From Stygiobacter electus (GTDB lineage: Bacteria > Bacteroidota > Ignavibacteria > Ignavibacteriales > Melioribacteraceae): a DNA stretch of 64,000 nucleotides. The notes beneath the pieces were generated by a model that did not search any database, was not told where the DNA came from, and saw only the letters and a list, made by a program, of their open reading frames with translations. Positions 1 through 64,000 of this stretch are shown piece after piece; within the stretch, counting starts at the first letter, position 1, and each line of letters opens with the position of its first letter. The position numbers and the translations under genes were made by a program. The DNA is taken from contig JARGDL010000010.1 in NCBI GenBank assembly GCA_029210465.1, positions 1-64,000 on the forward strand, given 5' to 3'.

Positions 1-55
1 TGTTTTTGATGTAGAAAAATTTTAAAAGTCATTAATTGAATGGTAAAATAACTTG

Positions 56-139
56 TGCCCGGAACAGGACTCGAACCTGCACTGGCTATTGCCAACTAGC
101 TCCTGAAACTAGCGTGTCTACCAATTCCACCATCCGGGC
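56..139 (-). tRNA. tRNA-Leu (anticodon CAG)
   Basis: Read on the minus strand this folds as a class II tRNA. The 7-bp acceptor stem is GCCCGGA/TCCGGGC, there is a D-arm typical of tRNA-Leu (GGTGGAATTGGTAGACAC), and the anticodon stem CTAGT/GCTAG closes the loop TTCAGGA with anticodon CAG. A long variable arm and a GGTTCGAGTCC T-arm follow. The CCA end is not encoded. It lies just downstream of the PBP1A gene on the same strand. Confidence 0.95.
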
Positions 140-168
140 TAAAAATTATCAATTAAATTTAATATTTA

Positions 169-2445
169 TCATTTATATTTATTAACATTTGTATTAGTTG
201 AATCAACAAATTTATAAGGATCAAATTTTGGTTCATTATCAAGCATTGCATCATAAGGTGGCGGAATATCTTTTTTATTAATTATATCAGTAATCCCACC
301 TGTTTTGCAATCATTTGAAATTAATCTTGGTTGACCTAATTCATAAATTGATTCTCGACAAAAAGTAACTGGAACTACATTTCCGCTTGCTGGTTCAGTA
401 AAATCTTCCAAAGGTAAATTTAGTTGCTCATAAACATCATGCATAAAAATTGCCCAAATTGGCAAAGCAGCAGAAGCTCCTTGTCCAAAACTTCCACCAA
501 ATTTTATTCGATGATCATCAAATCCAACCCAAACACCTGCCGTAATTTGTGGTGTAAACCCAATGAACCAAGCATCTGAGAATTCTTGTGTAGTCCCTGT
601 TTTACCTGCAGCAGGTCTTCTAAAATTATAAACACTCCTTGATGCTGCACCTGTTCCTTGATCCACGACAGTTTTCATCATATCTGTTACAATATAAGCT
701 GTTTCTTCAGGTATTGCTTCATGCGAAATGTTAGTAAATTTATCAATTAACACTCCATCTTTATCTTCAATTCTTAAAATTGAAATTGGTTCATTGTAAA
801 TTCCTTTGTTGCCTAAAGTTGCATATGCAGAAATAATTTCAATAGGAGAAACTACAGAAGAACCAAGAGCAATTGATGGAACTAAATCAAGTTTTGTTTT
901 AATACCCATTCGCTCAGCAAATCTTCCAATTTTCCAAAGTGGTGCATAGTCTTCGATTATTAATCTTGCCGCAATAATATTAATTGATTCTGCTAATCCC
1001 CATCTTAAAGTTGTATATCCGCCTGTTTTGCCGTCAAAATTTTGTGGACTCCACAGTTTTGCTGAGCCATCATTGTAACTAAATCTTTGATTGAGAATTG
1101 GATATGCTGGATATAAACCATTATCAATTGCAACTGCATAAACAAATGGTTTAAAAGCTGATCCGGGTTGTCTTTTTATTTGAGTAACATGATTTAATCC
1201 ATACATAAATTTTTGATCTTTTCCACCAACCATTGCACGAATTTCACCTGTTTTAGTATCAATTGCTAAAAAACCAACTTCAATAGTTTTTTCGTCATTT
1301 TTAATCGAATCTATAAAAGCTTTATTGTTAATTAATTTTTGATAAATAGATTGTTTTTCTTGAGGAGTAGATGCTGACTTATATTCAATAGAATTTTTTA
1401 TTGTTCTATCAACTGTTTCATTTAAAATATCCTTATATTTTTCCCAACGCCATGCAGCATCAAATCTCTTTTGAAAATTTGATAAATGAGTTTGAACAGC
1501 TTTGACAGCAATTTTTTGCATACGGCTATCGAGTGTAGTGTAAATATTTAATCCATCTTCGTATAAATCGTAACCATATTTATCAGAAAGTTTTTCTAAT
1601 TGCTGACGAACATATTCCAAAAAGTGTGGAGCTAAAGAACCACTAATCCCCTCTTCAATTTTTTTATAAGATAATTTTATTGGTTCTAATTTATATTTTT
1701 CATATTGTTCTTCAGTTATATATTCATCATCTAACATGTTTTGCATGACTAAATTTCTTCTTTTCATAGAGTTTTCATAACGCTCGAAAGGATCATATCC
1801 ACGAGGATTTTTTAATAGAGAAACTAATACACCAGCATCAGGTATAGTTAGCTGATTAACACTTTTATTAAAATATATTTTAGAGGCCATGTATATTCCA
1901 TATGCACCGTGACCGAAATATGAAATATTAAAATACATCTCAAGAATTTCTTTCTTTGTATATGTTTTTTCAATTTGAACAGCGGTAATCCATTCACGTA
2001 GTTTTCGAACGATTGTACCAAAAGTATTTTCTTTTTTCCCTTTGAGTTCGTATAGATTTTTTGCAAGCTGTTGTGTTATTGTACTTGCACCTTCTCTTTT
2101 AAATAAGAAAATATTTTTGATCATTGCTTTTAAAAACCTTTGTAAATCAACACCCCAATGAGAGTAAAAATTTTTATCTTCAGTTGCAATCAAAGCATTT
2201 ATAACATGAGGTGGAATGCTGTCTATACTAACTTCAACTCTATTCTGTTTGAAATATTGACCAATCAACTCACCATCAATACTATAAACATTACTTGCTA
2301 ATTGAGTTTTTGGACTTTCAAGTTGTTGCAAAGAAGGTAAGCCTTCAATTATATAAAGCATGAATAATGTAAACGAAATAAGAACTGCTGATGTTATTAT
2401 AATCCATAATTTTTTCATTGAATTTTTATTTTTCTTTCCATTCAT
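169..2445 (-). CDS. Penicillin-binding protein 1A family (bifunctional transglycosylase/transpeptidase)
   Basis: A class A PBP that polymerises and cross-links peptidoglycan from the outer face of the inner membrane. The 758-residue protein has one N-terminal membrane anchor (about residues 12-34). The GT51 transglycosylase domain shows the EDKNFYSHWG motif (catalytic Glu about 89) and GASTITQQLAKN. The transpeptidase domain has the SxxK motif SAFK (Ser about 429), SIN (about 487) and KTGTT (about 615). An in-frame TTG lies 12 bases upstream, but the ATG at 2445 overlaps the lpxH stop as ATGA, which is the more usual coupled start. It is last in a three-gene minus-strand operon (M1 peptidase, lpxH, PBP). 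Family certain; paralogue name not assigned. Confidence 0.95.
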   Translation of the reverse strand: MNGKKNKNSMKKLWIIITSAVLISFTLFMLYIIEGLPSLQQLESPKTQLASNVYSIDGELIGQYFKQNRVEVSIDSIPPHVINALIATEDKNFYSHWGVDLQRFLKAMIKNIFLFKREGASTITQQLAKNLYELKGKKENTFGTIVRKLREWITAVQIEKTYTKKEILEMYFNISYFGHGAYGIYMASKIYFNKSVNQLTIPDAGVLVSLLKNPRGYDPFERYENSMKRRNLVMQNMLDDEYITEEQYEKYKLEPIKLSYKKIEEGISGSLAPHFLEYVRQQLEKLSDKYGYDLYEDGLNIYTTLDSRMQKIAVKAVQTHLSNFQKRFDAAWRWEKYKDILNETVDRTIKNSIEYKSASTPQEKQSIYQKLINNKAFIDSIKNDEKTIEVGFLAIDTKTGEIRAMVGGKDQKFMYGLNHVTQIKRQPGSAFKPFVYAVAIDNGLYPAYPILNQRFSYNDGSAKLWSPQNFDGKTGGYTTLRWGLAESINIIAARLIIEDYAPLWKIGRFAERMGIKTKLDLVPSIALGSSVVSPIEIISAYATLGNKGIYNEPISILRIEDKDGVLIDKFTNISHEAIPEETAYIVTDMMKTVVDQGTGAASRSVYNFRRPAAGKTGTTQEFSDAWFIGFTPQITAGVWVGFDDHRIKFGGSFGQGASAALPIWAIFMHDVYEQLNLPLEDFTEPASGNVVPVTFCRESIYELGQPRLISNDCKTGGITDIINKKDIPPPYDAMLDNEPKFDPYKFVDSTNTNVNKYK

Positions 2446-3176
2446 ATTATTTCCCAATCATTTATCTCGAAGTTGTTTATAAATTTTCCATAGCATGGTT
2501 TTTCAAGCCATGTTCCTAAATTAATGTAAAAACCATAATTATACTTTTCAAATGCTTTTTTGTGTGAATGACCGAATATAACATAATCGTAACCCAAATC
2601 TATTTTCTTTTTTGCAGTTTCAAAAAGAGCATCTGTTTCGCCATATTTTTTTTTGCTTGTATAATCTCTACTTGCTCTGCTTGATTTACTTGCAATTGAT
2701 ATCCCTAAATCGGGATGAATTAAAGAATAAATTTTTTGAATAAATTTATTTCTTAAAACTTTCTTTAGAATTTTATAACCAATGTCATTTTTTATTAGTC
2801 CATCACCATGTGCAATAAAAAATTTTTTATTATTTAATTCTACTGCTAATTCATTGAAGTAAAGTTTTACACCAATTTCCTTTTCAAAAAAATCCTTGTG
2901 TAAAAAATCATGATTACCAATAATGTAATGGATTTGTTTCCCTTTGTCGGCATATTCAGCCAATGCACCTAATGTTCTAATAAATTCTTTTTGAATTACT
3001 TTTTTATATTCGAACCAATAGTCAAATAAATCACCAACTATTATTAATTCATCTGAATTTTCTTTAGCATATTTTATGAACTGAACAAGTTTTTTTTCTT
3101 TTTCTTTTTCAATTTCTTTTGAATGAAGACCTAAATGTATATCTGAAATAAAGAAATATGTTTTAAATTTATTCAT
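2442..3176 (-). CDS. lpxH: UDP-2,3-diacylglucosamine diphosphatase
   Basis: Calcineurin-like metallophosphoesterase of 244 residues, the usual LpxH length. It hydrolyses UDP-2,3-diacylglucosamine to lipid X in lipid A synthesis, on the cytoplasmic side of the inner membrane. Metal-ligand motifs are in order: FISDIHLG near the N-terminus, IVGDLFDYWFEY, IIGNHDF, FIAHGDG and IFGHSHK. DYWFE after the GD motif is typical of LpxH rather than general phosphodiesterases. The start overlaps the end of the M1 peptidase gene by 8 bases and the stop overlaps the PBP start. Its presence implies an LPS-bearing outer membrane. Confidence 0.9.
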   Translation of the reverse strand: MNKFKTYFFISDIHLGLHSKEIEKEKEKKLVQFIKYAKENSDELIIVGDLFDYWFEYKKVIQKEFIRTLGALAEYADKGKQIHYIIGNHDFLHKDFFEKEIGVKLYFNELAVELNNKKFFIAHGDGLIKNDIGYKILKKVLRNKFIQKIYSLIHPDLGISIASKSSRASRDYTSKKKYGETDALFETAKKKIDLGYDYVIFGHSHKKAFEKYNYGFYINLGTWLEKPCYGKFINNFEINDWEII

Positions 3177-4872
3177 CGTTTCTTGACTCGTATTTTGCTA
3201 GTAAACATTTATTTGGATCCAATTCAATTTTTTGGGGTGTTTCATTTATATCTATATTAATCCTCTGAGATTTTTTATCAATATAAACATTCTTGAAAAT
3301 TCTTTTACCATTTCCAAAATCAATTGCAATATCTATAGGAAACTTATAAATCTCAAATCCTTTTTGTTGTTGTTCGAAATTAATTACTAATTTTTTATTA
3401 GCTGAATCATAATTCCAGTCGTATGCTAAATTAATTATTCCTTCTCCTTTATAAATCCACTGATCAAAAAAATAATCGAGCTTTTTACCAGAAATTTTTT
3501 CACAAACTAGTTGAAAATCTTTTGTTGATGCATTTGAATATTTATAAGTATTAAAATATAATTTAAGTGATTCAAAAAATTTTGAATCACCAATTTCTTT
3601 TCTAAGCATGTGAAGAACCCAAGCACTTTTATCATAAATCAAACGAGTAAAAAGTTCACCTGCAGGGTTATACAATGTACCTGTGTCAAAACTACTAAAT
3701 TTACTTTGAAGTGTAGATTTTAATGCATCATAACCAGCTTTTCTTTCCCAATATAAAGCTTCAGAATAAGTTGCAAAACCTTCATTCAGCCAAATATCTT
3801 TCCAAGATTTTGGAGAGACAGCGTCTCCCCACCAATGATGCGCTAATTCATGAATTAACATATCGGAAAAGAATTTTTTCCCAGTAATAAAATTAGAACC
3901 AATTCCAGTAATTGTTTGATGTTCCATCGCACCATCTTGCCATAAAAATTCAGCTACAGAATATTTTTCTTTGGTGAATGGATATGGAGCAAATAATTTT
4001 TCAAATGTATTTATATAATCTGGATGATCAGCAAAATCTGTTAAACCTTTTTCATAATCTGAAGGGAAGAGATAGTATGATAAATTTATTTCATCATTAG
4101 TTATTGAATTAGTTTTAACTTCCTTTGAAATATATTTCCCAGAATAAATTGCAATCAAATAAGTTGATATTGGATAAAATGTTTTCCATGTAAAAGTTTT
4201 TTTATTTCCCCTTTTTATAACTGAAATCAATTTCCCATTTGAAAGTGAGGTTAAAGCTGAATCATTAGTTATTTTAATTTGCATTAATGCCTTATCATTT
4301 GGTCTATCAACACAAGGCAACCAAGTTAATGCAAACACAGGTTCATTCATCGTATAAACTAATGGATATTTTTCTTTTTCTGTAAAAACAAAAGAACCAA
4401 AACCAAGATTTTTAGGTGTACCTCTATATTTAATTTCAACAATAGCAGTATCTATTTTATTTTCTAAAAGTAAATAAATCAATTTGTCTTCACGTTTATA
4501 TTTTACATCTTTTTTATTCACTTTAATTGAATCTATAATTAAATTATTATAAAAGTTCAATGGAATGGTTGTTAAATTTTCATCATTTAATTTAATAGTA
4601 ATTATAGTTTTTGCTTTAATCTTTTTTTCTTGTGGGTTTAATTCAATATCAATATCATAATCAAGCACATCTAATTTTTGTTGAATATCAGGATTATATT
4701 CATATACATATTTTTCTTCATAATTTTTGGCATTGACCACAAAAGCAATTGGATTATAGTCAGCAGTATAAACTAAATTGTAAGTAAATTGTTTATAGAG
4801 ATAAAAACCGCTAACAATTAGAGTTGCAATTATGATTGAAACAAAAAGGAATAAAAAATTATTTTTTCTCAT
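3169..4872 (-). CDS. M1-family (aminopeptidase N-like) metallopeptidase, membrane-anchored
   Basis: Gluzincin zinc peptidase of 567 residues, probably trimming peptides from the N-terminus outside the cytoplasm. A hydrophobic segment at about residues 7-24 looks like a signal anchor. The substrate-binding motif GAMEH is at about 314-318 and the zinc motif HELAHHWW has His 341 and His 345, with the third ligand Glu in WLNEGF (about 364). It is shorter than classical PepN (about 870) and lacks the large C-terminal ERAP-type domain, so it is a catalytic-core type. A TTG 6 bases upstream is possible, but the ATG at 4872 is preferred. TATCTTTG, a Bacteroidota -7-like box, ends 3 bases before this ATG. 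Confidence 0.88.
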   Translation of the reverse strand: MRKNNFLFLFVSIIIATLIVSGFYLYKQFTYNLVYTADYNPIAFVVNAKNYEEKYVYEYNPDIQQKLDVLDYDIDIELNPQEKKIKAKTIITIKLNDENLTTIPLNFYNNLIIDSIKVNKKDVKYKREDKLIYLLLENKIDTAIVEIKYRGTPKNLGFGSFVFTEKEKYPLVYTMNEPVFALTWLPCVDRPNDKALMQIKITNDSALTSLSNGKLISVIKRGNKKTFTWKTFYPISTYLIAIYSGKYISKEVKTNSITNDEINLSYYLFPSDYEKGLTDFADHPDYINTFEKLFAPYPFTKEKYSVAEFLWQDGAMEHQTITGIGSNFITGKKFFSDMLIHELAHHWWGDAVSPKSWKDIWLNEGFATYSEALYWERKAGYDALKSTLQSKFSSFDTGTLYNPAGELFTRLIYDKSAWVLHMLRKEIGDSKFFESLKLYFNTYKYSNASTKDFQLVCEKISGKKLDYFFDQWIYKGEGIINLAYDWNYDSANKKLVINFEQQQKGFEIYKFPIDIAIDFGNGKRIFKNVYIDKKSQRINIDINETPQKIELDPNKCLLAKYESRNDE

Positions 4873-4917
4873 ACACAAAGATAAAATGAAATTTTATTTT
4901 AGAATAATAATCAAAAA

Positions 4918-4949
4918 TTTGCCAATGTAATTCAAATTGGATATATTTT
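4918..4949 (+). promoter_or_regulatory. Bacteroidota-type promoter for glgC
   Basis: TTTG at 4918-4921, a 20-base spacer, then TATATTTT at 4942-4949. This matches TTTG/TAnnTTTG with one mismatch and predicts a start near 4953, a 22-base leader. A purine-rich AAAAGG precedes the ATG at 4975. Confidence 0.5.
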
Positions 4950-4974
4950 AATCGTAACTGCAAAAGGTATATTT

Positions 4975-6213
4975 ATGGCATACACAGGTTCAACCTCACT
5001 AAGAAAGACTATCACAATGATACTCGCTGGCGGTCAAGGTGAAAGATTATTTCCTCTTACAAAAGAGAGAACAAAACCATCAGTTCCATTTGGTGGTAAA
5101 TATAGAATAATTGATTTTACATTATCGAACTGTTTAAACTCAGGATTAAGAAGAATTTTTGTTATAACACAATACAAATCTGATTCATTAAGTCGGCATC
5201 TTTATGAAGCATGGAATATTTTTAATCCTGATTTAGGTGAATTTATTTATTCAATTCCTCCTCAACTAAAAACAAGTAATAATTGGTACTTAGGTACAGC
5301 TAATGCAGTTCATCAAAATATGAATTTGATTGAAGATGGTAATTACGAAAATCTATTATTACTCTCTGGCGATCACATTTACAAAATGGATTACTTAAAA
5401 ATGATTCAGTACCATAAAGAAAAAAATGCTGAATTAACCATTGCAAGTATAGAAATTCCATCTTCACAGGCAAATAGATTTGGTGTTATTGATATCGATG
5501 AAAACTATCGTGTAAAATCATTTATTGAAAAGCCCAAAAATCCACCTGAAATACCAAATAAACCGGGATTATCTTTCGTTAATATGGGTATTTATGTTTT
5601 TTCAACATCAGTGATTAATGAGGTATTTAAAAAAATGGATGATGAAAAAATTCCAAGCTATGATTTTGGTAAAGATGTAATTCCTTATATGATTAAACAT
5701 GGTCATCATGTTCAAGCATACCGTTTTGTTGATGAAAATAAAAAAGCAGAACCATATTGGGTTGATGTGGGAACAATTGATAGTTATTACGCTGCGAGTA
5801 TGGATTTAATTAATGTAACTCCTCACTTTAATTTATATGATAACGATTGGCCTTTACGAACAAGACAGTTACAATTTCCGCCAGCAAAAACAATATCACA
5901 CGAAGGAGAAAGAGTTGGTCGTGCAATCAATTCTTTAATCACTGATGGAACAATTATTTCAGGAGGTTTAGTTGAACGATCAATTTTGGGTTATAATGTT
6001 CGTGTTAATAGTTACTCTTACATTACTGACTCTATAATTTATGATAATTGCAATATTGGAAGACACGCAAGGATTAGAAGAACAATTATTGATAAAAATG
6101 TTGTAATACCCGAAGGTATGGAAATTGGATTTGATGCAGAGACAGATAAAAAGCGTTTTACAGTTTCTGAAACCGGTATTGTTGTTATTCCTAAAAATTA
6201 TAAATTCAAATAA
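4975..6213 (+). CDS. glgC: Glucose-1-phosphate adenylyltransferase
   Basis: Makes ADP-glucose from ATP and glucose-1-phosphate for glycogen synthesis. The 412-residue length is typical. The nucleotidyltransferase signature MILAGGQGERLFPLTKERTK is near the N-terminus, followed by KPSVPFGGKYRIIDFTLSNC. The substrate motif SGDHIYKMDY, the sugar-phosphate-site region SFIEKP and the F-x-N-MGIYVF segment are also present. A left-handed beta-helix C-terminus with hexapeptide-like repeats (about 310-395) is as expected. It is a single plus-strand gene with its own promoter and a clear terminator; no other glg gene is in the window. Confidence 0.96.
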   Translation: MAYTGSTSLRKTITMILAGGQGERLFPLTKERTKPSVPFGGKYRIIDFTLSNCLNSGLRRIFVITQYKSDSLSRHLYEAWNIFNPDLGEFIYSIPPQLKTSNNWYLGTANAVHQNMNLIEDGNYENLLLLSGDHIYKMDYLKMIQYHKEKNAELTIASIEIPSSQANRFGVIDIDENYRVKSFIEKPKNPPEIPNKPGLSFVNMGIYVFSTSVINEVFKKMDDEKIPSYDFGKDVIPYMIKHGHHVQAYRFVDENKKAEPYWVDVGTIDSYYAASMDLINVTPHFNLYDNDWPLRTRQLQFPPAKTISHEGERVGRAINSLITDGTIISGGLVERSILGYNVRVNSYSYITDSIIYDNCNIGRHARIRRTIIDKNVVIPEGMEIGFDAETDKKRFTVSETGIVVIPKNYKFK

Positions 6214-6245
6214 AAATTATAAATGATAATTAAATATTTTTAAAG

Positions 6246-6276
6246 TAACTGCATAGTTTTGTGCAGTTATTTTTTA
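6246..6276 (+). terminator. Intrinsic terminator after glgC
   Basis: Perfect 8-bp stem TAACTGCA/TGCAGTTA (6246-6253 and 6262-6269) with an 8-base loop, followed by six Ts at 6270-6275. Confidence 0.85.
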
Positions 6277-6296
6277 TTTAAACCATTTAATTGATT

Positions 6297-8117
6297 ATGA
6301 ACGATAATCTTAAAGATAAATTAGAAAACATTCCCACATTACCTGGTGTATATCAGTTTATTAATGAAAAAGGAAAAATTATTTATGTAGGGAAAGCAAA
6401 AAATTTAAGAAATCGCATTCGTTCTTATTTTCAAAAAAATTTAGATTCACCAAAAACAATTGCTCTAGTTAACAAAATAAATGACATTGAAGTAATTGTA
6501 ACTGATTCTGAAATTGAAGCACTCGTTTTAGAAAATAATCTTATAAAAGAATTTAAACCTAGATATAACATTAATCTAAAAGATGACAAATCTTTTCCAT
6601 ACATTAAAGTTACAAATGAATTATTCCCTCAAGTATTTGCAACAAGAAATATTGAAAAAGATGGAAGTAAATATTTTGGTCCTTACACAGATGTTAAAAA
6701 CATGAAATCATCTTTAAGGTTAATCAATAAAATATTCAAAATAAGAAGTTGTAAATATGATTTGACTAAAGATTCGATTGAAAAGAAAAAATTCAAAGTT
6801 TGTCTTGATTATCATATAAAAAAATGTGAAGGTCCATGCGAAGGATTAGTTTCTCCAGAACGATATAATTTATACGTCAACCAAGTAATAAAAGTGTTAC
6901 GTGGTAAAACAGATGAACTGATTAATGAATTAGAACAACAAATGATAGATGCATCTTCCAATCTTGAATTCGAAAAAGCCGCAGAAATTCGTGATAGAAT
7001 TGAACAGCTATATGTTTACACTTCAAGACAAAAAGTTGTGTCAACTGATTTATCAGAAAAAGATATTATTAGTGCCGCTTATGAAGCCAAAGATGTCTCA
7101 GCTACAATACTAAATATTCGTAATGGTAAATTAGTAGGTAAAAAACAATTCTTTTTAACGATTGAAGAAGGAACAGAAGAAGATAAAATATATTCATCAA
7201 TTATTAAGTTTTACTACAATGAGTTTGTTGAAATACCGAAAGAAATAATTATTGAAGTTGAACCAGATGAAAAAGAAACACTTTTAGATTGGTTAAACAG
7301 CAAAGCTCTTAATAAATGTCAATTTATTATACCACAAAAACAAAGTGAAGCCAAGTCATTATTAAACATGTGCAAACAAAATGCACAATTAGCTTTGAAA
7401 GAACTTCAACTTCAAAAAATGAAAAAAGAAGGTAATATTCCTTTTGTACTTTCAGCATTGAAAAGAGATTTACATTTAAATAATATTCCAAAAACAATTG
7501 AATGCTTTGACAATAGTAATTTGCAAGGAAGTGATGCTGTTGCAAGTATGGTTGTCTTTGTTGATGGAAAACCTAAAAAAAGTTTATATCGAAAATTTAT
7601 AATTAAAAGTGTGATAGGACCTGATGATTTTGCAAGCATGAAAGAAATAATTACGAGAAGATATTCAAAAGTTATAGAAGAAAATCAACCACTGCCAGAT
7701 TTAATTATGGTTGATGGTGGTAAAGGACAGCTTTCTAGTGCAATCGAAGCATTGAATGAATTAGGATTAAAAAAATTTGAAATTATTGGATTGGCTAAAA
7801 GATTGGAAGAAGTTTTTTTACCAAATCAATCTGAACCGATTAATATTCCCAAAACTTCATCGAGTTTAAAATTATTACAACATATAAGAGATGAAGCTCA
7901 TCGTTTTGCAATAACTTTTCATCGTGAAAGAAGAAGTAAAAGAATTATAAACACTGAATTAACTTCAATCAAAGGAATTGGTAATAGTTTAGCACAAAAA
8001 TTAATTTCAACAATTGGCAGTTTAGAAAAAATTAAATCGTCAACTTTAGAAGAATTACAAAAAGTTGTTGGCAAATCAAAAGCTCAAATAATTTATAATC
8101 ATTTCAATAAAGAATAA
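6297..8117 (+). CDS. uvrC: Excinuclease ABC subunit C
   Basis: Nuclease of UvrABC nucleotide excision repair; makes the dual incisions around UvrB-bound damage. In order: GIY-YIG domain (PTLPGVYQF, then IIYVGKAKNLRNRIRSYF), a Cys-containing middle region, the UVR motif that binds UvrB (NLEFEKAAEIRDRI), the RNase H-like UvrC domain (ECFDNSNLQGSDAVASMVVF, MVDGGKGQL) and a C-terminal helix-hairpin-helix region (SIKGIGNSLAQKLI). The 606-residue length is typical. A TTG two codons upstream is open, but the ATG at 6297 is the more likely start; no good ribosome binding site marks either. uvrA is at 22.9-25.7 kb. Confidence 0.96.
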   Translation: MNDNLKDKLENIPTLPGVYQFINEKGKIIYVGKAKNLRNRIRSYFQKNLDSPKTIALVNKINDIEVIVTDSEIEALVLENNLIKEFKPRYNINLKDDKSFPYIKVTNELFPQVFATRNIEKDGSKYFGPYTDVKNMKSSLRLINKIFKIRSCKYDLTKDSIEKKKFKVCLDYHIKKCEGPCEGLVSPERYNLYVNQVIKVLRGKTDELINELEQQMIDASSNLEFEKAAEIRDRIEQLYVYTSRQKVVSTDLSEKDIISAAYEAKDVSATILNIRNGKLVGKKQFFLTIEEGTEEDKIYSSIIKFYYNEFVEIPKEIIIEVEPDEKETLLDWLNSKALNKCQFIIPQKQSEAKSLLNMCKQNAQLALKELQLQKMKKEGNIPFVLSALKRDLHLNNIPKTIECFDNSNLQGSDAVASMVVFVDGKPKKSLYRKFIIKSVIGPDDFASMKEIITRRYSKVIEENQPLPDLIMVDGGKGQLSSAIEALNELGLKKFEIIGLAKRLEEVFLPNQSEPINIPKTSSSLKLLQHIRDEAHRFAITFHRERRSKRIINTELTSIKGIGNSLAQKLISTIGSLEKIKSSTLEELQKVVGKSKAQIIYNHFNKE

Positions 8118-8121
8118 AAAA

Positions 8122-8213
8122 GCCAGACTTCAAATCACCCAAGTTAGATACTGACCGTTGCTTCCTTCCGGACCTAGCGGGGTTGGGTATCAACTTGCCG
8201 ATTAAAGCCTGGC
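8122..8213 (-). ncRNA. ffs: Signal recognition particle RNA, small bacterial type (4.5S)
   Basis: Read on the minus strand, the ends GCCAGGC and GTCTGGC pair with each other, and the apical part holds the hallmark GGTCCGGAAGGAAGCA tetraloop and internal loop that bind Ffh. Length is about 92 bases. A run of six Ts directly follows the closing stem, so the RNA's own terminal helix can act as the terminator. The gene sits between the 3' ends of uvrC and a GT9 glycosyltransferase. Confidence 0.93.
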
Positions 8214-8226
8214 AAAATTTTGCGTG

Positions 8227-8234
8227 CAAATATA
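8227..8234 (-). promoter_or_regulatory. -7 element of the SRP RNA promoter
   Basis: TATATTTG on the minus strand is a perfect TAnnTTTG box and predicts a start near 8223, about 10 bases before the 5' end of the SRP RNA. No TTTG lies at the matching -33 distance, so only the -7 element is claimed. Confidence 0.45.
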
Positions 8235-8240
8235 ACAAAG

Positions 8241-9248
8241 TTAATTCAGAAAACTAATCGCTTGTTCATATACCGTTTCTGCATTAATTCCACTATCACC
8301 TTTATAATTACATTTTTTTGGATCGACTGGACATTTTGTTCTGCAATAATCTTCTTTTGGTAAAAGTATTCTACTTTCATTTCCTAATGGTCCCCAAAGT
8401 TTTGGTGAACATGCTGTTAAAGGACAAAATAGTGATAGTGTTTTGACTTTTAATGCTGAACAAATATGCATTGGTCCTGTGCTTGATGAAATTAACAAAT
8501 CAAGAATTGAGAATATTAAGATGTCATTTCTTAATGATGTCATTGGATATATTACATTTGGCAAGTTTTTAATACTATCATCTGGATTAATATCTGTAAT
8601 TACAACTTTTATTCTTTTTTCATTTGATAGTTTAAGAATTAATCTTTTGTATTCCTCCAAAGGTAAATTTGGAGCTGAATTACCACTTGATGTATTTATA
8701 CCAATAAGTTTCTGATCATTATTAACTAAAGTTCTTTTTATTTCCTTTGCCTTGATTTTTTCATTGTCAGATAAAAATATTTCTGGATCAGTTGATGTTG
8801 GTTCAATGCCTATTTTTCTAATTAAGTCAAGCGAATAATCTGCTTCGTGTCGCAAAGGATTATATTTTTTCCTATCTACAAATTTTGTAAATGTAATGAA
8901 CTGATATAATTTATGACCAACTCCTATTCTAAATGGTATTCCTGCAAAGAAAAGTAAATAATTAATCTTTTCATTTGGTAACAACATTAAAGCATGAGTG
9001 AATTTATATTTTTTTATTTTTTTGACATCCTCTAAAAAATTTTTTAAACCTTTTTTTGTTTCATCATAAATAATAATTTCATCAACATATGGATTATGAA
9101 GGTAGATATCTTTTGTATAATTTCTAACCATTACAGCAACAAATGAATTCGGATAAACTTTTTTTATCTCTCTAGGCAATGGGGTTGATAACACAACATC
9201 ACCAATTCTATCTTGTCTAACAATTAATATTCTCAATTGTCTTTTCAA
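8241..9248 (-). CDS. Glycosyltransferase family 9 (heptosyltransferase-like)
   Basis: 335-residue GT-B enzyme of the LPS heptosyltransferase family, acting at the cytoplasmic face of the inner membrane on a core-like acceptor. The N-terminal strand LRILIVRQDRIGDVVLSTP is the family's start signature. The C-terminal half has the donor-site stretch LDLLISSSTGPMHICSALKVKTLSLFCP. A Cys-rich tail (YCRTKCPVDPKKC) is also seen in many GT9 proteins. The start is TTG at 9248: it overlaps the upstream stop as TTGA and no ATG exists before the conserved first strand. The exact donor sugar cannot be told from the sequence. Confidence 0.88.
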   Translation of the reverse strand: MKRQLRILIVRQDRIGDVVLSTPLPREIKKVYPNSFVAVMVRNYTKDIYLHNPYVDEIIIYDETKKGLKNFLEDVKKIKKYKFTHALMLLPNEKINYLLFFAGIPFRIGVGHKLYQFITFTKFVDRKKYNPLRHEADYSLDLIRKIGIEPTSTDPEIFLSDNEKIKAKEIKRTLVNNDQKLIGINTSSGNSAPNLPLEEYKRLILKLSNEKRIKVVITDINPDDSIKNLPNVIYPMTSLRNDILIFSILDLLISSSTGPMHICSALKVKTLSLFCPLTACSPKLWGPLGNESRILLPKEDYCRTKCPVDPKKCNYKGDSGINAETVYEQAISFLN

Positions 9249-10369
9249 ATTATACTCATAATTTCTTTTTGAAGAATTTTGTATTCCTTCTGCCAGTTTA
9301 ATTCTTTTGCTGCAGCCTCACAATTTTTCTTAAACTCAATAAGTTGATTTTCGTTATTAATCATTTCTTGAATGGTTTGGACTACTTCATTTTCATTTTC
9401 TAAATTAATAACTTTTCCCACCTTATATTTTTCAACAATATTTTTCATTTGAGGTAAATTACAAGAAATAACTGGCACTTTAGCCATTATATACTCAAAC
9501 AATTTGTTTGGCAATGCATGATAATAGCTAATACTAATATTCTCTATTAACGCTAATCCAATATCTGCAGAAGATGTATAATTTATTAATTCATTTTGTG
9601 AAATTGAACCAGCAAAAAATACTTTATCATTTACATTTAATTTCTTTGCAAGATTTATATACTTTACTTTTTCTGAACCATCACCCAGTAAAATAAAAAC
9701 AGCATTTTGAATTTTTTGCAAAGCTCTAATAACAATTGCTATTCCTCTTCCATCAATTAAAATTCCTTGATATAATAAAATCTTCTTTTCATTTGGGATA
9801 TTATACTTTTTTCTAAAATCAAAATTAAAAGTTGGTGATTGATATAATGGAATATTTCGAACAGTAATTACATTATTCAGATGATAAAAATTTTTTAAAA
9901 ACTCTGTATCCATTTCTCCGGTTGTCAATACTAAATCAACTTTTTGAATAAAATATTTTTCAATTGATGTTATAAATTTTTGAAGAATTGGACGATTCCT
10001 TAAGCCACCAATAAAAGCATAAATTTCACGACTGTTATAAAATATTTTTGCTTTTCTTAATTTACCCCAAAAAACTATCAAAGGAAGAGTGTAAATATCT
10101 TCAGCAAAATAAATGTCTGCATTCGTTTTAGAAATAGAAAAAAACAACTTTAAAATAAATGACAAATAAAAAAATAAGCTCCCCTGTTTCCTGCTTATTT
10201 CATGTACGATATATTTTTTCTCATTCGTAATTTCTTCTGAAAACCAATTAAAAGAAATTACAGTAACATCATATCCATCTTCAACCAATGAGTTGTAAAG
10301 ATTTGTTACACGTGAATCGTGATAAGGATTTCCAAGAAATGCGATACAAATTTTCTTTTTAGTATGCAT
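9245..10369 (-). CDS. Glycosyltransferase family 4 (GT1-group)
   Basis: 374-residue GT-B glycosyltransferase. The N-terminus KICIAFLGNPYHDSRVTNL resembles family 4 acceptor domains. The C-terminal donor domain has GILIDGRGI, FILLGDGSE, VFFAGSI and the E-x7-E-like segment LIENISISYYHALPNKLFEYIMAKVPVI. It is translationally coupled to the GT9 gene downstream and lies 7 bases after a FemAB-like gene, so the three probably work on one cell-surface glycan. Substrates cannot be inferred. Confidence 0.87.
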   Translation of the reverse strand: MHTKKKICIAFLGNPYHDSRVTNLYNSLVEDGYDVTVISFNWFSEEITNEKKYIVHEISRKQGSLFFYLSFILKLFFSISKTNADIYFAEDIYTLPLIVFWGKLRKAKIFYNSREIYAFIGGLRNRPILQKFITSIEKYFIQKVDLVLTTGEMDTEFLKNFYHLNNVITVRNIPLYQSPTFNFDFRKKYNIPNEKKILLYQGILIDGRGIAIVIRALQKIQNAVFILLGDGSEKVKYINLAKKLNVNDKVFFAGSISQNELINYTSSADIGLALIENISISYYHALPNKLFEYIMAKVPVISCNLPQMKNIVEKYKVGKVINLENENEVVQTIQEMINNENQLIEFKKNCEAAAKELNWQKEYKILQKEIMSII

Positions 10370-10376
10370 TCAACAA

Positions 10377-11336
10377 CTAAAGTTTTAGGTTTAATGTATT
10401 TCTCATAATAGTTTTTGCATCGAACTTTTCTTTGAAATCAATAAGACTGATACTTGGCGTCATAGGATTTTCAGCTTTTGTATCCTGAGAAACACCGATA
10501 TCAACATATTGATAATCATTTTCAGTACAATATTTTACTACTTCATACATTACTCTTTGAATTGGTTTGTATTGAGCATATTCATAATAAAGCATATTGT
10601 AAAAACAAATTGCAACTGTTCTGTTTGCAAAAAACATTAATGAGCCAGCAATTGGTTTTTCATCTTTATAAACCATAAATAATTTTAAATTATCAGGTAA
10701 TAATTCAGTTAGCTTGATTAAATCATCGTATGTATGAGTTGGCTTTACACCATGACGTGCTTTATTATCCAATAATATTGGATAGAATTGATCATATCTA
10801 TCGTTTATTTCTATTTTGAGATTAAAATCTGTAAATGATTTACGAATATTTCTTCTAATTGTTGGTGAGAATCTTTCGATAATATCAACATTCTTATCAA
10901 GTTTAATTGCGCTTGAAATGTAATGTAGAGAATATTTAAAACCTTGCCACAACATTGCAAAATCTAAATTTTGATTTGGATGTTTTTCATATATCATTGG
11001 TGCTGAAGTTAAAGTGAATTCTTTAATTCCATTTTTTTTACCCCATTCAATTAATGTCGAAACAATTTCCATGGCTTCAACAAATTTTACATCTTTGGTT
11101 ACAATTGAACCATAGCTTGCACCAATTGGTGATTCAAATACATTATTAATAATTGCACCTGGTAACAATGCTTTAATATTTCCTTTATCAAGAAAAATCA
11201 AATGATGAAAATTGAATTTGCCGGGAGTGTGATAATCAAAAAATCTTTGAAGATGAAACATTGTTCCATTGTTTGATTCGAGAATAAAATTATCCCACTT
11301 TTCTTTCCATTCTTCCGTGTAATTAATTATTTCCAT
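10377..11336 (-). CDS. FemAB/GNAT-like acyltransferase domain protein
   Basis: 319-residue protein with the double-GNAT fold pattern of FemAB-related proteins. The N-terminus EEWKEKWDNFILESNNGTMFHLQRFFDYH is typical of 'FemAB-related, PEP-CTERM/XrtA-associated' and Acetyltransf_6 proteins. The C-terminal GNAT part holds LFMVYKDEKPIAGSLMFFANRTVAICFYN. Relatives move aminoacyl groups onto peptidoglycan, or act on exopolysaccharide. Its position directly before two glycosyltransferases suggests envelope glycan modification. Activity unknown. Confidence 0.75.
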   Translation of the reverse strand: MEIINYTEEWKEKWDNFILESNNGTMFHLQRFFDYHTPGKFNFHHLIFLDKGNIKALLPGAIINNVFESPIGASYGSIVTKDVKFVEAMEIVSTLIEWGKKNGIKEFTLTSAPMIYEKHPNQNLDFAMLWQGFKYSLHYISSAIKLDKNVDIIERFSPTIRRNIRKSFTDFNLKIEINDRYDQFYPILLDNKARHGVKPTHTYDDLIKLTELLPDNLKLFMVYKDEKPIAGSLMFFANRTVAICFYNMLYYEYAQYKPIQRVMYEVVKYCTENDYQYVDIGVSQDTKAENPMTPSISLIDFKEKFDAKTIMRNTLNLKL

Positions 11337-11348
11337 TTTCGACCATAA

Positions 11349-12236
11349 CTAGAAATTGTAAATTAATGTTAATATATGATTATCCCCCAAGCCATATTTG
11401 ATTGGAACATAAGCATAATCAATGTTAAATTTTTTAAAGACCACACCTAATCCAGTTGTAATATTTTTTGAATCATAATTTGAGACGTAACCTAATCTTA
11501 ATGAAACCGTTTGACTGTATTTAATTTCAGTTCCGAAATGCAAATGAGAAATTTTATCCGTTAAATAATTTTGATATCCAATGATAGGATTAAACTCAAA
11601 ATCGTCATATTTATAATTGTAATTAATACCAATTTGAAAATCTAATGGCAACTTTGTTTTTATGTTTTTTAATTCGTTAACATTACCAATATTTTTAATT
11701 ACAACTCCCAATGAAAAATTATCATAAAATTTTTCATAGTTAAATCCAAAATCAAAAGCATAACCATTAGAATCATCTATATAAATATTTTCATATAAAT
11801 ATTTTATTGTTGCACCGAAATAAAAATTCTTTATTTGATAAGCAGAAGATAAACTTGCATAAAAATAATTTGCATTAAACTTTGCAATTAATTCACCTGG
11901 TTTAGTTCGCAGTTCTATTCCATCAATTTTGGTTGTGTTTATACCAATTGCAAATGGAAGATTAAAAAGATTGAAACTAAAACCAAAATTTTCACTTGAG
12001 TAATCATTAAAAAGTGAATGATGAGAAAATGCCAACTGGGTTTTATTATTTAAAGCTAAGTATGATGGATTGTAATGCAGAGCTGATAAATCATTAATCC
12101 CCACTGCTCCAAATTCACCCATTGCAATATTTCTTGCTGTGAATCCATTTTTAAGAAATGCATAACCACTTTCATTTTGTGATTGTGGTAAAACAAGACT
12201 TATAATCGCGAAGTAAATAAATAATATTTTTTTCAT
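11349..12236 (-). CDS. PorV/PorQ-family outer-membrane protein (PorQ-like)
   Basis: 295-residue secreted protein with a signal peptide (MKKILFIYFAIISLVLPQSQ) and alternating beta-strand composition, ending in an aromatic residue (LTLIYNF) as outer-membrane barrels do. The early segment ARNIAMGEFGAVGINDLSALHYNPSYLAL is the PorV/PorQ signature (gain-of-structure motif with NP). PorV and PorQ relatives work in T9SS cargo processing. The start is ATG at 12236, one base after the upstream stop; a longer frame exists but would add residues before the signal peptide. It is paired with another family member upstream. Confidence 0.75.
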   Translation of the reverse strand: MKKILFIYFAIISLVLPQSQNESGYAFLKNGFTARNIAMGEFGAVGINDLSALHYNPSYLALNNKTQLAFSHHSLFNDYSSENFGFSFNLFNLPFAIGINTTKIDGIELRTKPGELIAKFNANYFYASLSSAYQIKNFYFGATIKYLYENIYIDDSNGYAFDFGFNYEKFYDNFSLGVVIKNIGNVNELKNIKTKLPLDFQIGINYNYKYDDFEFNPIIGYQNYLTDKISHLHFGTEIKYSQTVSLRLGYVSNYDSKNITTGLGVVFKKFNIDYAYVPIKYGLGDNHILTLIYNF

Positions 12237-12237
12237 A

Positions 12238-13236
12238 CTAAAATCTAAAGTTAATTCCAATTATATGTTGATCACTTGATGAATATGGTTCGTATGCAAA
12301 TGCATAATCAAATCCAATTGTGTAATTTTTTATTATGTAAAAATAAGAGAATCCAAAAGATGGACGAACCGGTACTTCTAAATTATTGATATTAATTTTA
12401 TCAATACCTGCTCTGAAAAGTAAGCTTTCAATTGGTTTATATTCTACACCAATTCTTAAAATATTTGTATTCGCATTACTACTTTCAAATTCAATTGCCG
12501 TCAATAAATCATTTTGTACCTTGTATGAAAATCCAATCTTTTTTAATAAAGGAAATTTATCAACTGATGTTGTACCATTTGTTCCATACAACTTACCTGA
12601 ATCCCATGTGTATTTACTATTTAAATCAACAATCACAAATGAAATATTCATTGCTGGATTAATCGAATATAAAACACCCAAATCTAATCCAAAACCATTT
12701 GCTGAAAAATTTTCAAATAACTTGTAGTAATAAAACTTAAAATTAATTCCGATTGATAATTTATCTGAGAATTTATTTGCAACTGAGATAAAGAACTGAT
12801 TTTCTGAAGTTGAAAAATTTCCGATTTGTTTTCCTTGTCCATCTCTTCCATCAATATTTGATACACCAGAGTTTATTAAACCAATACTAACACCGGCAGT
12901 TGATCTTGCTCTAATATTTCCTTCATTATCTTCTTTTTTACCAAACTCAAATTTTCTTGTATAACTTATAAAGTTTAGACTTCTGTCCAAAGATAAAATT
13001 GAATAACCAGTTTGAAATAAATTATCATTTTGAAATACAATATTTGCTGGATTATAGTATGAAGAAATATTTCCTTCTTTGACTGAGGATAAAGCATTTG
13101 CCATCCCCATCCCTCTTGCACCAAAACCCATTCTTGAAAATGCTCCAACTTTTGTTGAGATTTCAGAAAATTGAGTTTGTGCATTTAACGAAGTAGCAAC
13201 AAATATTAAAACTATATAAAAAATTTTATTTAACAT
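12238..13236 (-). CDS. PorV/PorQ-family outer-membrane protein (PorV-like)
   Basis: 332-residue protein with a signal peptide ending near NAQTQF, then KVGAFSRMGFGARGMGMANALSSVKEGNISSYYNPANIVF, the PorV/UPF0164-type N-terminal motif, and a beta-barrel-like remainder ending ...IIGINFRF. PorV carries T9SS cargo from the translocon to the sortase in Bacteroidota, and relatives without known partners are common in Ignavibacteria. The neighbour upstream encodes a protein with a T9SS sorting domain, so a cargo-handling role is plausible. Not shown by sequence alone. Confidence 0.78.
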   Translation of the reverse strand: MLNKIFYIVLIFVATSLNAQTQFSEISTKVGAFSRMGFGARGMGMANALSSVKEGNISSYYNPANIVFQNDNLFQTGYSILSLDRSLNFISYTRKFEFGKKEDNEGNIRARSTAGVSIGLINSGVSNIDGRDGQGKQIGNFSTSENQFFISVANKFSDKLSIGINFKFYYYKLFENFSANGFGLDLGVLYSINPAMNISFVIVDLNSKYTWDSGKLYGTNGTTSVDKFPLLKKIGFSYKVQNDLLTAIEFESSNANTNILRIGVEYKPIESLLFRAGIDKININNLEVPVRPSFGFSYFYIIKNYTIGFDYAFAYEPYSSSDQHIIGINFRF

Positions 13237-13242
13237 TTTACC

Positions 13243-14817
13243 TCACATTATCACGATTATTTTTCCAAACAATGGTTGTTCATCACTAATATCAATACGG
13301 TAAAAATAAACTCCATTCGGGACAAAATTTTGATTATCATCTTTACCATTCCAAATTTCAATTAATTCATTACTTGCATTTCTGCTTGCATTTTGCACAA
13401 CTGTTCGAACCAGATTCATTCCAAAATCAAAAATTCTTAATGTAACATTGGCATTTTTCTGCAATTTATATTTTATTCTTGCAATATCGAACTTCGGATT
13501 AAAAGGATTTGGGAAAGCATAACTTTGATTTTGACTTACTGAAGAACTTGATGATAAAAATGTTTTCCATTTGTTATTCCAAAAATCATTTTCATTTTCG
13601 ATTGTTTTTGCTAAGCCGTCATTTGTTCCTATCCATATTTCATAATTGGAAGAATTTATTTTATTTGCTTCAACACTTAAAAATATTGTTGGTTTAAGTT
13701 CAACTTTAGTTATTTCATCAATAATATAAGGTGAAGTAATCCAAGTAATTCCTTTGTTTGAACTTCTAAATACTCCAATAGAAGACACAGCGAAAACATC
13801 ATAATTATTATTTGTTTTGTATTTAAAACCAAAATCACGAATTCTTTCATCAGCTAAAAAGATATTCCAACTTTTTCCACCATTAGTTGAATTGCTAATT
13901 GCATAAAATTCATTTGTACCTTCGGCTTTCCATGTTGCTGCCCAAATTGAATTATCATAAGAATTATAATTCAAAGAGAGTACAAAATTTCCACTTATTG
14001 GTTGAGATTGATTTGTATGATTAAATTTTACCCAACTGATTCCACCATCAATTGATTTATTTATTCCACCAGCCGTTCCAACATAAATTGTATCACCAAT
14101 TGCAATAATGGAAAATGCACGGTGATTTAAATTTCCTCTCATCTTTAAATTCCCTGAAGTTGGAGCTAAATCAAAATCGAGTTTATCTGTTGGTTTAATT
14201 GAATTCAAATTATCTGGCGGCAAAACAACTCTTTGCCAAGTTTTACCCATATCAGTTGATTTTCTCAAACCTGCAGAAAAAGAAACGATCCAAACTGTGT
14301 TGTTTGTAAATGCAATATCATAAATAAAATTTTGTTCTTTAGCAGTAATTGGCAAAGCACGTAATTTATTGTTCCCATAAAAAATTGTAGAATCATCAGG
14401 GGCATCAACAGGTTGTGGAATTTCAACCCAATTTATTCCACCATCTGTTGAATATCTTAATCCATTTCCAACAGGAATATCAGAACCCAATTTGTTTTCA
14501 AAATGCCAGCATGCAGTCCAAATAGCACCTAAACCAAAATTAACAGCAGAAATACTTTCTTTACCAAATGATTTTGTGTCGTAGAAGTTTGTCCATGTTA
14601 AACCACTATCAGTAGTTTTGCTTAATCCTTTTGATGTACCAAGCCAAACTGTTGAATTATTTTGTATAAAAATTCTATCAATTGTATTACTTGCTGGAGA
14701 TGTATCGGAAATTTTGTTTAATCGTTCTTCTAATTTATAATTCAATGGGATTGATTGAGCAATTATTGAAACGTTAATTAAAAATGTGACAAGAACAATA
14801 AAATTTTTATAATTCAT
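13243..14817 (-). CDS. Secreted Asp-box (BNR-like) repeat protein with T9SS C-terminal sorting domain
   Basis: 524-residue protein with a signal peptide (about residues 1-22). At least six Asp-box/BNR repeats of the S-x-DGG-x-TW type follow (for example STDGGINWVEI, STDMGKTWQRV, SIDGGISWVKF, STNGGKSWNIF), implying a beta-propeller. The last roughly 80 residues form a T9SS type A sorting domain: YAFPNPFNPKFDIARI, then LRIFDFGMNLVRTV and NGVYFYRIDI. It is therefore predicted to be exported by T9SS and anchored or released at the surface. The start at ATG 14817 is one base past the preceding stop. The sialidase-type catalytic residues were not found, so this is a propeller, not a predicted sialidase. 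Confidence 0.85.
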   Translation of the reverse strand: MNYKNFIVLVTFLINVSIIAQSIPLNYKLEERLNKISDTSPASNTIDRIFIQNNSTVWLGTSKGLSKTTDSGLTWTNFYDTKSFGKESISAVNFGLGAIWTACWHFENKLGSDIPVGNGLRYSTDGGINWVEIPQPVDAPDDSTIFYGNNKLRALPITAKEQNFIYDIAFTNNTVWIVSFSAGLRKSTDMGKTWQRVVLPPDNLNSIKPTDKLDFDLAPTSGNLKMRGNLNHRAFSIIAIGDTIYVGTAGGINKSIDGGISWVKFNHTNQSQPISGNFVLSLNYNSYDNSIWAATWKAEGTNEFYAISNSTNGGKSWNIFLADERIRDFGFKYKTNNNYDVFAVSSIGVFRSSNKGITWITSPYIIDEITKVELKPTIFLSVEANKINSSNYEIWIGTNDGLAKTIENENDFWNNKWKTFLSSSSSVSQNQSYAFPNPFNPKFDIARIKYKLQKNANVTLRIFDFGMNLVRTVVQNASRNASNELIEIWNGKDDNQNFVPNGVYFYRIDISDEQPLFGKIIVIM

Positions 14818-14818
14818 A

Positions 14819-15637
14819 TTATCTAACCTCAACAATACTTTTAATTACATTACTTGCAGTACCGCTTTTATCTTTTGCCTGAAATTCAAAAGTCCAATTT
14901 CCAACAGCTGATGTTTGTCCAAATGAATTTTTAAATGAATAAACTCCATCGTTTGCCTTTTCATCACCAAGATTTGTATCGCCATTATCAACCATAACGA
15001 AGTAATCAATATTTGGATTAGAAGAATTTGGAATTACAACTGAGCCATCAGGTCTAAATAATTTAAATATAACTTGGCTAATATCATTTAAACCATTTGG
15101 GTCATCCACTTTTAAACTAAAAGAAAATGTTTCACCTCTATTAACAATTGACGGAATCTTTAAATCTGAAATTACAGGGGGATAATTTATTTGATTATTA
15201 TTATAATTAAATAAATGTTCAGCGACCTTTTTTTCATTCGAGTTAAATTTGTCTTTTACAAAAAATTCAATGATATATTTTCCTGATGAAAATTTTTTAC
15301 TCATTTTAACTTTTGTAGAGAATTCTACGTTTGAACCAGTAGTAACTTTATTTAGTTCAATCCCCTGATAAATAAACATAGATGCATCATTGAGTTTAAG
15401 ATTTATATAAACTTTATCAACAGAATCATAATTCTTTAATGTTATTCCAACATTTAATAATGAATCAGCTTGTGAATAACTAAAGTCATTTACAACAGAA
15501 ATTTTTTCAACTAAATAATTTGACAATTGATAATCTACAATATCATTGTATGGTTTATCACAAAATTGGAAAAGTGTTAATGATAATAATAAAACGAGTA
15601 GCTTAATTAAGATTTGATTTCGTTTTAGAAAAAACAT
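14819..15637 (-). CDS. Probable lipoprotein with Ig-like domains
   Basis: 272-residue protein with a hydrophobic leader and a Cys at residue 26 (LTLFQFC). The lipobox is unusual because Phe rather than Gly/Ala/Ser precedes the Cys, so lipidation is likely but not certain. The mature part is beta-rich; the second half (about residues 150-272, from YPPVISDLKIPSIVNRG to the C-terminus) resembles an Ig/cadherin-like fold with DDPNG and DNGDTNLGDEKANDGVYSF. It is first in a four-gene run with the Asp-box protein and two PorV/PorQ relatives. Function not recognised. Confidence 0.65.
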   Translation of the reverse strand: MFFLKRNQILIKLLVLLLSLTLFQFCDKPYNDIVDYQLSNYLVEKISVVNDFSYSQADSLLNVGITLKNYDSVDKVYINLKLNDASMFIYQGIELNKVTTGSNVEFSTKVKMSKKFSSGKYIIEFFVKDKFNSNEKKVAEHLFNYNNNQINYPPVISDLKIPSIVNRGETFSFSLKVDDPNGLNDISQVIFKLFRPDGSVVIPNSSNPNIDYFVMVDNGDTNLGDEKANDGVYSFKNSFGQTSAVGNWTFEFQAKDKSGTASNVIKSIVEVR

Positions 15638-15711
15638 AGAGATTAAATTCCTTTAATTAATGTAAAATAAACTGTAGCAAGATCTCTATATTTTTTCCTT
15701 TTTTTGTTACT

Positions 15712-15743
15712 GAAATTTAATAGAAGATTCATAACTAAACAAA
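15712..15743 (-). promoter_or_regulatory. Bacteroidota-type promoter for the lipoprotein/PorV operon
   Basis: On the minus strand TTTG (15740-15743), a 20-base spacer and TAAATTTC (15712-15719), one mismatch from TAnnTTTG. It lies in the 118-base gap after the M50 protease gene and predicts a start near 15708. Confidence 0.45.
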
Positions 15744-15755
15744 TTGAAATAAAAA

Positions 15756-16709
15756 TCACATAAATGTAATTAAAAATGGAGTTGGACTAAATGAAACAAT
15801 AAAAATCAAAATAGCAATTATTCCAATAATCATTCTTCCAGTTGATAATTTTTCATAATATAAAACTGGCGGATGTTTTACTTTAATAAAAAAGTATAAA
15901 ATAAAAGCCCAAAGAAGCCAGCCACTCCAACCAAAATGAATATTCCAACCAAGAAAATTTCCTAAAAATCCAAGCGAACCAATTATTAATAAAACTATTA
16001 AAGAAACACTAGCAATCGCTTCATGAACTTTTGTTCCAAACATTGAATAAATTACATGTCCTCCATCCAATTGACCAACTGGAATTAAATTCATTGAAGT
16101 TACAAACAACCCAAACCATCCAACACATAAAAATGGATAATGATAAATTTCTGACATGGGCGGAATAAATTGTTCTGGATTAGCAAATAGATTTTTTATA
16201 ATTATCATTAAAAGATTATTCCCAAATTCTAATCCAATAGCATTTTTACCATAACCTGGAGAAAAATAATCAGGATGAATTGCAAGTATATATGATACAT
16301 CTGGCAAATGAGTATAACCATAAATCAACAAAATTAATGAAGCAACAAATCCAGCAATTGGACCAGCAACACCAATATCAAACATAGCTTTGTTGTTTGG
16401 AATAATTGATTTAGTTTTAATTACAGCACCCATTGTTCCGAAATTAAAAAATCCAGCTATAGGTGGAAATGGTATAAAAAATGGCAGTGTCGCTTTTACT
16501 TTATGATAAAGTGAAGCAAAGTAATGGCCAAATTCATGCACTCCAAGTACAAACAAAATAGACAATGAATATGGAAGACCAATTACTAAATCATTAAATT
16601 CATATGGACCAGCTTTACCTGTTGTCCATTCAACTCCAGCGAATGTAGTTGTTATCAATGTAATTATAAGCAACAATAAATTTATTAAGGGATTATCTCT
16701 TAGTTTCAT
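15756..16709 (-). CDS. Site-2 protease family (M50) membrane metalloprotease
   Basis: 317-residue polytopic protein. The zinc motif HEFGH sits in VLGVHEFGHYFASLYH inside a membrane segment, and the second M50 motif NLIPVGQLDGGH supplies the Asp ligand. Several hydrophobic helices flank both, and a long insert separates the two motifs, as in EGY1/Rip-like enzymes. Such proteases cleave membrane-embedded substrates; the target is unknown. It lies 15 bases after the DUF1207-like gene on the same strand. Confidence 0.9.
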   Translation of the reverse strand: MKLRDNPLINLLLLIITLITTTFAGVEWTTGKAGPYEFNDLVIGLPYSLSILFVLGVHEFGHYFASLYHKVKATLPFFIPFPPIAGFFNFGTMGAVIKTKSIIPNNKAMFDIGVAGPIAGFVASLILLIYGYTHLPDVSYILAIHPDYFSPGYGKNAIGLEFGNNLLMIIIKNLFANPEQFIPPMSEIYHYPFLCVGWFGLFVTSMNLIPVGQLDGGHVIYSMFGTKVHEAIASVSLIVLLIIGSLGFLGNFLGWNIHFGWSGWLLWAFILYFFIKVKHPPVLYYEKLSTGRMIIGIIAILIFIVSFSPTPFLITFM

Positions 16710-16724
16710 TTTTTAATATTGTTT

Positions 16725-17543
16725 TTAGAAGTCAATTGTAATTCCAATACTTGAGTAGCTTTCCTGGGAATCAAAATATTCACCATGGATACTCATTCCA
16801 TTTAAATATGAGTAATAAATTTTTATTCCTTTATCTTCAGCATTTCCGAATTTAATACCCGCATAATAAGATTGGTTAAAAGATTTAGTTCCATTTTGAT
16901 CAATTTTTAGATCAACACCAATAAATGGGAAAAACATTTTTGTAACTAAATCATTTCTATAATAATCAAAACCAACTTGGTAAACTAACTTTTTGTTCAC
17001 AATTGGATCTGTATGAAATAAATATGTTAAACCAGCATACATTCGTAAATATTCAATTTTAATAAAGGGAATTAATTCTAAAAACTCACGACTATAAACA
17101 CGAGGGAGTTTATTATTTATCCATTGTAAATTATTTTTATCATAGTGACCATCAACTAAGTGAGCACTGATGTGTGAAATTCGAAGGCGAAAACCATAAT
17201 CATAATACTTTGAATTTTGATATAAGCCAAAATTCACACCAAAAAAATAATCAACTGCATCAACAGGGAAATAAAAGTTTGCCTCTTGTTTTAATAAAGT
17301 CCATGTAAATAAATCAGCACCAAAACTCAAATTAGAATGTTTTGATTTCAGTGAGATTAAATCAACAGAATTACCAACATCTAATCGTAATTCTTTTACA
17401 TTTGTTTTGAATGCAAAACCAAGTCTTGGCTCTAATACATTTGCTGTAAATGGTTTAACATTTAATCCTTTTGGAAAATATTCCACTTCTTGTGAAAATA
17501 AAATTGAACTTACCAAAAAGAAAAGAACAAAATATTTTTTCAT
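16725..17543 (-). CDS. DUF1207-like outer-membrane/periplasmic protein
   Basis: 272-residue protein with a signal peptide (MKKYFVLFFLVSSILFSQ). The mature N-terminus EYFPKGLNVKPFTANVLEPRLGF matches what I recall of the DUF1207 pattern 'FP..l..PL.AdprEpr', and the remainder is beta-rich and ends in SSIGITIDF, like an outer-membrane barrel. The start is ATG 17543; an upstream extension of 12 codons exists but would precede the signal peptide. It follows a GT2 glycosyltransferase gene. Family call rests on memory of the motif; function unknown. Confidence 0.6.
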   Translation of the reverse strand: MKKYFVLFFLVSSILFSQEVEYFPKGLNVKPFTANVLEPRLGFAFKTNVKELRLDVGNSVDLISLKSKHSNLSFGADLFTWTLLKQEANFYFPVDAVDYFFGVNFGLYQNSKYYDYGFRLRISHISAHLVDGHYDKNNLQWINNKLPRVYSREFLELIPFIKIEYLRMYAGLTYLFHTDPIVNKKLVYQVGFDYYRNDLVTKMFFPFIGVDLKIDQNGTKSFNQSYYAGIKFGNAEDKGIKIYYSYLNGMSIHGEYFDSQESYSSIGITIDF

Positions 17544-17557
17544 TAAAACTCCATAAA

Positions 17558-18655
17558 TTAAAATGTTCTCCCTTTCCATTTGACTTTTTTGTTTGGTAAA
17601 ACAATAAATGGAAGAATTAAAACGTAAATTGTATAATAAATTTCAAAAGCTAAAAAGTGAGTGAATTTCATTTTTAGTTTAAGTTTATTAAAAACATTAT
17701 TAGCAAAGAAGAAATCAATTATAATTTTTGTAACAGTTAAGTAAAACATATTAAGTGTAAAAAAGAATGGAGTTAAAACAATCATTACTTTTGATATATA
17801 ACCCCAAACCATTGTCAGATATCCAAACAAGTCACTTTCTTTGCCACCTACTCCCCAACGTTTTCTTTGCCAGTATAATTCTTTAATATCGGCACAAGCT
17901 TTTGATGTAACAACAGCATTTTCATCAACAGGATAAATACATTTATATTTTTTTAATTGATGAATAGATTTTAATAATCTAAAATCTTCAGTAATTGAAA
18001 AAGGTAAATTTTCATATCCACCAATTTCATCATAAACACTTTTGCGATAGGACATATTATTGCCAATAGCTGCAAGGGGTTTACCAAAGTTTAAAGAACC
18101 AGATGCAACTGTAAGTAAAAAAACAAAGTCAATTGCCTGCATGCCTTGAAATGCGGTCTTATCTTCTTGAGTTGTAAATCCACCAACAAAAGCTACATCT
18201 TTCTGAAAATAGGAACATAAAGTTAAAGCCCATTTTGGATTTACAATACAGTCAGCATCCGTAGTTAAAATAATTTCTCCTTTTGAAATCTTGAGTGCAT
18301 TGGCAAGTGCATTAGCTTTCCCTTTTAAGTTGCCTAAAATTTTTTCGGGTACATATAATTTAAATTTTGGTTTATCCGAAATAAAATCTTTTATGATTTT
18401 TTCAGTGTTATCAGTCGAATGATCATTTACTAAAATTATTTCTAATTTATTTTCTGGATATTCAAGCTTGTTAAGTGCTGTCATACAATCTAATATATTA
18501 TTCTCTTCATTCCTTGCTGCTACAATTACTGTGGCTTTTGGAAGATCTTCATATTTTAATTTTGGGAATTTTTTTGATGCACCAATTGTAAATGCTACAA
18601 GATTTATAAAATATAATGACAATGCAACTAAGAATATTATTTCTAATGTAATCAA
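17558..18655 (-). CDS. Glycosyltransferase family 2, membrane-bound
   Basis: 365-residue processive-type GT2. An N-terminal membrane helix (about 3-25) is followed by the catalytic domain with ATVIVAARNEENNI, IILVNDHSTDNT, the DxD-type motif TTDADC, ITEDFRL and the WQRKRW (QxxRW-like) motif. Two or three C-terminal membrane segments follow. The start is TTG at 18655, supported by an AAAGGA ribosome binding site 8 bases upstream and by the absence of any ATG before the first helix. It is first in a minus-strand run that continues with the DUF1207-like and M50 genes. Product unknown. Confidence 0.88.
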   Translation of the reverse strand: MITLEIIFLVALSLYFINLVAFTIGASKKFPKLKYEDLPKATVIVAARNEENNILDCMTALNKLEYPENKLEIILVNDHSTDNTEKIIKDFISDKPKFKLYVPEKILGNLKGKANALANALKISKGEIILTTDADCIVNPKWALTLCSYFQKDVAFVGGFTTQEDKTAFQGMQAIDFVFLLTVASGSLNFGKPLAAIGNNMSYRKSVYDEIGGYENLPFSITEDFRLLKSIHQLKKYKCIYPVDENAVVTSKACADIKELYWQRKRWGVGGKESDLFGYLTMVWGYISKVMIVLTPFFFTLNMFYLTVTKIIIDFFFANNVFNKLKLKMKFTHFLAFEIYYTIYVLILPFIVLPNKKVKWKGRTF

Positions 18656-18732
18656 TACGAATTCCTTTAAATTTGGATGTTAAATTTAATCTTATGTGAG
18701 TTATATTGCTAAACAAAATTACAATTTGTTAA

Positions 18733-19587
18733 ATGCAAAACCTAAAACCATTAAAAAGATTTGGACAAAATTATCTTCACGATAAAAATATAATCCAAAA
18801 AATAATTGAAGAATTTTCACCAAATGAAAATGACATCATTTTAGAGATTGGTCCAGGAAAAGGAGCATTAACTGACTTACTTATCGGTAAAACCAAACTT
18901 TATTATGCTGTAGAAATTGACAAAAGAGTTATAGAAGATTTAAAGAATAAATTCCCGAATGTAATTTTTATCAATCAAGATTTTCTTACTCTTGATTTTA
19001 ATCATGATCTTAATCTTAATCATGATCTTAATCTTAATCATGATCTTAATCTTCATCATGATTTTACTCTTAATCTTGCTCTTACTCAACAAACAAAACT
19101 TAGAATCATAGGTAACATACCATACAACATTACTTCCCCAATTTTATTTAAATTGATTGAAAGCAGAGAAATAATTAGCGATGTTTTATTAATGACACAA
19201 TATGAAGTTGCTAAAAGAATTGTTGCAAAGCCAAATTCAAAAGATTATGGAATCCTCTCTGTTTTGATTGGGTATTTTGCTAAACCAGAATTTTGTTTCA
19301 AGGTTTCAAGAAATGTATTCTATCCAAAACCAAACGTTGATTCAGCTATAATAAAAATTGATTTTAAAAAAAATAAAATATCAAATATCAGAGATGAACT
19401 ATTCATTAAAGTAGTAAAGGCTTGTTTCGGTAATCGAAGGAAAACTTTAAAAAATTCTTTGACAAACAGTGAGCTTATTAATGTTGACTTAACAAAAATA
19501 AATTTTGACTTTACAAGACGTGCTGAACAATTAGAAATTGAAGATTTTATTTACTTAACATCACAAATTCAAAAGTTAATTGATTAA
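18733..19587 (+). CDS. rsmA: 16S rRNA (adenine1518/1519-N6) dimethyltransferase
   Basis: KsgA/RsmA dimethylates two adjacent adenines near the 3' end of 16S rRNA. It shows the N-terminal FGQNYLHD signature, the SAM-binding ILEIGPGKGALTDLL, and the catalytic NIPYN motif (about residue 125). Length is 284. Oddly, residues 90-107 are three exact copies of NHDLNL encoded by an exact 18-base tandem repeat, followed by degenerate copies to about 119, just before the NIPYN strand. The 3' end overlaps the convergent Cys-rich gene by 12 bases. Confidence 0.95.
   Translation: MQNLKPLKRFGQNYLHDKNIIQKIIEEFSPNENDIILEIGPGKGALTDLLIGKTKLYYAVEIDKRVIEDLKNKFPNVIFINQDFLTLDFNHDLNLNHDLNLNHDLNLHHDFTLNLALTQQTKLRIIGNIPYNITSPILFKLIESREIISDVLLMTQYEVAKRIVAKPNSKDYGILSVLIGYFAKPEFCFKVSRNVFYPKPNVDSAIIKIDFKKNKISNIRDELFIKVVKACFGNRRKTLKNSLTNSELINVDLTKINFDFTRRAEQLEIEDFIYLTSQIQKLID
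19000..19071 (+). repeat. 18-bp in-frame tandem repeat inside rsmA
   Basis: Unit AATCATGATCTTAATCTT occurs exactly at 19000-19017, 19018-19035 and 19036-19053, with a degenerate fourth copy at 19054-19071. The unit is 6 codons, so copy-number change keeps the frame. Confidence 0.97.
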
Positions 19588-19899
19588 TCCAGCATCAACT
19601 TTTTTGATTGTTTCTACAATTAACGCAAAATATCTGTCTAGTGAACAATTTGCATCTTCTCTTAAATAACAATATTCATCTTTTGATGTTTTGCACTTCG
19701 AACAAACTTCATCTCTTAACTTTTGATGATAGATTGATATTTCGTCTGTATCAATTGAATGAACTATTTTGACAATTTTTTTCAAATAGAACTCAACAGC
19801 ACAGATTTCTTGTTCGTTCAAAGTACAATTTCCATCTTCACTGGAATCAACACAATACTTACAAATATTTTCTTTTATTGCTTTATAATATTTATCCAT
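19576..19899 (-). CDS. Small Cys-rich protein with duplicated four-Cys motif
   Basis: 107 residues from ATG 19899. Eight Cys are arranged as two similar halves: C13-x2-C16-x8-C25-x7-C33 and C66-x2-C69-x7-C77-x7-C85, each followed by an amphipathic helix. This looks like a duplicated metal (zinc or Fe-S) binding unit. I do not recognise a named family. A longer frame to 19953 would overlap the divergent ubiE start, so the internal ATG is preferred; that leaves 41 bases between the two starts. It converges on rsmA. Presumed cytoplasmic, since no signal peptide is seen. Confidence 0.65.
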   Translation of the reverse strand: MDKYYKAIKENICKYCVDSSEDGNCTLNEQEICAVEFYLKKIVKIVHSIDTDEISIYHQKLRDEVCSKCKTSKDEYCYLREDANCSLDRYFALIVETIKKVDAGLIN

Positions 19900-19940
19900 A
19901 AATTTGTCTATAGAATTTAAAGGAAAATTAAACAGAACAA

Positions 19941-20630
19941 ATGGAAAGTCCAAACAAAAAGAAACAAGTTCAAAGAATTTTCGATTCTATTTCATATAAA
20001 TATGATTTTCTTAATCATCTTTTAAGTGCTGGCGTAGATTTTTATTGGAGAAAAAAAGCAATAAAATTTTCAAGTATGGATGAAAACACAATTTTACTTG
20101 ACATTGCTTGCGGCACTGGTGATTTTGCAATAACCGCAAAAAAATTTGGAGTTAAAAAAATCTTTGGGGCTGATTTATCTTTCAATATGCTTTCACTTTT
20201 CAATAATAAAGCTGATTGGATAAAAGGAAAAACAACTGAATGTGTTGCAGAATTTTTACCTTTTAAAAATGAATCATTTACAAATATTACCGTAGCTTTT
20301 GGTGTTAGAAATTTTTATGACATTCCAACTGCTTTTAACGAATTTAGAAGAGTTCTTGTTAATAAAGGGAAAGCAACTGTTTTAGAATTCCGATTACCAG
20401 AAAATTTAATAATTAAAAAGCTATACTTATTTTACTTTAAAAATATTTTGCCGTTAGTCGGTAAATTCATTTCAAAAGATCCTGAAGCATATACATATCT
20501 TCCAGAATCAGTTGAAGAATTTGATAAAAAGGTAGATCTAAAAAAAATTTTCTTTGATTGTGGATTTAATGATGTTAAAAAATATTCTCTTACTTTAGGA
20601 TTAGTTCAAGTTATTGTTGCATCAAAATAA
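19941..20630 (+). CDS. ubiE: Demethylmenaquinone methyltransferase (UbiE/MenG)
   Basis: Class I SAM methyltransferase of 229 residues that performs the last step of menaquinone synthesis. It has the UbiE signatures [34 protein letters not shown] (SAM site), [10 protein letters not shown] and the C-terminal [12 protein letters not shown]. It lacks evidence of a ubiquinone pathway nearby, so menaquinone is the likely substrate. It overlaps convergently with rdgB by 20 bases. Confidence 0.93.
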
Positions 20631-21207
20631 TTTTGTCTAATTGTTTTTTTAGACCAAGAAATGATTTTGCACGATGACTAATTTTGTTTTTTTCTTCTAA
20701 TGAAAGTTCTGCTAAAGTTTTATCATAACCATCAGGTTGGAAAATCGGATCATAACCAAAGCCATTTCTCCCTCTTGGCTGCAATATAATTCTACCATTT
20801 AATTCACCAACTGATGTTAAAATATATTTCCCATCATAATAAATTGATGTGCAAACAAACTTTGCAAAATGTGGTTCAGCAAAATTTTTTAATTCTTTGA
20901 TTAATTTTTTATTGTTGTCATCATAAGTGCAATTTTTCCCTGCATATCTTGCTGAATAAACTCCAGGTTCTCCATTTAACTGTTCCACCTCTAAACCTGA
21001 ATCATCAGCAATAACAGGCAGTTTATAAATTTCAAAAATTGATTTTGCCTTAATCAAAGCATTATCATAAAAAGTTTTCCCATTCTCCTCTATTTCAATA
21101 TCATTTTTTAAATCAGCAAGAGAAATAATTTCATAAACTGAATCATAAAAAATATTTTTAACTTCATTTGCTTTACCAGCATTTTGAGTTGCAAAAATTA
21201 TTTTCAT
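20611..21207 (-). CDS. rdgB: XTP/dITP diphosphatase (RdgB/HAM1 family)
   Basis: 198-residue nucleotide-pool sanitiser hydrolysing dITP, XTP and ITP to monophosphates. Motifs: [17 protein letters not shown] at the N-terminus, [37 protein letters not shown] and the C-terminal SHRAKSF. Its start overlaps the amidohydrolase stop by 4 bases, so it is translated with the upstream minus-strand operon. Confidence 0.94.
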
Positions 21208-22541
21208 ATTGTTCTTTCAATTAATTTTTTCAATTCAGTTTTTGCATTTTCTAACACAAGAATTTCATCATAAAATTTAACTTTGCTATCATTAACTAAT
21301 TGAATGCCGTCAACAAAAACAGCTTTTACATTTGATTTATCAGCAGAATAAACAATAGCTGAATAAATATTTTCATTTACATTAATCGGCTGATCACTTT
21401 TATTTAAATCAAGTAAAACAAAATCTGCTTTCTTACCAACTTCAATACTTCCAATTTCATTTTCAAGATGAAGAGCTCTTGCACCTTCAATTGTTGCTAA
21501 TCGAAAAACTGTCAATGCATCCATGGAAGTTGGTCCATGAAGTGGTTTTTGAATTAATGCAGTTAGATGCATTTCTTTGAAAATACTCAATGAGTTATTA
21601 CATGGAGCTCCATCTGCTCCAATTGAAACTGAAATTTTATTTTCAATTAATTTAGGAATGTTAGCAATACCAGAACCAAGTTTAAGATTCGATGATGGGC
21701 AATGTGAAACTCGTGAGTTATTTTTATTTAGAATTTTAACTTCATCATCAGAAAGATGAATGCAATGAGCTAAAACTGTTTTGTCATCAAGAATATTAAT
21801 TGAATCAAAGTATTCAACATTATCTTTGCCTGTTATTTTGCGGACAGTTTCCACTTCTTTTTTATTTTCTGATGAGTGTGTGTGATAAAGTGAACCTTCA
21901 AAATCATTCATCATTTCTTTAGTTTCAATTAAAAGATTTTCAGAACAAGAAAGAACAAATCGTGGAGCAAAACCAAATTTAATTTTACCATCCGAAGAAT
22001 TGTGAAATGTTTTTGCCCATTGATATGTATTATCCAAATTCCATTTTGTCGATTCAGAAAATTTTGGATACAAATCATTTCTATCAATCATACAATTACC
22101 AGCATAGGCTCTCATACCAGATTTTATCAGCTCATCAAAAATTATTTCTTGATGATGAAGTGTTCCCATATCTAAAATTGTTGTTGTTCCACCTTTTAAC
22201 AATTCATTAATACCAAGTTGTGTAGAAATTCTCAATGAGTTTTCATCATGTGCATTTTCAAATGGGAATATTTTTTTTTGCAGCCAATCTAAAAGTTCGA
22301 GATCATCAGCTAAACCTCTGAATAATGTTTGGCACAAATGAATATGTGTTTGTATAAAACCAGGAATTAAAGTATAATTTTCATAATTATGAATTTCATA
22401 TTCATTTCTTAACAATGAAACATCATCGGTTGAAATAATTCTTTTGATAATTCCATCTTCAACTACAATTGCTGAATTATACAAAATAGAATTTTCTGAA
22501 TTAGCAGTAACAATGTTTTTAGGAATTATTATTTTTTTCAT
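21204..22541 (-). CDS. Amidohydrolase (MtaD/TrzA-type deaminase)
   Basis: 445-residue metal-dependent amidohydrolase of the ATZ/TRZ family, whose members deaminate 5'-methylthioadenosine, S-adenosylhomocysteine or 5'-deoxyadenosine. Metal and active-site motifs: [46 protein letters not shown] and [20 protein letters not shown] followed by LDWL is common in MTA/SAH deaminases. The exact nucleoside is not determinable. Gene order (AhpD-like, this gene, rdgB) with short overlaps suggests one transcript. Confidence 0.85.
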
Positions 22542-22887
22542 TTTTTATCTCATTAAAAATTTCATCCATTTTTTCTACAGCATAACGAAGATGTGGAATC
22601 ACAATTGAACCGCCCACAATTAATGCAATGTTGAAAGTTTCATAAAGTTCCTGTTCGGTTGCCCCTTCCTGAATTGATCGATCAATATGATATAAAATGC
22701 AATCGTTACAACGTAATACCATTGAAGCAACTAATCCCATTAATTCTTTTGTTTTTGCATTTAAAGCTCCATCTATATAAGCTTTATTATCTAAAGCAAA
22801 AAATTTATTAAAATCTCTAAAGCCAGAATTTAAAATCCTTTCATTCATTTCTGTTCTGTAAGCTTTAAATTCATTAATTGATTTCAT
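22519..22887 (-). CDS. AhpD-like/carboxymuconolactone decarboxylase family protein
   Basis: 122-residue helical protein with the redox CxxC motif in MVLRCNDCILYHIDRSIQEGATEQELYETFNIA. The CxxC-x3-H arrangement is the alkyl-hydroperoxidase D signature. It probably works as a peroxidase or disulfide reductase in the cytoplasm. It overlaps the amidohydrolase start by 23 bases and lies 10 bases after uvrA. Substrate unknown. Confidence 0.88.
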   Translation of the reverse strand: MKSINEFKAYRTEMNERILNSGFRDFNKFFALDNKAYIDGALNAKTKELMGLVASMVLRCNDCILYHIDRSIQEGATEQELYETFNIALIVGGSIVIPHLRYAVEKMDEIFNEIKNEKNNNS

Positions 22888-22897
22888 TTTAACCTCA

Positions 22898-25720
22898 TTA
22901 TGATTTTAATTCTTTTAATAAAAATTTTCCTGTGATACTTTTTTCGTTAGCTGCAATTTCTTCAGGAGTTCCTTGAGCAATAATTTCACCGCCATGTTCG
23001 CCACCGAGTGGGCCTAAATCAAAAATATAATCTGCAACTTTAATAACATCTAAATTATGTTCAACAACAATAACTGTATTACCTTTATCAACAAGTTGAT
23101 TTAACACTCTCAATAAAATATTTACATCTTCAAAATGCAAACCGGTTGTTGGTTCATCTAAAATATAAATAGTATTTCCAGTTTGAACTTTGCTTAATTC
23201 AGTTGCTAGTTTAACTCTTTGTGCTTCGCCACCGGAAAGTGTTGTTGCCTGTTGACCAAGTTTAATATAGCCAAGACCAACATCAAAAAGAGCCTTAATT
23301 TTTCTATGCAAAGTCGGATAGTCTTCAAAAAATGAAAGCGCTTCTTCAACAGTCATATCTAAAACATCAGCAATAGATTTTGTTTTGTATAATACTTCAA
23401 GAGTTTCCCTGTTATATCTTTTACCATTGCAAACTTCACACAGCACATAAACATTTGGAAGAAAATTCATTTCAATTTTTTTTAAGCCATCACCTTCACA
23501 TTCATCACATCTTCCACCTGCAACATTAAAACTAAATCTACCTGCGGAATAACCTCTAACTTTTGATTCAGGAAGTTGAGCAAATAAATCTCTTATATGA
23601 GTAAATAATCCTGTATAAGTAGCTGGATTTGATCTTGGTGTTCTTCCAATTGGTGATTGATCTATTTCAATGACTTTGTCAATGTTTTCTAATCCTTTTA
23701 TTTCTTTATAAGGTAAAGGAACAACTTTAGAATTATAAATATGTTTCATTAATATTTTTACAAGTGTTTCATTAATTAATGATGATTTACCAGAGCCGCT
23801 TACACCTGTAATTGATATAAATGTACCAAGTGGAATTTTAAGATTTACATTTTTAAGATTATTCCCTTTCGCTCCAATTAATTCTAAAAATTTTCCATTT
23901 CCTTTTCTTCTTTCTTTTTCAAAATGAATTTTCTTTTTATTTGTTAGATAATCTAACGTTAAAGAATTAATTCCATTTTTAGATTTGGTTATTTTTTTTG
24001 TAAAATCTGAAAAAATTACTTTACCACCATGTTCGCCTGCAAATGGTCCTAAATCAACTATATAATCAGAACTTTCGATTGTTTCTCTATCGTGCTCAAC
24101 TACAATTACTGTATTGCCTAAGTCTCTCAAATTTTTCAATGAGTTAATTAATTTAATGTTATCACTTTGATGAAGTCCAATACTTGGTTCGTCTAAAACA
24201 TATAAAACACCAGAAAGTTGAGATCCAATTTGAGTTGCTAAACGAATTCTTTGTGCTTCGCCACCGGATAAAGTATTTGCACTTCTTGCAAGTGTTAAAT
24301 AATCTAACCCAACATTTAAAAGGAACTTTAATCTTGATGAAATTTCTTTTAAAATTTGTTTAGCAATTAAAGCTTCTCTTTCTTTTAATTTCAGATTGTC
24401 AAAAAAAGTTTTTGCTTTTTCAATTGACAATGCTGTTACTTCAGCAATATTTAATCCATTAAGAGTTACTGCAAGAGATTCTTTTCTTAATCTACCACCA
24501 TTGCATGAAGAACAAACTTGAGTATTCATATAAGCTTCTGCCCATTCTCTTATCTTTGCAGAAGATGTATTTTCATAATTTTGTTTAATATACTTTAACA
24601 AACCTGAAAATTTATGCATGTAAGTAATTTCTCTTCCACCAGCATAAGAATATGTAAAAGGAATTTTCTCTTTAGTACCATTCAGTATTACATCAATTTG
24701 TTCTTTAGTTAAATCTTTTAATTTAGTATCGAAAGTAAAACCAAATTTATTTGCAATGGCTTCAAGCTGATTGAAAAGCCATATGTTTCTTGGCTTGCCT
24801 AAAGGAGCTAATCCTTCTTCATTAATCGATTTGTCCCAATCTGGAATAATTAAATTAATATCAAGTTCTTTTTTTTCACCTAAACCTTCACAATCGGGAC
24901 AATAACCATAAGGAGAATTAAACGAAAATGAATTTGGAGCTAACTCAGTGAATCCAATTCCACAGTGCATACATGCAAAATTTCTGCTGAATATATGATC
25001 TTCATTTCCATTATTAACAATTAAATAACCTTCACCATAATTTAAAGCCACTTCAACAGATTCACGTAATCTTGTATTCGAACTTGATGAAACTTTTAAT
25101 CTATCAATAACAATTTCAATGTCGTGTGTTTTGTATCTATCTACTTTAAAATCTTCTGTCAACTCATAAATTTCTCCATCAACTCTTGCACGAATGAAAC
25201 CATCGCTTAGAATATCTTGGAATAATTCTTTGTAATGCCCTTTTCTACCTTTTACAACTGGAGCTAGAATTACAATTTTTTTATCATTAAAATCATTTTC
25301 AATATTTTCAACAATTTGATCAGATGATTGTTTTACAACTGGTCTTCCACAATTATAACAATTAACTTGTCCAACTCTGGCATAAAGTAAACGAAGGTAA
25401 TCATAAATTTCAGTAATTGTTCCAACCGTTGATCTTGGATTTCCGTGAGTTGATTTTTGTTCAATTGAAATTGCGGGACTCAATCCTTCAATTAAATCAA
25501 CATCAGGTTTTTCAAGCTGACCAAGAAATTGTCTTGCATAAGTTGAAAGAGATTCAATATATCTTCTTTGACCTTCTGCATAAATTGTATCAAACGCCAA
25601 AGATGATTTGCCTGAACCTGAAAGCCCGGTTATAACAACAAAAGAATTACGAGGGATTTCAAGATTTATATTTTTAAGATTATGTTCTCTCGCACCGCGA
25701 ATAATTATTTTTGAATCCAT
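22898..25720 (-). CDS. uvrA: Excinuclease ABC subunit A
   Basis: DNA-damage sensor ATPase of nucleotide excision repair, 940 residues. Two ABC modules each carry a Walker A ([34 protein letters not shown]), an LSGGEAQR signature and a Walker B. Zinc Cys pairs appear as [17 protein letters not shown] and RCDECEGDG. The first ATG of the open frame (25741) would add seven residues before [18 protein letters not shown]; the family normally begins here, so ATG 25720 is chosen. Confidence 0.97.
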
Positions 25721-25747
25721 AAATAGAATACCAAACTTCAATTTGTT

Positions 25748-25776
25748 ATTTTAGATAAAGTAAATATTAAATGCAA
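25748..25776 (-). promoter_or_regulatory. Sigma70-like promoter for uvrA
   Basis: On the minus strand TTGCAT (25771-25776), a 17-base spacer and TAAAAT (25748-25753), 28 bases before the uvrA ATG. Confidence 0.4.
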
Positions 25777-25789
25777 TTTTTTTTGAAAA

Positions 25790-26431
25790 ATGAATTTACC
25801 ATTAGAAATAAAAACAATATCACACAAAACTGAATTCAAACTGAAAGAAAAAGGTTCAATATTTATAGCAAAATCTTTTCCAATAAATTCAGAGAAGGAA
25901 ATTGAACAAGAAATAAATTCCATTAAAAAAGAATATTATGATGCTACACACCATTGTTACTCATATCAACTTCAAAATGGAAATTTTAAATATTCCGATG
26001 ATGGCGAACCAAATGGAACAGCTGGTTTAAGAATTTATAACGCACAAAATCATTTCGAATTAAAAAACATTTTAACAATTGTCATACGTTATTTTGGTGG
26101 AACAAAACTTGGTGTCGGCCCACTTGGAAAAGCTTATTATGAATCAGCTTTTGGTTCCCTTTCAAATTCAAGAATAAAAATCTTACAATTATATCAATCA
26201 TTAATTATTTCATATGATTATTCACAAAGTAAAAATATTCACTATTTAATAAATAAATATGATATTAAAATTATCAACAATGATTTTTCTCAATCTCCCA
26301 AAATTGTTGCTTTTATTAATACTAAAATAGTAAATCAGTTTGAAGAAGAAGTTAAAAAGTTTCTACCACTTATAAATCCTTCCTTCAAAGAAAATTTTGA
26401 ATATTTTGAAAAAAAGACATCTAATATTTGA
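25790..26431 (+). CDS. YigZ/IMPACT (UPF0029) family protein
   Basis: 213-residue member of the YigZ family. The N-terminal IMPACT domain shows ATHHCYSYQL, SDDGEPNGTAGLRIYN and VIRYFGGTKLGVGPLGKAYYESA, all family hallmarks. A C-terminal DUF1949-like domain follows from about residue 145. The cellular role is unsettled; links to translation have been proposed for the eukaryotic homologue. It is divergent from uvrA and precedes the Rrf2 gene by 67 bases. Confidence 0.92.
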   Translation: MNLPLEIKTISHKTEFKLKEKGSIFIAKSFPINSEKEIEQEINSIKKEYYDATHHCYSYQLQNGNFKYSDDGEPNGTAGLRIYNAQNHFELKNILTIVIRYFGGTKLGVGPLGKAYYESAFGSLSNSRIKILQLYQSLIISYDYSQSKNIHYLINKYDIKIINNDFSQSPKIVAFINTKIVNQFEEEVKKFLPLINPSFKENFEYFEKKTSNI

Positions 26432-26498
26432 ATTAAAGTAAATTTTAAGTATTTTTATATAAGATATAACTCTCTTTTAATTTATTTTAGGAGATAAA

Positions 26499-26927
26499 AT
26501 GATATATACAAAAACCGGTGAATATGCAATTAGGGCTATTTTATTTTTAGCTAGACAACCAAAAGAAGCATTAATCATGTCCTCGGAAATTGCAGAAAAA
26601 GAAGATATACCAGCACATTACTTAGCAAAAATTTTACAAAGAATGGCTAAATATGGTTATGTAGATTCTTTTAAAGGTCGAGGTGGTGGTTTTAAAATTA
26701 CTGAATTTGCTAAGAAAAGCTCTATTCTAGAAATTGTTGAAAGAGTTGAAGGTCCCGTAATTAATTTAAAATGTATTACTGGTTTGAAAGAATGTGACGA
26801 AGAAAATCCTTGTCCTCTTCATGAAGAATGGGCAGAGTTAAGAAATAGAATTTACAATTTAATTTCAAGTAGAACTGTTCAAGAAGTGGCAGAAGAATAT
26901 ACACCAACTTTACAGAAATTAAAATAG
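26499..26927 (+). CDS. Rrf2-family transcriptional regulator, likely Fe-S binding
   Basis: 142-residue winged-helix protein of the Rrf2 family (IscR, NsrR, CymR). The N-terminus MIYTKTGEYAIRAILFLA, the recognition region SSEIAEKEDIPAHYLAKILQRM and the wing GRGGGFKI are typical. Three Cys at 92, 99 and 105 are close to the IscR cluster ligands (92, 98, 104), so it probably senses through a 2Fe-2S or 4Fe-4S cluster. A strong AGGAG site precedes the ATG. It sits upstream of the sulfur operon but is separated from it by 1.45 kb of decayed DNA. Control of that operon is an inference only. Confidence 0.9.
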   Translation: MIYTKTGEYAIRAILFLARQPKEALIMSSEIAEKEDIPAHYLAKILQRMAKYGYVDSFKGRGGGFKITEFAKKSSILEIVERVEGPVINLKCITGLKECDEENPCPLHEEWAELRNRIYNLISSRTVQEVAEEYTPTLQKLK

Positions 26928-26944
26928 TTTATATGAATGTTACT

Positions 26945-26974
26945 AAAAAGGATTCTAATCAGAATCCTTTTTTT
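26945..26974 (+). terminator. Intrinsic terminator after the Rrf2 gene
   Basis: Inverted repeat AAAAAGGATTCT (26945-26956) and AGAATCCTTTTT (26961-26972) with a 4-base loop, continuing into a T run. It is symmetric (A run before, T run after) and could serve both strands. Confidence 0.88.
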
Positions 26975-27075
26975 GTTTAAATTATTGAGTTATAATTTGA
27001 GAAATTATAACTCGAAACAAATTCCGAAATGATTCAATGTAGTTGTGTGAGAGAATGTGATATTTTGCACTAAAA

Positions 27076-27778
27076 TTAGATAAAAGTATAAGGTATTATA
27101 ATATTAATTATTCCTTGAATTTGTATCTTTCTACTTTGACTAATTTCGTGAACTAGTAAACTATTAAAATTCTCAATTATATAATTATTAACCTTTGAAG
27201 CTAATGTATTATCTAACCTGACATCCTATACATCAATAGAATTAAATTTTGAAAAAAATTTAAGGTACTTGAATAAGTCATGTTATCATAAAAAAATGAT
27301 TCACTTTTGTAACTGATACAATGCTGTCATCAAATTAAAATCTTCGATCACAACAAAAATAAATCCACAATACAACCATAGTAGATTTATTGTCAAAACT
27401 TTTTGAAATGGATCTTTTTATTATTAAAGCAACATAAGGATTACCATGCCGACCAACTTTTCTTATAAAAATACTTTCAAAGTAGAATTCATTATCAGTT
27501 GTATAATATCCTTGGTTTTCTAGTTTTGTTCTGCCCTATTCAGCTAATCGAGAAGTTATCCATTGAAAGGATTACTAAAATAAATTACACTAAAATTTGG
27601 AAATAGTCTATAAGCGAATACGTTGAAACTTATTTGTATACGATCCTTAAAAGCAATTTTTGAAGATTAATTTCCTTAACTCCATGTAGATTCTATCCTT
27701 TTTTAGTAAAGAATAAACATCATTCTGCCCTGGTAAGTTGCTAATTACTAACATAAATAAAAGAACCAACTTTTTCAT
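27076..27778 (-). pseudogene. Decayed gene for a small secreted protein
   Basis: An AAAGGA site precedes ATG 27778, which opens a clean signal peptide (MKKLVLLFMLVISNLPGQ). The frame stops at 27647, but protein-like sequence continues in other frames: KIAFKDRIQISFNVFAYRLFP; then ENQGYYTTDNEFYFESIFIR and RKVGRHGNPYVALIIKRSIS; then IFVVIEDFNLMTALYQLQK; and finally DVRLDNTLASKVNNYIIENF followed by SLLVHEISQSRKIQIQG, ending at a stop at 27076. Several frameshifts and internal stops separate these pieces. The original product would have been about 230 residues, exported, family not recognised. Confidence 0.7.
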
Positions 27779-28089
27779 ATTTAGTCCTTTTGGTTAATAT
27801 ATATTTAAGAATAGTTTTATGCTAAAATTATTGGTTATTTTTTGTAGTCAAAATATTTTGATTATTATTTCTTTTATAAAATTTTATAATACATAAAAGT
27901 AATAACAATAGAAGCATTAACTAAATAATAAAGAAAAGTTAAGCAACAAAGTAGGTTTACCACAATTAGAGCAAATAATTGAGCAATTTGGATAAAAGAA
28001 CAGATAGTCTAAAAATTTCCAACACTTGATAGTAGTTGAAAAATAAAAGCAAGAAATTACATAACAACATAAGAAAATCTATTTATTAA
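27779..28089. other. AT-rich gap with no intact gene
   Basis: Holds the presumed promoter side of the dead secreted-protein gene. On the plus strand there are a few short protein-like stretches in shifting frames (for example KVGLPQLEQIIEQF near 27950-27990 and LDKRTDSLKISNT near 27990-28028), probably part of the same remnant as 28090-28308. No RNA gene or clear terminator was seen. Confidence 0.5.
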
Positions 28090-28308
28090 ATTAGTAGCAG
28101 ACTTATAAGAATTAGTACATTTACACAAAAAGATATTATAAGCGATAAAATAGAACGAAGCAAAAAAAATTACACACAGCTTATAAAGAATAACGCAATT
28201 CAAACCGACTTATTTATTGCATTGATAAATCAAAAATTCAGCTTAAGGAATCTATTCCCAATTGATAAACTCAGAGACATAAAGATTTTCTTAGAAAAAT
28301 ATCATTGA
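28090..28308 (+). pseudogene. C-terminal remnant of an unrecognised gene
   Basis: A 72-codon open stretch with no ATG, GTG or TTG in its first 40 codons, reading like the end of a real protein (for example SKKNYTQLIKNNAIQTDLF, then IALINQKFSLRNLFPIDKL and RDIKIFLEKYH before TGA). Upstream, similar sequence appears in other frames with stops. I do not recognise the family. It lies between the dead secreted-protein gene and the sulfur-operon promoter. Confidence 0.5.
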
Positions 28309-28380
28309 ATCTCAAATACTTTTTAGACTTTATGTTCCATATTGGATTTAAAAAAATTATATACCTTGTTTAAGAAATAA

Positions 28381-28412
28381 TTTGACTTATTATTTTATTA
28401 AATTTATCTTTG
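28381..28412 (+). promoter_or_regulatory. Promoter of the sulfur-assimilation operon
   Basis: TTTG (28381-28384), a 20-base spacer and a perfect TATCTTTG (28405-28412), the Bacteroidota -33/-7 pair. Read as sigma70 it is TTGACT (28382-28387), 17 bases, TATCTT. Both readings predict a start near 28416, 18 bases before the leader peptide ATG. Confidence 0.75.
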
Positions 28413-28433
28413 CAACAAATAAAAAGAACAGGC

Positions 28434-28496
28434 ATGATAAAATTGAAAATAAATATTAATTGTTGTATGTGTATTAATCTCAAAAGAGGTCTGTGA
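28434..28496 (+). CDS. Cys-rich leader peptide of the sulfur operon (candidate attenuator peptide)
   Basis: A 20-codon frame encoding MIKLKININCCMCINLKRGL and ending at TGA 28494-28496. Codons 10-13 are TGT TGT ATG TGT (Cys-Cys-Met-Cys, 28461-28472), the end products made by the genes downstream. It starts about 18 bases after the predicted transcription start. The upstream context AAGAACAGG gives only a weak ribosome binding site, as is common in this phylum. The last codons and the stop form one arm of the predicted antiterminator. Slow decoding at the Cys codons would leave that arm free, while a ribosome at the stop would cover it. Too short for standard gene finders; function inferred from layout. 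Confidence 0.7.
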   Translation: MIKLKININCCMCINLKRGL

Positions 28497-28543
28497 AAGC
28501 ACAATAAGTTTTTTAAACTAACACGTAAAAGCCCTTCACAGAC
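28489..28543 (+). promoter_or_regulatory. Antiterminator pairing of the cys leader
   Basis: GTCTGTGAA at 28489-28497 is a perfect 9-base complement of TTCACAGAC at 28535-28543. The second element comprises the last bases of the terminator's 5' arm and its entire loop, so this pairing and the terminator hairpin exclude each other. Confidence 0.7.
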
Positions 28544-28556
28544 GAAGGGCTTTTTT
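28527..28556 (+). terminator. Intrinsic terminator (attenuator) in the cys leader
   Basis: 11-bp perfect stem AAAAGCCCTTC (28527-28537) and GAAGGGCTTTT (28544-28554) around a 6-base loop, with T run 28551-28556. It lies 31 bases after the leader-peptide stop and before the first structural gene. Confidence 0.9.
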
Positions 28557-28580
28557 ATTAAATAAAGAAAGGGTTGAAAA

Positions 28581-28721
28581 ATGAAAACATTAAGAAAAAA
28601 GAGATCGAAGATTAAGTTAACTAATAACTTAAATTCAATAAAATCCATTCATTCATATTTATCATCCTTCAATTCATCTATCTACTGTATCTGTACCCCC
28701 TCTATGTGTTGCTGCTGTTAA
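28581..28721 (+). CDS. Second Cys-rich small ORF (46 codons, ends in four Cys codons)
   Basis: ATG 28581 follows a GAAAGGG site at 7-base spacing. The frame starts MKTLRKKRSKIKL, is Ser/Asn/Ile-rich in the middle and ends SSIYCICTPSMCCCC before TAA. The last four codons are TGT TGC TGC TGT, and two more Cys lie at codons 36 and 38. It sits just after the attenuator terminator and 99 bases before the DUF2061 gene. No terminator hairpin follows, so if it senses cysteine the output could be translational or mRNA stability. It could also be a genuine small basic, Cys-tailed peptide. I do not recognise a family. Confidence 0.5.
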   Translation: MKTLRKKRSKIKLTNNLNSIKSIHSYLSSFNSSIYCICTPSMCCCC

Positions 28722-28820
28722 TTTTTTCATCTATCTATAAATAAAATTTCACTAAATATTCTTAACACTTTATAAGTATAATTTAAAACTTTAGTATTAT
28801 TCATTAGCAGGATAATAAGA

Positions 28821-29051
28821 ATGCATGACAAGCATTATAGAAGTATAATAAAATCTATAACCTGGCGATTAACTGGAAGTATTGATACAACCATAATTTC
28901 ATATTTGTTGACTGGTGATTATAAAATTGCTTTATCAATTGGTGGAATAGAAATCTTCACAAAAATTATACTTTATTATTTGCATGAAAGAATCTGGAAT
29001 AAAATAAAATTCGGGAAAGAACAAAAGTCAGAACCAGAATATCATATTTGA
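28821..29051 (+). CDS. DUF2061 small membrane protein
   Basis: 76 residues with two membrane segments. RSIIKSITWRLTGSIDTTIISYLLTGDYKIALSIGGIEIFTKIILYYLHERIW is the DUF2061 pattern. This domain is repeatedly found beside or fused to sulfate-activation genes (cysC/cysN/cysD), but its activity is not known. It is the first structural gene of the sulfur operon here, 7 bases before cysH. A weak AGGA site lies upstream. Confidence 0.9.
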   Translation: MHDKHYRSIIKSITWRLTGSIDTTIISYLLTGDYKIALSIGGIEIFTKIILYYLHERIWNKIKFGKEQKSEPEYHI

Positions 29052-29058
29052 GGTAGTT

Positions 29059-29760
29059 ATGAAAATACTTGAAAAAATAAAAAATCAATTATATGACAAA
29101 GATGCTTTTGAAATATTAAAACTTATTTCAAAGAAATTTGGAAATAAAGCAGTTTTTTCTACAAGTCTTAGTATTGAAGATCAGGTTATCACACATATGC
29201 TTGCATCACTAAATTCAAAAATCAAAATATTTACACTCGATACAGGCAGGTTGCCTAATGAAACTTATAATTTAATTGAAAGAACAATAGAAATATATAA
29301 TATACCGATAAAAATTTATTTCCCAAATCCTCGTTTAGTTGAAAGGATGGTTAATAGAGATGGAATAAATCTTTTTTATCGCAGTATCGAAAACAGAAAA
29401 AAATGTTGTCATGTAAGAAAAATTCAACCACTAAAACGTGCATTAAGAAATAAAAAAGTATGGATAACAGGATTAAGAAAAGAACAATCTATAACACGAC
29501 AAAATATGGAATTAGTTGAATACGATCCGGAATTCAGGATTATAAAAGTTAATCCATTAATTAATTGGACAGAAAAAGAAGTATGGGATTATATTAAAAA
29601 ATATAACATACCATACAACAGTCTTTATGATAAAAATTATACAAGCATTGGATGTGAACCATGTACAAGAGCAACACTGCCGGGCGAAGATATTCGAGCC
29701 GGTAGATGGTGGTGGGAACATCCCGAAACTAAAGAATGCGGTTTACACATTAAACATTAA
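29059..29760 (+). CDS. cysH: Adenylyl-sulfate (APS) reductase, CysH family
   Basis: Reduces APS to sulfite using thioredoxin. 233 residues: PAPS-reductase fold with [18 protein letters not shown] and [12 protein letters not shown]. The Cys pairs C116-C117 ([12 protein letters not shown]) and C199-x2-C202 (SIGCEPCT) are the ligands of a 4Fe-4S cluster that marks APS-using enzymes; PAPS-using E. coli CysH lacks them. The catalytic C227 lies in KECGLH. No cysC (APS kinase) is in the operon, which agrees with direct APS reduction. Confidence 0.94.
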
Positions 29761-29771
29761 AGGAGTTTGAT

Positions 29772-30653
29772 ATGGATTACCTGGATAAATTAGAAGCTCA
29801 CAGCATTTATATTTTCAGAGAAGCATATAGAGAATTTAAACATTTAGCCATGTTATGGTCTATTGGAAAAGATAGCACCGTACTTCTATATCTTGCAAGA
29901 AAAGCTTTTTTTGGTCATGTACCTTTTCCACTAATACATATAGATACTTCTTTTAAAATTCCTGAAATGATTGAATACAGAAATAAACTTGCAAGAGAAT
30001 TAAAACTAAAATTGATAGTTGGACAAAACAAAGAAGCACTTAAAACAAAACAGACTTTCCCGGATGACAATGTTGATAGAATTACTTGCTGCAAACTTCT
30101 AAAAACTGAAGCTTTGAAAAATACATTATCAGGACAATTCCCCAGATATAGACTTGATCACGAACTGGGTGTATTCGTTGAAGACCAAGATAAAGAAACT
30201 TACACTGGAGTAATTGTTGGTGTAAGAGCCGACGAAGAAGGAAGTCGTTCTAAAGAACGATATTTTTCTCCAAGAGACAAAAATAGTGATTGGGATATTG
30301 GCGATCAGCCACCTGAGTTATGGAATCAATTTAAAACTGAATTTGCACTAAAAACTCACGTAAGAATTCATCCATTACTCGATTGGACAGAATTAAATAT
30401 CTGGGAATATATCGATAGAGAAAATATTCCTGTAGTATCACTTTATTTTGACAATGACAACGGGAAAAGATATCGTTCTCTTGGATGCTATCCTTGCACT
30501 TTACCTATAGATTCTACTGCAAAAAATGTAAAAGATATTATTAAAGAATTAAAAAGTGGTAAACTAAAAAATATTGCAGAGAGATCTGGAAGAGCACAGG
30601 ATAAAGACGGAGGTGGAACATTAGAAGAACTGAGAAGAGAAGGCTATATGTAA
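29772..30653 (+). CDS. cysD: Sulfate adenylyltransferase subunit 2
   Basis: Small catalytic subunit of ATP sulfurylase; makes APS from ATP and sulfate with CysN. 293 residues. Motifs: [16 protein letters not shown], the PP-loop-like [42 protein letters not shown] and [11 protein letters not shown], with the C-terminal [23 protein letters not shown] being the CysD signature. A good AAAGGAG site precedes it. A 120-base gap separates it from cysN with no obvious terminator. Confidence 0.96.
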
Positions 30654-30773
30654 AATAAAATATTGTTTATCTGTTAAGACTTTTTTATTTATTGATTTTA
30701 TCAACATATAAAAAAATTTTTAATTGAATCATTTTATCAAATAATAAGAATTTGAAATTAATAGAGATCTAAT

Positions 30774-32126
30774 ATGAAAGAAAGAATGAATATTGTTGTG
30801 GTTGGTCATGTAGATCATGGGAAAAGCACTTTAATTGGTCGATTACTTGCAGATACAAACTCATTACCTGTTGGTAAATTAGAACAGATTAAAAAAACTT
30901 GCGAATTAAATGCAAAACCATTTGAGTATGCTTTTCTTCTTGATGCTTTGGTAGATGAACAAACACAGGGAATTACAATTGATACAGCAAGAATATTCTT
31001 TAAAACGAAAAAAAGAGAATATATAATTATTGATGCACCAGGTCATATCGAATTTTTGAAAAATATGATCAGTGGTGCAGCACGAGCCGAAGCAGCAATT
31101 TTATTAATTGATGCACACGAAGGTATCGCAGAAAATACGAAGCGTCATGCATATATGCTTTCATTACTTGGTATTAATCAGATTATTGTAGCAGTAAATA
31201 AAATGGACTTAGTTGATTTCAGCGAATCCAGATTTAATCAAATTAAAAATGATTATTCAAAATATCTTAATGAAATAAATATTAATCCTGTCGAATATGT
31301 TCCTATATCAGCATTCCACGGTTTAAATTTGATCGAGCATTCAAATAAAATGTCCTGGTATAAAGGTAAAACTATTCTTGAATTAATCGATTCATTTGAA
31401 AAAGAAAAAGAAGAAGAAGAAAATGATTTCAGGATGTTTGTACAGGGTGTTTATAAATTTACAGAAAATGGAGATAACCGCAGAATAATCGCTGGTACAA
31501 TCAATTCAGGTACTATTAATGTTGGAGACGAAATTATTTTTCTGCCATCACAAAAGAAATCTATAGTAAAATCAATTGAAATATTTGGTAAAGAAGCTCC
31601 ATTATTTGCAATAGCAGAACAAGCAATTGGATTAACATTAACAACTCAAATTTATGTTAAACCGGGCGATTTAATTTGCAGAATAGATCAACAATTGCCA
31701 TATGCCACTAATCGTTTTGTCGCCAATATTTTCTGGATGGGGAAAAACAATCTTAGTATTCATAAAAAATATAAACTAAAAATTGGAACTAATAAGGCTG
31801 GTGTTAGCATTGAAGCTATTAAATCTGTCATGAATGCTTCTACACTAAAAAAAGAAAATTATAGAGAAGAAGTTCATAGAAATGAAGTAGCTCAAATTAT
31901 ATTTAGAACAGATAAACCAATCAGCTTTGACCTGTTCAGCAAAATTAAATCAACTGGAAGATTTGTAATTGTTGACGAATATGATATAGCTGGTGGTGGA
32001 ATTATCATAGAAGCTCTTGAAGAAAAAGAAGAATTGGTTACTCCAGATTATTCCGGCTTCGAAAGAGAATTATATGAATTAATTAAAAAATATTTCCCCC
32101 ACTGGGAAATAAAACCAATTTACTAA
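30774..32126 (+). CDS. cysN: Sulfate adenylyltransferase subunit 1 (GTPase)
   Basis: GTPase partner of CysD that drives APS synthesis. 450 residues. G1 [15 protein letters not shown] (about 10-24), the switch region [15 protein letters not shown]3 DAPGHIEF and G4 NKMDL, then EF-Tu-like beta-barrel domains with [11 protein letters not shown]. No APS kinase domain is fused at the C-terminus, unlike CysNC proteins. Confidence 0.95.
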
Positions 32127-32146
32127 ACCTATTAAAGGTAGTTCTC

Positions 32147-33499
32147 ATGGAAAAGATAAATAAATATAAAATAAATTCATTGCCAATTTTATTAAGAAAT
32201 CCAAAAATTTTACTGATTGGCGGTGGTAATGTGGCTTTTCAAAAAGCTAAAGTATTAATAGAAAACGAAATTGAATTCTTTATTATAGCAGAGAAAGTTT
32301 GTGAAGAATTAAAATATTTCAATATTCCATACAAGCAAAAGAAATTTGAAAAGAGTGATGCAGATAATTTCAATATAATTATAAATGCAACTGGAAATGA
32401 TGAAGTAAAAAATATAATCAATGAAATTAAGAAAGAAAGATTTATTCTTGTCAATACAGTTGATGTACCTGAAGAATGTGATTTTTACTTTTCATCTTTA
32501 CTTTTGTATAAAAATTTAAAAATAGCCGTATCAAGTGATGGTGCCAGTCCAACTTTAACTCAAATAGTTAGAGATAAAATAAAACAATTATTACCTGATA
32601 GACTTGGAGAATTTGCAGAGAAAAAATTATATGAAAGGATTAATTCAAAAATTGAAATTGAAAAAACCAAAAAAGAAACATTACGTTTATTTGGAAAAGT
32701 TTATATCATTGGTTGCGGTATTGGAGGAGTTGACTTTTTAACAATAAAAGCATTTAAAACTTTACAATATCTCAATATAGTTTTTTATGATCATCTTATT
32801 GATGATGAAATATTAGACATACTTCCAAAGAAAACAAAAAAAATTTATGTGGGGAAATGCAAAGGAAAACACTCTTTATCACAAGATGAAATTAATAATT
32901 TATTACTGGAATTTGCATTAAAAGGAATGAAAGTGGGCAGATTAAAAAATGGAGATCCTTTTATATTCGGTAGAGGTGCAGAAGAAGCAGAATTTTTAAT
33001 AAATAACAATATCGATGTTGAAATTATTCCCGGTATCTCTTCGGCTTTTGCTGCACCATTGGCAGCTGGAATACCACCTACTTCAAGAGGATTCGCAAAT
33101 TCTGTTTCAGTTGTTACTGGACACATTAGTGGTGGAGCTTTTGACAGTTCTTGGATAGAATTATTAAAAAGAAAAAATCATACTACAATTGTTTTGATGG
33201 GTTTAACACAAGTTGAAAATATTTATCATTATGCAATTAATTCAGGTATCGATAAAAATTTACCAGTTGCTATTGTCTCAAATGCTGCAAGCAGCAATCA
33301 AAAAGTTTTTACTGGCAATCTTGAAAATCTAATTGCACTTTCTAAAGAAGCAACTTCTCCTGCTGTTTTAATATTCGGTGAAGTAATTAAATACTCAAAT
33401 ATACTCCCACATTACGAAGCTGGATTTAATGAATTAAATTACCTTTCAACCGAAACTTCAAGTAATGATTTATTAAAAAAAGAAAGGGTGTTATTATGA
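32147..33499 (+). CDS. cysG: Siroheme synthase (precorrin-2 dehydrogenase/ferrochelatase and uroporphyrinogen-III methyltransferase)
   Basis: 450-residue fusion supplying siroheme for the sulfite reductase encoded next. The N-terminal domain (about 1-150) has the NAD site ILLIGGGNVAFQKAKVL and the DGASPTLTQIVRDKIKQ segment. The C-terminal CobA-type SAM methyltransferase (about 180-430) has YIIGCGIGGVDFLTIKAF, YVGKCKGKHSLSQDEIN, GRLKNGDPFIFGRGAEE and PGISSAFAAP. The stop overlaps the sir start (ATGA). Confidence 0.94.
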   Translation: MEKINKYKINSLPILLRNPKILLIGGGNVAFQKAKVLIENEIEFFIIAEKVCEELKYFNIPYKQKKFEKSDADNFNIIINATGNDEVKNIINEIKKERFILVNTVDVPEECDFYFSSLLLYKNLKIAVSSDGASPTLTQIVRDKIKQLLPDRLGEFAEKKLYERINSKIEIEKTKKETLRLFGKVYIIGCGIGGVDFLTIKAFKTLQYLNIVFYDHLIDDEILDILPKKTKKIYVGKCKGKHSLSQDEINNLLLEFALKGMKVGRLKNGDPFIFGRGAEEAEFLINNNIDVEIIPGISSAFAAPLAAGIPPTSRGFANSVSVVTGHISGGAFDSSWIELLKRKNHTTIVLMGLTQVENIYHYAINSGIDKNLPVAIVSNAASSNQKVFTGNLENLIALSKEATSPAVLIFGEVIKYSNILPHYEAGFNELNYLSTETSSNDLLKKERVLL

Positions 33500-35712
33500 C
33501 ACAAATAAAAATTTGGGAACAAATAGACATTAATAGTGGATTTGATGTTTATAGTGAAATTAATGAATATGAAGAGATAATCCACAAATTAAAAAACCAG
33601 GAAATCCACCCTGAAAGATTTAAAGGATATCGTCTTACTTTTGGAACTTATGGTGTAAGGCATCATGGCGAGGGAATCCACATGCAAAGAATTAAAATTC
33701 CGAGTGGTTTTATTCTCTCAGAACAACTAAGACAAATTGCTTCAATTGTTGAAAAATATGTTGGTTCACAACATGCACATTTAACAACACGACAGGATAT
33801 TCAATTACATTTTATAAAAATTGAAGACATCCCTACAATATTACGTCTACTTGCAGATGTTGGTATTACAGCAAAAGAAGCATGCGGTAATAGTGTACGA
33901 AATATAACTTCTTCATATTTATCGGGAATTAATCCAGAAGAATATTTTGATGTTCTTCCTTATGCTATATTTTGCACAAGATATTTTTTACGACATCTAC
34001 TTTCTTCTACACTACCAAGAAAATTTAAAATTACTTTCTCGGAAAGTGAACAGGATTTAGCTTATTCAAGAATTCATGATATTGGTTGCATTGCACAAAT
34101 ACAAAAAAATGGAAATGGCTTACAGTATGGATTTAAAGTTTATGTTGGTGGTGGACTCGGTTCGGTACCTATGACAGCTTATCCTCTCTTTGATTTTGTA
34201 TCGGTATCAGATTTTTATCCACTAGCCGAAGCAATTTTAAGAGTGTTCCATAAATATGGAACTGAAGAAAGAAAAAATAGAAACCGTGCAAGAATGAAAT
34301 TTTTAATTGCCAGAATTGGTTTTGAAAATTTCAAAGATCTAGTTATAAAAGAATTTATTTCACTTAAAAATTTCAGAAGAATAAATAATGAACTCGAAAA
34401 ATATGTTCAGGATTTTCCATTACCTGCTCCAACAAAAAATGGTCGCAGTTTTGGTCCCATAAATACCTCAAGAATTACATTGCCATTATATTCAAATTAT
34501 AATTTTGAAGAAGATGCTCTCTGGAATACTTATATTAAAAAATATACAATTAAACAAAAGCAAGATGGTTACTTTGCACTTTTTGTAAAACCACCACTTG
34601 GAAATTTAAATGCGGAGAAATTAAACATAATAGCCAATTTCTCAGATTCATACGGTGCAGGTTATGTAAGAATTACTCCAACACAAAAATTATTAATACC
34701 GTGGATCGAAGAAAAATTCTTAAAAGATGCATTTCACTTCTTAAAAGAAAATAAATTTATTGGAGAAGAAACTGAGGCAATGCAAGAAATTGTCTCATGC
34801 CCGGGTGCATTTTCCTGTCGCCTTGCTGTTACTCATCCATACAATTTTGCAGAACATATTGGTAAAAACATTGATGAACTTCATGGATTGCGTATTCATA
34901 TTTCAGGATGCCCAAATTCATGTAGTCAACATCATATTAGTGATATCGGATTTTTCGGTGCGTTGCTTAGAGTCAACGGAAAACTTTCGCCACATTATGT
35001 TGTTTTGCTTGGAGGAAATGTTTTTTATCAGAATAATAGAATTGGACAGGTAATTGGTAAAATACCTGCATTAAATGCGCACTTATTTGTTAAAGATATT
35101 GTTCAATTATGGAATGAACAAAAATTAGATGGTGAAAAATTTTATGAATTTGTCGATAGAATTGGAATTGACGCTTTTAGAAAATTATTAATAAAAAATT
35201 CAACTGTTGCAAAAGATAATTACGATTATTTCCAAGAACCAGGTATTGAATCAGAATTCAAAATGGAAGCTGAATCACGTGGTGAGTGTGCTGGAAGTCT
35301 TCTCGATATCATGGCAATAAATCTTTATGATTCAATTAGAAATATTTATGAAGCCGAGGATGATATTAAAGCTAAAAACTGGTCTGCTGTAAAAGAAAAA
35401 TGCCTGGATTCAATACTCAAATGTGCTAAGATGTATGTATATCTTGAAGGAATTGAACCAACTTCTGAAGATGAAATACTCAATGAGTTTGTAGAAAGAA
35501 TTAACATAAAACACTGGTTATGCAACGATTGGTCTGATATTAAAGAAAAATATTTCATCTGGAAATATTCATCAGATGACGAAATTAATGCAATTGAAAT
35601 ACTCAACTATACAAAAGAATTTGTAAAAGATTCTGATAAATCTTATATGCGATTATTGCCAAACTTAAAAATTATGGAATGTGCAAAAATTACGGAGGAT
35701 AACAATGACTGA
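33496..35712 (+). CDS. Siroheme/4Fe-4S sulfite reductase with extra C-terminal domain
   Basis: Hemoprotein of the nitrite/sulfite reductase family, predicted to reduce sulfite by six electrons. 738 residues. Two ferredoxin-like and siroheme domains; cluster Cys are C435, C441 (SCPGAFSC) and C472, C476 (SGCPNSC). Arg-rich siroheme motifs such as HLTTRQDIQLHF and YVRITPTQKLLIP are present. Classical relatives have about 550-600 residues; from about 590 on this protein adds a helical domain starting SRGECAGSLLDIMAINLYDSI that resembles HEPN-type helical bundles. Sulfite rather than nitrite is inferred from the operon. The partner electron donor is not in the window. Confidence 0.9.
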   Translation: MTQIKIWEQIDINSGFDVYSEINEYEEIIHKLKNQEIHPERFKGYRLTFGTYGVRHHGEGIHMQRIKIPSGFILSEQLRQIASIVEKYVGSQHAHLTTRQDIQLHFIKIEDIPTILRLLADVGITAKEACGNSVRNITSSYLSGINPEEYFDVLPYAIFCTRYFLRHLLSSTLPRKFKITFSESEQDLAYSRIHDIGCIAQIQKNGNGLQYGFKVYVGGGLGSVPMTAYPLFDFVSVSDFYPLAEAILRVFHKYGTEERKNRNRARMKFLIARIGFENFKDLVIKEFISLKNFRRINNELEKYVQDFPLPAPTKNGRSFGPINTSRITLPLYSNYNFEEDALWNTYIKKYTIKQKQDGYFALFVKPPLGNLNAEKLNIIANFSDSYGAGYVRITPTQKLLIPWIEEKFLKDAFHFLKENKFIGEETEAMQEIVSCPGAFSCRLAVTHPYNFAEHIGKNIDELHGLRIHISGCPNSCSQHHISDIGFFGALLRVNGKLSPHYVVLLGGNVFYQNNRIGQVIGKIPALNAHLFVKDIVQLWNEQKLDGEKFYEFVDRIGIDAFRKLLIKNSTVAKDNYDYFQEPGIESEFKMEAESRGECAGSLLDIMAINLYDSIRNIYEAEDDIKAKNWSAVKEKCLDSILKCAKMYVYLEGIEPTSEDEILNEFVERINIKHWLCNDWSDIKEKYFIWKYSSDDEINAIEILNYTKEFVKDSDKSYMRLLPNLKIMECAKITEDNND

Positions 35713-35941
35713 TATTAAACCTGACGAAATTTTAGATCTTAAAGGTGTTCAATGCCCTTTTAATTATGTTAAAACAAAACTTAAGCTCGAAACTATGCAA
35801 AGTGGTCAAATTCTCGAAGTTAGCTTAGATGATGGAGAAGCAATAAAAAATGTCCCACAATCGTTAAAACAGGATGGACACCAAATTTTATTACAAGAAA
35901 AATTAAATGAACGATTCTGGAAAATATTTGTTAAGAAATAA
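35705..35941 (+). CDS. TusA/SirA-like sulfur relay protein (first copy)
   Basis: 78 residues. The family motif with reactive Cys is GVQCPFNYVKTKLKLE (C17), followed by LEVSLDDGEAIKNVPQSLKQDGH. A GGAGGA site 5 bases before ATG 35705 fixes the start and overlaps the sulfite reductase end by 8 bases; the longer open frame to 35681 is rejected. TusA proteins carry persulfide sulfur, so this one may pass sulfur from sulfite reduction toward the carrier or cysteine synthase. Confidence 0.9.
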   Translation: MTDIKPDEILDLKGVQCPFNYVKTKLKLETMQSGQILEVSLDDGEAIKNVPQSLKQDGHQILLQEKLNERFWKIFVKK

Positions 35942-35953
35942 AAAGAGAAGAAT

Positions 35954-36877
35954 ATGAGAATTGCAGAAGATATCACAAAATTAATCGGAAATACACCTCT
36001 GGTTAAAATCAATAAAATAACTAAAGACTCAGAAGCAACTGTCGTAGCAAAATTAGAATCGTTTAATCCATGTGCTTCTGTTAAAGATAGAATTGGTGTT
36101 TCTATGATAGAAGATGCTGAACAGAAAGGTTTAATCAATAAAGATACTATAATTGTTGAACCAACTTCTGGTAATACTGGACTTGCACTTGCTTTCGTAG
36201 CGGCTGCAAAAGGATATAAAATAATCATAACTATGCCTGAATCTATGAGTATTGAAAGGAAAAAATTACTTGAATTATTTGGAGCAGAAGTTATTCTTAC
36301 ACCAGCAGAAAAAGGAATGCAGGGTTCAATTGATAAAGCAGAAGAAATATTGAAGAACACAAAAAATTCCTTTATGCCTTATCAATTTAAGAATCCTGCT
36401 AATCCAGAAATACACAGAAAAACTACTGCAGAAGAAATCTGGAATGATACAGATGGAAAAATTGATATTTTTATTGCTGGTGTTGGAACCGGAGGCACTA
36501 TAACCGGTGTTTCTGAAGTATTAAAACAAAGAAAGCCAGAATTAAAAACTATTGCTGTTGAACCATTTAGTTCTGCTGTCCTTTCTGGTAATAAACCAGG
36601 TCCTCACATGATTCAAGGAATTGGAGCGGGATTTATACCAGATGTATTGAATGTAAATATCATTGATGATATTTTTAAAGTAAAAAATGAGGATGCAATA
36701 AATATGGCTAAAAGAATTATAAAAGAAGAAGGAATAATTGTAGGAATTTCAAGTGGGGCAGCTATGTATGCAGCTCTTCAAATTGCAAATAGAAAAGAAA
36801 ATAAAGACAAATTAATTGTTGTAATTTTTCCAGATACTGGAGAAAGATATTTATCAATTTCAATTTTTACATCTTAA
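35954..36877 (+). CDS. cysK: Cysteine synthase (O-acetylserine sulfhydrylase)
   Basis: PLP enzyme of 307 residues. The PLP Lys is K44 in [11 protein letters not shown]; the substrate loop [13 protein letters not shown] and the phosphate-binding [14 protein letters not shown] are intact, as is [13 protein letters not shown]. It makes cysteine from O-acetylserine and sulfide, or, as in mycobacterial CysM, from a protein thiocarboxylate. The adjacent sulfur carrier makes the second option worth testing. No serine acetyltransferase is in the window. Confidence 0.93.
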
Positions 36878-36893
36878 TTTTAAGGAGAAAAGT

Positions 36894-37112
36894 ATGGAAT
36901 TAACTATCAACGGGAAAAAAGAAATTATTGATAAAGGAAAACTAACAGTTGGTATATTGCTTAAGTTAAAAGATATTCAGATGCCTGAAATGGTATCTGT
37001 TGAATTAAACGGTGAAATAATTGATCGAAAAGATTACGATAAAATAGAATTACAAAATTCTGATATAATTGAATTTTTATATTTCATGGGTGGTGGAAAT
37101 TATGGAAATTGA
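36894..37112 (+). CDS. ThiS/MoaD-like sulfur-carrier protein with C-terminal extension
   Basis: 72-residue beta-grasp protein. MELTINGKKEIIDKGKLTVGILL and VSVELNGEIIDRKDYDKIEL are ThiS-like, and ...IIEFLYFMGGG (G66-G68) is the carrier tail. ThiS normally ends in GG; here NYGN follows, so thiocarboxylate formation would need cleavage after a Gly. This parallels HcyS of Wolinella, which carries an extra residue removed by the metalloprotease HcyD. A JAMM protease is encoded at the operon end. The extension codons overlap the metY start by 11 bases. An AAGGAG site precedes the ATG. Confidence 0.88.
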   Translation: MELTINGKKEIIDKGKLTVGILLKLKDIQMPEMVSVELNGEIIDRKDYDKIELQNSDIIEFLYFMGGGNYGN

Positions 37113-38337
37113 AACAAAAGCAATCCATTCAGGATTTGCACAAGAAGATAAATTTGGAGCGACTTCTTTCCCAATTTATGGAAGTGCTGCATTTGCTTAT
37201 AATACAGCTGAAGATCTAAGCGAAGTATTCGAAGGGAAAAAATTTGGGTATGTATACTCAAGAATTTCTAACCCTACAGTTACAGCCTTTGAACACAGAA
37301 TGAATGCACTCGAAGAAGGAATTGGAGCCATTGCTGGTGCATCAGGTATGTCGGCAATAGCAACTGTAATTTTTACTCTAACTGAATATGGAGATGAAAT
37401 AATTTCTTCTGAATCTTTATTCGGAGGTACATATTTATTCTTTAAGGAAATATTAAATAAATATGGGGTAAAAGTTCATTATGTTAATATTAATGACATT
37501 AGTAATTGGGAAAAATTAATAAATAACAAAATTAAACTCATTTTTCTTGAATCAATAAGTAATCCGAAATTAGAAATACCTGATTTAAAAGCGATTTCTA
37601 AAATAGCACACGAACATAACATACCAGTAGTTATTGATAATACTGTATCTACACCTTACTTATGGCGTGCAAAATATTTTGGAGCAGATATAATTGTGCA
37701 CTCTACAACTAAATATATATCTGGAAATGGGACAACAATTGGCGGTATTTTAATAGACACAGGTAATTATGATTGGAAAAAATCTATTGTGGGAAAAATT
37801 AAAGAAATGAGTTCAAAAGCAGGTAACTTTGCTTTTTTAGCTACTGCAAGGTCAAAAATTTATCAGAATTTAGGATTTGCCCCTTCACCATTTAGTGCAT
37901 TTCTTAATTTAATTGGTATTGAAACTTTGCCTCTCAGAATGGAAAAACACTGCGAAAATTCATTAAAACTTGCTGAGTTTTTAAGATCAAATAAAAATGT
38001 TGTTGAAGTCAACTATCCTGGTTTAAAAGAAAATCAATATCATAAAATTGGTAAAGAACAATTTAATAATAAGTTTAGCGGACTTTTAACATTTTCTCTT
38101 CAATCCAAAGATGATTGTTTTAAGTTAATTAATAATCTTAAGCTTGCTAAAAATTTAGCTAACATTGGTGATACACGTACTCTGGTTATCCATCCAGATT
38201 CTACTATTTACCTGAATTGTTCACAAGAAGAAAAAAAATCTGCTGGTGTAAATGACAAAATGATTAGAGTTTCTGTTGGATTAGAAAATATAAATGACTT
38301 AATTGAAGATTTTAAACAAGCATTAGAAAAAATTTAA
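37102..38337 (+). CDS. metY: O-acetylhomoserine sulfhydrylase (homocysteine synthase)
   Basis: Cys/Met-metabolism PLP enzyme of 411 residues. Starts METKAIHSGF-like (MEIETKAIHSGFAQ), with YGSAAFAYNTAEDLSEVFEG, YSRISNPTVTAFE, GASGMSAIATVI, the PLP Lys K204 in VHSTTKYISGNGT and the C-terminal SVGLENINDLIEDF. The internal ATG 37102 is chosen over an upstream non-ATG frame because it matches the family start. In Wolinella the equivalent enzyme takes sulfur from a carrier-protein thiocarboxylate rather than free sulfide. Its place beside a carrier, E1 and JAMM protease supports that here. Confidence 0.93.
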   Translation: MEIETKAIHSGFAQEDKFGATSFPIYGSAAFAYNTAEDLSEVFEGKKFGYVYSRISNPTVTAFEHRMNALEEGIGAIAGASGMSAIATVIFTLTEYGDEIISSESLFGGTYLFFKEILNKYGVKVHYVNINDISNWEKLINNKIKLIFLESISNPKLEIPDLKAISKIAHEHNIPVVIDNTVSTPYLWRAKYFGADIIVHSTTKYISGNGTTIGGILIDTGNYDWKKSIVGKIKEMSSKAGNFAFLATARSKIYQNLGFAPSPFSAFLNLIGIETLPLRMEKHCENSLKLAEFLRSNKNVVEVNYPGLKENQYHKIGKEQFNNKFSGLLTFSLQSKDDCFKLINNLKLAKNLANIGDTRTLVIHPDSTIYLNCSQEEKKSAGVNDKMIRVSVGLENINDLIEDFKQALEKI

Positions 38338-38351
38338 TAGGAGATTTATAA

Positions 38352-39155
38352 ATGAATTTTACTGAAGAACAAATTATAAGATATAGCAGGAATATAATTC
38401 TAAGAGAAGTTGGCGGCGAAGGACAAAGAAGATTACTCGAATCAAAAGTACTTGTTATTGGTGCTGGAGGTTTAGGTTCCCCTATCTTACTTTATCTTGC
38501 TGCTGCTGGAGTAGGTACATTAGGTATAATTGATAGCGATGTTGTAGATCTAAGCAATCTTCAACGTCAAATAATTCATTTTACTCCAGATATTAATATT
38601 CCAAAGGTTGATTCAGCTAAATCCAAAATTAAACAGCTAAACCCTGATGTAAATGTAATTACATATAAGGTAAGACTTTCTTCAAAAAATATTGTTGAGA
38701 TTATTAAAGATTATGATTTTATTATAGATGGTACAGATAATTTCCCTACAAAATTTTTAGTTAATGATGCATGTGTAATGAATAATAAACCTTTTTCTCA
38801 TGCGGGAATTTTAAGATTCGAAGGACAAACTTTTACTTACACTCCGGGTAACATGTGCTACAGATGTATTTTCAATGAACCACCTCCAAAAGGAGTTGTA
38901 CCAACCTGCAGCGAAGCTGGTATTCTTGGAGCCGTTGCTGGTGTTATAGGTACAATTCAAGCAGTTGAAGCATTAAAATACATTCTTCAGAATGGAGATT
39001 TGCTCACTAATAAACTCCTTACATTTAATGCGTTAACTACTCAATTCAGAGAAATTAAATTAAACAGAAATGAAAATTGCCCTGTATGTGGGAAAAGCCC
39101 AACTATCAAAGAGCTGCAGGATTATGAACAGCCCGTTTGTGAACTAAAACTATAA
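38352..39155 (+). CDS. ThiF/MoeB-type E1 adenylyltransferase (HcyF-like)
   Basis: 267 residues; activates the C-terminal Gly of a ThiS-like carrier by adenylation. ATP site VLVIGAGGLGSPILLYLAAAGVG, the IIDSDVVDLSNLQRQIIHF Asp/Arg block, DGTDNFPTKFLVNDAC and a candidate acceptor Cys C186 in VPTCSEAGILGAVAG. Zinc Cys pairs C169/C172 (CYRC) and C243/C246 (CPVC). No rhodanese domain is present, so sulfur must come from another protein, such as the TusA/DsrE-like ones beside it. Confidence 0.92.
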   Translation: MNFTEEQIIRYSRNIILREVGGEGQRRLLESKVLVIGAGGLGSPILLYLAAAGVGTLGIIDSDVVDLSNLQRQIIHFTPDINIPKVDSAKSKIKQLNPDVNVITYKVRLSSKNIVEIIKDYDFIIDGTDNFPTKFLVNDACVMNNKPFSHAGILRFEGQTFTYTPGNMCYRCIFNEPPPKGVVPTCSEAGILGAVAGVIGTIQAVEALKYILQNGDLLTNKLLTFNALTTQFREIKLNRNENCPVCGKSPTIKELQDYEQPVCELKL

Positions 39156-39166
39156 GGAGAGCTATT

Positions 39167-39646
39167 ATGGTAGAGAAAAAGAAAATATCAATAGTACTTT
39201 TTAGCGGAGATTTTGATAAAGCAATCGCAGCCTTTACAATTGCTTCCGGTGCTGCTGCTGTAAATTATGATGTAAATATTTTTTTTACTTTCTGGGGTTT
39301 GAATGTAATTAAAAAAATAAAACATAGAAATGCAACTGGTAAAGGCTTACTCGCAAGAGTATTCAACTACTTAATGGGCGGATTTAAAAATTTACCTTTG
39401 AGTAGATTAAACTTTGCAGGATTAAGTCCAAAACTTATGACAAATTTAATGAGAAAAAGAAATGTTGCAACGTTAGAAGAATTAATAAATGCTGCAATAC
39501 AACTAAATGTAAATTTATATGCATGCGAAATGTCAATAAATATTCTTGGATTGGAAAAAGATGATTTTATTCCAGAAGTTAGAGAAATTCTTGGAGTTGC
39601 AAAATTCTTAAATCTTTCCGAAGGAGGTGAAATTTTATTCATATGA
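39167..39646 (+). CDS. DsrE-like (DsrE2-type) sulfur-transfer protein
   Basis: 159 residues with the DsrE/DsrF-like Rossmann-type fold: KISIVLFSGDFDKAIAAFTIASGAA, a hydrophobic FFTFWGLNVI segment and NVNLYACEMSINILGLEKDDF with a conserved Cys (C120). DsrE2-type proteins act with TusA in bacterial sulfur trafficking. It overlaps the second TusA-like gene by 4 bases, the same pairing seen in sulfur oxidisers, but here in an assimilatory operon. Confidence 0.87.
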   Translation: MVEKKKISIVLFSGDFDKAIAAFTIASGAAAVNYDVNIFFTFWGLNVIKKIKHRNATGKGLLARVFNYLMGGFKNLPLSRLNFAGLSPKLMTNLMRKRNVATLEELINAAIQLNVNLYACEMSINILGLEKDDFIPEVREILGVAKFLNLSEGGEILFI

Positions 39647-39870
39647 AAACTTTTAAATTAGATATAACAAAAGAACATTGCCCCATGACATTTGTTAAAA
39701 CCAAACTTGAACTTGAAAAACTTAGTAAAGGTGATATACTTGAAGTTGTTTTAAAAGAAGGTGAACCGCTTGAAAATGTACCAAAGACAGTTACTGAACA
39801 GGGGAATAAAGTTTTAGAAATAAAAAATATTCAGGATGATATTTTTCTGGTAATTATTGAAAAGGGTTAA
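39643..39870 (+). CDS. TusA/SirA-like sulfur relay protein (second copy)
   Basis: 75 residues with KEHCPMTFVKTKLELEKL (reactive Cys C13 in the CPM-x3-K motif), then GDILEVVLKEGEPLENVPKTVTEQG. It is similar in layout to the first copy at 35705 and likely a paralogue. It is coupled to the DsrE-like gene and 2 bases before the JAMM gene, so it probably passes persulfide sulfur to the E1/carrier. Confidence 0.9.
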   Translation: MKTFKLDITKEHCPMTFVKTKLELEKLSKGDILEVVLKEGEPLENVPKTVTEQGNKVLEIKNIQDDIFLVIIEKG

Positions 39871-39872
39871 TT

Positions 39873-40265
39873 ATGATTAAAATACCTCAAGACATTTACA
39901 ATAAGATAATTGAACATAGTAAAAACGATTATCCTCTTGAAGCATGTGGTTATCTGGTTGGGAATAATGAAATTGTTATTGATATAATAAATATGACAAA
40001 TATTGATAAATCAAACGAACATTTTACTTTTGATCCGAAAGAACAATTTCAGGCTATAAAATATGCACGTCAAAAAGGAGCAAATTTAATTGCTGTTTAT
40101 CATTCGCATCCGGCTTCGCCTGCAAGAATGTCAAAGGAAGATATTCGACTTGCTAACGATACATCTATCAAATATTTAATATATTCGGTTTCGGAAGAAA
40201 AGTTAAAATGTTTTTCCATTGATAAAGAAAAAAATGTAACTGAGGAATTTATTGAAGTTATATAA
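39873..40265 (+). CDS. JAMM/Mov34 metalloprotease (HcyD/Mec-like)
   Basis: 130-residue zinc peptidase. The JAMM motif is complete: E23 (LEACGYL), H77-S-H79-P and S87-x2-D90 (YHSHPASPARMSKEDI). Small stand-alone JAMM proteins next to ThiS-like carriers either trim the carrier tail to expose Gly-Gly (HcyD) or release cysteine from the carrier adduct (mycobacterial Mec). Here the extended carrier tail favours at least the trimming role. It is the last gene of the operon; no clear intrinsic terminator follows. Confidence 0.92.
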   Translation: MIKIPQDIYNKIIEHSKNDYPLEACGYLVGNNEIVIDIINMTNIDKSNEHFTFDPKEQFQAIKYARQKGANLIAVYHSHPASPARMSKEDIRLANDTSIKYLIYSVSEEKLKCFSIDKEKNVTEEFIEVI

Positions 40266-40349
40266 TAAATTGTAATCATAAAATTCATTAATACATAATA
40301 GAATCTACTTCTTAATAACTTTTCTGACGATAGTTTATTTACTATAGTT

Positions 40350-40760
40350 ACTGAAAATTAAGATCATAGAATTCTTTCATGTTTGATTGTATATCTATTG
40401 TCGTCATTCCTTTTATATACTTAGAAATAATTTCATCTTCAATTGGTCCAAGAGTTCGTTCATACTTCTTTATGATAATAAGATCATAACTTCTTATGCG
40501 ATCTATTGGTATCGTTAATTCAGTTTCTCCGTTGTCATTCTTAAAAATTTTTTATGTGTTCCTTTTGTAGTTGATAACTGTTTTCTTTCAAGCAAGTGAG
40601 GTTTTTTCTTAACGAAACTACTCTGTAAGTTCAACTTCAAACATTCCATCTCAAGTAATTTTTTGATTTTTTATTATTTCTGTTTTTTCCCATTAAATCC
40701 TGGAAGGTTTAAACAGTTGCAATATCGGCTTATAGTTGATTGATCATTTCTTATGCTAAT
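40350..40760 (-). pseudogene. Decayed IS256-family (mutator) transposase fragment
   Basis: The minus strand reads TFQDLMGKN (near 40700), MFEVELTE (near 40640), and then KNDNGETELTIPIDR followed by IIIKKYERTLGPIEDEIISK and YIKGMTTIDIQSNMKEFYDLNF, ending at a stop near 40351. GEIELTIPRDR..FEP.IIKKYERTL..IEDKIIS.YAKGMTTRDI is the IS256 transposase core, N-terminal half. Frameshifts and stops separate the parts and the catalytic C-terminal half is missing. Terminal inverted repeats were not identified. It fills most of the gap between the sulfur operon and the next gene. Confidence 0.85.
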
Positions 40761-40848
40761 TCCATTGTGTAAATTTCTTCTATATTATTATAGTTAAAAT
40801 TACTTAACTAATATTTTATTTTAAGCATTTCCAAAGTATTAATTACAC

Positions 40849-41274
40849 TTACCCTTTTTGTTTTAAATCATTGAAGTATAATTTAAGAAATGATAGGTCC
40901 TGACAAAGTAAATTCAAATCGTTTAATGAAGATTGGGTCAACTGAAAGTATTTTTCTTTAAAAATATTTTCAATAAATGGTGAAAAGTTATTTGTAATCT
41001 TGGCAAGTAAAATTTTTAACTTGTTATAGCTTTCTACAAGCTCATCTTTAATTTTAATTGAATAGTTTTCATCACTAATGTTTTCTCTTCTTTTAATAAC
41101 CTGAATTAATCCGGTAATATATTTTGCTTGAAAGCTAAGTGATTCTAATTCACTTATTAGATTTTTTTTAACAGAAATAGTAATTAATCTTTCTAAATCT
41201 TCTAAGTGATTTAATTTATTATCCGAAAGTTTTTTTACTTCGTCCAGAATTTCTATTTGATTTAACTTTTTCAC
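40849..41274 (-). CDS. Hypothetical helical protein
   Basis: 141 residues, almost entirely predicted alpha-helix and rich in Leu, Lys, Glu and Asn, no Trp, two Cys, no signal peptide or membrane segment. It begins MKKLNQIEILDEVKKLSDN and contains ISELESLSFQAKYITGLIQVIKRR. The start overlaps the methyltransferase stop by 4 bases (ATGA-type), so it is very likely a real translated gene in that operon. Family not recognised; a four-helix-bundle fold is plausible. Confidence 0.6.
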   Translation of the reverse strand: MKKLNQIEILDEVKKLSDNKLNHLEDLERLITISVKKNLISELESLSFQAKYITGLIQVIKRRENISDENYSIKIKDELVESYNKLKILLAKITNNFSPFIENIFKEKYFQLTQSSLNDLNLLCQDLSFLKLYFNDLKQKG

Positions 41275-41918
41275 TTTTTTATGCCTATTCCTATGCCGTC
41301 TCCAATTGGATAAATTTTTGAATCGAAAATCTCTGAATTCAAAAATAACTTATTAAATTCACGTATAGTTTGTGTTGATTTTTTCATATCCTTAGTAACA
41401 GTTTTAGATGCAACATTTCCATGCCATAATAAATTATCAATAAATATTACTCCTCGTTTTTTCAAAAGCATTGCTGAATAATGGAATAATTTTTCATAAT
41501 CTTCTTTGTCAGCATCTAAAAAAATGAAATCAAATTTCATTTCTAACTTTGGCATTATATCAAGTGCATCACCTTCAAGGATTTTAATTTTGTCATTAAG
41601 ATTACTTTTCTCGAAATTTATTTTTGCTTCTTCAATATTCTTTGGACTTTTTTCAATTGTGTAGATAATGCCTTTTTTTCTTAATGATCTTGCAATTCTA
41701 ATTGATGAATAACCAATAGCCATTCCAATTTCTAAAACTTTTTTTGGCCTGTTAATTTTTATTAGTTGCTCCAAAAAGTCCGCTGCTAACCAATTTAGAA
41801 TTGGGATTTTATTTTGAAGCGCGTACTCTTCTAATTCTAAAATGAATTTATCTTTTTCTTTACGAAGATTTTTAAGATAAATTTCTTGTGCAGGATTAAT
41901 AATATATTTTTTTGTCAT
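41271..41918 (-). CDS. O-methyltransferase family 3 (TrmR/YrrM-like)
   Basis: 215-residue SAM methyltransferase. Motifs: KVLEIGMAIGYSSIRIARSL, IYTIEKSPKNIEEAK, the metal-binding FDFIFLDADKEDYEKLF and GVIFIDNLLWHGNV, followed by IREFNKLFL. This matches the bacterial group whose best-studied member, TrmR, methylates 5-hydroxyuridine in tRNA; small-molecule catechol methyltransferases look similar. It follows the subtilase gene directly. Confidence 0.85.
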   Translation of the reverse strand: MTKKYIINPAQEIYLKNLRKEKDKFILELEEYALQNKIPILNWLAADFLEQLIKINRPKKVLEIGMAIGYSSIRIARSLRKKGIIYTIEKSPKNIEEAKINFEKSNLNDKIKILEGDALDIMPKLEMKFDFIFLDADKEDYEKLFHYSAMLLKKRGVIFIDNLLWHGNVASKTVTKDMKKSTQTIREFNKLFLNSEIFDSKIYPIGDGIGIGIKK

Positions 41919-43916
41919 TTATTTTATTATTAACATTTTTTTTGTTTGAATAAAAACTTTTCCTGGATTGTTCGGATTTTCAACCGTTAATCTGTAAAAA
42001 TAAACTCCACTCGATAACTCTGAATTCTGAGTTCTGAACTCAGTACTATATGTTCCTGGTTTTTGGTATTCGTTTACTAATGTGGCAACTTCTCTTCCAA
42101 GTATATCATATATCCGTAGAGACGTCATATATGACGTCTCTACACTCATCGGTATCGAATATTTTATAGTTGTACTCGGATTGAATGGATTTGGATAGTT
42201 TTGGTATAATACAAAATCCATCGGTAAAAATTTTTCATTATCTTCTTTAACATCTGTAATTATATTTAAATCATTTGTATTAAACTTAAAATTACCAACT
42301 TCAGGTTCTCTTATTAAATTTCCACTGTTAGTTGAAAAAGTGTAATAAAACTCGAATGTTGAATTTGTATTCAGTGAATTGAAATCAATATAATATTTAG
42401 AATTGCCTAAACTATTTAATGAAAAACTTTGGAAATCGTTGTTGTTTATTTTGACATAAATAATCGGTGATACAACACCGTTGGAGTTAATAAAAATTTT
42501 ATTCAAACGAATGTTATTATTTATAATTTGAAGATTTGGAAATGCAATTGCTTTTTTCGCAGAGATTAAACCATAACCACGATCATTATTTGGATTTTGA
42601 ACATTATCACCACTTGCAAGAAATATACTTCTAATTTGTTTATTAGTTAAATGAGGCCAAGCGGATTTCAATATTGCTGCGATACCAGCTGCAATTGGAG
42701 TCGCATAAGAAGTTCCACTTCCACTTCCATATGAACCACCAGCAACTGCATGATAATCAGCAACACCCATTGCTACAATTTCTGGTTTAATTCGTCCGTC
42801 ACTCGTCGGTCCAGGGCTACTGAAAGAAGCAATTTGATTTGAAGAATTTACAGCACCAACAGCAATAATATCAAAGGCATCTGCTGGTGAAATTATTTTT
42901 CCCCATGAGTTACCTCTTTCATTACCAGCAGCAGTGAATGTTGATACACCACGTTGAAATGCTAAATTAGCAGCTTTTGCAACAATTGTAGTATTTCCAT
43001 TCATTTGAGCAAATGTGTAATTCTCGGTTGGATTGTCGAACTGATTATAGCCAAGTGAACTTGTAGTAATTTGAACACCTTGAGCTTCCATCCATTCTAA
43101 AGCTGCGGTATAGTTATCTTCTTCAACTCTTGTTTCAGAACTTACATTTTCAGTCTTTGCTAAAATTATTGAAGCACCGTAAGCAGGACCAATTATATTT
43201 CCTGGTGCATTTCCACACGCTAAAGATAAAACTGCTGTCCCATGAAAATCTTGTGATGAGGCATCTCCTGCTTGATTTTCTGTTATATCATCTTTTTGAA
43301 CAAAATCTTTTTCAGTTATAATTTTTAAATTTTTTAATGCCGGATGACTTTTCCATCTGAAGCCAGTATCAAGAATTCCAAGAATTACATTTTGTCCATT
43401 AAAACCTAAATCATGAACAGCTGGGATGTCTGATAAATTATTTTGTGTAAATGAAAAACCATAATCCAATCCAGAAATTGAAGAAATTGAATTCATCTTA
43501 TTTGCTTTAAAATTTTCACTCATTGGATTAGAAATTACGAATGAACGAACTTTTTCAATTTTTTCTACAAATGGTAGTGATAAGATTTTTCCCTTTTGGT
43601 CATTTGATAAAAAAGCTGATACAGCATTAAACCATTTTAATTTATTTTCAATTTTAATCCCAATGCTGATTAATGAATTTATATACTCATCTTTTATTGG
43701 CAAATCTTCATAAGTTATGTAATCATTTCCCATAACACTTTTTCTTCTTTCAATTGCTAAAGGAGATAATTCTTTTTCTGCTTGAAGAAATTGTAATGAA
43801 GTTTTATTTAATCTATTTGATTGAGAAACACCTTTATCTTTAAAATAGATAAAATATTTTTCTTGCGAAAGAGTTATTGATGTTAAAATTAGAAATGATA
43901 GAATTATATTTTTCAT
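41919..43916 (-). CDS. Subtilisin-like (S8) serine protease with T9SS sorting domain
   Basis: 665-residue secreted protease. Signal peptide (residues 1-17), inhibitor-like propeptide (about 20-130), and a catalytic triad D183 (GILDTGF), H225 (DFHGTAV) and S403 (GTSYATPIAAG), with the oxyanion Asn in AAGNERG. A beta-rich spacer leads to a C-terminal T9SS sorting domain from about 580 (LYQNYPNPFNPSTTIKYSIP, LRIYDILGREVATLV, SGVYFYRL). A perfect 28-base palindrome lies in frame inside this sorting domain. Predicted to be exported across the outer membrane by T9SS. Confidence 0.93.
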   Translation of the reverse strand: MKNIILSFLILTSITLSQEKYFIYFKDKGVSQSNRLNKTSLQFLQAEKELSPLAIERRKSVMGNDYITYEDLPIKDEYINSLISIGIKIENKLKWFNAVSAFLSNDQKGKILSLPFVEKIEKVRSFVISNPMSENFKANKMNSISSISGLDYGFSFTQNNLSDIPAVHDLGFNGQNVILGILDTGFRWKSHPALKNLKIITEKDFVQKDDITENQAGDASSQDFHGTAVLSLACGNAPGNIIGPAYGASIILAKTENVSSETRVEEDNYTAALEWMEAQGVQITTSSLGYNQFDNPTENYTFAQMNGNTTIVAKAANLAFQRGVSTFTAAGNERGNSWGKIISPADAFDIIAVGAVNSSNQIASFSSPGPTSDGRIKPEIVAMGVADYHAVAGGSYGSGSGTSYATPIAAGIAAILKSAWPHLTNKQIRSIFLASGDNVQNPNNDRGYGLISAKKAIAFPNLQIINNNIRLNKIFINSNGVVSPIIYVKINNNDFQSFSLNSLGNSKYYIDFNSLNTNSTFEFYYTFSTNSGNLIREPEVGNFKFNTNDLNIITDVKEDNEKFLPMDFVLYQNYPNPFNPSTTIKYSIPMSVETSYMTSLRIYDILGREVATLVNEYQKPGTYSTEFRTQNSELSSGVYFYRLTVENPNNPGKVFIQTKKMLIIK
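42115..42142. repeat. Perfect 28-bp palindrome inside the S8 protease sorting domain
   Basis: GTAGAGACGTCATA followed by its exact reverse complement. It is in frame and adds VETSYMTSL between two conserved strands of the sorting domain, so it looks inserted. Confidence 0.97.
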
Positions 43917-43941
43917 AATTTTTCCTTAATTGTTAATTAAA

Positions 43942-44532
43942 CTATCTTTTTCTCCATTCGATATGACCATTAATATCAAATTTTTCATAAGTACTTAAAA
44001 CAGCCTCACAAAATTTTTCTGTTTTTTTATCACCAATCTTTTTTGCAGTCCGCCACATTCTTATAAACATTTTTTTACCACTTTCAGTTTGATTATAGTT
44101 TTTCTTTCTAAAATTACAAATCGAACATAAAGTTTGACCATTTTCCAAAGTTGCTAAACCACCTTTGTCTTTTGGCAGAATATGATCAACATGTAATTCA
44201 TAACCTTCTTTTGCACTCCTTCCACATTGAACACATCTATAACCATCTTTTTCTAAAACTAGTTTTTTTACTTCAGGTGTAAAATCATAAATTTCTTTAT
44301 TTGTAATAAAATCTGGATCATATTTATAAACACCCTTTGCAACTTTTATAAGAAATCCTTCTTGATGAAGTTTTCTTATTGCTCTCCAAGTATCGCGAGG
44401 TTTCTTTTTATACAATTTTAAGTATTGCGATTCAACCCAATCAACTACTGGTCCATGATTCATTTCTTTGTTTGGATGATTCTTGAAAAATTCAATTATA
44501 AAATCTGATATGCTTTTTTTAGAATTTTTCAC
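43942..44532 (-). CDS. HNH restriction endonuclease (type II R-M)
   Basis: 196 residues. The N-terminal half (about 1-80) is winged-helix-like (MNHGPVVDWVESQYLK, DTWRAIRKLHQEGFLIKVAKGVYKY). The C-terminal half is an HNH nuclease with structural zinc pairs CVQC and CSIC: YRCVQCGRSAKEGYELHVDHILPKDKGG, LENGQTLCSICNFRKK. It begins 10 bases after the methyltransferase gene, so the two form a restriction-modification operon. The winged helix may read the target sequence or an operator. Recognition site unknown. Confidence 0.85.
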   Translation of the reverse strand: MKNSKKSISDFIIEFFKNHPNKEMNHGPVVDWVESQYLKLYKKKPRDTWRAIRKLHQEGFLIKVAKGVYKYDPDFITNKEIYDFTPEVKKLVLEKDGYRCVQCGRSAKEGYELHVDHILPKDKGGLATLENGQTLCSICNFRKKNYNQTESGKKMFIRMWRTAKKIGDKKTEKFCEAVLSTYEKFDINGHIEWRKR

Positions 44533-44542
44533 AAAAAATTCC

Positions 44543-45406
44543 TTACAATAATAATGTGGTTTCGTTAATAATTCTTTGTTTAGCTAATTCAAAATATTTT
44601 TGATCAATTTCAAGTCCAATAGAAAATCTATTATTATTATTTGCAGCGATAAGAGTAGTGCCACTGCCAGCAAAAGGGTCGAAAATAATATCATCAACAA
44701 AGCTGAATAATTTTATACATCTATAAGGTAATTCGATTGGAAATGGAGCTGGATGCCCAATTCTTTTTTTACTTTCTCCATTAAATGTCCATAACCCATT
44801 CGTCCATTCCATAAATTCATCTTTAGATATATCAGAGATTTTCGAACCGTATGTTTTTTTCCATTCATCTTTATAAAAAATAACAATTAATTCAACTGGA
44901 GCAATAACATAAGGTGCTGCTGCTGATAGCCATGAGCCCCAAGCTGTTCTTCTAGAAATATTTCCCTCATTCCAAATTATTGTTGAATGATATTTCCAAC
45001 CAATTTTTTGAGCTAAAAGAGTTAAATCTGCCCCGACACTTTTTTGACCACCTTTATTTTTATCTAATGGAATGTTTAAACAAAATCTTCCTTGACTTTT
45101 AGTCCAAATAAAACAATTCTTCATCCATTTTTCAGAAAAATCTAAATACTCTTCATAAGTTAAATCATCTTTGTGGGAATTATACTTTATATCAACATTA
45201 TATGGAGGAGAAGTAATGATCAGGTCAAAAATTTCTTTTTCAAAGTTATTTTTATTTAAAACATCACTTTGAATTAAAATTGAATTTTTATGCAAAAATG
45301 TTTTATCATCTTTTAATTTACTTTTACTAGTAATACTTTCGTAAAAATGATTAATGTCTAAGGAAGTATATGAATTTTTTTTACCCGACTTAGTATCTAA
45401 GTCCAT
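44543..45406 (-). CDS. DNA methyltransferase (beta-class, N4-cytosine or N6-adenine)
   Basis: 287 residues. Motif IV TSPPYNVDIKYN comes first (about 67), and motif I (FDPFAGSGTTLIAA, about 247) with GLEIDQKYFELA comes last, which is the beta-class order. TSPPY fits N4-cytosine or N6-adenine amino-methylation. It precedes the HNH nuclease gene in the same operon and so should protect the host from it. An inverted repeat at 45431-45459 lies just upstream. Confidence 0.9.
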   Translation of the reverse strand: MDLDTKSGKKNSYTSLDINHFYESITSKSKLKDDKTFLHKNSILIQSDVLNKNNFEKEIFDLIITSPPYNVDIKYNSHKDDLTYEEYLDFSEKWMKNCFIWTKSQGRFCLNIPLDKNKGGQKSVGADLTLLAQKIGWKYHSTIIWNEGNISRRTAWGSWLSAAAPYVIAPVELIVIFYKDEWKKTYGSKISDISKDEFMEWTNGLWTFNGESKKRIGHPAPFPIELPYRCIKLFSFVDDIIFDPFAGSGTTLIAANNNNRFSIGLEIDQKYFELAKQRIINETTLLL

Positions 45407-45430
45407 CTAGTTTCCTTTAGTTATTAATTT

Positions 45431-45459
45431 TTAAAAGTACACTACTATAATACTTTTAA
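45431..45459. repeat. Inverted repeat upstream of the R-M operon
   Basis: TTAAAAGTA (45431-45439) and TACTTTTAA (45451-45459) are perfect inverted copies separated by 11 bases. They lie between lepB and the methyltransferase gene, overlapping the lepB stop. There is no T run, so an operator is more likely than a terminator. Confidence 0.55.
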
Positions 45460-46358
45460 TGTACAATCTTTGCAATTCTATTAATTCTCACACTTCCAAG
45501 TAAATTAAATAAATCAGAAAAAGGAATGCTTGGGTCCCAAGACCAATAAACCATAAAAGCTTGACCAACAACTTTATCACGAGGAACAAAACCCCAAAAT
45601 CTACTATCGGCACTATCATCTCGATTATCACCCATCATAAAATAATAATCTTTTTGGATTGTATATTTATTTGTTGGTTTCCCTTTAATCAAAACCTGAT
45701 CGCCTTCTAATGTTACAACTCTTTCACCAAATTCACGATCAATTATTGTTCGCCAGGCTTCAATATTTTCAGGAGTTAATTCAATAACATCACCTTTTTT
45801 AGGGACAACTATTGGTCCGTAATTATCTTCATTAAAATTACTTCCGGCCGGGAAAATTCTTGGGTTTGCAACACCTTTTGGACTAACATAATTATTTATG
45901 TATTGAATATTTGCTGGACGAGGAGCTTCTTTACCATTAACAAAAACAACCTTATTATCAATATAAATTGTATCGCCCGGAACTCCGATACATCTTTTAA
46001 CATAGTTAACAATTTCAACCGGTTTTAATTCATCACGATCACCCGGATATTCGAAAACCACAATATCACCACGTTCTGGTTCTTTAATAGCTGGCAGTTG
46101 AAAATATGGTAAGACAACACTTGTGAATGGAATTGTTCTCGGAGATGATGAACCATAAATAAATTTATTTACAAAAAGAAAATCTCCGACTTTAATAGTT
46201 GATTCCATCGAGCCAGTTGGAACACGAGATGTTTCTATTAAAAATGTTTTAATTAATAGTGCTGCAATAGCTGCCCAAAATAAATTTCTCCAAAATTCCC
46301 AAAATTTTTGTTTGGATGATTTTATTACATTTTTCTTTTCTTCTGATTTTTCTTTCAT
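45456..46358 (-). CDS. lepB: Signal peptidase I
   Basis: Type I leader peptidase of 300 residues; cleaves Sec signal peptides on the outer side of the inner membrane. One N-terminal membrane helix, then the catalytic Ser motif VPTGSMESTIKVGDFLFVNKF, the Lys motif NYVKRCIGVPGDTI, and MGDNRDDSADSRFWGFVP (box E). It follows lepA by 17 bases, the classic lepA-lepB pairing. Confidence 0.95.
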   Translation of the reverse strand: MKEKSEEKKNVIKSSKQKFWEFWRNLFWAAIAALLIKTFLIETSRVPTGSMESTIKVGDFLFVNKFIYGSSSPRTIPFTSVVLPYFQLPAIKEPERGDIVVFEYPGDRDELKPVEIVNYVKRCIGVPGDTIYIDNKVVFVNGKEAPRPANIQYINNYVSPKGVANPRIFPAGSNFNEDNYGPIVVPKKGDVIELTPENIEAWRTIIDREFGERVVTLEGDQVLIKGKPTNKYTIQKDYYFMMGDNRDDSADSRFWGFVPRDKVVGQAFMVYWSWDPSIPFSDLFNLLGSVRINRIAKIVH

Positions 46359-46375
46359 ATTATATCCGTAAAAAA

Positions 46376-48169
46376 TTAATCTTCAATTTGTAATACAGCT
46401 AAAAATGCTTCTTGAGGAATTTCAACATTTCCGACTTGCTTCATACGTTTCTTCCCTTCTTTTTGTTTCTCTAAAAGTTTTCTTTTTCTTGTAATATCAC
46501 CGCCATAACATTTTGCCAATACATTTTTTCTTAAAGCTTTTATATTAGTTCTTGAAATAACTTTGGAACCAATAGCAGCTTGTACAGCTATTTCAAACAT
46601 TTGTTGCGGAATTAGTTCTTTTAATTTCGTACAAATTTTTCTTCCCCAATCATACGCTTTCTTTTCATGAACAATTACAGAAAGAGCATCTACTTTTTCA
46701 TTATTTAAAAGAATATCAATTTTAACTAAATCAGATTCACGATATCCAATGAATTCATAATCAAAAGAAGCATAACCTCGTGAAATTGATTTTAATTTAT
46801 CATAAAAATCAAAAATTATTTCTGAAAGCGGGAACTCGTATGATAAATCTGCACGTGTTGGATCAATGTAAGTAGTGTTTTTATAGATTCCTCTTTTTTC
46901 CATTGAAAGTTGCATTAGGTTACCAACATATTCACTCGGTGTAACAATTTGAGCTTTAACATAAGGTTCTTCAATACGATCAATTTCACCGATAGGAGGC
47001 ATTTCAGCTGGATTATCAACAACAATTTTTTCACCATTTCTTTTATAAACCCAATATTCAACGTTTGGAAGTGTTGTAACAAGAGATTGTCCGAATTCAC
47101 GTTCAAGTCTTTCTTGAACAATTTCCATATGAAGCATTCCAAGGAAACCACATCTAAAACCAAATCCTAATGCGGCTGAAGTTTCAGGTTGAAATGTTAA
47201 TGAAGAATCATTTAATCTATACTTTTCAAGTGCATCGCGTAAATTTTCATAATCATCTGTATTAGTTGGATAAAGTCCACTAAAAACCATTGGTAGAATA
47301 TCTTTGTAACCAGGTAAAGGATTTTGTGCACCATTGTGAACGTGAGTTACTGTATCGCCGACTTTTGTATCATGAACTTCTTTAATACCTGCAATTAAAT
47401 ATCCAACATTTCCAGTTTCTAATTCACCAGTTCGAATTCTTCCTAATCTTAAAATTCCAATTTCTTCAGCAAGATACTTTTTATTATTAACAAAAAAAGT
47501 TATTTCATCTTTCTCTTTAATTTTACCATTAAAAATTCTGATATAAGCAACAGCGCCACGATAAGAATCAAAAATAGAATCAAAAATTAAAGCTTGCAGT
47601 GGGGCATCTGGATTTCCTGATGGTGGTGGAATTCTTTTAACAATTGCTTCTAAAATTAAATCAATTCCTAAACGAGTTTTAGCAGAAGCTAAAATAATTT
47701 CATCTTCTTTGCAGCCTATTAAATCTATTATTTGCTTTTTAACAACATCAACCATTGCACTTGGTAAATCAATTTTATTTATAACAGGAATTATCTCCAA
47801 GCCAGCATCAATTGCCATGTAAAGATTACTAATCGTTTGAGCTTCGACACCTTGAGCTGCATCAACAACAAGGATAGCACCTTCGCATGCAGCTAATGAA
47901 CGTGATACTTCATAAGAAAAATCCACATGTCCGGGAGTGTCAATTAAATTAAGAGTGTAAATGTTTTGATCTTTTGCTTGATATTTCATCTGTATTGCGT
48001 GAGATTTAATTGTAATTCCACGCTCTCTTTCCAAATCTAAACTATCAAGCAATTGTTCTTTTGCTTCCCGTTGAGAAATTGTATGAGTAAATTCTAACAA
48101 TCCATCAGCAATAGTTGACTTGCCATGATCTATATGTGCAATAATGCAAAAATTCCGAATGTTATTCAT
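46376..48169 (-). CDS. lepA: Elongation factor 4 (LepA)
   Basis: Translational GTPase of 597 residues acting on stalled or mis-translocated ribosomes. G1 [31 protein letters not shown]3 [13 protein letters not shown]4 NKIDLPSA, plus the LepA-specific C-terminal domain ([43 protein letters not shown]). Family length is typical. It has its own promoter upstream. Confidence 0.97.
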
Positions 48170-48190
48170 ATCTTCTTAAAATTTGAGGGC

Positions 48191-48221
48191 AAAATATAAA
48201 AAATTGAAAGGCCGTATCAAA
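48191..48221 (-). promoter_or_regulatory. Bacteroidota-type promoter for lepA-lepB
   Basis: On the minus strand TTTG (48218-48221), a 19-base spacer and TATATTTT (48191-48198), followed by G. It predicts a start near 48187 and an 18-base leader to lepA. Confidence 0.5.
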
Positions 48222-48235
48222 AGAATGGATTTTAA

Positions 48236-49590
48236 TTAAACTTTTCTCAAATTCTTCCAACTTCCAAAATAGAATTTCAGAAATATTACTAATGCATATA
48301 TCACAACATAAAATGGAAGTGCCGCCCATGCACCTAAAATTCCAAACTTTAAATACACTCCAAGAAAATAAGCAATTGGGACAAAGACAAACCAATTAAC
48401 AACAACTTCAGCTAACATTACAAATAAAGTTGCACCGGAAGCTTGTAATCCATTTGCTAAAACAACACCTATTCCATAAAATATTTGACCGAAAGCGGCT
48501 ATTCGTAATGCAGGAACTGCTGTTTCAATTACATTTGAATCATTTGTAGTTAAAGACAAAATTGCTCGTGGTGCTACTGCAAAAAATATTCCTACAATAA
48601 TAGTATAAATTGTTGCAAGTTTACTCGTTTCAAAGCCATAATGTTTAGCTAATTTAATATCACCACTTCCAATTGAATTACCAACTAAAGTTTGAATAGC
48701 AATACCAAAACCAAAAGTAGGAAGTAAAGAAATCAATAAAGCAGAAAAAACAACATTACTTGCAGCTTGTTGAATTGTTCCAATTAAACCAGTAATTGAT
48801 ATAAAACTTAAAAAACCAACTAGAATAAAAATATTTTGTAATGAAACTGGTAATGAGATTTTAATAATTGAAGTAGCAATTTTTTTTACAAATCTTAAAT
48901 TTCTGAAGTAATGAAATTTTCTTCTATAATCAGGAAAGATAGAAACACTGAAATAAAAAAGAGCATCACAAATTGTAGCTAATGTAGAACCCAAACCTGA
49001 ACCAGCTAAACCCATTCCTTTTATACCAAACGCACCATAAATTAAAATAATATTAAAGACTATGTTCAAAAAGTTTATAAGAATTCCAGAGAACATAAAA
49101 ATTTTAGTTTTGCCAATTCCAAAAAAGAATCCACGATAAGAAACAGTAACTAAAAAGAAAGGAATACCCATGAATCTATAGTGAAGAAATTCACCAGCAA
49201 AAAAAGCAACACGATCGTCGGCAGCAAAAAAATTAGCAATGTCATGTGCAAAAAAAACAACCAATAAACTAATTACAATTCCTATTAGTAAAGAAAGAAT
49301 AATTGAAGTATTTAATACTTTACCACATTCTTCATAATTTTTTTCTCCAAATCTTCTTGCAATTAATACATGTGTTCCGGTTGCTAATGAGGAAAACAAA
49401 CTTACCACAGAGCCCATGTAGCTAAAACACCAATCCCCATTGCGGCAAGGACATATTCAGTTTCGGGGAGTCTTCCAACCAAAGCCGTATCAACTAAAGA
49501 AACAATCATCTGCGTTGAAAGACCTGCAATTGCTGGTAAAGCAATCTTTAAAATGTATTTATACTCTTTGGATAATTTTAATATACTCAT
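48236..49590 (-). pseudogene. MATE-family transporter gene, frameshifted
   Basis: Two frames together make one MatE multidrug/sodium-coupled exporter of about 450 residues with 12 membrane helices. The first (49590 to 49402) encodes MSILKLSKEYKYILKIALPA and continues to LAAMGIGVLATWAL, then hits TAA. The second continues from there as VSLFSSLATGTHVLIARRFGE and runs to 48236. Deleting one CA pair in the CACA at 49406-49409 (plus strand) restores ATWALVSLFSSLATG. Everything else looks intact, so this is a recent two-base insertion, a phase-variation-like event or a sequencing error. Confidence 0.85.
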
Positions 49591-49680
49591 GCAAACAAAA
49601 ATATTGAATTAATATGTGTGAATAAAACTTTTTATAATTTTTCTTATTTTGAATTCAAAACTACCAAGTTTGAGGCAATT

Positions 49681-50226
49681 ATGAATAAACAAGAAGAAAT
49701 AAAATACTTAATTCATACTCATGGAATTAAATTAAGCATGATAGCTGAAAAACTTGGGATGAAAGTTCAGACTTTAAGTTACTTAATTAATGAAAGCAAC
49801 CAATTTGATGATGAAATTTATGACCAAATAAAAAAAATAATTGACGATTATCAATATGAATTGAATTTATTTGAAGGAGAAATACCTTTTCCAAATGATT
49901 TATTCACAGATGAAAATTCAAAAATTGGGATTGGAGAAAGAATTAGAATTTTTGCACGAAAAAAATTTGGCACATTAAAAAAGCTTGCTGATGAAATGCA
50001 AATTTCACCACAACAACTTCAGCAATACATTAGTGGTAATCGTGAACCTGGAACAAGAATTTTACTTAAATTATTAAAACTAGGATGCGATATAAATTGG
50101 CTTTTAGGTGGTAAAGAATCTTTCGAATCATATAAAATTTATAAATTAGAAAGTGAATTAAGGAGATTAAAAAATAATTTAGATCAAATTGCTAATATCA
50201 TTCACAAAAACGAAGCTGGCCATTAA
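49681..50226 (+). CDS. XRE-type regulator with two helix-turn-helix regions
   Basis: 181 residues from ATG 49681 (GAGG site just upstream; a GTG-initiated extension is rejected). The first helix-turn-helix is GIKLSMIAEKLGMKVQTLSYLIN (about 16-38); the second, Xre-like, is GTLKKLADEMQISPQQLQQYISGNREPGTRILLKLLKLGCDINWLLGG (about 98-146). A short coiled C-terminus follows. It lies 7 bases before the ClC channel gene and may regulate it. Ligand unknown. Confidence 0.8.
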   Translation: MNKQEEIKYLIHTHGIKLSMIAEKLGMKVQTLSYLINESNQFDDEIYDQIKKIIDDYQYELNLFEGEIPFPNDLFTDENSKIGIGERIRIFARKKFGTLKKLADEMQISPQQLQQYISGNREPGTRILLKLLKLGCDINWLLGGKESFESYKIYKLESELRRLKNNLDQIANIIHKNEAGH

Positions 50227-50233
50227 AATACTG

Positions 50234-52042
50234 ATGAAACATTTACTAAGATATTTAAAAATCAATTTATATTTAATCAAGAATAAATTATTTCATCTTC
50301 TCTTTAGCAAAACAGATAAAAAAACTTTTATTTTAATTTCGAGTGCAATAGTTGGTGTATTTGCTAGTTTAGGTGCAGTAACTTTGAAAAGTGCTGTACA
50401 TTTTTTCCAAAATGAATCAAAATATATTTTTGATATACTGAATATACCATTCCTATATTTTTTCCTTCCAATGTTTGGAATTATCATATCATTATTATTT
50501 ATTAAATTTTTATTCAAAGATAAATTTACACGAGGACTAGGAAATATTATTTATTCTATCATTAGAAAAAAATCAAATATTGCTTCAAAAGAAATTTTTT
50601 CACAATTATTAACAAGTAGTGCAACAGTTGGAACTGGTGGTTCAGTTGGTTTAGAAGCCCCTATTGTTGCTATCGGGGCATCAATTGGTTCCAATATAGC
50701 AAATGAATTGAAATTTAGTTATCACTATAAAACTTTATTATTAGCTTGTGGTTCTGCGGCGGGAATCTCTGCCATTTTTAATAGCCCAATTGCAGGTGTA
50801 ATTTTTGCTTTTGAAGTTTTGTTGCCCGACATCTCTATTTCTTCATTTATTCCTTTATTAATAGCATCTGCTATATCCCCGGTTGTTTCAAAATTACTTT
50901 ACAGTGGACAAATATTTTATTTTGTAACACAAGGTTGGAATGTAAATGATATTCCATTTTACATTTTACTTGGAGTTTTCACTGGTTTTATTTCATTGTA
51001 TATTAAAAAGGTAACTCTATTTTTCGAAAAGCATTCTAAAAATAATTTCTTCAAAACAAATAAGACATTAATTGGTGGCTTAACACTTTGTTTATTGATT
51101 TTCTTATTTCCACCATTATTTGGAGAAGGATATTCAACAGTAATAAATTTACTTAATGGTAATGAAAATACAATCCTTGGCTTCGGTTCATATTTTATAA
51201 TTAATCAAGTTGATATAAAATTCATAATTATAATATCTTCATTATTAATAATTTTTTTTAAAGCAATCGCTACTTCATTAACTTTATATGCCGGTGGAAA
51301 CGGAGGTATAATTGCTCCTTCTTTATTTACAGGAGCTGTAACTGGATTCGTATTTTCCTATTCAATAAATCAATTTCCGATTATACATTTAAATGAACCC
51401 AATTTTATTGTTGTCGGAATGGCGGGAATCTTAACCGGTGTTTTACATGCACCTTTGACAGGAATTTTTTTAATAGCAGAAGTAACTGGTGGTTATAAAT
51501 TAATTGTTCCATTAATGATTGTTACTGCACTTTCGTTTTTTATTTCTAAGCATTTCGATAAATATTCTGTCTATACTTCTTCCCTTTCACATCGTGGAAT
51601 TGATTTTCGTTCTGAGAAAGAAAAGTATGTTATTCAAAATTTAAAAATGAATGATTTATTAGAAACTAACTTTATTATTCTACAACCTAATATGACAATT
51701 GGTGAGCTAATCGAAAAAATAAAAACATCAAAAAGAAATTTGTTCCCTGTAGTAAATGAAGAAAATATTTTGGTTGGAGTAGTTACTCTTGATGATATTA
51801 GAGAAATTATTTTACAAAAAGAGATTTATAAAATTCTTCTTGTTTACGAAGTAATGAACACTAATTTTGCTTCAGTAGAAATTAATCACGATATAAATAA
51901 TTTAATACAAATATTTGAAGAAAAACAAATTTGGAATATCGCTGTTACTGAAAATGGTAAATACAAAGGCTTTGTTTCAAAATCCAATTTGTTTAACAAA
52001 TACATTTCCTTATGGTATCAACAAAGGAATGATGAAATTTAA
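50234..52042 (+). CDS. ClC-family chloride channel/antiporter with CBS domains
   Basis: 602-residue polytopic membrane protein. Selectivity and gating motifs: GTGGSVGLEAPIVAIGASIG (the gating Glu aligned with E148 of the E. coli protein), GSAAGISAIFNSPIAGVIFAFEVL and GGNGGIIAPSLFTGAVTGF. Two C-terminal CBS domains (about 470-600) probably bind nucleotides. ATG 50234 is chosen, since the longer frame overlaps the regulator. Converges on nhaA with a 4-base overlap. Confidence 0.9.
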   Translation: MKHLLRYLKINLYLIKNKLFHLLFSKTDKKTFILISSAIVGVFASLGAVTLKSAVHFFQNESKYIFDILNIPFLYFFLPMFGIIISLLFIKFLFKDKFTRGLGNIIYSIIRKKSNIASKEIFSQLLTSSATVGTGGSVGLEAPIVAIGASIGSNIANELKFSYHYKTLLLACGSAAGISAIFNSPIAGVIFAFEVLLPDISISSFIPLLIASAISPVVSKLLYSGQIFYFVTQGWNVNDIPFYILLGVFTGFISLYIKKVTLFFEKHSKNNFFKTNKTLIGGLTLCLLIFLFPPLFGEGYSTVINLLNGNENTILGFGSYFIINQVDIKFIIIISSLLIIFFKAIATSLTLYAGGNGGIIAPSLFTGAVTGFVFSYSINQFPIIHLNEPNFIVVGMAGILTGVLHAPLTGIFLIAEVTGGYKLIVPLMIVTALSFFISKHFDKYSVYTSSLSHRGIDFRSEKEKYVIQNLKMNDLLETNFIILQPNMTIGELIEKIKTSKRNLFPVVNEENILVGVVTLDDIREIILQKEIYKILLVYEVMNTNFASVEINHDINNLIQIFEEKQIWNIAVTENGKYKGFVSKSNLFNKYISLWYQQRNDEI

Positions 52043-53208
52043 TTGATTCTTTTGGTTACCATGTTCAATTTTATTAATCCTGAAATTGCGGAAATAACTG
52101 AGGCAATAATAATTATCAACTTTGAAGAAGCTATTATTTCTACATCACTAAATGCCAGGTTTGTAATAAAGATTGACATTGTAAAACCAATTCCTGCAAG
52201 ACTTGAAGCACCAGCAATTAAATTCCAATTTAAATCTTTTGGTAAAATACCCACACCAATTTTTACAGCAACATATGAAAATGCAAATATCCCAATCAGT
52301 TTACCCAAACTTAACCCAAACAATATTCCAAGAGAATTATTAGAAACTATGCTTCCTACTATATTAGTAGGTATCATTATCGCTGTGTTTGCTAAAGCAA
52401 AAATTGGAAGTATTATAAAGGCAACAGGTTTATGCAAAAAGTGTTGTAACTTATATGATATATTTTCATTATCATTTTTATTAAATGGAATTGCAAAAGC
52501 AAGTAAAACTCCAGCTATTGTTGCATGAACTCCTGATTTTAACATTAAATACCACATAACAACACCAAGAAGTAAATAAATTGAAAGCTTGTTTACTTTT
52601 AATCTGTTAAAAATTAGCAATAATACAAAAATTAAAAGTGACCCAATTAGATAAGCAAAGGATAAATCGTTAGTATAGAAAAATGCAATTATTATAATTG
52701 CTCCAAGATCATCAATTATTGCTAAAGCAGTTAAAAATATTTTTAGTGAAAGTGGTATTTTATTTCCAAGTAAAGATAAAACACCAAGAGTAAAAGCTAT
52801 ATCTGTTGCCATTGGTATTCCAAATCCACTTTGAGTTGGAGTATTAGCGTTTAATGAAAAGTGTATTAATGCTGGTACTAACATTCCACCAAGTGCAGCA
52901 ATAGCTGGCAAAGCTGATTTTTTTATGCTTGATAGTTCACCTACATAAATTTCACGCTCAATTTCAAGCCCAACTAAAAGAAAAAATATTACCATCAATC
53001 CATCATTAATCCAATGTTCTAAACTATACTTTAGTTCAACTTTCCAAAATGATAAATCTAAATAACTATGCCAGAAGTTTATGTAACTATGACCAATAAA
53101 AATATTAGTAAGCAAAAGTGATAAAATTGTAAGTGCTACGAGAATGTAACCAGATGATTTTTCACTTTCAAAAAATTCTTTGAATAAATCAAATTTAAGT
53201 TTTGGCAT
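52039..53208 (-). CDS. nhaA: Na+/H+ antiporter NhaA
   Basis: 389-residue inner-membrane antiporter exporting Na+ in exchange for protons. Signature parts: EHWINDGLMVIFFLLVGLEIEREIYVGEL, GFGIPMATDIAFTLGVLSLLG and the paired Asp motif ALAIIDDLGAIIIIAFFY (the D163/D164 equivalents). Length and helix pattern match the family. Together with the ClC gene it suggests pH/ion homeostasis, although they are transcribed toward each other. Confidence 0.95.
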   Translation of the reverse strand: MPKLKFDLFKEFFESEKSSGYILVALTILSLLLTNIFIGHSYINFWHSYLDLSFWKVELKYSLEHWINDGLMVIFFLLVGLEIEREIYVGELSSIKKSALPAIAALGGMLVPALIHFSLNANTPTQSGFGIPMATDIAFTLGVLSLLGNKIPLSLKIFLTALAIIDDLGAIIIIAFFYTNDLSFAYLIGSLLIFVLLLIFNRLKVNKLSIYLLLGVVMWYLMLKSGVHATIAGVLLAFAIPFNKNDNENISYKLQHFLHKPVAFIILPIFALANTAIMIPTNIVGSIVSNNSLGILFGLSLGKLIGIFAFSYVAVKIGVGILPKDLNWNLIAGASSLAGIGFTMSIFITNLAFSDVEIIASSKLIIIIASVISAISGLIKLNMVTKRIN

Positions 53209-53467
53209 TGTTTTACTCTCTTTTATCTTTAAAGTGATTATCTGAACGCAATTTAAGAAAAATCGAATTATTCAAAAAGATAAGTTATATTAATATCATG
53301 TTATCATTTTGAATAAAAAAATACAACCTTAAAAATTCATTTTATTTATTATCTCAGTATGATATTTTATTAAATGAATAAAAAAAAATTATATGATAAA
53401 ACATTTTTTTAAGAGAATTTTTGGATCATATTTTAGAACTACTATATAATGTTATTTATAAATCGGT

Positions 53468-53602
53468 TTATACATTTTCATTACTTCTTCTATTTACTTT
53501 CGATCTGAATTTTGTCGCTTTTCGATTTGTGACGCTATAAGCAACAGATAAACCTAATCATGTACTTTTACCTTGCTGTTTAGTTGTAAAAAATTGATGG
53601 AT
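53468..53602 (-). pseudogene. C-terminal remnant of a sensor histidine kinase
   Basis: The minus strand reads IHQFFTTKQQGKST, stop, LGLSVAYSVTNRKATKFRSK and ends shortly after at 53468. FFTTK..GKGTGLGLSV.YSI is the F and G2 box of HATPase domains, with the second Gly codon of GTGLG changed to TGA. No upstream kinase sequence could be followed in one frame. Confidence 0.75.
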
Positions 53603-54061
53603 TACTTTTAAATTTCTCATACAATTTTCTATCCAGCCAAAGGAAAGTTTCCAATGAGGTAAAATTTTCATATTGAATTAACTTTTATAGAGCGATCTGC
53701 AAATCTCTGTAAGCTTTATTAAGGCGAATAATCTTCTGATTAAATCTATCGGTAAGAATATCAATTTTATCCTTAGCTCTTAAAATCATTTTAATTCTGT
53801 CAAGAAAAATTTTTAGCCACGAATTTACACTAATTTTCACTAATGGATAAAGATAAATTTCACGATTAATCTTAAAGCTTACTTTATACTTGCTTATATT
53901 TGTGTTAATCTGTGAAATCTGTGGTAAAAAAACCAACCACAGATAACACTGATTTGCACAGATCGATATTATAATTTTTCGGGGCACAAGCCCCCAGCAA
54001 GTCACGCTTAACCACTATCCACTATATTATACATTTTACATTATAAATTATAAATTAGCAA
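53603..54061. other. Intergenic stretch with inverted repeats and a doubtful small ORF
   Basis: Contains a minus-strand open frame at 53685-54005 (106 codons). Its first half is simply the translation of repetitive DNA (53806-53965). Its last 40 codons (AKDKIDILTDRFNQKIIRLNKAYRDLQIAL) read as helical but match nothing I know. A small GC-rich hairpin GGGGC/GCCCC lies near 53982-53995. I do not call a gene here. Confidence 0.5.
53813..53964. repeat. CCACAGAT/CCACGAATT-type intergenic repeat
   Basis: AATCTGTGAAATCTGTGGT (53908-53926) faces ACCACAGATAACACTGATTTGCACAGAT (53937-53964), an imperfect inverted repeat across a short A-rich loop. About 80 bases away, GCCACGAATTTACACTAATTTTCACTAAT (53816-53844) is a related word. 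Similar sequences recur between genes in many Bacteroidota-group genomes, as far as I recall. Confidence 0.6.
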
Positions 54062-55291
54062 TTACTCATATCTCAATGCTTCTATAGGATCTAAGTTCGA
54101 GGCTTTGTATGCGGGATATGTTCCGAATGTTACTCCAATTATTACACAAAGAAAAACACCAATTAGTACCCAATCAATGGGAATTATTGTATCAGCTTTT
54201 AAGAATGAGCCAGCTAAATTTCCAACTAAAATTCCGAGTACTATTCCTACTATTCCACCGAATAAACTTAATACAACCGATTCAGTTAAAAACTGGACTA
54301 AAATATTTTTCTTTCTTGCACCAATTGCTTTTCGAATTCCAATTTCACGCGTTCTTTCTGTAACTGAAACTAACATAATATTCATAATTCCAACACCAGC
54401 AGCTAAAAGTGCTATTGCGGCAACTACTAAAGAGCCAATTCTAACTCCAGCAGTTATATCATTAATTTGGGTTAATACACTTTCATTTGAAAAAATATCA
54501 AAATTATTTGGTTCGCCTGGTGCAACTTTTCTTATTGTTCTAAAATATCCTTCTGCAATTTCAATTAATTCATTATATGATTCTTTATCGTGAGACATTA
54601 CTGTAATATTAATTGAGTTATTTCTTTTTCCATACATTGATTGAAAATAAGTTAATGGTACAATAGCAAAATTATCTCTACTTTGACCAAATACATCACC
54701 TTGAACTTCAAGTATACCTATAACTTTTAATTTATGACCATCAAGATTTACAATTTGATTTAGCGGACTAATATTGGGAAAAAGTTTTTTTGCAACGTCG
54801 GGTCCAAGTACAATAAAATTTTGATAACTCTGAACATCTCTTTCGCTAATTGCTCTTCCTTCTTCAACTGTCCATTTATTGTTTGGAAACGCTTCTGGTG
54901 TTACACCAGCAACAGGAACATTTGGATTAGTTTCTCTATTGCCAACTTTTAATTGTTTCCCAAAATTCCACTGTTCTGCACCAATATATTTTGCTTCAAC
55001 CAATTTTTCTTTTAATGCATAATAATCTTCTAAAGTAATATCAGGACGGTTTCTAAATCTTGCACGATTGTTACCACCATCATTAACTGCTGGCCATTTT
55101 TGAATTTGAAATGTATTTTGTCCTAATTGCGAAACACCTTTTTCAATACTTAATTGAAGCATTTCGATTACGGTACTAATTGCAATAATTGAAAATATTC
55201 CTACAACTATTCCAAGGATTGTTAAAAGTGATCTTAATTTATTTGCTTGTAAAGAAGCAAAAGCAACTTTTATTACTTCAAAAATTTTCAT
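54062..55291 (-). CDS. ABC transporter permease (MacB/FtsX type), second copy
   Basis: 409 residues with the MacB layout: an N-terminal helix (LRSLLTILGIVVGIFSIIAIS), a large periplasmic core domain (about 45-280) and three C-terminal FtsX helices containing MLVSVTERTREIGIRKAIGARKKNILVQFLTESV. No ATPase domain is fused; the ATPase is a separate gene in the operon. The start overlaps the first permease's stop by 4 bases. It likely forms a heterodimer with that permease for mechanotransmission-type efflux. Confidence 0.92.
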   Translation of the reverse strand: MKIFEVIKVAFASLQANKLRSLLTILGIVVGIFSIIAISTVIEMLQLSIEKGVSQLGQNTFQIQKWPAVNDGGNNRARFRNRPDITLEDYYALKEKLVEAKYIGAEQWNFGKQLKVGNRETNPNVPVAGVTPEAFPNNKWTVEEGRAISERDVQSYQNFIVLGPDVAKKLFPNISPLNQIVNLDGHKLKVIGILEVQGDVFGQSRDNFAIVPLTYFQSMYGKRNNSINITVMSHDKESYNELIEIAEGYFRTIRKVAPGEPNNFDIFSNESVLTQINDITAGVRIGSLVVAAIALLAAGVGIMNIMLVSVTERTREIGIRKAIGARKKNILVQFLTESVVLSLFGGIVGIVLGILVGNLAGSFLKADTIIPIDWVLIGVFLCVIIGVTFGTYPAYKASNLDPIEALRYE

Positions 55292-56526
55292 TCATACCTC
55301 AATGCTTCAACTGGATCTAATTTAGCGGCAGTGTAAGCTGGTGCAAATCCTGATATAACACCAGTTGCAATTGATATTACTATTGCTAAAACTAATGCAT
55401 CAACTTGTACTGAAGTTGGTAAAAATTGATTTATAATTAAACTCAAAACAATTGCAAAGATTAAACCTATAAATCCACCAATCATGCAAATAACGGCAGA
55501 TTCAGTTATAAATTGTCCAAGTATTGCTCTTCTTTTAGCACCAATTGCTTTTCTTATTCCAATTTCTTTTGTTCTTTCTTTAACTGAAACAAACATAATG
55601 TTCATAATTCCTATTGCCCCAACAAATAATGATAAACCAGTGATAAATAAACCAGCAATTTGAATTACTCCAACTGTTTGGTTAATTGTGTTTAATAAAC
55701 CTTCCTGCTGATTGATAGAAAAATCATTTTCCTGATTATAAGATAATCCACGAATTTTTCTCATAATTCCAATAGCTTCTTCTTTAGTTGCTTCAACCAT
55801 TTTACTATTTTTTGCACGAACATTAATTGTGATGCTTCGAAGATTTTCACTTTGCAAGTACTTGAAAATATTTTGTACTGGAACAAAAACTTGTTTATCT
55901 GGATTGAAATTTCCCATCACCCAACTTCCCTGTTCAGCAAGAACCCCAACAACTTTAAATTTGTGTCCTCTAATTTTTACTTCCTGACCAATAGCATAAC
56001 CAATTGGAAAAAGTTTTTTTGCAACTTCACTGCCAAGTACAATTACGTTTCTACCACCATTGCTTTCTAATTCATTAAAAAATCTTCCTTCGCTAAAAGT
56101 AAGATTTGTTGTTTGAATATAGTCAGAAGTTGTTCCTTGAATTATTAAACCTTCAACAACTCTATCTTTGAATTTAACATTATTAAAATTCCATACTGTT
56201 GGTGCAACTGCTAAAGGAAGTTTAGCTAACTCTTTATACTTTTTATAATCATCAAGAGTTAGATTTTTTCTATTTCTTAATTCCCACCATGGAATATCAT
56301 TATTAAACCATTCCCATTTATCAATGTAAAGATTATCTGAACCAAGAGAAGCAACACCGGTTTGGAAAGCGTTATCAATTCCTTTAATTGCTGTTGACAT
56401 TAAAACAACAGAAGTTACACCGATAACAATTCCTAAAGTTGTAAGAATAGAACGAACTTTGTTAGCACGAATTGATCTAAAAGCAATCAATAAACCTTCT
56501 CTTAATTCAAATAAAAAATTTTTCAT
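55288..56526 (-). CDS. ABC transporter permease (MacB/FtsX type), first copy
   Basis: 412 residues, the same architecture as its downstream neighbour: N-terminal helix VRSILTTLGIVIGVTSVVLMS, periplasmic core, and C-terminal FtsX helices with MFVSVKERTKEIGIRKAIGAKRRAILGQFITESA. The two permeases are clear paralogues from a tandem duplication. It follows the ATPase gene by 7 bases. Confidence 0.92.
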   Translation of the reverse strand: MKNFLFELREGLLIAFRSIRANKVRSILTTLGIVIGVTSVVLMSTAIKGIDNAFQTGVASLGSDNLYIDKWEWFNNDIPWWELRNRKNLTLDDYKKYKELAKLPLAVAPTVWNFNNVKFKDRVVEGLIIQGTTSDYIQTTNLTFSEGRFFNELESNGGRNVIVLGSEVAKKLFPIGYAIGQEVKIRGHKFKVVGVLAEQGSWVMGNFNPDKQVFVPVQNIFKYLQSENLRSITINVRAKNSKMVEATKEEAIGIMRKIRGLSYNQENDFSINQQEGLLNTINQTVGVIQIAGLFITGLSLFVGAIGIMNIMFVSVKERTKEIGIRKAIGAKRRAILGQFITESAVICMIGGFIGLIFAIVLSLIINQFLPTSVQVDALVLAIVISIATGVISGFAPAYTAAKLDPVEALRYE

Positions 56527-56533
56527 TTAACAC

Positions 56534-57256
56534 CTAAATTTTAGAAGCACCATTTTTCTTTGGAATATATCTGTTTTTTACTTGTTCATCTTTTTCAATT
56601 AACCCATCACGTATTCTTAAAATTCTTTCAGCATGTTCAGCAATATATTCTTCGTGAGTTACAAGAATAATTGTATTTCCCTGTTCATAAATTTCATTGA
56701 ACAAAGCCATTATATCTTCGCCAGTTTTTGTATCAAGGTTACCAGTTGGTTCATCTGCAAGAATAATAGAAGGACGAGTAACTAAAGCTCGTGCAATTGC
56801 AACACGTTGGCGCTGTCCACCAGAAAGTTCATTTGGTTTGTGGTGCATTCTATCAGCTAAGCCAACATGGGAAAGTGCTTCCATTGCTCTTTCTTTTCTT
56901 TCTGATGAAGGTACTCCGGCATATATTAATGGTAATTCAACATTATGGAGTGCATCTGATCTTGCTAATAAATTAAATGTTTGAAAAACAAAACCAATTT
57001 CTTTGTTTCTAATTTTTGCAAGTTCGTTATCATTCATTTCGCTTACATTAACACCATTGAAGTTATAAATCCCATGAGTTGGTGTATCAAGACAGCCAAG
57101 AATATTCATAAGAGTTGATTTACCTGAACCAGATGGACCCATGATAGCAACATATTCACCTTTATCAATTTTTAATGAAACATCAGCGAGTGCGTGGACT
57201 TCTTCTGAACCAACTTGATAAATTTTTGCTATATGTTCTATAGTTATTATATTCAT
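56534..57256 (-). CDS. ABC transporter ATP-binding protein (MacB/LolD type)
   Basis: 240-residue cytoplasmic ATPase that powers the two permeases. Walker [25 protein letters not shown]-loop region [22 protein letters not shown], signature [32 protein letters not shown] (with Walker B) and the switch His in [19 protein letters not shown]. This set is typical of the LolD/MacB/FtsE group. Confidence 0.95.
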
Positions 57257-57277
57257 TTTTAATTACTCACTATCAAA

Positions 57278-58558
57278 TTATTTATTTTCTTTTTCACCTT
57301 TGCGTTTTGATTGCAAAGATATTTTAACCCCATCTTCTAATTCTTTTGAAATAGCTTTATAAGGTCCGCTTATAACATCTTCACCGCCTTTTAATCCATT
57401 AATAATTTCAATATAAGAATCATCACTAATACCAGTTTTTACTTCAACCATTTTTGCTTTTCCATCTTGAGCTAAGAAAACGACTTCTTTTGGTTTGTTG
57501 GATTTTCCATTTTTAGGTTTTTCAACTTGTGATTCTTCTTCTGATTTATTTTCAACTGTTTTTTGTTTATCTACTCTAGCAGTAACAGATTGAATAGGAA
57601 CGGCAATTACATTTGGCTTTGTTTCTGTTTTAATATCAGCATCGCATGACATACCAGGTCTTAATTGCTTATCTGGATCTTCAATTAAAATCCTTACTTC
57701 AAAGTTTACGACTTCATCTTGAGTTCCTAAACCTTTTGAAACAGCGCTATTACCAATTTGTGTTACTTTGCCTTTGAATTCTTTGTCGCCAAATGCATCA
57801 ACCTTAACAATAGCTTCGTCGCCAACAGAAACTAACACTACATCATTTTCATCAACATCAACGCGAGCTTCCATTTTTCTTAAATCTGCAACTGTTAAAA
57901 TTTCAGTTCCGGGACTAAAATTACTACCTAAAACTCTTTGAGCTAATTCAACATTTAATTTACTAATTGTTCCATCCATCGGTGCATAAACGTAAGTTTT
58001 ATTTAAATTTTCTGTAGCTTCTTTTAATGCAGCTTCTGATTGAACAACTAAAGATTTTTGAGATTCATAACTCCCTAATGTTTGAAGGTAATTTGCTTTA
58101 GCTGTTTCAAGTTCTGAATCACTTGCAAGTTTTTTATCGTATAAACCTTGAATTCTTTTATAATCGGATTGAACTTTATTAAGTTGTGCTTCGGTAGATC
58201 TTAAAGTTGCTTTAGCTTGTTCAAGTCTTGCAGCGGCATTATTTCTTTGAGCTTCATAAATATAAGGTTTAATTCTAACTAATAGTTGCCCCTTTTGGAC
58301 AACGTCACCTTCTTTGATTGGAAGATAAACAATTTCTCCAGTTGCTTCAGCACTAATCATAACTTGATAAACAGGATTTATTTTACCAGTTGCAGAAACG
58401 ATCTGAGTAATTGTCCTTTTCTGAACTTTTTCTGTTTGAACTGTGATTATTTGTTCTTTATTGCCGCCAAAAACAACTAGAAGAATTACAGCAAGAATCA
58501 TTAATCCAATTCCACCAAATATGTAGTATTTCTTTTTCGATTTTTTCCCGTTAGCCAT
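57278..58558 (-). CDS. Periplasmic adaptor protein (MacA/HlyD family)
   Basis: 426 residues. N-terminal membrane helix (about 11-30), a lipoyl/barrel-sandwich half motif (SATGKINPVYQVMISAEATGEIVYLPIKEGDVVQKGQLLVRI), a long coiled-coil hairpin (about 90-190), the second lipoyl half (YVYAPMDGTISKLNV), then beta-barrel and membrane-proximal domains. A Lys/Glu-rich insert occurs near 335-365. It should bridge the ABC permeases and the TolC-like channel encoded upstream. Confidence 0.92.
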   Translation of the reverse strand: MANGKKSKKKYYIFGGIGLMILAVILLVVFGGNKEQIITVQTEKVQKRTITQIVSATGKINPVYQVMISAEATGEIVYLPIKEGDVVQKGQLLVRIKPYIYEAQRNNAAARLEQAKATLRSTEAQLNKVQSDYKRIQGLYDKKLASDSELETAKANYLQTLGSYESQKSLVVQSEAALKEATENLNKTYVYAPMDGTISKLNVELAQRVLGSNFSPGTEILTVADLRKMEARVDVDENDVVLVSVGDEAIVKVDAFGDKEFKGKVTQIGNSAVSKGLGTQDEVVNFEVRILIEDPDKQLRPGMSCDADIKTETKPNVIAVPIQSVTARVDKQKTVENKSEEESQVEKPKNGKSNKPKEVVFLAQDGKAKMVEVKTGISDDSYIEIINGLKGGEDVISGPYKAISKELEDGVKISLQSKRKGEKENK

Positions 58559-58582
58559 TTTTATTTAACTCCTTGAAATATT

Positions 58583-59923
58583 TTATTCATATTTTGAAAA
58601 ATCTAAACGACCAATTACATTGTTGAGGTTATCATATTTTCTATAGAAATCATAAACATTATTTATTTTGTTTCTTATAGCATCAATGTAATCACGATCA
58701 GATTGAAGTACTTCTAAAATTGTCGCAGAACCTAAATTGTATCTTTCCAAATTAATTTTTCTATTTTCTTCTGCGGCTAATACATTTTTTGATGCAACAT
58801 CTAAGCTTTTTTTAGCGGCAATTAAATCGTTATAACCTTGTTTAATTTCAATTTTGATTTGTCTTTCTAATGAAAGTAAATCTTCATGTTGATTCATCTT
58901 ATTTATTTCTGCTTGTTGAATTTGATTTTCGGTAGAAAAATTCGAGAAGATTGGAATACTTAATGTCATTCCAACTCTAAATGATTTTCTGTCAAACATT
59001 TTGTTAATATCAATTGCTCCACTTCCATAAGAATAATCCGCACTTAATGTTGGGAATATTCCACTTTTTGCAATTGTTAAATTACTTTCAGCGGCTTTAA
59101 CTAACAATTGTTGACTTTTAAAATCAAAGCGATTATCTAAAGCAACGTTTACTAATGTTTGAATATCTTCAAAATTCTTTAAATATGAATTTGGATCAAC
59201 AGTTTTATCTTTTGCAAAAGGATCGACTAACTGATAATCATCCATTACGTTTAATGCTAAATATGTCAACAAGCCATTTTTTAATTTATCATAATCATTT
59301 TGTGCTTGAATTAATGCAAGTTCAGCATTTCCTAATTGAACTTGTGCAGAATAAACATCAGCAACCGGGACCAAGCCAAGTTTGTTTCTTTCATTAACGC
59401 TTTCATAAAATTTTTGAAAATACTTTAAATTTTCTTCACGCACTTTCATTAATTCTTCAGCATTCAATACTGAATAAAAAAAGTCTGAAGTTTGGTAAAC
59501 AATATTTTGTTTCAATTTAGCGATGTTGTATTCGGTTGCTTTTAAGTTATCTTTTTGCAAGTTAATATTTGCATAATTAGCAAGACCATTAAAAAGCATA
59601 ACGTTTCCACCAATACCAGCACTGTAGCTTCTATTTTCAACTGTAGATGGTGGAATAGTAACAATTTCACCAAGAAAATTTCTTTGTTGACTGCCGGCAT
59701 CATCTATTCTTTGCCAGCTCCATGATGCTTGAGCTCCTAAACTTGGTAATAACTCTCCATATGCATTTTTTAGTTGAGTTTGATTTCCACTCAAACTATT
59801 CTGGAGTTTAATAAGATTAGGATTTTTTTGCAAAGCAATTTTTATTGCTTCATCCAAAGTAAGTTGTTTCTGTGCAAAAATACTCACTGAAAATATTGTT
59901 AATAAAAGAATTGCTTTTTTCAT
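58583..59923 (-). CDS. TolC-family outer-membrane efflux channel
   Basis: 446 residues with a signal peptide (MKKAILLLTIFSVSIFAQ). LTLDEAIKIALQKNPNLIKLQNSLSG is the OEP family start, with two related halves of coiled-coil and barrel strands; LGLVPVADVYSAQVQLGNAELALIQAQ and YNLGSATILEVLQSDRDYIDA are the repeated helix motifs. It is first in the tripartite efflux operon, with an AAGGAG site before the ATG and an ECF-like promoter upstream. Confidence 0.93.
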   Translation of the reverse strand: MKKAILLLTIFSVSIFAQKQLTLDEAIKIALQKNPNLIKLQNSLSGNQTQLKNAYGELLPSLGAQASWSWQRIDDAGSQQRNFLGEIVTIPPSTVENRSYSAGIGGNVMLFNGLANYANINLQKDNLKATEYNIAKLKQNIVYQTSDFFYSVLNAEELMKVREENLKYFQKFYESVNERNKLGLVPVADVYSAQVQLGNAELALIQAQNDYDKLKNGLLTYLALNVMDDYQLVDPFAKDKTVDPNSYLKNFEDIQTLVNVALDNRFDFKSQQLLVKAAESNLTIAKSGIFPTLSADYSYGSGAIDINKMFDRKSFRVGMTLSIPIFSNFSTENQIQQAEINKMNQHEDLLSLERQIKIEIKQGYNDLIAAKKSLDVASKNVLAAEENRKINLERYNLGSATILEVLQSDRDYIDAIRNKINNVYDFYRKYDNLNNVIGRLDFSKYE

Positions 59924-59964
59924 TAATATTCTCCTTTTGAGAACGATTTTTAATTTCTGTTTAT

Positions 59965-59993
59965 TAAGACGCCACTCGATTAAAAAAAGTTAC
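59965..59993 (-). promoter_or_regulatory. ECF-sigma-like promoter for the efflux operon
   Basis: On the minus strand GTAACTT (59987-59993), a 15-base spacer and CGTCTTA (59965-59971). This resembles the GGAACTT/CGTCTAA pattern of RpoE-like sigma factors and lies 42 bases upstream of the TolC-like ATG. Confidence 0.55.
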
Positions 59994-59999
59994 ACGAAA

Positions 60000-61415
60000 C
60001 TAAATATTTTTTTTAGAATTTAAGAATTTGTCTTTTATACTTAAAAAATATTGAAAAGCTTCTTCATAATTGTTACCAATAATTCCATCAAGAATTGCTT
60101 CTTCGATAGCAGTTTTAATTTCACCCACAAGTTTTGATGGTGGTATATTGCAAATTCTCATTATTTCATCACCTCGCACAGGTGATTGAAAAGCTCTCAG
60201 CTGATCTCTTTCTTTAACATCACGTACTTTTTGCATTACAATTTCATAGTTCTCTAAGTATTTAGAGACTTTAGCTTGATTTTTACTTGTAATATCGGCA
60301 CGGCAAAGTGTTATTAAATCTTCAAGATCTTCTCCGGCTTGAACTATTAATCTTCTTATTGCTGAATCAGTAACTTGTTCATCAACAAGTGCAATAGGTC
60401 TTAAATGAAGCCTAACTAATTTTTCTACATAATCCAATTGCGTTAAAGGGAGTTTTAACTTTTCAAAAATTGGTTTCATCATTTTGGCACCAAGATCTTC
60501 GTGTCCATGGAAAGTCCAACCAACGCCATCGACAAATCTTTTTGTTTGAGGTTTTGCAATATCATGCATTAAAGCCGCAAACCGAAGCCAAACATTTTCT
60601 GTTACATTTGAAATATTATCAACCACCATTAAAGTATGATAAAAAACATCCTTATGATGAAAATCTTTCCTTTGTTCAACGCCAGCTAAATTATGTACTT
60701 CAGGAAAAATTACTTTTAAAACTCCACTTTGGAATAATAGATTTAACCCAATTGAAGGTTTTGGAGAAGTTAATATTTTCAGGAATTCATCTGTAATTCT
60801 TTCCTGAGAAACAATTTTTAATCTTTCAGCCATTTTGGAAGCTGCATTAAATGTATTTTCTTCAATGTTAAAATTTAATTGAGAAGCAAAACGAAAGGCT
60901 CGCATTATTCTAAGCGGGTCATCATCAAAAGTTTTTTCAGGATCATTTGCTGTTTTAATCAATTTGTTTTTAATATCATCTAAACCATTAAATTTGTCAA
61001 TCAAATCACCAAAAGTATTTTTGTTTAATGATATGGCTAAAGTGTTTATTGTAAAGTCTCTTCTATTGAGATCATCATCTAATGTACCAATTTCAACTTT
61101 CGGATTACGACTATTTTTTTTATATGATTCTTTTCTTGCACCTACAAATTCAAAATCGTAATTGAGATATTTAAAGTGTGCTGTTCCAAAATTTTTGTAA
61201 ATAACCACATCATCAATTCCAAATTTAGTTGCAACTTCTTTAGCAAATTTTGGCCCATCTCCAATTACCAAAAAGTCAAATTCATTTTTTTTTCTGTCAA
61301 GAAATATATCTCTAACAAATCCACCCACAAGATAAATATCAACTTTAAGATTTTCGGCTACATCAGTGAATAGGTTTAAAAACTGGTAATCGTAAATTTG
61401 ATTTTTAAGATTCAT
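60000..61415 (-). CDS. CCA tRNA nucleotidyltransferase/poly(A) polymerase family protein with HD domain
   Basis: 471 residues. The class II nucleotidyltransferase head has YLVGGFVRDIFLDRKKNEFDFLVIGD (GG and DxD motifs), RRDFTINTLA and DPLRIMRAFRFASQL (ERxxRxF-like). A C-terminal HD domain follows with HHKDVFYHTLMV, ALMHDIAKP and GHEDLGAKMM, as in bacterial enzymes that repair or add the tRNA CCA end. The one tRNA seen here lacks an encoded CCA, so such an enzyme is needed. The start overlaps the upstream gene's stop by 4 bases. Whether it adds CCA or poly(A) cannot be told. Confidence 0.88.
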   Translation of the reverse strand: MNLKNQIYDYQFLNLFTDVAENLKVDIYLVGGFVRDIFLDRKKNEFDFLVIGDGPKFAKEVATKFGIDDVVIYKNFGTAHFKYLNYDFEFVGARKESYKKNSRNPKVEIGTLDDDLNRRDFTINTLAISLNKNTFGDLIDKFNGLDDIKNKLIKTANDPEKTFDDDPLRIMRAFRFASQLNFNIEENTFNAASKMAERLKIVSQERITDEFLKILTSPKPSIGLNLLFQSGVLKVIFPEVHNLAGVEQRKDFHHKDVFYHTLMVVDNISNVTENVWLRFAALMHDIAKPQTKRFVDGVGWTFHGHEDLGAKMMKPIFEKLKLPLTQLDYVEKLVRLHLRPIALVDEQVTDSAIRRLIVQAGEDLEDLITLCRADITSKNQAKVSKYLENYEIVMQKVRDVKERDQLRAFQSPVRGDEIMRICNIPPSKLVGEIKTAIEEAILDGIIGNNYEEAFQYFLSIKDKFLNSKKNI

Positions 61416-63612
61416 TTTCCTCTAATTCTAATTTTAATTTCATCTTTGTAATTAATAATCCAGTTAATCATTCTTAAATTTTCTATAGCTTTAAATCTTT
61501 CAACATCCTGCACATTTATTTTCAAAGCATCAACTGCAAATTTTCGTGATAGATCATAATTATTTTCCATAAAGAAAAATTTTGATAATGATAGATTTGT
61601 GAAAAATCCGTCGATATTTTTTTCTAATGAAATATTATTTAAGAATTGATAATAGTCCTTTTTAATTTGTTGAGACAACTGAATTAATCTTAATAAAACA
61701 ACCTCTTTTTTTTCAACTGAGTAAATTCTAGTTAAAATTTCATATTTCTCAAAATTACTTTTTTGATAATAGTAGAAAGATTCTTTACCCAAAAAAGAGA
61801 TCAACAACAATCTAAACTTAGCTTCGTTAATATAATTATTATTTGGATTTTGAATAATTAGCTTATTTAATAAAAATATTGATTCTTCAATTTTATTATT
61901 TACCAAATGACATTCTGATAAAAGTAGTTCCAAATTAAAATAAAATTGATCATCTCTGAATTTTTCAATTTCATTTTTCAAAAATTCTAAAGCACTTTCA
62001 TACTCATTTAACATTAGTTTAGATTTTATTAATCCAGAAAGTGATTGATACGTCTTTGAGTATGAATATATTTTTTTATACAAGTTGGATGCTTCATTAA
62101 ATTTTTTTTGATTAAATAAAATGTTTGCTTTTCTTAATTCATAAGCTGCATTTCTTGGACAAAATTTTTCGACAATAGATTTTCCACCAAAATAAAGTTG
62201 AGCCTTGTATTTATTAAATGGATAATTTTTGGAATTAAGATAATCTAAATAGTCCTGTACTAAAACATCAAAATTTTCTATTTGTAATGAATCAAAATTA
62301 TTTTCTCTATAAATATCTTTTACTTTATCTATTCCATAATGACTTGAAACAAAATTTAAAAATGAACCAGTTAATACATACGAAATTGCAGAGTAGCTTG
62401 TAAAGAAACTTGTATTAAAAAATAATTTTTCAATTTTAAATTTTGGATTAGCCTTTAAAAATAAAAAAGCAACATAGTCAACTTCATAACCATCAAAATC
62501 ATTTTCAACAAACATTGCTAATCCTTCTGTTAATGCTGGGTTTAGATCTTGTGCTATTTTAAAAATAGTTTTCCCAAATTCAGAAGATACAACATGAGCA
62601 ATTTCATGTTTAAGTGTTTCATCGATATTTTCATACGAAACATAAATTTCGTTTAACCATGGTTTTGCAATATCAGCACTAGCTGAACCAATTAAATTGC
62701 CTTTCTGGAAATTATCCTTAAAGATGTATGAAGTAATTTTTTTATCATATTTAATCTTTAATGTAGAACAAACTTGTTCCAAATAATATTCATGAAGTAA
62801 AGCAACATTTCTTTTTGCATCAATTGGAATATTTTTATCAATTATAATTTTAAAATGATCAGTTTCAATTTCTGATAAAAGATTTTTTTCTAGAATATAT
62901 TTATTAGTTGCAAAGCCTAAATATGGTTTTAATATAAATGAAATAATAATTAAAGAAATCAGCACGAAATAAATTTTAAACTTTCCATAATTTTTATTCA
63001 TCATTAACTTCAAAGTATTATAAAGCAAAACAAAAACTATAATTGAATATAAATGAAAGTATAAAATTTTATTATCAATTCTTGGATCTTCATCATAAAT
63101 GGTTCCATTGATAAACCCATAAATTGGATTAAAAGAATAAACTTGTGGATAAAAATAAAATTCTAAAAAACTTAAGGTGAGAAATAAAATTATAAAGGAA
63201 ACAAAAATTAATAATATAAAGTTTTTGAAAATTATGTTTGATAGGAAAGCAAAAAACAATCCATATAAAAAAGAAAAAAACGTAATCAAAAAGTAAAATT
63301 TAATGCCTAAACTTACAGGACATTTGGTTACGAAAACCGTTGAGTAGAAGGATAATAATAACGGTATCAATAAAAAGCTAATAATCAGTAAGCGATTTTC
63401 AAATAAAAAATAAAAGAATGAACTAAATTCGACTTTTCTGAAAACAGCTTTCGAAATTAATCCAGCAAAAAAGAAAAGTAAAAATCCATTAATCAATGAA
63501 AATTCATAACCAATAGAATTTAATAAAGGAAATTTTACAATAAAAATTTCTAATAAAGTAAAAAGGATTAAAATTAGTTTAAGTGAATGATTTCTATAAA
63601 ATAATCTTAACA

Positions 63613-63613
<1 letters not shown>
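61412..63613 (-). CDS. Polytopic membrane protein with a gluzincin-type protease domain and TPR-like tail
   Basis: 733 residues. The N-terminal 230 residues have about seven membrane helices. A soluble domain follows with HEIAHVV (in ETLKHEIAHVVSSEF) and, about 25 residues on, PALTEGLAMFVEND, the HExxH plus EG pattern of MA-clan (peptidase MA-like) metalloproteases. From about 480 onward, helical repeats resembling TPRs (KANILFNQKKFNEASNLYKK, LLSECHLVNNKIEESIFLLNK) reach the C-terminus. The start ATG overlaps the murA stop (TAATG). I do not recognise a named family. Confidence 0.7.

Positions 63614-64000
<387 letters not shown>

What the first reader, a model, noticed from the sequence alone, without database searches (positions are those of the whole stretch)
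28381..28556. Ribosome-mediated cysteine attenuator in front of a sulfur-assimilation operon
Seen directly: a strong promoter (28381-28412); a 20-codon ORF with codons TGT TGT ATG TGT (28461-28472); an 11-bp terminator with T run (28527-28556); and a perfect 9-base complement between 28489-28497 (last codons and stop of the ORF) and 28535-28543 (the terminator's 5' arm end and loop). The geometry matches trp/his-type attenuation. A ribosome stalled at the Cys codons covers up to roughly 28485 and leaves the antiterminator arm free. A ribosome at the stop codon covers 28489-28497, so the terminator forms. Downstream genes make cysteine and homocysteine. Peptide-based Cys attenuation has been described in mycobacteria; I know of no such transcription attenuator in this phylum.
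Basis: partly seen in the sequence, partly recalled or inferred. Interest (0 to 1): 0.93.

Follow-up and report, generated by a model that had tools for sequence, protein, structure and literature searches.

The report
Cysteine attenuator for sulfate assimilation
In front of its sulfate-assimilation operon this bacterium carries a tiny cysteine-rich leader gene followed by a transcription terminator and a rival hairpin that covaries with it across relatives, an arrangement predicted to switch the operon on when cysteine runs short.

Summary
Leader ORF 28434-28496, terminator 28527-28556 and the 9-base complement are present; 8 of 20000 shuffles reach 9 bases.

Relatives back the mechanism. With an anchor chosen without the terminator loop, loop base 1 pairs with the antiterminator in 28 of 46 anchored sites (11.4 expected, 0 of 10000 shuffles), with all four Watson-Crick pairs. 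A codon-blind search for antiterminator plus terminator in 146 genomes gave 30 matches (reversed control 0); 29 follow a Cys/Met-rich leader ORF, Cys-biased before cysK and cysH operons, Met-biased before metY. The window's cys leader is not itself among the 30; its near-identical sister copy is.

Three additions. A second conserved ORF ending in poly-Cys (28581-28721) lies in series. Some relatives have a SAM-I riboswitch there. The operon with its leader (28354-40282) is 90-97% identical to one in another genus, so it was probably transferred.

Ribosome-mediated Cys attenuation is a known kind; this family, its Cys/Met swapping and serial arrangements look like a new variant. No expression data exist; how the second ORF acts is open.

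The parts
28382..28412 (+). Promoter of Bacteroidota-like shape (shape recalled), TTGACT ... TATCTTTG
   Evidence: Pattern at 21 of 33 sites vs 50 of 4770 control stretches; plain sigma-70 scan not above chance
28434..28496 (+). Leader ORF1, MIKLKININCCMCINLKRGL*
   Evidence: same-position Cys/Met-rich ORFs in relatives
28461..28472 (+). Sensor codons TGT TGT ATG TGT (Cys Cys Met Cys)
   Evidence: Cys bias in leaders of cys genes
28489..28497 (+). Antiterminator 5' strand GTCTGTGAA, overlapping the last ORF1 codons and stop
   Evidence: covariation in relatives
28527..28556 (+). Intrinsic terminator; 28535-28543 is the 3' partner of the antiterminator
28581..28721 (+). Leader ORF2, 46 codons, ending MCCCC*; the 60 nt ahead of its last five codons are C-rich and G-poor (C 0.28, G 0.05)
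   Evidence: Same place in 8 of the 11 attenuator-bearing loci and in L040; composition
28707..28718 (+). Four Cys codons TGT TGC TGC TGT directly before TAA
28821..29051 (+). DUF2061 small membrane protein, first structural gene
   Evidence: PF09834
29059..29760 (+). cysH, APS/PAPS reductase
29772..30653 (+). cysD, sulfate adenylyltransferase small subunit
   Evidence: NF003587
30774..32126 (+). cysN, sulfate adenylyltransferase large subunit
   Evidence: TIGR02034
32147..33499 (+). cysG-like siroheme synthase
33496..35712 (+). Sulfite/nitrite reductase-type hemoprotein (Pfam domains; no NCBIfam match above its cut-off)
35954..36877 (+). cysK, cysteine synthase
   Evidence: TIGR01139
37069..38337 (+). 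O-acetylhomoserine sulfhydrylase-like gene (homocysteine route; below the TIGR01326 cut-off)
28354..40282 (+). Segment 90-97% identical to genome G061 of another genus: operon with its complete leader

Best explanation
The leader 28382-28556 is most likely a ribosome-mediated transcription attenuator that would sense charged tRNA-Cys (and possibly tRNA-Met) and is predicted to let RNA polymerase into the sulfate-assimilation operon only when cysteine is short. When cysteine is plentiful the ribosome would reach the ORF1 stop (28494-28496), cover about 28479-28506 including the strand 28489-28497, and leave the terminator free to form. When cysteine is short it would stall at 28461-28472, so that 28489-28497 captures 28535-28543 as soon as it is transcribed; this must be kinetic. 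Shown: the sequence parts, their conservation, covariation and pathway-matched sensor codons. Inferred: translation of ORF1, stalling, and read-through. The second ORF (28581-28721) is likely a further cysteine checkpoint in series; my best guess is poly-Cys stalling that shields a Rho-loading tract (about 0.4).
For: (1) Parts exact in the window; the complement is unlikely by chance.
(2) Leader, terminator and operon recur: 11 of the 20 DUF2061 loci, window included; a named-genome scan gave 12 loci, among them Sunxiuqinia, Aliifodinibius and Melioribacteraceae.
(3) Antiterminator duplex against shuffles: z negative in 33 of 33 sites, p at or below 0.05 in 18 of 33. Own partners beat swapped ones, -13.5 vs -10.7 kcal/mol over 29 sites, 0 of 10000 permutations.
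(4) Loop-blind covariation: loop base 1 28 of 46 Watson-Crick vs 11.4 expected, 0 of 10000; base 2 19 vs 11.6, 116 of 10000. In L012 the terminator arm (GCCTCC) and the upstream strand (GGAGGC) have both changed.
(5) Codon-blind search: 29 of 30 matches follow a Cys/Met leader, reversed control 0. Cys share of Cys+Met is 0.73 (10 cys leaders) vs 0.18 (19 metY leaders), p about 1e-5.
(6) Constrained folding with the 3' arm half made: antiterminator 0.82 with a ribosome stalled at the last Cys codon, 0.54 at the first, 0.00 at the stop.
Against: No expression or ribosome data. With the complete terminator made, folding gives terminator in all ribosome states. The window's own antiterminator is weaker than the sister copy's (-14.4 vs -19.0); its strand reads GAAAG, so the window's cys leader does not match the codon-blind pattern, and L003 fails the loop-blind anchor, as do L025, L039 and L076. 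Covariation at loop bases 3-5 is at chance. 15 of 33 sites are not individually better than shuffles at 0.05. In the cys-gene leaders Cys does not always outnumber Met: 11 of 17 have at least as many Cys as Met, and so do 7 of 36 metY leaders; the L008 leader has a single Cys. Many DUF2061 loci lack the element: 8 of 20 (one more has too little upstream sequence to judge) and all 25 loci that newly brought in. Sites are related by descent, so shuffle p-values are too small.
Confidence: 0.86

Rival explanations
1. The element is a general sulfur-amino-acid sensor: stalling at Met codons (28467 here) matters as much as at Cys codons, so it reads Met-tRNA and Cys-tRNA together.
For: Pooled over 17 cys-gene leaders (cysK included) there are 55 Cys and 49 internal Met; metY leaders of the same architecture are mostly Met-rich and 4 of 36 have no Cys.
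Against: The four cysK leaders (L106, L107, L110, L111) have runs of three or more Cys and few Met, and the window's ORF1 has three Cys and one internal Met.
Confidence: 0.35
2. ORF1 is incidental and the terminator alone sets a constant low level of expression, or closes an upstream transcript.
For: The terminator is the stable fold at equilibrium in every state.
Against: Covariation between antiterminator and terminator loop, own-versus-swapped test, 29 of 30 codon-blind matches with Cys/Met leaders matched to pathway.
Confidence: 0.05
3. The operon is controlled mainly by a protein regulator (an Rrf2/CymR-like factor), with the leader secondary.
For: An Rrf2-family gene lies at 26499-26927. 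In 15 of the 25 DUF2061 loci newly brought in a Cys-motif reading frame that I take for Rrf2 lies within 800 nt upstream of DUF2061 (named by motif and recall, no family scan there).
Against: The window's Rrf2 gene lies outside the shared segment 28354-40282, and none of those 15 loci has the attenuator, so the two look like alternatives.
Confidence: 0.1
4. ORF2 is a translational attenuator that hides the DUF2061 ribosome-binding site, as described for mycobacterial poly-Cys ORFs.
For: Poly-Cys directly before the stop; in the window the Cys-codon stretch TGCTGCTG can pair with the DUF2061 upstream stretch containing AGCAGG.
Against: Across 7 loci own pairing is no better than swapped, -9.6 vs -9.5 kcal/mol, 1965 of 5040 permutations, and no locus is below 0.10 against shuffles.
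Confidence: 0.25

Closest known systems
trp/his-type ribosome-mediated transcription attenuation (features recalled)
   Same: Leader ORF with codons for the end product, antiterminator strand overlapping the ORF end, intrinsic terminator, matched biosynthetic operon
   Different: Two-structure switch with a short GAAGG/CCTTC-type antiterminator; Cys and Met as sensed residues; found in Ignavibacteria and scattered Bacteroidota-group genomes
uORFC-8-2 motif upstream of cysS in Rhodobacterales (PMC8632094, passages read)
   Same: Cys codons in a uORF before an intrinsic terminator, proposed as attenuation
   Different: Other gene (cysteinyl-tRNA synthetase), other phylum, Cys codons inside a stem; no serial second element in the passages read
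Poly-Cys leader ORFs of mycobacteria and other Actinobacteria (PMC1262725, passages read; Canestrari 2020 not held, title seen in the reference list of PMC13236596)
   Same: Poly-Cys run near the stop upstream of cys operons, no obvious terminator: resembles ORF2; Rho-dependent termination was suggested for them in 2005
   Different: ORF2 follows a complete ORF1 attenuator, is not leaderless, and hiding of the ribosome-binding site is not supported
metL leader of Streptomyces lividans, upstream of metNIQ (PMC8079986, passages read)
   Same: Cys/Met-mixed leader peptide (..CMCRRMC..) before a methionine gene
   Different: Leaderless, no typical intrinsic terminator, transport operon, Actinobacteria
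SAM-I (S-box) riboswitch, RF00162
   Same: Found before metY and cys operons of relatives, in the second position of the leader
   Different: Absent from the window's leader; in relatives it stands behind a Cys/Met peptide leader, giving two devices in series

Membership tests
Ribosome-mediated transcription attenuator (ORF1) | Short leader ORF with a cluster of codons for the pathway end product | tested here: met
   pathway match
Ribosome-mediated transcription attenuator (ORF1) | Intrinsic terminator between leader ORF and structural genes | tested here: met
   28527-28556
Ribosome-mediated transcription attenuator (ORF1) | Mutually exclusive antiterminator, supported by compensatory change | tested here: met
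   weaker in the window copy than in its sister
Ribosome-mediated transcription attenuator (ORF1) | Antiterminator strand blocked by a ribosome at the stop and free when it stalls at the sensor codons | tested here: met
   Geometry from coordinates and a recalled ribosome footprint; constrained folding. A kinetic assumption is needed
Ribosome-mediated transcription attenuator (ORF1) | Read-through depends on leader translation and on charged tRNA | not testable with these tools
   Needs reporters or term-seq
Poly-Cys translational attenuator, mycobacterial type (ORF2) | Cys codons directly before the stop, conserved | tested here: met
   Three to five Cys codons before TAA in 8 loci (two near-identical) and in L040
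Poly-Cys translational attenuator, mycobacterial type (ORF2) | Pairing that hides the downstream ribosome-binding site | tested here: not met
   Own vs swapped pairing indistinguishable, 7 loci
Poly-Cys translational attenuator, mycobacterial type (ORF2) | Leaderless start | tested here: not met
   ORF2 starts 24 nt behind the terminator's T run with AGAAAGGG upstream; no transcription start mapped
Rho-dependent leader-peptide attenuator, tnaC-like (ORF2) | C-rich, G-poor tract near the leader stop | tested here: inconclusive
   C 0.22-0.38, G 0.05-0.17 in the 60 nt ahead of the last five codons in the 9 loci listed (two near-identical); in the window no 78-nt stretch of six operon genes is as C over G. 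Rho dependence untested
SAM-I riboswitch | RF00162 match in the window leader | tested here: not met
   at gathering scores only SRP RNA and a tRNA in the window

The most novel reading that the evidence does not exclude
A sulfur-specific class of leader-peptide attenuators shared by Ignavibacteria and scattered Bacteroidota-group bacteria, in which one terminator/antiterminator chassis is re-aimed by swapping Cys for Met codons and stacked in series with a second detector: a poly-Cys ORF (here, likely Rho-gated), a second Met attenuator, or a SAM-I riboswitch. One mRNA leader would then compute Cys-tRNA, Met-tRNA and SAM supply before the operon is transcribed, and the whole module moves between genera with its operon.
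Probability: 0.45. Interest if true: 0.85.

Novelty: new variant of a known kind. Interest (0 to 1): 0.74.

Why it matters
A 2010 survey knew of leader-peptide systems only in Proteobacteria and Actinobacteria and added some in Firmicutes (PMC2965389, passages read). If this finding holds, a group of Ignavibacteria in the Bacteroidota/Chlorobiota branch would control sulfur assimilation by ribosome stalling. The Cys/Met codon swap on one chassis would be a natural experiment on how an attenuator is re-aimed. The stacking with SAM-I riboswitches or a second poly-Cys ORF makes logic gating in a natural leader directly testable. It would also explain, without a protein regulator, how a transferred cys operon can arrive already regulated.

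Tried and rejected
Sigma-70 promoter scan: no enrichment over shuffles; replaced by the family-wide promoter pattern. Rfam: no family covers the leader at gathering scores. SAM-I in the window: absent. Poly-Cys stop pattern TGYTGYTGYTGYTAA as a finder for ORF2: 104 of 146 genomes match, but none of the 30 loci looked at (of more matches than the call lists) has ORF2 architecture; in 27 the Cys frame has no ATG, and most lie beside a longer open frame. Hiding of the ribosome-binding site by ORF2: first script faulty because of an empty slice (its ORF1 part is sound), the repeat found no signal. First terminator scan lost some true hairpins, loosened, which still found a leader-terminator pair in only 33 of 48 regions given; at least L074, L100 and L040 among its misses do have a leader, and L074's hairpin has no T run. 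In some searches several loci were measured from metY instead of DUF2061; redone, same negative result; one chance pair there (L056) lies in coding sequence and was dropped. Near-duplicates dropped before counts: L004, L034, L041, L101; 54 sites reduced to 50, of which 46 reached the anchor score of 6 that I set. L118 is the one codon-blind match without a leader ORF and is counted as a miss. In one search the L003 peptide stands in for its sister L122 in the codon-blind subset (same Cys and Met counts). Only 20 of the 30 fetched metY loci were scanned.

Full report
What is there. Searches confirm every base of the finding: leader ORF1 28434-28496 (MIKLKININCCMCINLKRGL*), Cys codons in 28461-28472, terminator 28527-28556, and the exact complement of 28489-28497 with 28535-28543. 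The complement reaches 9 bases in only 8 of 20000 dinucleotide shuffles. Downstream are a DUF2061 gene, cysH, cysD, cysN, a cysG-like gene, a sulfite/nitrite reductase-type gene, cysK and an O-acetylhomoserine sulfhydrylase-like gene, so the pathway statement holds.

A second ORF, 28581-28721, with AGAAAGGG in front, ends in four Cys codons and a stop. An ORF ending in three to five Cys codons recurs at the same place in 8 of the 11 attenuator-bearing loci (L003-L008, L011, L012; L003 and L004 near-identical) and before a sulfate ABC transporter and cysH operon in L040. In the other three of the 11 (L010, L013, L020) a SAM-I riboswitch stands there instead. In Sunxiuqinia neither was seen: DUF2061 follows the terminator directly. 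Of 30 metY loci fetched, 20 were scanned and all 20 carry SAM-I; 16 of these 20 also carry a Cys/Met leader ORF in front of it and 4 (L077, L079, L081, L096) do not.

Conservation and spread. DUF2061 searches in the order gave 20 loci in 17 of 146 genomes. Of these, 11 have leader plus terminator (one, L008, with a single Cys), 1 has too little upstream sequence, and 8 have none: five lie in open frames of 241-260 aa (L014-L017, L022; CysC-like upstream by eye) and three are weak or broken hits. A pattern search of 391 genomes of the class found 7 with a match, reversed control 0, one of them in another family. A scan of named genomes gave 12 loci: three Sunxiuqinia, two Aliifodinibius, one Melioribacter, two other Melioribacteraceae, one Ignavibacteriales and three less named. 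The phylum search brought 28 new locus ids, of which two repeat known positives (L047, L052) and one a known negative (L057); none of the other 25 has the element, and 15 of these 25 instead have a reading frame with an Rrf2-like Cys motif upstream.

Mechanism tests. Duplex energies of the antiterminator strand with the terminator arm and loop are below the shuffle mean in 33 of 33 sites, and at or below p 0.05 in 18 of 33 (the 33 sites came from 48 upstream regions given). Own partners beat swapped partners, -13.5 against -10.7 kcal/mol over 29 sites, 0 of 10000 permutations. In a test whose anchor ignores the loop, loop base 1 pairs in 28 of 46 anchored sites against 11.4 expected, with GC 11, TA 8, CG 7 and AT 2; base 2 gives 19 against 11.6; bases 3 to 5 are at chance; four sites, the window's own among them, do not anchor (a first version on 25 anchored sites gave 16 against 6.9). 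In L012 both strands have changed together. Because the sites share ancestry these p-values are too small, but four pair types at a loop base are hard to explain without the antiterminator.

Codon identity follows pathway. Searching only for GAAGG plus terminator, without any codon requirement, gave 30 matches in 24 of 146 genomes, reversed control 0. The window's cys leader is not among them because its strand reads GAAAG; its sister copy in G061 (L122) is, and the window genome's one match is its metY leader (L126). Of the 30, 29 have a Cys/Met-rich leader ORF ending at the antiterminator. Before cysK (family confirmed for L106, L107 and L110; L111 by its start sequence) the leaders carry CCC or CVCCCC. 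Before DUF2061-cysH operons Cys outnumbers internal Met in 5 of 6 (L135 has 2 against 3). Before metY Met outnumbers Cys in 19 of 19, as in the window genome's own metY leader MKRIDLNIAQINFMMWMMNSYNPKGD*. Cys share of Cys+Met is 0.73 against 0.18 for this subset, 10 and 19 leaders. For all 17 cys-gene and 36 metY leaders, most of the extra ones found through their Cys/Met content, it is 0.58 against 0.29, with overlap: 11 of 17 and 7 of 36 have at least as many Cys as Met. In four genomes metY leaders are doubled, two attenuators in a row (L120/L133, L130/L116, L119/L132, L121/L134).

Folding. With RNA polymerase half through the terminator's 3' arm, a ribosome at the stop codon gives terminator 0.985 and antiterminator 0.00; stalled at the last Cys codon antiterminator 0.82; stalled at the first 0.54; no ribosome gives terminator 0.96. 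Once the whole terminator exists it wins in all states. So the switch must be decided while the loop and 3' arm are being transcribed, and an untranslated leader would be expected to terminate.

ORF2. The 60 nt ahead of its last five codons are C-rich and G-poor in the 9 loci listed, and in the window no 78-nt stretch of six operon genes is so C over G. That is compatible with a Rho-loading tract shielded by a ribosome stalled on poly-Cys, the idea raised for mycobacterial cys operons in 2005 (PMC1262725, passages read). Hiding of the DUF2061 ribosome-binding site was tested and not supported. This part stays a guess.

Transfer. Window 28354-37500 is 97% identical, and 36000-40282 90% identical, to genome G061 of another genus; no match was found for 27000-28353, and regions right of 40282 match at 82% or less. 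The left edge lies 28 bases upstream of the promoter; the leader itself is 95.8% identical over 478 bases. Contig lengths suggest that genus is Melioribacter (L035 and G125:C4 both 298912 bases). The window's own genus-mates G010, G046 and G063 gave no DUF2061 match. The simplest reading is recent horizontal transfer of operon plus regulator; direction is not shown.

Literature. Ten searches of the open-access library listed no paper that I recognised as reporting a cysteine leader-peptide attenuator in Ignavibacteriota or Bacteroidota, or a leader-peptide attenuator in series with a SAM riboswitch. Closest are PMC1262725, PMC8632094 (cysS, Rhodobacterales), PMC8079986 (metL of Streptomyces) and PMC9723704, which reports clues for leader-peptide attenuation before amino-acid operons in a Flavobacterium without naming them in the passages seen; passages only were read in each. 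Passages of PMC13236596, PMC4833913 and PMC2965389 were also seen. The mycobacterial poly-Cys paper is not held and is known here from a citation and recall. Most subscription papers are not in the library.

Verdict. It works like a trp-type attenuator and meets each defining feature that sequence can test; dependence on translation and on tRNA-Cys is untested.

Noticed in passing
28354-40282: Operon with complete leader is 90-97% identical to a genome of another genus while flanks are not; edge 28 bases upstream of the promoter: probable horizontal transfer.
   Followed up: partly
L102 and L126 (genome contig C1, upstream of metY): The window genome's own metY has a Met-rich leader (MMWMM) with the same terminator and antiterminator; metY starts about 30 nt behind the terminator, leaving no room for a riboswitch.
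   Followed up: yes
L120/L133, L130/L116, L119/L132, L121/L134: Doubled Met/Cys attenuators, two complete copies in a row before metY, in four genomes.
   Followed up: partly
L029 / L032: A class-mate of another family has two Cys leaders in series before metY, the second with a different terminator (GCCTTCC...GGAAGGC).
   Followed up: no
26499-26927: Rrf2-family regulator gene upstream of the transferred segment; in 15 of 25 other DUF2061 loci of the phylum search a reading frame with an Rrf2-like Cys motif lies upstream of DUF2061.
   Followed up: partly
38352-40265: The same segment carries MoeB/ThiF-like, DsrE2-like and JAMM (desampylase-like) genes, the last two below their NCBIfam cut-offs, suggesting a sulfur-carrier-protein branch of cysteine synthesis.
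   Followed up: no
metY leaders among L075-L101: In the ten that match the promoter pattern the leader start codon lies 9-12 bases behind TAnnTT(T/C)G, so these leader mRNAs may be nearly leaderless.
   Followed up: no
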